Below are positions 1 to 12,169 of a stretch of 12,169 nt of DNA, piece by piece. How positions within the stretch are numbered: the first letter of the stretch is position 1; the number at the start of each line of letters is the position of its first letter. Made by a program: the position numbers and the translations under genes. The stretch is from a bacterium (GTDB lineage Bacteria > Zixibacteria > MSB-5A5 > GN15 > FEB-12). The notes under the pieces are model-generated. The model had not been told where the DNA came from. It saw nothing but the letters and a program-made list of their open reading frames with translations, and did no database searches. Where the stretch lies: NCBI GenBank assembly GCA_030668045.1, contig DAOUUR010000026.1:1-12169 (forward strand), given 5' to 3'.

Positions 1-144
1 AGATTTGTGTGGGATAGAATGAGGGTCCAGTTACAAGAGGGCACCGAATGGCGGTATTTCAAGATCAGAGTGCATGACTCACGGAGTGTTCAAGGGTATT
101 GGCCCTCCTTCTGGGAATTAAAGCTCTACGGACCGGCTAATTGA
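1..144 (+). CDS. C-terminal end of a discoidin (F5/8 type C) domain protein, partial
   Basis: Reading frame 1 is open from the window edge to a TGA at 142-144 and gives 47 residues. The peptide has the typical end of an F5/8 type C (galactose-binding-like) domain: WRYFKIRVHDS, then GYWPSFWELKLYG, where the tryptophan-glutamate-leucine run and the final YG form the last beta strand of such domains. Proteins with this module are usually secreted or cell-surface glycan-binding proteins or glycoside hydrolases. The catalytic part, if any, lies outside the window. The protein ends 3 residues after the domain, so no sorting tail follows. The call rests on motif resemblance over a short stretch. The start is not visible. 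Confidence 0.62.
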   Translation, partial: RFVWDRMRVQLQEGTEWRYFKIRVHDSRSVQGYWPSFWELKLYGPAN

Positions 145-542
145 AGGATCAGCGCCGAGTGGTTGAGCAGTTAGGTGGCTCCAGTCGTGTAACAAAAACG
201 ATCCCAATTTGGTCACAATACGTCGTAAGTCCCTGTCCCACAACGCGAGAATAGGGTTCGATTCCCCCCTCCAAATTATTGCGCCACAACAACATACGAG
301 AATTACAGTGGCCATATCTCCCAATAACACCGAATAACGTGATACCATTTGGGCCACGATTTGGTCACAGTCGAGCTTACTTTGGTTTTGGTTGTATCGT
401 GGAGTGTTCTTGTTTTCATTATAGATTGCGGTCAAGATCGGGATAGGGATTATCGCCCATGGCAGCAGATGAGTCACATGATGATAGGACACAGCCATAC
501 AAAAATGACCCAGAGCACATTTAGGGGGCTTGAAAACAGAAA
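145..542. other. Non-coding spacer with short ATTTGGTCACA repeats
   Basis: No convincing gene is present between the discoidin gene and the opine dehydrogenase gene. Besides the tRNA-like remnant, the 11-mer ATTTGGTCACA occurs exactly at 207-217 and at 359-369. The second copy is directly preceded by a diverged 12-bp copy at 347-358 (ATTTGGGCCACG). Both strands contain open frames of 65-126 codons here, but they have no ribosome binding site and no recognisable protein features, and I treat them as chance. Repeats of this kind next to a tRNA-like sequence would fit an attachment region for an integrating element, which is an inference. Confidence 0.4.
146..278 (+). pseudogene. Degenerate class II (Ser/Leu-like) tRNA remnant
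   Basis: GCCGAGTGGTTGAGC at 154-168 matches the D-arm consensus of bacterial tRNA-Ser/Leu. GGGTTCGATTCCC at 254-266 matches a T-arm, and it is followed by CCCTCC, as in the 3' acceptor strand of tRNA-Ser. The parts are in the right order and on the same strand, but about 85 nt separate them, no clean anticodon stem-loop can be drawn, only three T-stem pairs are Watson-Crick, and the 5' acceptor strand does not match. I read it as a decayed or interrupted tRNA, possibly an old integration site, starting right after the discoidin gene. Chance resemblance is possible. Confidence 0.3.
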
Positions 543-1757
543 TTAGTCCAGTATGGCATCGATGCTGTTGAGTCCATACACCGGAGGAATGCCGGACATG
601 AATTCCGAGGTCAGGCTTTCGCTGTCCAATAACAATTTATTCCCCTCGATGATTTTCTCATTGCGCAATTGCTGGGCCCAGTCGATGATGCTATCAATGG
701 TGGGAACGTCCAGAGATAGTTGGTCGGCAATCCATTTTGCGATGCACAGGCCATAATGAATGTCGTCTGTAAAGAAGCGGTGGTCCTTGTCTATGATCCA
801 TTCGCCGCTTTCTAATTGAATGGTGGGTGGTTTGATGGCTCCCAACGTCAGCGAAGTCGTGAATGACTCGCGAATGTCGGTGTTTTCCGACTGGTATGAG
901 AGTCGCTCAAGGCCCAAATAATCAAGCATGTATTGGAAATCCTGCTGAGGATATTTTGCCTTGATGGTATCTCGAATCTTAGTGAAATCCGCGTCTAATT
1001 CCTGTAGAAGGTCGGCGGATTTTTGGTCATAGTCGCGGTAAAAATAGGGGATATCTTCTTTGTTCGCCCATTTCCCACCGTATTTGAGAAACAAACCGTA
1101 GCAACGCGAAGGATGGATGATTTGGTTGTCGACAGACAGAGTCAGTGACAAAAAATTGGCGGCCTGTCGGAAAGGTCCTTTTTTCAGCCACCGCTCGCAA
1201 ATATTCTTCAACAAACGGTCATTGAGTTCAGAGAAACGATTCGGCGGTGACACCGCCACGACATTGAGCTCCTTACAACCATAGGTCACTCCCACCTTAC
1301 CATACTCAATGACCCGGCAAATCCACGGAATCAAACCGATGGCAAAGGTGGTGATATTGTTCAAATCAAATTTTTTCTTGATCTCATCGACCATCCAGTT
1401 AAATCCTGCTTGACCATAGATGGTCCCGACAAACACCTCTTTATCTTTCGCAAGATGCGGTGCCAGGCCGTGAAGAGCGAAGCGATATTTGCACACAGGC
1501 ATGCACAAAATCACAAAACTTGCCTGTGGAATGACTTCAGCCGGATTGTCACTGATTTTCGTCAGGGAACCACTAAACTCCTCCTGGAGTTCCCCATGAA
1601 TCGAGTGCAACTGAACATCGACCTTCCGGGACCATTCCTTCGGCTTTCGTGTGAGAATGTTGACGTTAAAACCCGCACCGGAAAGAAAAGGAATCAAAAC
1701 ATGCGCACTACTACCGCCACCGACAATCGTCACATCTTGTTTTTCTTGTTCAACCAT
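543..1757 (-). CDS. Opine/octopine dehydrogenase-family NAD(P)-dependent oxidoreductase
   Basis: A 404-residue protein of the usual size for this family. The N-terminal Rossmann fold begins with VTIVGGGSSAH (residues 9-19), the dinucleotide-binding loop. The C-terminal half has the octopine/nopaline dehydrogenase pattern: IIHPSRCYGLF with the expected catalytic histidine H215, and the late motif DDIHYGLCIAKWIADQLSLDVPTIDSIIDW (split here only by description: DDIHYGL at 331, VPTIDSII at 351). Family members reductively condense an amino acid with an alpha-keto acid using NAD(P)H; the substrates here cannot be read. The ATG at 1757 is supported by AAGGTGA 4-5 nt upstream. It lies 253 bp downstream of an ATP-grasp gene on the same strand, with its own AT-rich promoter-like sequence and an inverted repeat between. 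No nicotianamine synthase-like or racemase gene of the staphylopine type is present. Confidence 0.85.
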   Translation of the reverse strand: MVEQEKQDVTIVGGGSSAHVLIPFLSGAGFNVNILTRKPKEWSRKVDVQLHSIHGELQEEFSGSLTKISDNPAEVIPQASFVILCMPVCKYRFALHGLAPHLAKDKEVFVGTIYGQAGFNWMVDEIKKKFDLNNITTFAIGLIPWICRVIEYGKVGVTYGCKELNVVAVSPPNRFSELNDRLLKNICERWLKKGPFRQAANFLSLTLSVDNQIIHPSRCYGLFLKYGGKWANKEDIPYFYRDYDQKSADLLQELDADFTKIRDTIKAKYPQQDFQYMLDYLGLERLSYQSENTDIRESFTTSLTLGAIKPPTIQLESGEWIIDKDHRFFTDDIHYGLCIAKWIADQLSLDVPTIDSIIDWAQQLRNEKIIEGNKLLLDSESLTSEFMSGIPPVYGLNSIDAILD

Positions 1758-1860
1758 GTTGTCACCTTATTTGTCCGCAATTTTCAAAATGACAGGACTC
1801 TCCTTAGCATTATCCGCTACGAGTAATCGCTTTCTTCATTCATACAACTCACCCAGACAC

Positions 1861-1892
1861 ATTATATTATAACACAACAGTAATATAAACAA
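1861..1892 (-). promoter_or_regulatory. AT-rich promoter candidate for the opine dehydrogenase gene
   Basis: On the minus strand two overlapping TATAAT boxes (plus coordinates 1866-1871 and 1861-1866) follow a TTGTTT at 1887-1892. Spacers are 15 or 20 nt, neither ideal, so the -35 box is doubtful, but the -10 boxes are exact. It would give a leader of roughly 100 nt before the start codon at 1757. Confidence 0.4.
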
Positions 1893-1915
1893 TAGATTAG
1901 CGTACAACTCCCGAC

Positions 1916-1990
1916 AACACTTTGAAAGCAGATGTGTGGAGATGCGCGACATTCAGCAATCGAATCTTCAACATCTGCTTTCAAAATGTT
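1916..1990 (-). repeat. Long inverted repeat (20-bp arms, 35-nt loop) between ATP-grasp and opine dehydrogenase genes
   Basis: Arms at 1916-1935 and 1971-1990 are reverse complements over 20 positions with one mismatch (1920 against 1986), which becomes a G-U pair in minus-strand RNA. The core TTTGAAAGCAGATGT is perfect. In the direction of transcription it begins about 20 nt after the stop of the ATP-grasp gene. No T-run follows, so it is not a standard intrinsic terminator. It may act as an mRNA-stabilising or attenuating hairpin, a recombination or protein-binding site, or be a miniature element. The sequence is certain; the role is open. Confidence 0.75.
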
Positions 1991-2010
1991 TCCTATGCCG
2001 TGAATCAAAT

Positions 2011-3117
2011 TTAGACTGCATTTATACGTGCGAGTTTTCCAACATATTGCAACGATGATTGGGAAGCCGTTCGATCAAGCTGATCTAGGAGCACCTTTAC
2101 CCGTAGGTCGCAACAGCTGTTCCGGCAGAAAACACCTTCGTCGAATCGCCATTCTCCGTTGGAATAGTCATATAAATATCGACCCGGCTTGCCGTCTATG
2201 TACATTTGAGACTCCACAAAGGCAGCGAAGTGCGACTGAATCTCGTTAACGACAAGGCGCCCATCAGGGGTCTCAAAGATGTCCACATTCATCGCCGTGT
2301 ATCCGGCATTGTCAGTTAACTTGCGAATAAAGTCCAACAGCGCTCGTGGAGGATCATACCATCCCACCTTTCCGGAACCACTATGAAATGCCCTATCCAT
2401 GAGCTTCTGATGTCCGAAATACGACTCGCCGATTCGAATCATTCGCCACTCTGCTACTTCTGGGAGGAATTCCTGGAACAGGACGTTACCCCATTCACTA
2501 TCCCGACTGTCGGCTCCTCGGCAGACGAGCCCTTTCCCGAAACGATGATTGACATATCGCAAGAGTTCAGTGCGGTCATGAAGGATCTCCACCCCCGCGC
2601 TCCTGGAGCCCATGTCGTGCTTTACTACGAGCGGCAAGCCGGCATCTTTAGCAAACTTAAGCGCTTGTTCGTGCGAATAGAACACCCACGTCTTAGTATG
2701 CGGAATGTTGTTAGCTTCCAGCCAATAAGACATCCGCAGTTTGCTCTCATTCAACCATACTTCATTGTAGGTTGGGTAGATGGTCTTGTGCATCTCTTCA
2801 ACCATTACCTTCAGTCGTTCGTTGAACATACGTTTCCATATACTCACTTTGAAGGAGGGCCACACAAGAAAAGCGTCACATCCGCAGCCCCGTACGACCT
2901 GAATCCAGTCAGGGCCTGAGATGTCGAGAGTCTTGTAGCGAACCCCTAAGTCTTCACACGCGGCGACATATGGTAAATGGTTGTTATCAAACTCTTCGAT
3001 TATGCCGAGCACGTACCGCGATTTGTTTCGAAGCGGGAGCACCGGTTCGATGCTTCGATGAGAATCAGACAGCAGCGGCATAGTTGCATGAGCCTTGGAC
3101 ACGTTCATTTGCTTCAT
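2011..3117 (-). CDS. ATP-grasp domain protein (RimK/D-Ala-D-Ala ligase-like carboxylate-amine ligase)
   Basis: A 368-residue soluble protein. Residues 30-110 form a variable N-terminal alpha/beta region. The ATP-grasp fold follows: LNESKLRMSYWLEANNIPHTKTW (from 122) is the usual entry, GLPLVVKHDMGSRSAGVEIL (160-179) holds the ATP-binding lysine K166 and a serine/glycine-rich loop, VLFQEFLPEVAEWRMIRIG (212-230) is the adenine-binding region, and MNVDIFETPDGRLVVNEIQSHF (276-297) carries the likely Mg ligands D279 and E292. Such enzymes join a carboxylate to an amine through an acyl phosphate. Relatives occur in polysaccharide, peptide and cofactor clusters, and the substrate is unknown. The start at 3117 has AAGGA about 7 nt upstream. 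The C-terminal 60 residues contain a CRNSCC cluster of unknown meaning. It is the upstream same-strand neighbour of the opine dehydrogenase gene. Confidence 0.8.
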   Translation of the reverse strand: MKQMNVSKAHATMPLLSDSHRSIEPVLPLRNKSRYVLGIIEEFDNNHLPYVAACEDLGVRYKTLDISGPDWIQVVRGCGCDAFLVWPSFKVSIWKRMFNERLKVMVEEMHKTIYPTYNEVWLNESKLRMSYWLEANNIPHTKTWVFYSHEQALKFAKDAGLPLVVKHDMGSRSAGVEILHDRTELLRYVNHRFGKGLVCRGADSRDSEWGNVLFQEFLPEVAEWRMIRIGESYFGHQKLMDRAFHSGSGKVGWYDPPRALLDFIRKLTDNAGYTAMNVDIFETPDGRLVVNEIQSHFAAFVESQMYIDGKPGRYLYDYSNGEWRFDEGVFCRNSCCDLRVKVLLDQLDRTASQSSLQYVGKLARINAV

Positions 3118-3504
3118 TTATGTTCCTTCAATGAATCCGTTCTTTTCAGAAAAACCTCTGTCTTTTCGTTCGAGACATCCCAGGACAAATCTGGTCGTAG
3201 TCTCACGGTTTTCCTCAGGTGGGATCACCAGATGAATCCAACTCACCCGTTATCTGTTTCCATTGTGGAAGACGTTCTAAAGTCTTCGGGGGGGGGCTGA
3301 TGATCAGTCCGACACAATTTCAAAGTAAACATATATGAAGGGCTGTGACTATTCAAGCCTTATCTTACCAGATTGCAGACAGGCTCCGTAATTAGGGCCG
3401 TATCAAGTGGTTAAGGCTAATGTGATGGATTCTGGTATGGCTGTAAATACGCTTCTATCGAAACACAGCGTGCACTTATACAAGTTGATCTGAAGGTTTC
3501 AGCC
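3118..3504. other. Spacer without a recognisable gene
   Basis: This 387-bp stretch between the methyltransferase stop and the ATP-grasp start shows no supportable gene. It contains a run of nine G at 3288-3296 directly before CTGATGATCAG, and a weak tRNA-like string around 3395-3437 (CAAGTGGTTAAGGC followed by GGATTCTGG). A promoter for the ATP-grasp gene should lie at its left end, but I see no convincing boxes. Confidence 0.5.
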
Positions 3505-4464
3505 CTACGTTGACTCAGCAGTGACCCTATCTGTGAGCTCGCACGCCTCTGCCCCAAACACATCCTCCATCTGCCAGCCGGTCTTGCCTGTCTGCCGATA
3601 ATACTCCAGACGACGGATCGTTATCTCGGCATAGATTGGGTCAATGTCAAACGTCACACACCGGCGTCTCAAACGTTCGCAGGCCAGCAGCGTCGTTCCC
3701 GAATGCGAAAAGAAGTCGGCGACGATGTCGCTTTCTTTTGACGATGCCATAATGACACGTTCAATCGCCTTCAACGGTTTCTGCGCATAGCAACCGTTGA
3801 CGTTCTCTTCCAGTCGATAAAAAACCTGCTGAGTATCGACCCAGACATTACCCGGCCGGATATTGTTCGAGCGACTCCGCTGCATGTTCTCGGTTCGTTC
3901 CCCCCCGACATCCTTGTAGTAACCACGAAGGATTTTCGGAATGTCGGTGTACTGAACATCGAACGGCGGTTCACCCTTAGTATAGTAGAGTAACTCCTGC
4001 CGCACCGCCATCCAGTTCTTCTGCGTGCCGTACCCGCGCTGGTTACGAAGGGTGACAAATGAACGTGACTGAAAATCGGTGGTCGCCATCATCGCCATAA
4101 ACTGCGGCAACGGCTGAAAATGATTTTTCTGGTCCGCCCCGAGCCAGACATAGAACGATCCATCCTCGGCCATCATCCCCCACGAAAGATCAACCCACCG
4201 TCGGCACCAATCGATATACTCCGCGATCGGTCGACGCTGAAACGATACCATATTGTACGGCGGGTCGTGCAACGACAGGGTCGCTCGTCGGCTGTTGAAA
4301 ATCGATTCAACAAATTGGCGATCGGTCGCATCACCACATCCAACAACGTGCCGCCCTTCCGGATCGTGCCACAAATCGCCCGGCTGCAATCGGCATTCCG
4401 GAAGCAGTTGCTCACGAGTTGCGGCGTCCTCAAAATTAATCGCCGATGTCGTCCTCTTTACCAT
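3505..4464 (-). CDS. Solitary DNA methyltransferase (N6-adenine / N4-cytosine type, DPPY family)
   Basis: The protein begins with the common lead-in CRLQPGDLWHDPEGRHVVGCGDATD seen in many phage and orphan methyltransferases. Motif IV DPPY (residue 67-70 from the ATG) comes first, and the AdoMet-binding motif I, DFFSHSGTTLLACE, comes near the C terminus after QKPLKAIERVI. This order places it in the beta-type circular arrangement. The usual FxGSG loop reads FSHSG. It would transfer a methyl group from AdoMet to an exocyclic amino group in a specific site; the target is not predictable. No endonuclease gene is adjacent, so it may be an orphan regulatory or anti-restriction methylase. ATG at 4464 is chosen; an in-frame TTG lies 9 nt upstream at 4473. 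Neither has a good ribosome binding site, so the start is uncertain. Confidence 0.85.
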   Translation of the reverse strand: MVKRTTSAINFEDAATREQLLPECRLQPGDLWHDPEGRHVVGCGDATDRQFVESIFNSRRATLSLHDPPYNMVSFQRRPIAEYIDWCRRWVDLSWGMMAEDGSFYVWLGADQKNHFQPLPQFMAMMATTDFQSRSFVTLRNQRGYGTQKNWMAVRQELLYYTKGEPPFDVQYTDIPKILRGYYKDVGGERTENMQRSRSNNIRPGNVWVDTQQVFYRLEENVNGCYAQKPLKAIERVIMASSKESDIVADFFSHSGTTLLACERLRRRCVTFDIDPIYAEITIRRLEYYRQTGKTGWQMEDVFGAEACELTDRVTAEST

Positions 4465-4627
4465 CAATGACAAACAAGCACAGCCACCGGCTCATCTTCA
4501 ACAAAAACAGAGGGGCTGAGCCTCAGCTAAGTTCTTGCACTACACTTTTTCTTGTTTTCAAATACCCTTTAAGCTGCTGAGTATCTGCGCGTTACGCCTG
4601 AAGCGGAAAAAATACGCACCTTTCCGG

Positions 4628-4656
4628 TTGAGTCTTCTGTGAAATTGCCTTATATA
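4628..4656 (+). promoter_or_regulatory. Promoter candidate giving a leaderless HIT mRNA
   Basis: TTGAGT at 4628-4633 and TATATA at 4651-4656 are 17 nt apart. Transcription would start about 7 nt later, at or next to the ATG at 4664. An exact TATAAT also lies at 4655-4660, only 3 nt from the ATG. No Shine-Dalgarno sequence precedes the ATG, which fits a leaderless transcript. Confidence 0.4.
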
Positions 4657-4663
4657 TAATGCT

Positions 4664-5152
4664 ATGGCTGATAAGATGATATGGGCGCCCTGGAGGGCTG
4701 CCTTCATCCTTGGAAAGAAAGAAAAAGGCTGCATCTTCTGCAAGCGTATGAAGATGAAAGACTCGGTTAAGAACCTCATCCTCTTTCGTGGCGAAAAGAA
4801 TTTTGTGATCCTCAACAAGTTCCCATACAACACCGGTCACACTCTGGTCGTGCCGAATCGTCATACCGGTCAGATTGAAAAGTTGAACGCCGAGGAAGCT
4901 ATCGAGTTTTTTGATCTCGTCCGCAAATCAGTCACAGCCATAAAAAAAGCCCTCAAACCTGATTCAATGAATCTCGGGATGAATCTCGGTCGCGGTTCCG
5001 GTGCCGGTATTCCAGGACACGTCCACATGCATATCGTTCCCCGCTGGCAGGGCGACACCAACTTCATGTCGGTTATCGGAAAGACCAACGTCGTCTCAGT
5101 GCCGTTGGAACCGGTCTACGATGCCTTGAGGAAGGAGTTCTCGCGGTTGTGA
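4664..5152 (+). CDS. HIT-family protein (AP4A phosphorylase/hydrolase-like)
   Basis: A 162-residue protein with the full histidine triad GHVHMHIVPRW (H119, H121, H123), the upstream NKFPYNTGHTLVVPNRH strand, and the N-terminal IWAPWR and CIFC (residues 23-26) motifs. These N-terminal motifs mark the HIT branch that includes mycobacterial-type AP4A phosphorylase. Members bind and cleave nucleotides such as diadenosine polyphosphates or AMP conjugates through a nucleotidylated central histidine. Homologues usually begin close to the LWAPWR motif, so the second in-frame ATG at 4676 is a real alternative start. No ribosome binding site supports either. The stop overlaps the start of the next gene by 4 nt (GTGA), which implies translational coupling with the HTH/LeuC-like protein. 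Confidence 0.88.
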   Translation: MADKMIWAPWRAAFILGKKEKGCIFCKRMKMKDSVKNLILFRGEKNFVILNKFPYNTGHTLVVPNRHTGQIEKLNAEEAIEFFDLVRKSVTAIKKALKPDSMNLGMNLGRGSGAGIPGHVHMHIVPRWQGDTNFMSVIGKTNVVSVPLEPVYDALRKEFSRL

Positions 5153-6774
5153 CTGCTCGCAGAAAGATACCGACAAAGTCGGAGTTGATCCAACTGCAGA
5201 AGATTCACAAAACCGATGAGAAGATCGGTGAATACCTCGGTGGTGTTCCGGCCTATCTGATCGCATACTGGCGCCGCAAGAAAAACGTAGCGCGTCACTC
5301 GGTACCCAAATTCTCCGAAAAAGAAATCCGCTCCCTCTGGGAACGGTTTGGCGATGACGACAAGTGCGGTCTCGAACTCGGTATCTCCAAGGCAGCGTTC
5401 TATACATGGCGGCGACGCTACGGCATCCGCGAAAAACCGGCCTTCCTGAAACTCGAACAGCTTGAGTTCAATTTCCCCGGTGTCAAAACGCAGCGACATA
5501 CCGATACGCTCTATGGCAAACAGGCGTCGGTACAGAAAATTCTCGCGCGGGCAGCATCGGTTGAAAAAGTCGAGGTCGGCGAAACTATCACGGTTGAACC
5601 GCACCTGGTTATTGCGCGCGATTCATCGGGAACTATCATCAAGGAGTTTCAGAAGCTTGGCGCCGAATACGTTTTCAATCCGGCCCGGCTGGCTATCTCT
5701 CCCCTGGGGCAGGTCGAAGAGAATGTCGAAGTCGGCCCATCGACCTACGCCACAACCAGAGAATTTGCCCGGCGTCAGGGAATAAAAGCGTTCTACGATA
5801 TCCGCGATGGCTACACCAACCAGGTCATTCTGGAAAAGGCGCACATTCTCCCCGGTCAACTTGCGCTTTGCAACGATCCGCAGGGTCCGGTCTTCGGATG
5901 CTTGAACGCATGCGCCGAGACTGTCGATGCAGCGATGATCGCCCGCACCTGGGCAGAGGGAAAAATCGATCTTGAGGTTCCATCGACAACCTTCATCGAA
6001 ATTAACGGTCGTCGATCACGTGGTGTCTATGCTCGCGATATAGGTCTCTCGGCGGTTGGCCAGTTGGCTACCTACGATCTTGTTGGGAAGGCTATCGAAC
6101 TGAGCGGCTCGGTTGTTTCGCATATGAACATCGGCGAACGTTTCGCGCTGGCTGGCCTGATCCGGGACACTGGAGCCCGAACCGCCATCACACCGTTTGA
6201 TTCGATCACCCGACGCTTCCTCACCGGTCGAACGATGCAGGAGTATTTTCCGGTCGTCAGCGACAAAGATGCTGTCTACGAAAACCTGTACAAGATCAAT
6301 ATCGACCAGCTCGTCCCGCAGGTTGCCTGCCCCGGTTCGATCACCAGCGTCAAAGCAGCCGCCGAGTTGGAAGGTGTCGCGGTCGAGCAGATCATTCTGG
6401 GGACCTGTACCAGCGGACGGTTCGCCGACCTCCGCGTGGCCGCCGACATTCTCAAAGGCCGCAAAGTCCACCCCGACTGCCGCCTGATTATCATTCCAGC
6501 ATCACGGGCCGTTCAACTTGAAGCGCTCAAAAAAGGTTTGATTCGCGTGCTGGTGGAGGCCGGAGCGATTATCGCCAACCCCGGTTGTGCCGATCAGTTC
6601 CGTCCCGACTCCGAACTCTTCCCCTCCGGCCAACGCACCCTCGCCACCGCCGGGGCACGATTTATGAAACTGGGCGAAGAATCAAACACCGAAGTTTATC
6701 TCTGCTCCCCGGCCACTGCCGCCGCCTCAGCGATCAACGCGGCCATCACCGAACCAAGCAGGTACGTGAAATAG
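5149..6774 (+). CDS. Tandem-HTH protein fused to a degenerate LeuC/homoaconitase-like domain
   Basis: The 541-residue protein starts at GTG 5149 inside the HIT stop. Residues 8-47 and 54-93 are two similar helix-turn-helix units, each ending in a YWRRKK or TWRRRYGI element. From residue 118 it aligns by eye with archaeal-type 3-isopropylmalate/homoaconitate dehydratase large subunits: YDIRDGYTNQVILEKAHILPGQ, GVYARDIGLSAVGQLA, GTCTSGRFADLRVAADILKGRK, IIPASRAVQLEALKKGLI and SPATAAASAI. However, the DSHT motif reads NDPQ (242-245), and of the PGCxxC cluster motif only C480 remains, with Q483 replacing the last cysteine; C420 is kept. The NRNF motif near the end is also lost. A normal 4Fe-4S hydratase is therefore unlikely. 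No small subunit (LeuD) gene follows. I infer a DNA-binding regulator that senses a metabolite or metal through an aconitase-fold domain. Confidence 0.8.
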   Translation: MTARRKIPTKSELIQLQKIHKTDEKIGEYLGGVPAYLIAYWRRKKNVARHSVPKFSEKEIRSLWERFGDDDKCGLELGISKAAFYTWRRRYGIREKPAFLKLEQLEFNFPGVKTQRHTDTLYGKQASVQKILARAASVEKVEVGETITVEPHLVIARDSSGTIIKEFQKLGAEYVFNPARLAISPLGQVEENVEVGPSTYATTREFARRQGIKAFYDIRDGYTNQVILEKAHILPGQLALCNDPQGPVFGCLNACAETVDAAMIARTWAEGKIDLEVPSTTFIEINGRRSRGVYARDIGLSAVGQLATYDLVGKAIELSGSVVSHMNIGERFALAGLIRDTGARTAITPFDSITRRFLTGRTMQEYFPVVSDKDAVYENLYKINIDQLVPQVACPGSITSVKAAAELEGVAVEQIILGTCTSGRFADLRVAADILKGRKVHPDCRLIIIPASRAVQLEALKKGLIRVLVEAGAIIANPGCADQFRPDSELFPSGQRTLATAGARFMKLGEESNTEVYLCSPATAAASAINAAITEPSRYVK

Positions 6775-6776
6775 AG

Positions 6777-6815
6777 GACGAGGGAAGCCGGTTAACCGGT
6801 CTGATGCTCCTCGTC
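6777..6815. terminator. Palindrome between convergent genes, possible bidirectional terminator
   Basis: GACGAGG (6777-6783) pairs with CCTCGTC (6809-6815) around a perfect 12-bp palindrome CCGGTTAACCGG (6788-6799), separated by small internal loops. The stop codon of the minus-strand membrane protein gene (6792-6794) lies inside the palindrome. It starts 2 bp after the stop of the LeuC-like gene. There is no clear T-run on either side, so termination is an inference from position and structure. Confidence 0.45.
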
Positions 6816-7163
6816 ACTGCTATCATCCTCGTCAACACCCCGGTCAACCACCTCTCCCTCATTGTTGTCCAGTCGCTTTGTCTCCAGTCTCTTAGACAAC
6901 GGCGTAAACAGAAAGAGTACGAGCACAGCCGCCGCCAGGAAAATCGGGATATAACGAACCCCAATCGGCACCGAAACGCTCGGTTCGGCTGGTGGTGGAA
7001 CGGATGGAGCGCCATGTTTCACCCAGCCGCCTGAATCATCCGGCTGCCAGCAATCTTCCCCGGATAGGAAGCCGTACGATGGGCCGTAGACCGTCTGAAG
7101 AATCACCGACGGTATCAGATAAAGCAGGAATACGGCTATCAATAAAATCACGTGGTTTCGCAT
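6792..7163 (-). CDS. Small two-helix membrane protein of unknown function
   Basis: I do not recognise this 123-residue protein. It has a hydrophobic helix directly at the N terminus (HVILLIAVFLLYLIPSVIL, residues 3-21), a central proline-rich segment with VPPPAEPSVSVP, a second helix (YIPIFLAAAVLVLFLF), and an acidic hydrophilic tail ending DEDDSSDEEHQTG. The likely topology places both ends on the cytoplasmic side with a loop of about 50 residues outside, including one lone cysteine. The ATG at 7163 puts the first helix at the start, as expected. A TTG at 7199 would add 12 residues but falls in a tandem repeat and reads as a TTGACA promoter box. No strong ribosome binding site is visible for either. 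It is convergent with the HIT/LeuC-like operon. Confidence 0.6.
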   Translation of the reverse strand: MRNHVILLIAVFLLYLIPSVILQTVYGPSYGFLSGEDCWQPDDSGGWVKHGAPSVPPPAEPSVSVPIGVRYIPIFLAAAVLVLFLFTPLSKRLETKRLDNNEGEVVDRGVDEDDSSDEEHQTG

Positions 7164-7193
7164 ACGACCAAGATATGCCACCAGTGCGGGCAA

Positions 7194-7269
7194 TGTCAAC
7201 CTCTACCGACCCTGTAAACCGCTGCCGGCCATGTCAACCGCTGCCACCACTGTAAACCGCGGCTGGCGG
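7194..7269. repeat. Four-copy 19-bp tandem repeat upstream of two divergent genes
   Basis: Units start at 7194, 7213, 7232 and 7251, each beginning TGTMAACC. Units 1 and 3 read TGTCAACC, and units 2 and 4 read TGTAAACC, so the array can also be read as two 38-bp copies. On the minus strand each unit supplies TTGACA or TTTACA, resembling -35 boxes. It lies between the divergently transcribed membrane protein and GNAT genes and could be an operator array, or simply a minisatellite. Confidence 0.8.
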
Positions 7270-7291
7270 TGATAGTTGCCAAATTTCAAGT

Positions 7292-7320
7292 TTGCCTTGA
7301 TTTCCAGTGGTTGCTATTAT
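7292..7320 (+). promoter_or_regulatory. Sigma-70-like promoter of the GNAT gene
   Basis: TTGCCT (7292-7297) and TATTAT (7315-7320) are separated by exactly 17 nt. The start codon lies 37 nt after the -10 box. Four of six and five of six bases match the consensus. Confidence 0.5.
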
Positions 7321-7357
7321 CGAGCTAACGGAAGAGTTCGAGCATGAGAGGTTATAG

Positions 7358-7918
7358 ATGAAAGATAAGAACAAAGAATTTGCGACTCAGCCGTCGTTTG
7401 TCGGTGATAAGATTTTCCTTCGTGCCGTCACTGTCGATGACATAGCCAACTTCCACCTCTGGTTTCTACAGAGCGAACCGCAGACTCAGAGCTGTCGGGC
7501 CCATCCGCTTCGATCAGCCACCGAGGTCACCGAAGCTTTCAAGAAGCGGGAACCATCCGCTGGCCGTGAGTTCTTTGCAATCGTTCGCAAGAAAGACAAA
7601 GTGCCGGTGGGCAAGATTTCATATTTTGATCACAACCCCCTGAACCGATCCGCCGAACTCGGCCTCCTTATCGATCCCGATGAACAGAAAAAGGGACATG
7701 GCTCCGAAGCAATCAAACTGCTGGTCAGATATCTGTTCCGTCATCGCGGCTTCAACAAAGTCTATGCTCAGACTGCCGGTTTTAATAAGGGTGCCATCAA
7801 GTTGCTGGAGTCATTGAAATTCACCAAAGATGCTTCCCTCCGCGACCATTACTTCCACGATGGCGAATTCCACAAGGGTCTGATCTACTCGCTGCTGCTC
7901 TACGAACTTGACTGGTAA
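7358..7918 (+). CDS. GNAT-family N-acetyltransferase (RimJ/RimL-like)
   Basis: A 186-residue GNAT protein. IFLRAVTVDDIANFHLWF (19-36) is the usual RimJ/RimL-type opening. REFFAIVRKKDKVPVGKISYF (70-90) forms the central strands. AELGLLIDPDEQKKGHGSEAIKLLVRYLF (99-127) is motif A, with the acetyl-CoA pyrophosphate-binding QKKGHG. VYAQTAGFNKGAIKLLESLKF (135-155) carries the conserved asparagine of motif B. It would acetylate an amino group of a protein N terminus or a small molecule; the substrate is unknown. ATG 7358 is preceded by AGAGG about 7 nt away and by a good promoter. It appears to be transcribed alone. Both flanks carry tandem repeats, and the next gene converges on it. Confidence 0.88.
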   Translation: MKDKNKEFATQPSFVGDKIFLRAVTVDDIANFHLWFLQSEPQTQSCRAHPLRSATEVTEAFKKREPSAGREFFAIVRKKDKVPVGKISYFDHNPLNRSAELGLLIDPDEQKKGHGSEAIKLLVRYLFRHRGFNKVYAQTAGFNKGAIKLLESLKFTKDASLRDHYFHDGEFHKGLIYSLLLYELDW

Positions 7919-7924
7919 CACGTT

Positions 7925-7996
7925 ACTTTTAAGTAGCAAGCTACTCTTAAGTGGCAAGCCATTCTTAAGTGGTAAGCCATTCTCAATGTGGCGCCC
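7925..7996. repeat. Four-copy 18-bp tandem repeat with hairpin potential between convergent genes
   Basis: Units start at 7925, 7943, 7961 and 7979. The first three share TTAAGTRGYAAGCY and the fourth is diverged (CAATGTGGCGCCC). Each can fold on itself: AGTAG/CTACT in the first, TGGC/GCCA in the second, TGG/CCA in the third, and GTGG/CCAC across the end of the fourth. The array begins 6 bp after the GNAT stop and ends 13 bp before the 3' end of the facing gene, so it may serve as a bidirectional end signal for both transcripts. No T-run is present. Confidence 0.75.
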
Positions 7997-8009
7997 CACT
8001 TTCAAGACG

Positions 8010-9320
8010 CTAATCCGGAAGATTCCAGACCAGTTCAAATTGATTGACGCAGCTGGTGATTGCCTTACTAAACATCTGATCGACCCCGGCAAGGGTATCG
8101 GTAAGGACAATCGTGACTGTATCAGAATAGGAGAAAGTGCCGATCATCTCGCCGGACTCGCCTGTTCGGATCAATTCGGGCAAGACCCATACACCGGGAA
8201 AACTCAGCGAATCATCAGTTTCATAGGTACCGTCAGACGATGTGTACCCCAGTATCGCAGCGTTCGGCTGCCATTTGACTGCGTATTGACACTCTGAGAA
8301 GAGAATCGAATCGGCATCAACGATAGTCAGGTTGCAACAATAAACACCGACAGGAAGAAGACTTGCATCCCACTCTATCTCTGTCACTCCAGCCGATACG
8401 GAACCAACCACCGAGTCAACTATCTCGTTGTGAAGATTTTTCACAATCAACCTGTAATCACCGGCGTCAGGCAAAGCGAAACTGAAAGTCGTGGTTCCAT
8501 GAAAGGGATTGGGGTAATTCTGATAGAAAGCAGCGCCATAAGGCATGACCTTCAAACGTAACGGAACACCATAATATGTAGCGGCCTCGACACTCACAAT
8601 ATCGCCATCGACCACCAGAAAATTTCCATCGAAGAAGCCATCCATGTCCCAATTATAAACGATAATGTTCGTTTGCGTGCCATCGAAAGCGTACTGCATC
8701 GACATATGGTCAGCCAACAACTCTGGGACAACTTCGCCTGCCACGCGAATAAATGCACCCCCAACATCTTCACCGTCTATTGCAAGAACACCGGATACCC
8801 GGTTGAAAGTGATATAAGCATCGGTAGTATCGCCAGGCTGTACCTGTAGAGCATCCCCAATAAGAATCCGAATTAAATGGACCAGATCAGCGACTGTTAG
8901 CGAGTTGCCGTCTGCGTTGACATCGGACCCTTCAATTGAGCAGACGGGATGATCATCGAAAACTTCGAGGCCGTCAGTGAAATAGTCTATATAGAGCATG
9001 GCATCGGCGATCTCGTGGGCGATACCGTTGCAATTGATATCGCCGAAATCGAGCTGAGATCTGGGGGCTCGTTCTGGATTGTGGGTTACATGGTGTTGTT
9101 CTGATAAGTCATTGGCAACAGTCAGGTCACCCAAGCCACTCAGATGATTCTGGACACTGATTCTCAGGCCGTCAACGGTCTCGCCACTCTGATCAGTAAC
9201 GGATACTCCAAAGGAAAATGATGGCTGCGAAGTTGATACCGGACCGTCCGCGCAGCGAAGAGTAAGCGAAGCCAAGGTGACCAACAACAACAAAGAACCA
9301 GTCAACCTGATGCGCGTCAT
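8010..9320 (-). CDS. Secreted protein with dockerin-like repeats and a FlgD-like C-terminal module
   Basis: The start at 9320 is chosen because GGAGGTGA lies 5 nt upstream; an in-frame ATG at 9335 overlaps that site and is unlikely. The N terminus is an export signal (MTRIRLTGSLLLLVTLASLTLRCADG); the cysteine could be lipidated, though arginine before it is unusual. Around residues 90-157 are two EF-hand-like dockerin repeats, FGDINCNGIAHEIADAMLYI and SDVNADGNSLTVADLVHLI. Residues 165-260 resemble a cohesin-like beta domain (inference). YQNYPNPFHGTTTFSFALP (266 on) starts a FlgD-like/secretion-tail Ig module ending near VGVYCCNL, yet about 100 more residues follow, so it is not a terminal sorting signal. 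This architecture is typical of Zixibacteria and related FCB lineages. It probably acts outside the cell. Confidence 0.78.
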   Translation of the reverse strand: MTRIRLTGSLLLLVTLASLTLRCADGPVSTSQPSFSFGVSVTDQSGETVDGLRISVQNHLSGLGDLTVANDLSEQHHVTHNPERAPRSQLDFGDINCNGIAHEIADAMLYIDYFTDGLEVFDDHPVCSIEGSDVNADGNSLTVADLVHLIRILIGDALQVQPGDTTDAYITFNRVSGVLAIDGEDVGGAFIRVAGEVVPELLADHMSMQYAFDGTQTNIIVYNWDMDGFFDGNFLVVDGDIVSVEAATYYGVPLRLKVMPYGAAFYQNYPNPFHGTTTFSFALPDAGDYRLIVKNLHNEIVDSVVGSVSAGVTEIEWDASLLPVGVYCCNLTIVDADSILFSECQYAVKWQPNAAILGYTSSDGTYETDDSLSFPGVWVLPELIRTGESGEMIGTFSYSDTVTIVLTDTLAGVDQMFSKAITSCVNQFELVWNLPD

Positions 9321-9461
9321 AAGAGTCACCTCCATATTACCGAACGATTGTTGGAGAAGTACAGCGAATTCCTACAACTGACCCCGCCTGCTTTCCCTTC
9401 CAGCACCCAGTATAGCGTAACATCGGTCATGTGTCAAATATACCAACGGTATGACGCCATG

Positions 9462-9492
9462 AAAAAGGCCGCCCGTCTGAGACGAGCGGCCT
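9462..9492 (-). terminator. Intrinsic terminator of the PEP-CTERM gene
   Basis: AGGCCGC (9466-9472) pairs with GCGGCCT (9486-9492), and an inner CGTC/GACG pair continues the stem to a TGA loop. On the minus strand the hairpin is followed by TTTTTC. It lies about 40 bp beyond the stop of the PEP-CTERM gene, upstream of the dockerin gene, so these two genes are probably separate transcripts. Confidence 0.85.
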
Positions 9493-9529
9493 GAGTATTT
9501 CAGAATCGTAATCGAAACGTCAGATCGGA

Positions 9530-10120
9530 CTATTTCCTTTTCTTCCGATAAGCCGCTACGCCACTGACCATGCCAAGGGCAAACAGCATCATTGTGCCCG
9601 GCTCCGGTACGGCACCGGTTACCGTCAACTCGATACCATCGTTTTCGAAATGGCAGTCAGGATCAAAACCGAAGCCGACCATACCATCGTTGGCTACATA
9701 GTCCGACCAGTCATCCAAGAAGCCGAGGCTCGAAAAGGTGTAGGTAAGATCAACACCAGTAAAAACGTCGTCTTCCCATGCTTCAATCAGAACACCCCCA
9801 TAACACTCAAAATAGTCTTCTTCAACATTGGGATCATCCCAATACTTTGTAGTACCGAGGGTTACATCGTCCAGCAGACGAATAAAAAGAATGTTCGATG
9901 ACAAAGGAGCCGTGTTCTGGATGTTCTTAAATGTCAGTACAACTTCCTCGAAATACCAGCCGGGGTCGGCAAATTCGAGTCCCCATGTCCAAGCGTTGTC
10001 GTGACGTAAATCACCAAGATCAGCGGGATCCGGTTCAAAGACAAAAACCCCGGCCGAGACCGGCATGGCAGCCATCAGGAAACCGACTACCAGAACTGCA
10101 ACGCAAAGCGTTCTTTTCAT
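9530..10120 (-). CDS. PEP-CTERM sorting domain protein
   Basis: A 196-residue exported protein. Residues 1-23 form a signal peptide ending MPVSAG. The C terminus is a complete PEP-CTERM signal: VPEPGTMMLFALGMVSGVAAYRKKRK, with the VPEP motif at 171-174, a hydrophobic helix and a basic tail. Such proteins are processed by an exosortase and are linked to extracellular polymer or biofilm production; no exosortase gene lies in the window. The body is rich in aromatic and acidic residues and beta-like, without a named domain that I recognise. ATG 10120 has AGGTAGGTG about 5 nt upstream. A strong terminator follows. Confidence 0.87.
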   Translation of the reverse strand: MKRTLCVAVLVVGFLMAAMPVSAGVFVFEPDPADLGDLRHDNAWTWGLEFADPGWYFEEVVLTFKNIQNTAPLSSNILFIRLLDDVTLGTTKYWDDPNVEEDYFECYGGVLIEAWEDDVFTGVDLTYTFSSLGFLDDWSDYVANDGMVGFGFDPDCHFENDGIELTVTGAVPEPGTMMLFALGMVSGVAAYRKKRK

Positions 10121-10216
10121 AATACACCTACCTCTAAGATAAGTTACTTTTTTATTTCAACGTAATTTTACTCACTAAACTCATAGCAAATACCAGTCCC
10201 GAAAACCGAACCGAAT

Positions 10217-10272
10217 AAAAAAACCCGCACACCCACAACTCGTTGCATGTTAGAGGATTACGATGGGTGCGT
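10217..10272 (-). terminator. Probable terminator of the MscS-family gene
   Basis: On the minus strand CGCACCCA pairs with TGGG-TG-TGCG (a 2-nt bulge), an inner TCGT pairs with ACGA, and the stem is followed by GGTTTTTTTATT. It lies about 115 bp downstream of the channel gene stop and before the start of the PEP-CTERM gene. The loop is long, so the fold is less certain than the T-run. Confidence 0.6.
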
Positions 10273-10385
10273 TGAAGACTGAAGAGCGCTCGACGCCTGT
10301 TTCCAATCAATGTTGCAAGCGTATGCAAACTGTGCGCATCGAATTATCGGATCGTCTACGTCAAAATGCATCAAAACGCTGACGT

Positions 10386-11639
10386 TTAGCCGCCGATCGG
10401 ACCGGGATTTCCAGCGATAGCTTGGAAATCATGGCCAGTTGGATGCTGAAAGACCCGCAGGTCAAACTCTGGAATTACGGCCAGGATGTGGTCAAAAATG
10501 TCTGACTGGATATCTTCGTATCGGACCCAATCCTGGTCGCAGCTGAAAACGTATATTTCAATCGGCAGTCCGTTTGGGCCGGGTGGCAGTTGGCGAACAA
10601 GGAAGGTCATCTCCTGATGGATCATGGGATGATGGCGCAGGTAGGCCACCAAATATGCCCGAAAAGTCCCCAGATTGGTCAGGTTGCGGCCATTTATCAA
10701 TTCGGAAGTATCGATGTTCTGGTTCTGATTGTACTGAGTCACTTCGTCTTGTTTCGATTTGACGTCGCCTGCGATCAATTCGAACTTCTCAAACCGCTGA
10801 AGCATCTCCGGCGTGCAGAATTTCACCGTCGCCATATCAATATCGACCGCCCGCTTGATACGGCGCCCTGTTGATTCACTCATACCGCGCCAGTTCTTAA
10901 ACGAATCAGATATCAGCGCATAGGCAGGAATGGTCGTTATGGTCTTGTCCCAGTTCTGGACCTTTATCGTATTGAGTGTGACATCAACCACATCGCCATC
11001 GGCACCATACTTCGGCATTTCGATCCAGTCCCCGATACGCACCATATCATTGGAGGAAAGTTGTATCGATGCTACCAGACCGAGGATTGAATCCTTAAAC
11101 ACCAAGAGGATGACCGCTGTCATCGCTCCCAGGCCGCTCAACAGTAGCCAGGGGGAGCGGTCCATCAGCGTCCCGACGGCGATAATGCCAACAAAGACGA
11201 AAATGATAACCTTGGCAATCTGGACGTATCCTTTGATCGGTCGCTGACGGGAGATTTCAAAAGTGCGGTAGATATCGACCACAGCGTTCAGAAACGAATT
11301 TGCCACAAGGATACCGGCCAGCATCATATAGACCAGTGATAGCCGCTCCACAATATCTGTCACCTGCGGAAATAGCTGGGCGCTGGCATATATTACCATA
11401 GCGGGAGCCAAATGCGAAAGGCGGGAGAATACTTTCTGCCTTTGCAGCGTGTCGTCCCACTCGGTCTGACTTTTCTTCACCAGGAAACTAACCGCCCCGA
11501 GAAGAAACCGCTTGGCGATATAGTTTGAGACAAAAGCCAGCAGCAAGACGATCACCGCCGCCAGCGGCCAGGCAACATTATGAGCAGAACCTGAGCCCAG
11601 ACCCTGTGCAACCAGCCAGTTACTGAGTGTTTCTATCAT
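10386..11639 (-). CDS. ybdG: MscS-family mechanosensitive channel, YbdG-like
   Basis: A 417-residue inner-membrane protein, nearly the length of E. coli YbdG (415). About five hydrophobic segments lie in the first 190 residues (around 24-39, 78-91, 102-122, 141-158, 166-182). The pore-lining region LLSGLGAMTAVILLVFKDSILGLVASIQL (167-195) is followed by the MscS beta domain with MVRIGDWIEMPKYGADGDVVDVTLNTIKVQNWDKTITTIPAYALISDSFKNWRGM (199 on; key elements GDW, GxV and IPN-like IPA). The C terminus YEDIQSDIFDHILAVIPEFDLRVFQHPTGHDF is characteristic of the YbdG branch. It releases solutes when membrane tension rises after osmotic downshock. The start at 11639 has GAGGA about 9 nt upstream. It is transcribed alone. 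The symbol is by family resemblance. Confidence 0.88.
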   Translation of the reverse strand: MIETLSNWLVAQGLGSGSAHNVAWPLAAVIVLLLAFVSNYIAKRFLLGAVSFLVKKSQTEWDDTLQRQKVFSRLSHLAPAMVIYASAQLFPQVTDIVERLSLVYMMLAGILVANSFLNAVVDIYRTFEISRQRPIKGYVQIAKVIIFVFVGIIAVGTLMDRSPWLLLSGLGAMTAVILLVFKDSILGLVASIQLSSNDMVRIGDWIEMPKYGADGDVVDVTLNTIKVQNWDKTITTIPAYALISDSFKNWRGMSESTGRRIKRAVDIDMATVKFCTPEMLQRFEKFELIAGDVKSKQDEVTQYNQNQNIDTSELINGRNLTNLGTFRAYLVAYLRHHPMIHQEMTFLVRQLPPGPNGLPIEIYVFSCDQDWVRYEDIQSDIFDHILAVIPEFDLRVFQHPTGHDFQAIAGNPGPIGG

Positions 11640-11758
11640 TTTCCAATCCTCGTTTCGGCAATCAATTGATTTTTAGCTGATCAATGATAGGAAAAGGTAA
11701 TGACGGAAAGCAATTAACAACAGAGTAGCATTTGATTAAAAAGCAACAAACTGGCGAA

Positions 11759-11791
11759 TACTAAAACACAGGTCCCATCCGGAACCTGTGT
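11759..11791 (-). terminator. Terminator of the small coiled-coil gene
   Basis: ACACAGGT (11766-11773) pairs with ACCTGTGT (11784-11791), extended by two further pairs beyond one mismatch. On the minus strand the stem is followed by TTTTAG. It lies about 100 bp after the stop of the 86-residue protein and about 120 bp upstream of the channel gene start. Confidence 0.65.
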
Positions 11792-11892
11792 ACCCGCTGA
11801 TATTAATCTATGTGAAAAGCTTGCGCTGTCTCGCTTGCGTCGAGAGTTCGATCGGCAACATGATACTGCGTCACTCAGTATAGACGCGCTAA

Positions 11893-12153
11893 TTAGAACC
11901 AATCAAGCGCGGTCAGCGCCGGGATTTCCTCGCACATCTCGTAAGTCAGGTCCTGCAAATCTTCGGCCATTTCCTCAAGCTCCTTGGCTCTGTCCTCAAG
12001 GACCTCGGCCTTGGCTTCGATTACCTCCGCCCCGCGCTCCATGTCGCGCTCAAGATCATCCTCGTCGTAATCGGTGAAGGCCATTCTTAGAACCCTGCCA
12101 ATCGCTGAGATTCCCAGCTTGGCTCCCTCTATACCGATAGCCAACCCTTCCAT
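11893..12153 (-). CDS. Small acidic coiled-coil protein of unknown function
   Basis: I do not recognise this 86-residue protein. Residues 1-24 are mildly hydrophobic (MEGLAIGIEGAKLGISAIGRVLRMAF). Residues 28-73 form a strongly charged heptad-like helix rich in glutamate and aspartate with regularly spaced alanine, leucine and methionine (DLERDMERGAEVIEAKAEVLEDRAKELEEM). The tail ends TALDWF. The start at 12153 is supported by AAGGA 7 nt upstream, so the gene is probably complete although it lies 16 bp from the window edge; the frame stays open to the edge, so an upstream start cannot be excluded. It could be a partner or regulator of a gene outside the window. It has its own terminator. Confidence 0.65.
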   Translation of the reverse strand: MEGLAIGIEGAKLGISAIGRVLRMAFTDYDEDDLERDMERGAEVIEAKAEVLEDRAKELEEMAEDLQDLTYEMCEEIPALTALDWF

Positions 12154-12169
12154 GCCGATCCTTCTGGCC

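Follow-up and report, generated by a model that had tools for sequence, protein, structure and literature searches.

What purpose does a LeuC-like protein serve when it carries a putative DNA-binding head and has lost most of its active site? The question is posed by a gene in a 12,169-nucleotide stretch of DNA (the window: positions 1 to 12,169 of contig DAOUUR010000026.1, assembly GCA_030668045.1) from a member of the phylum Candidatus Zixiibacteriota, whose genome family we denote f1. An initial annotation, made from the sequence alone, described two HTH units fused to a LeuC-like domain and suggested a pseudo-enzyme that acts as a sensor or transcription factor. The features discussed here are as follows.

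4569..4595, no strand: candidate operator, inverted repeat TAAC-N3-TTG-N5-CAA-N3-GTTA, 16.4 bits (this region was among those used for training the motif)
4628..4656, +: candidate sigma-70 promoter TTGAGT-N17-TATATA, found by eye, with 7 nt between it and the HIT start codon
4664..5152, +: HIT-family gene (PF01230, E 3.8e-15), overlapping the fusion gene by 4 nt
5149..6774, +: HTH-LeuC fusion gene, 541 aa, an ORF call with full-length relatives across the phylum
5176..5280, +: first predicted HTH unit, residues 10-44
5317..5418, +: second predicted HTH unit, residues 57-90 (predicted helices; Pfam HTH_Tnp_1 below cut-off)
5419..5478, +: conserved linker, residues 91-110 (P97, L100 and Q104 invariant in 90/90 aligned fusions)
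5527..6759, +: LeuC/homoaconitase-fold domain, residues 127-537, active site decayed
10235..10261, no strand: further repeat copy, 18.3 bits; its centre lies 128 bp upstream of a PEP-CTERM protein gene (9530-10120, -)
11728..11754, no strand: weaker repeat copy with a near-chance score of 12.1 bits; its centre lies 102 bp upstream of an MscS-like gene (10386-11639, -)

Architecture and active site of the window protein

The fusion gene begins with GTG, and in the ORF coordinates its first four nucleotides overlap the stop codon of the upstream HIT gene. Its larger part is a complete LeuC body. LeuC from M. jannaschii (4kp1) aligns over its full length with residues 127-536 (E 1.3e-63), PF00330 matches with an E-value of 2.9e-48, and NCBIfam PRK00402 gives 320.1 bits, which is below its curated cut-off of 385. 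The AF2 model consists of two HTH units followed by the LeuC fold, and a Foldseek search with it recovers 4kp1 (E 7e-44, TM 0.91 by target), as expected for a full-length aconitase fold. Both the profile search and the structural comparison with an archaeal LeuC that the initial annotation had proposed thus agree with the fusion that it described. A Pfam scan of the protein found no Aconitase_C domain, the LeuD-like domain 4.

The head of the protein is less securely assigned. Each unit is predicted to form three helices (residues 10-20, 23-29 and 35-44 in the first; 57-67, 70-77 and 81-90 in the second), and a second prediction is much alike. In the profile search, Pfam HTH_Tnp_1 matches weakly (E 0.0068, 17.0 bits), under the cut-off of 24.1, which one of the seven HTH parts scanned passes (locus L076, 24.3 bits). 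The nearest structural chains include the Mos1 transposase HTH and FapR, and the three-helix geometry predicted for the fusion is also that of the HTH domains of GcrA, Fis, NtrC4 and Mos1. The assignment is mainly prediction-based.

Aligned to LeuC, the window protein keeps three of 14 active-site residues (D243, C420 and C480). Of the losses claimed initially, that of the DSHT motif needs qualification: the motif is degraded, but its Asp survives because DSHT aligns with D243-P244-Q245-G246. The reported loss of a cluster cysteine stands, since Q483 replaces the third cysteine while C480 and also C420 are kept (two of three), as does the loss of NRNF, where N383, R384 and R389 (Mj numbering) correspond to G502, A503 and L508. 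Judged by these residues, the protein is probably no longer a hydratase. Relative to LeuC/HacA (PRK00402, TIGR01343, PDB 4kp1), it shares the fold, the full-length alignment and descent, but it has gained the HTH part and lost the active site, one Fe-S cysteine and an adjacent leuD.

Distribution and decay across the phylum

The architecture is a phylum-wide character and not a local oddity, as the survey of genomes suggested by the initial annotation makes clear. The HTH part was found in 120 of the 132 phylum genomes and in 76 of the 78 of good quality (those without a match being G002 and G044), with one convincing copy each, although G052 has a second match (E 4e-4); it was found in 0/254 bacterial genomes outside the phylum. 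This presence, together with the full-length relatives, led us to reject a chance ORF. Merging duplicate loci left 116 fusion proteins longer than 300 aa (an earlier alignment held 90 fusions), and every one is matched by a canonical LeuC profile built from 10 sequences with the fusions excluded. Scores run from 647 down to 12 bits, and E-values, for a search of 116 sequences, are below 1e-11 for all except L172, which is partial and scores 12 bits (E 4e-4). We therefore regard the fusions as one gene family that extends from an intact active site to a near-unrecognisable remnant.

All 14 active-site residues are present in 10 of the 116 fusions, 12 are present and two are masked in L176, and 0-11 are present in the other 105. 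The intact members come from genome families f6, f12, f13 and f14. The two that were scanned, L076 and L070, score 582.6 and 591.9 bits against the curated cut-off of 385, and their LeuD proteins reach 209.8 and 205.7 bits with TIGR02087 (cut-off 109). A leuD gene lies within 180 bp downstream in nine of the ten intact loci and in L176; in the tenth, the contig ends 371 bases on. Because these ten relatives keep every catalytic residue examined, nine of them with leuD, they are probably still hydratases. Homologues of this kind had been named initially as evidence against a pseudo-enzyme. That idea probably fails for the ten and probably holds for the window protein. On sequence, a putative DNA-binding head joined to a pseudo-enzyme is well supported, and the pattern is phylum-wide.

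A quick LG tree, for which the tool warned of long branches, places the fusions in one clade separate from canonical LeuC, with f15/f16 branching first, then the intact families and then a large decayed group; the partial proteins L172 and L144 were left out, and L176 is labelled intact despite its two masked positions. If lost residues are never regained, the tree requires 16-33 losses per site, a figure that chance matches inflate.

The genomic setting is shared by intact and decayed members alike. A HIT gene lies upstream on the same strand, at most 1,222 bp away, in 114/116 loci, and by ORF coordinates the overlap is exactly 4 nt in 62/116. The neighbour on the other side of the intact genes, leuD, is absent after the window gene, as had been noted initially. 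Nine decayed members have a leuD-like gene downstream (L053, L057, L058, L082, L084, L086, L093, L096 and L158), and in three others (L110, L111 and L116) it is displaced to the other strand. In these three loci, the leuD-like genes are degenerate and sit near a DNA methylase, with a few kb separating them from the HTH-LeuC operon; apparently the small subunit was moved away and decayed in its turn. This N6/N4 DNA methylase also occurs in the window (3505-4473, -). Its close orthologues are confined to the family of the window (44 genomes, E <1e-60), and in 33 of these 44 genomes it shares a contig with the HTH-LeuC gene, from which it is no more than about 4 kb away, in varying order and orientation.

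Within the 94%-complete assembly that contains the window, leuA was not found, and the single HMGL-like gene is a hydroxymethylglutaryl-CoA lyase (280.8 bits against 246). AcnA is the sole other aconitase-family large part found (817 bits against a cut-off of 686, for part of the protein). A C-terminal LeuD/homoaconitase-type piece of 100 residues does occur at a contig end (G000:C223:3-302, L183; TIGR00139 50.9 bits, not full length). A LeuD elsewhere in the genome is thus possible as a partner for the window protein, and no large subunit to match the piece was found in this genome.

Selection acts differently on the two halves of the protein before and after decay. We compared identities in the 40 closest pairs, which share members and so are not independent. 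In 20/20 intact pairs, identity in the LeuC domain does not fall below that in the HTH part (to two decimals, with one tie), and in 20/20 decayed pairs, the HTH part is more conserved than the LeuC domain. In decayed members, dN/dS is 0.003-0.10 for the HTH part and 0.05-0.17 for the LeuC domain (where dS is not saturated), so the decayed domain is still under purifying selection. Mean column entropies follow the same course: HTH 0.66, LeuC 0.54 and pocket 0.00 bits in the intact members (n=10), and HTH 0.33, the rest of the LeuC domain 1.67 and pocket 2.93 bits in f1 (n=46). The excess of variation in the f1 pocket columns over the rest of the domain is significant (p 7e-6), although the alignment is less sure there. 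This swap of constraint makes the change of function testable. It is well supported that the LeuC-derived window protein is kept for its HTH part and not for catalysis.

Ten LeuC-domain positions (residues 209, 291, 355, 429, 466, 373, 348, 444, 519 and 425) are newly conserved in f1 relative to the canonical and intact proteins. They comprise five Arg, one Lys, three Cys and one Phe, with the window protein having Thr at 348, and might form a new surface or a metal site.

These data bear on three other accounts of the gene. The most improbable is that it is a decaying pseudogene. Some families do show extreme C-terminal divergence (12-130 bits), but nearly all full-length matches listed have open frames (two long fusions, in G057 and G106, contain an internal stop), the HTH part persists in nearly every good-quality genome, and the dN/dS values of both halves led us to reject the idea. 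It is also very unlikely that the window protein is still active as a hydratase, extended at its N-terminus and changed in its chemistry. Intact members with leuD exist, two of three cluster cysteines remain and the genome retains its LeuD/homoaconitase-type piece; the survival in the window protein of just three of the 14 residues of the active site and the unconserved pocket nevertheless caused this candidate to be rejected, and the decay of 105 of the 116 loci, the failure to find leuA and the lack of leuD beside the gene point the same way. More credible, yet unlikely, is a one-component metabolite sensor whose old pocket binds an isopropylmalate-like ligand and so controls DNA binding. 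There are regulators of enzymatic origin that have ligand-binding domains, such as BzdR (PMC3602430), and the LeuC domain is still under purifying selection. However, the pocket is the most variable part of the f1 proteins, no new pocket consensus was seen in the 46 f1 sequences, the substrate-binding arginines are kept in just 14% and 21% of 90 fusions, and close relatives would need differing ligands. Such hypervariability argues against one conserved ligand. The initial proposal of a sensor for a dicarboxylate or isopropylmalate-like compound is accordingly unsupported and a single-ligand sensor disfavoured, while a LeuC domain that serves as a scaffold fits the pattern of entropy and constraint better.

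Candidate promoter and operator of the HIT operon

Promoter regions could be obtained for 113 of the 116 fusion loci. In f1, a TAnnnT box ends 4-10 nt before the HIT start in 39/45 regions (shuffled mean 10.2, maximum 17), and GGAG, GAGG or AGGA occurs in the last 20 nt before that start in 0/45. Across all families, a -10-like box is present in 74/113 regions and a Shine-Dalgarno-like word in 16/113. Given a box so close to the start and no Shine-Dalgarno-like word, the f1 messages of the HIT operon are probably leaderless. DnaA-box-like sequences (TTATCCACA/TGTGGATAA) were also seen upstream of HIT in 6/45 f1 regions.

The inverted repeat was found de novo by EM in the 45 f1 upstream regions (LL 295 against 118 for one shuffled set). 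In 38/45 of these training sequences it scores above 11.5 bits, a threshold set at the 99% level for shuffled regions, and in 21/45 the distance from the beginning of the best site to the HIT start is 93-97 bp. When the genera were split, both halves returned the same motif, and 12/21 and 15/24 held-out regions were above the 99% shuffled level. In untrained families, own promoters above 11.5 bits were found in f9 (2/4), f10 (1/4), f5 (1/4) and f13 (1/4), and none were found in f2 (6 promoters), f3 (4), f4 (11), f6 (1), f7 (2), f8 (1), f12 (3), f14 (2), f15 (4), f16 (5), f17 (4), f18 (2) or f19 (7). The site is absent from 9/10 intact-family promoters scanned. Outside their own promoters, the f1 loci hold 34 more PWM matches above 11.5 bits (18 intergenic, 16 coding), where permuted PWMs on the same DNA give 13.6 on average and 32 at most; the f2, f3 and f4 loci hold 21 (17 intergenic; permuted 9.0, maximum 21).

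Whole-genome counts extend this picture. They are given here as matches to YAANNNNYTRNNNNNYARNNNNTTR, to the reversed pattern and to a spacing-shifted pattern, in that order.

Genome of the window: 21, 7, 9
Ten f1 genomes together: 367, 94, 67, with an excess over both controls in 10/10
Other families with more matches than either control: f2 47, 19, 9; f3 64, 16, 13; f4 64, 33, 12 and 52, 17, 14; f5 25, 8, 2; f7 12, 7, 5; f9 43, 22, 8; f10 39, 16, 3; f12 33, 24, 16; f16 71, 29, 9; f19 31, 7, 2
No or hardly any excess over the reversed control: f14 32, 35, 19; f18 21, 22, 8; f17 19, 23, 7; f8 23, 19, 19
Outside the phylum (six genomes), no clear excess: G133 13, 15, 14; G135 3, 12, 2; G138 17, 35, 30; G139 20, 18, 12
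Outside the phylum, weak excess in G136: 26, 10, 13; strong excess in G134: 50, 7, 7

The repeat itself is real. Who binds it is a separate matter, and we assign it to the HTH-LeuC protein tentatively, on sequence grounds. There is an almost even chance that the protein is a DNA-binding regulator that binds elsewhere and that the repeat belongs to some other transcription factor with a wider distribution, an account that overlaps with our main explanation and denies the operator only. In G134 (L229-L268), a genome of another phylum, the 25-bp repeat is present at 50 places, and a rough gene model puts 21 of these between genes. Neither a profile search of 762 kb (about 30%) around the sites (best E 5) nor a single-sequence search of the whole genome found an HTH homologue there, so another factor may own the motif. 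The half-site sub-motifs are also only ~6.5 bp apart, which leaves little room for two HTH units to sit on the same face of the DNA, and f18 has a typical HTH yet no clear motif excess. On the other side are the site in the f1 promoters of the gene itself, both in training and in held-out sequences, and the tendency of motif excess to track HTH similarity. HTH identity to the window protein correlates with motif excess across 25 genomes whose relatives are not independent (Spearman 0.63) and outside f1 (0.57, n=15); with the spacing control alone, the value is 0.36 (p 0.08).

A putative regulator derived from LeuC

The explanation that we favour, with moderate confidence, is a LeuC-derived DNA-binding regulator whose enzyme domain has become a scaffold. 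The fusion itself, its single-copy presence across the phylum, the decay of the active site, the swap of constraint and the link with HIT are computational results. From them we infer DNA binding, regulation, dimerisation and the order of events as follows. An ancestral LeuC/homoaconitase large subunit would have sat in a HIT-leuC-leuD operon and gained its N-terminal tandem HTH before the phylum diversified. Catalysis would then have been abandoned repeatedly and in parallel in the lineages of the window, with leuD lost from the operon and the protein retained as a putative DNA-binding regulator. Its LeuC domain would not sense one fixed metabolite but act as a folded scaffold, through which the protein probably dimerises or binds a partner. 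Transcription regulation is a natural inference, and the regulator might, tentatively, bind the candidate repeat that lies upstream of the operon encoding it and of further genes. In f1, the candidate repeat is placed like an activator site, its centre about 80 bp before the probably leaderless start.

Enzymes turned regulators have precedents. In the IRPs, RNA is bound by the aconitase body, there is no HTH and the LeuD-like domain 4 is kept, unlike in the window protein, whose chain has no such domain. IRP1 and IRP2 are the aconitase-superfamily precedent as RNA-binding regulators (PMC4056636), and share with HTH-LeuC an aconitase fold turned (putatively, in our case) to regulation. BzdR, according to PMC3602430, fuses an N-terminal DNA-binding domain to a shikimate-kinase-like, enzyme-derived domain in which loss of activity was needed. 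It resembles HTH-LeuC in having an N-terminal DNA-binding head (predicted in HTH-LeuC) and an enzyme-derived domain with catalytic residues lost. It differs in its fold and in responding to benzoyl-CoA, whereas the HTH-LeuC pocket is not conserved, and in that HTH-LeuC still has natural relatives whose active site is intact. We found no description of an HTH-fused LeuC in the literature searched.

So far, the case that enzymes evolve into regulators has been built on single proteins and on artificial chimeras (BzdR, PMC3602430). Here, one orthologous family forms a living series, from an intact active site with HTH and leuD, through partly decayed members, to the barely recognisable, which suggests a LeuC turned putative DNA-binding regulator with extant intermediates. 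The boldest version falls somewhat short of an even prospect in our estimation: a phylum-defining global regulator made from a hydratase by one HTH capture and parallel loss of catalysis, with living bifunctional intermediates, that would bind the 25-bp repeat at its own promoter and, in each genome, at tens of promoters or more in all. We know of no model organism in Candidatus Zixiibacteriota. If our explanation is true, the aconitase superfamily would include, in addition to the IRPs that bind RNA, a regulator that carries a DNA-binding head, and this protein would perhaps be a main regulator of the phylum.
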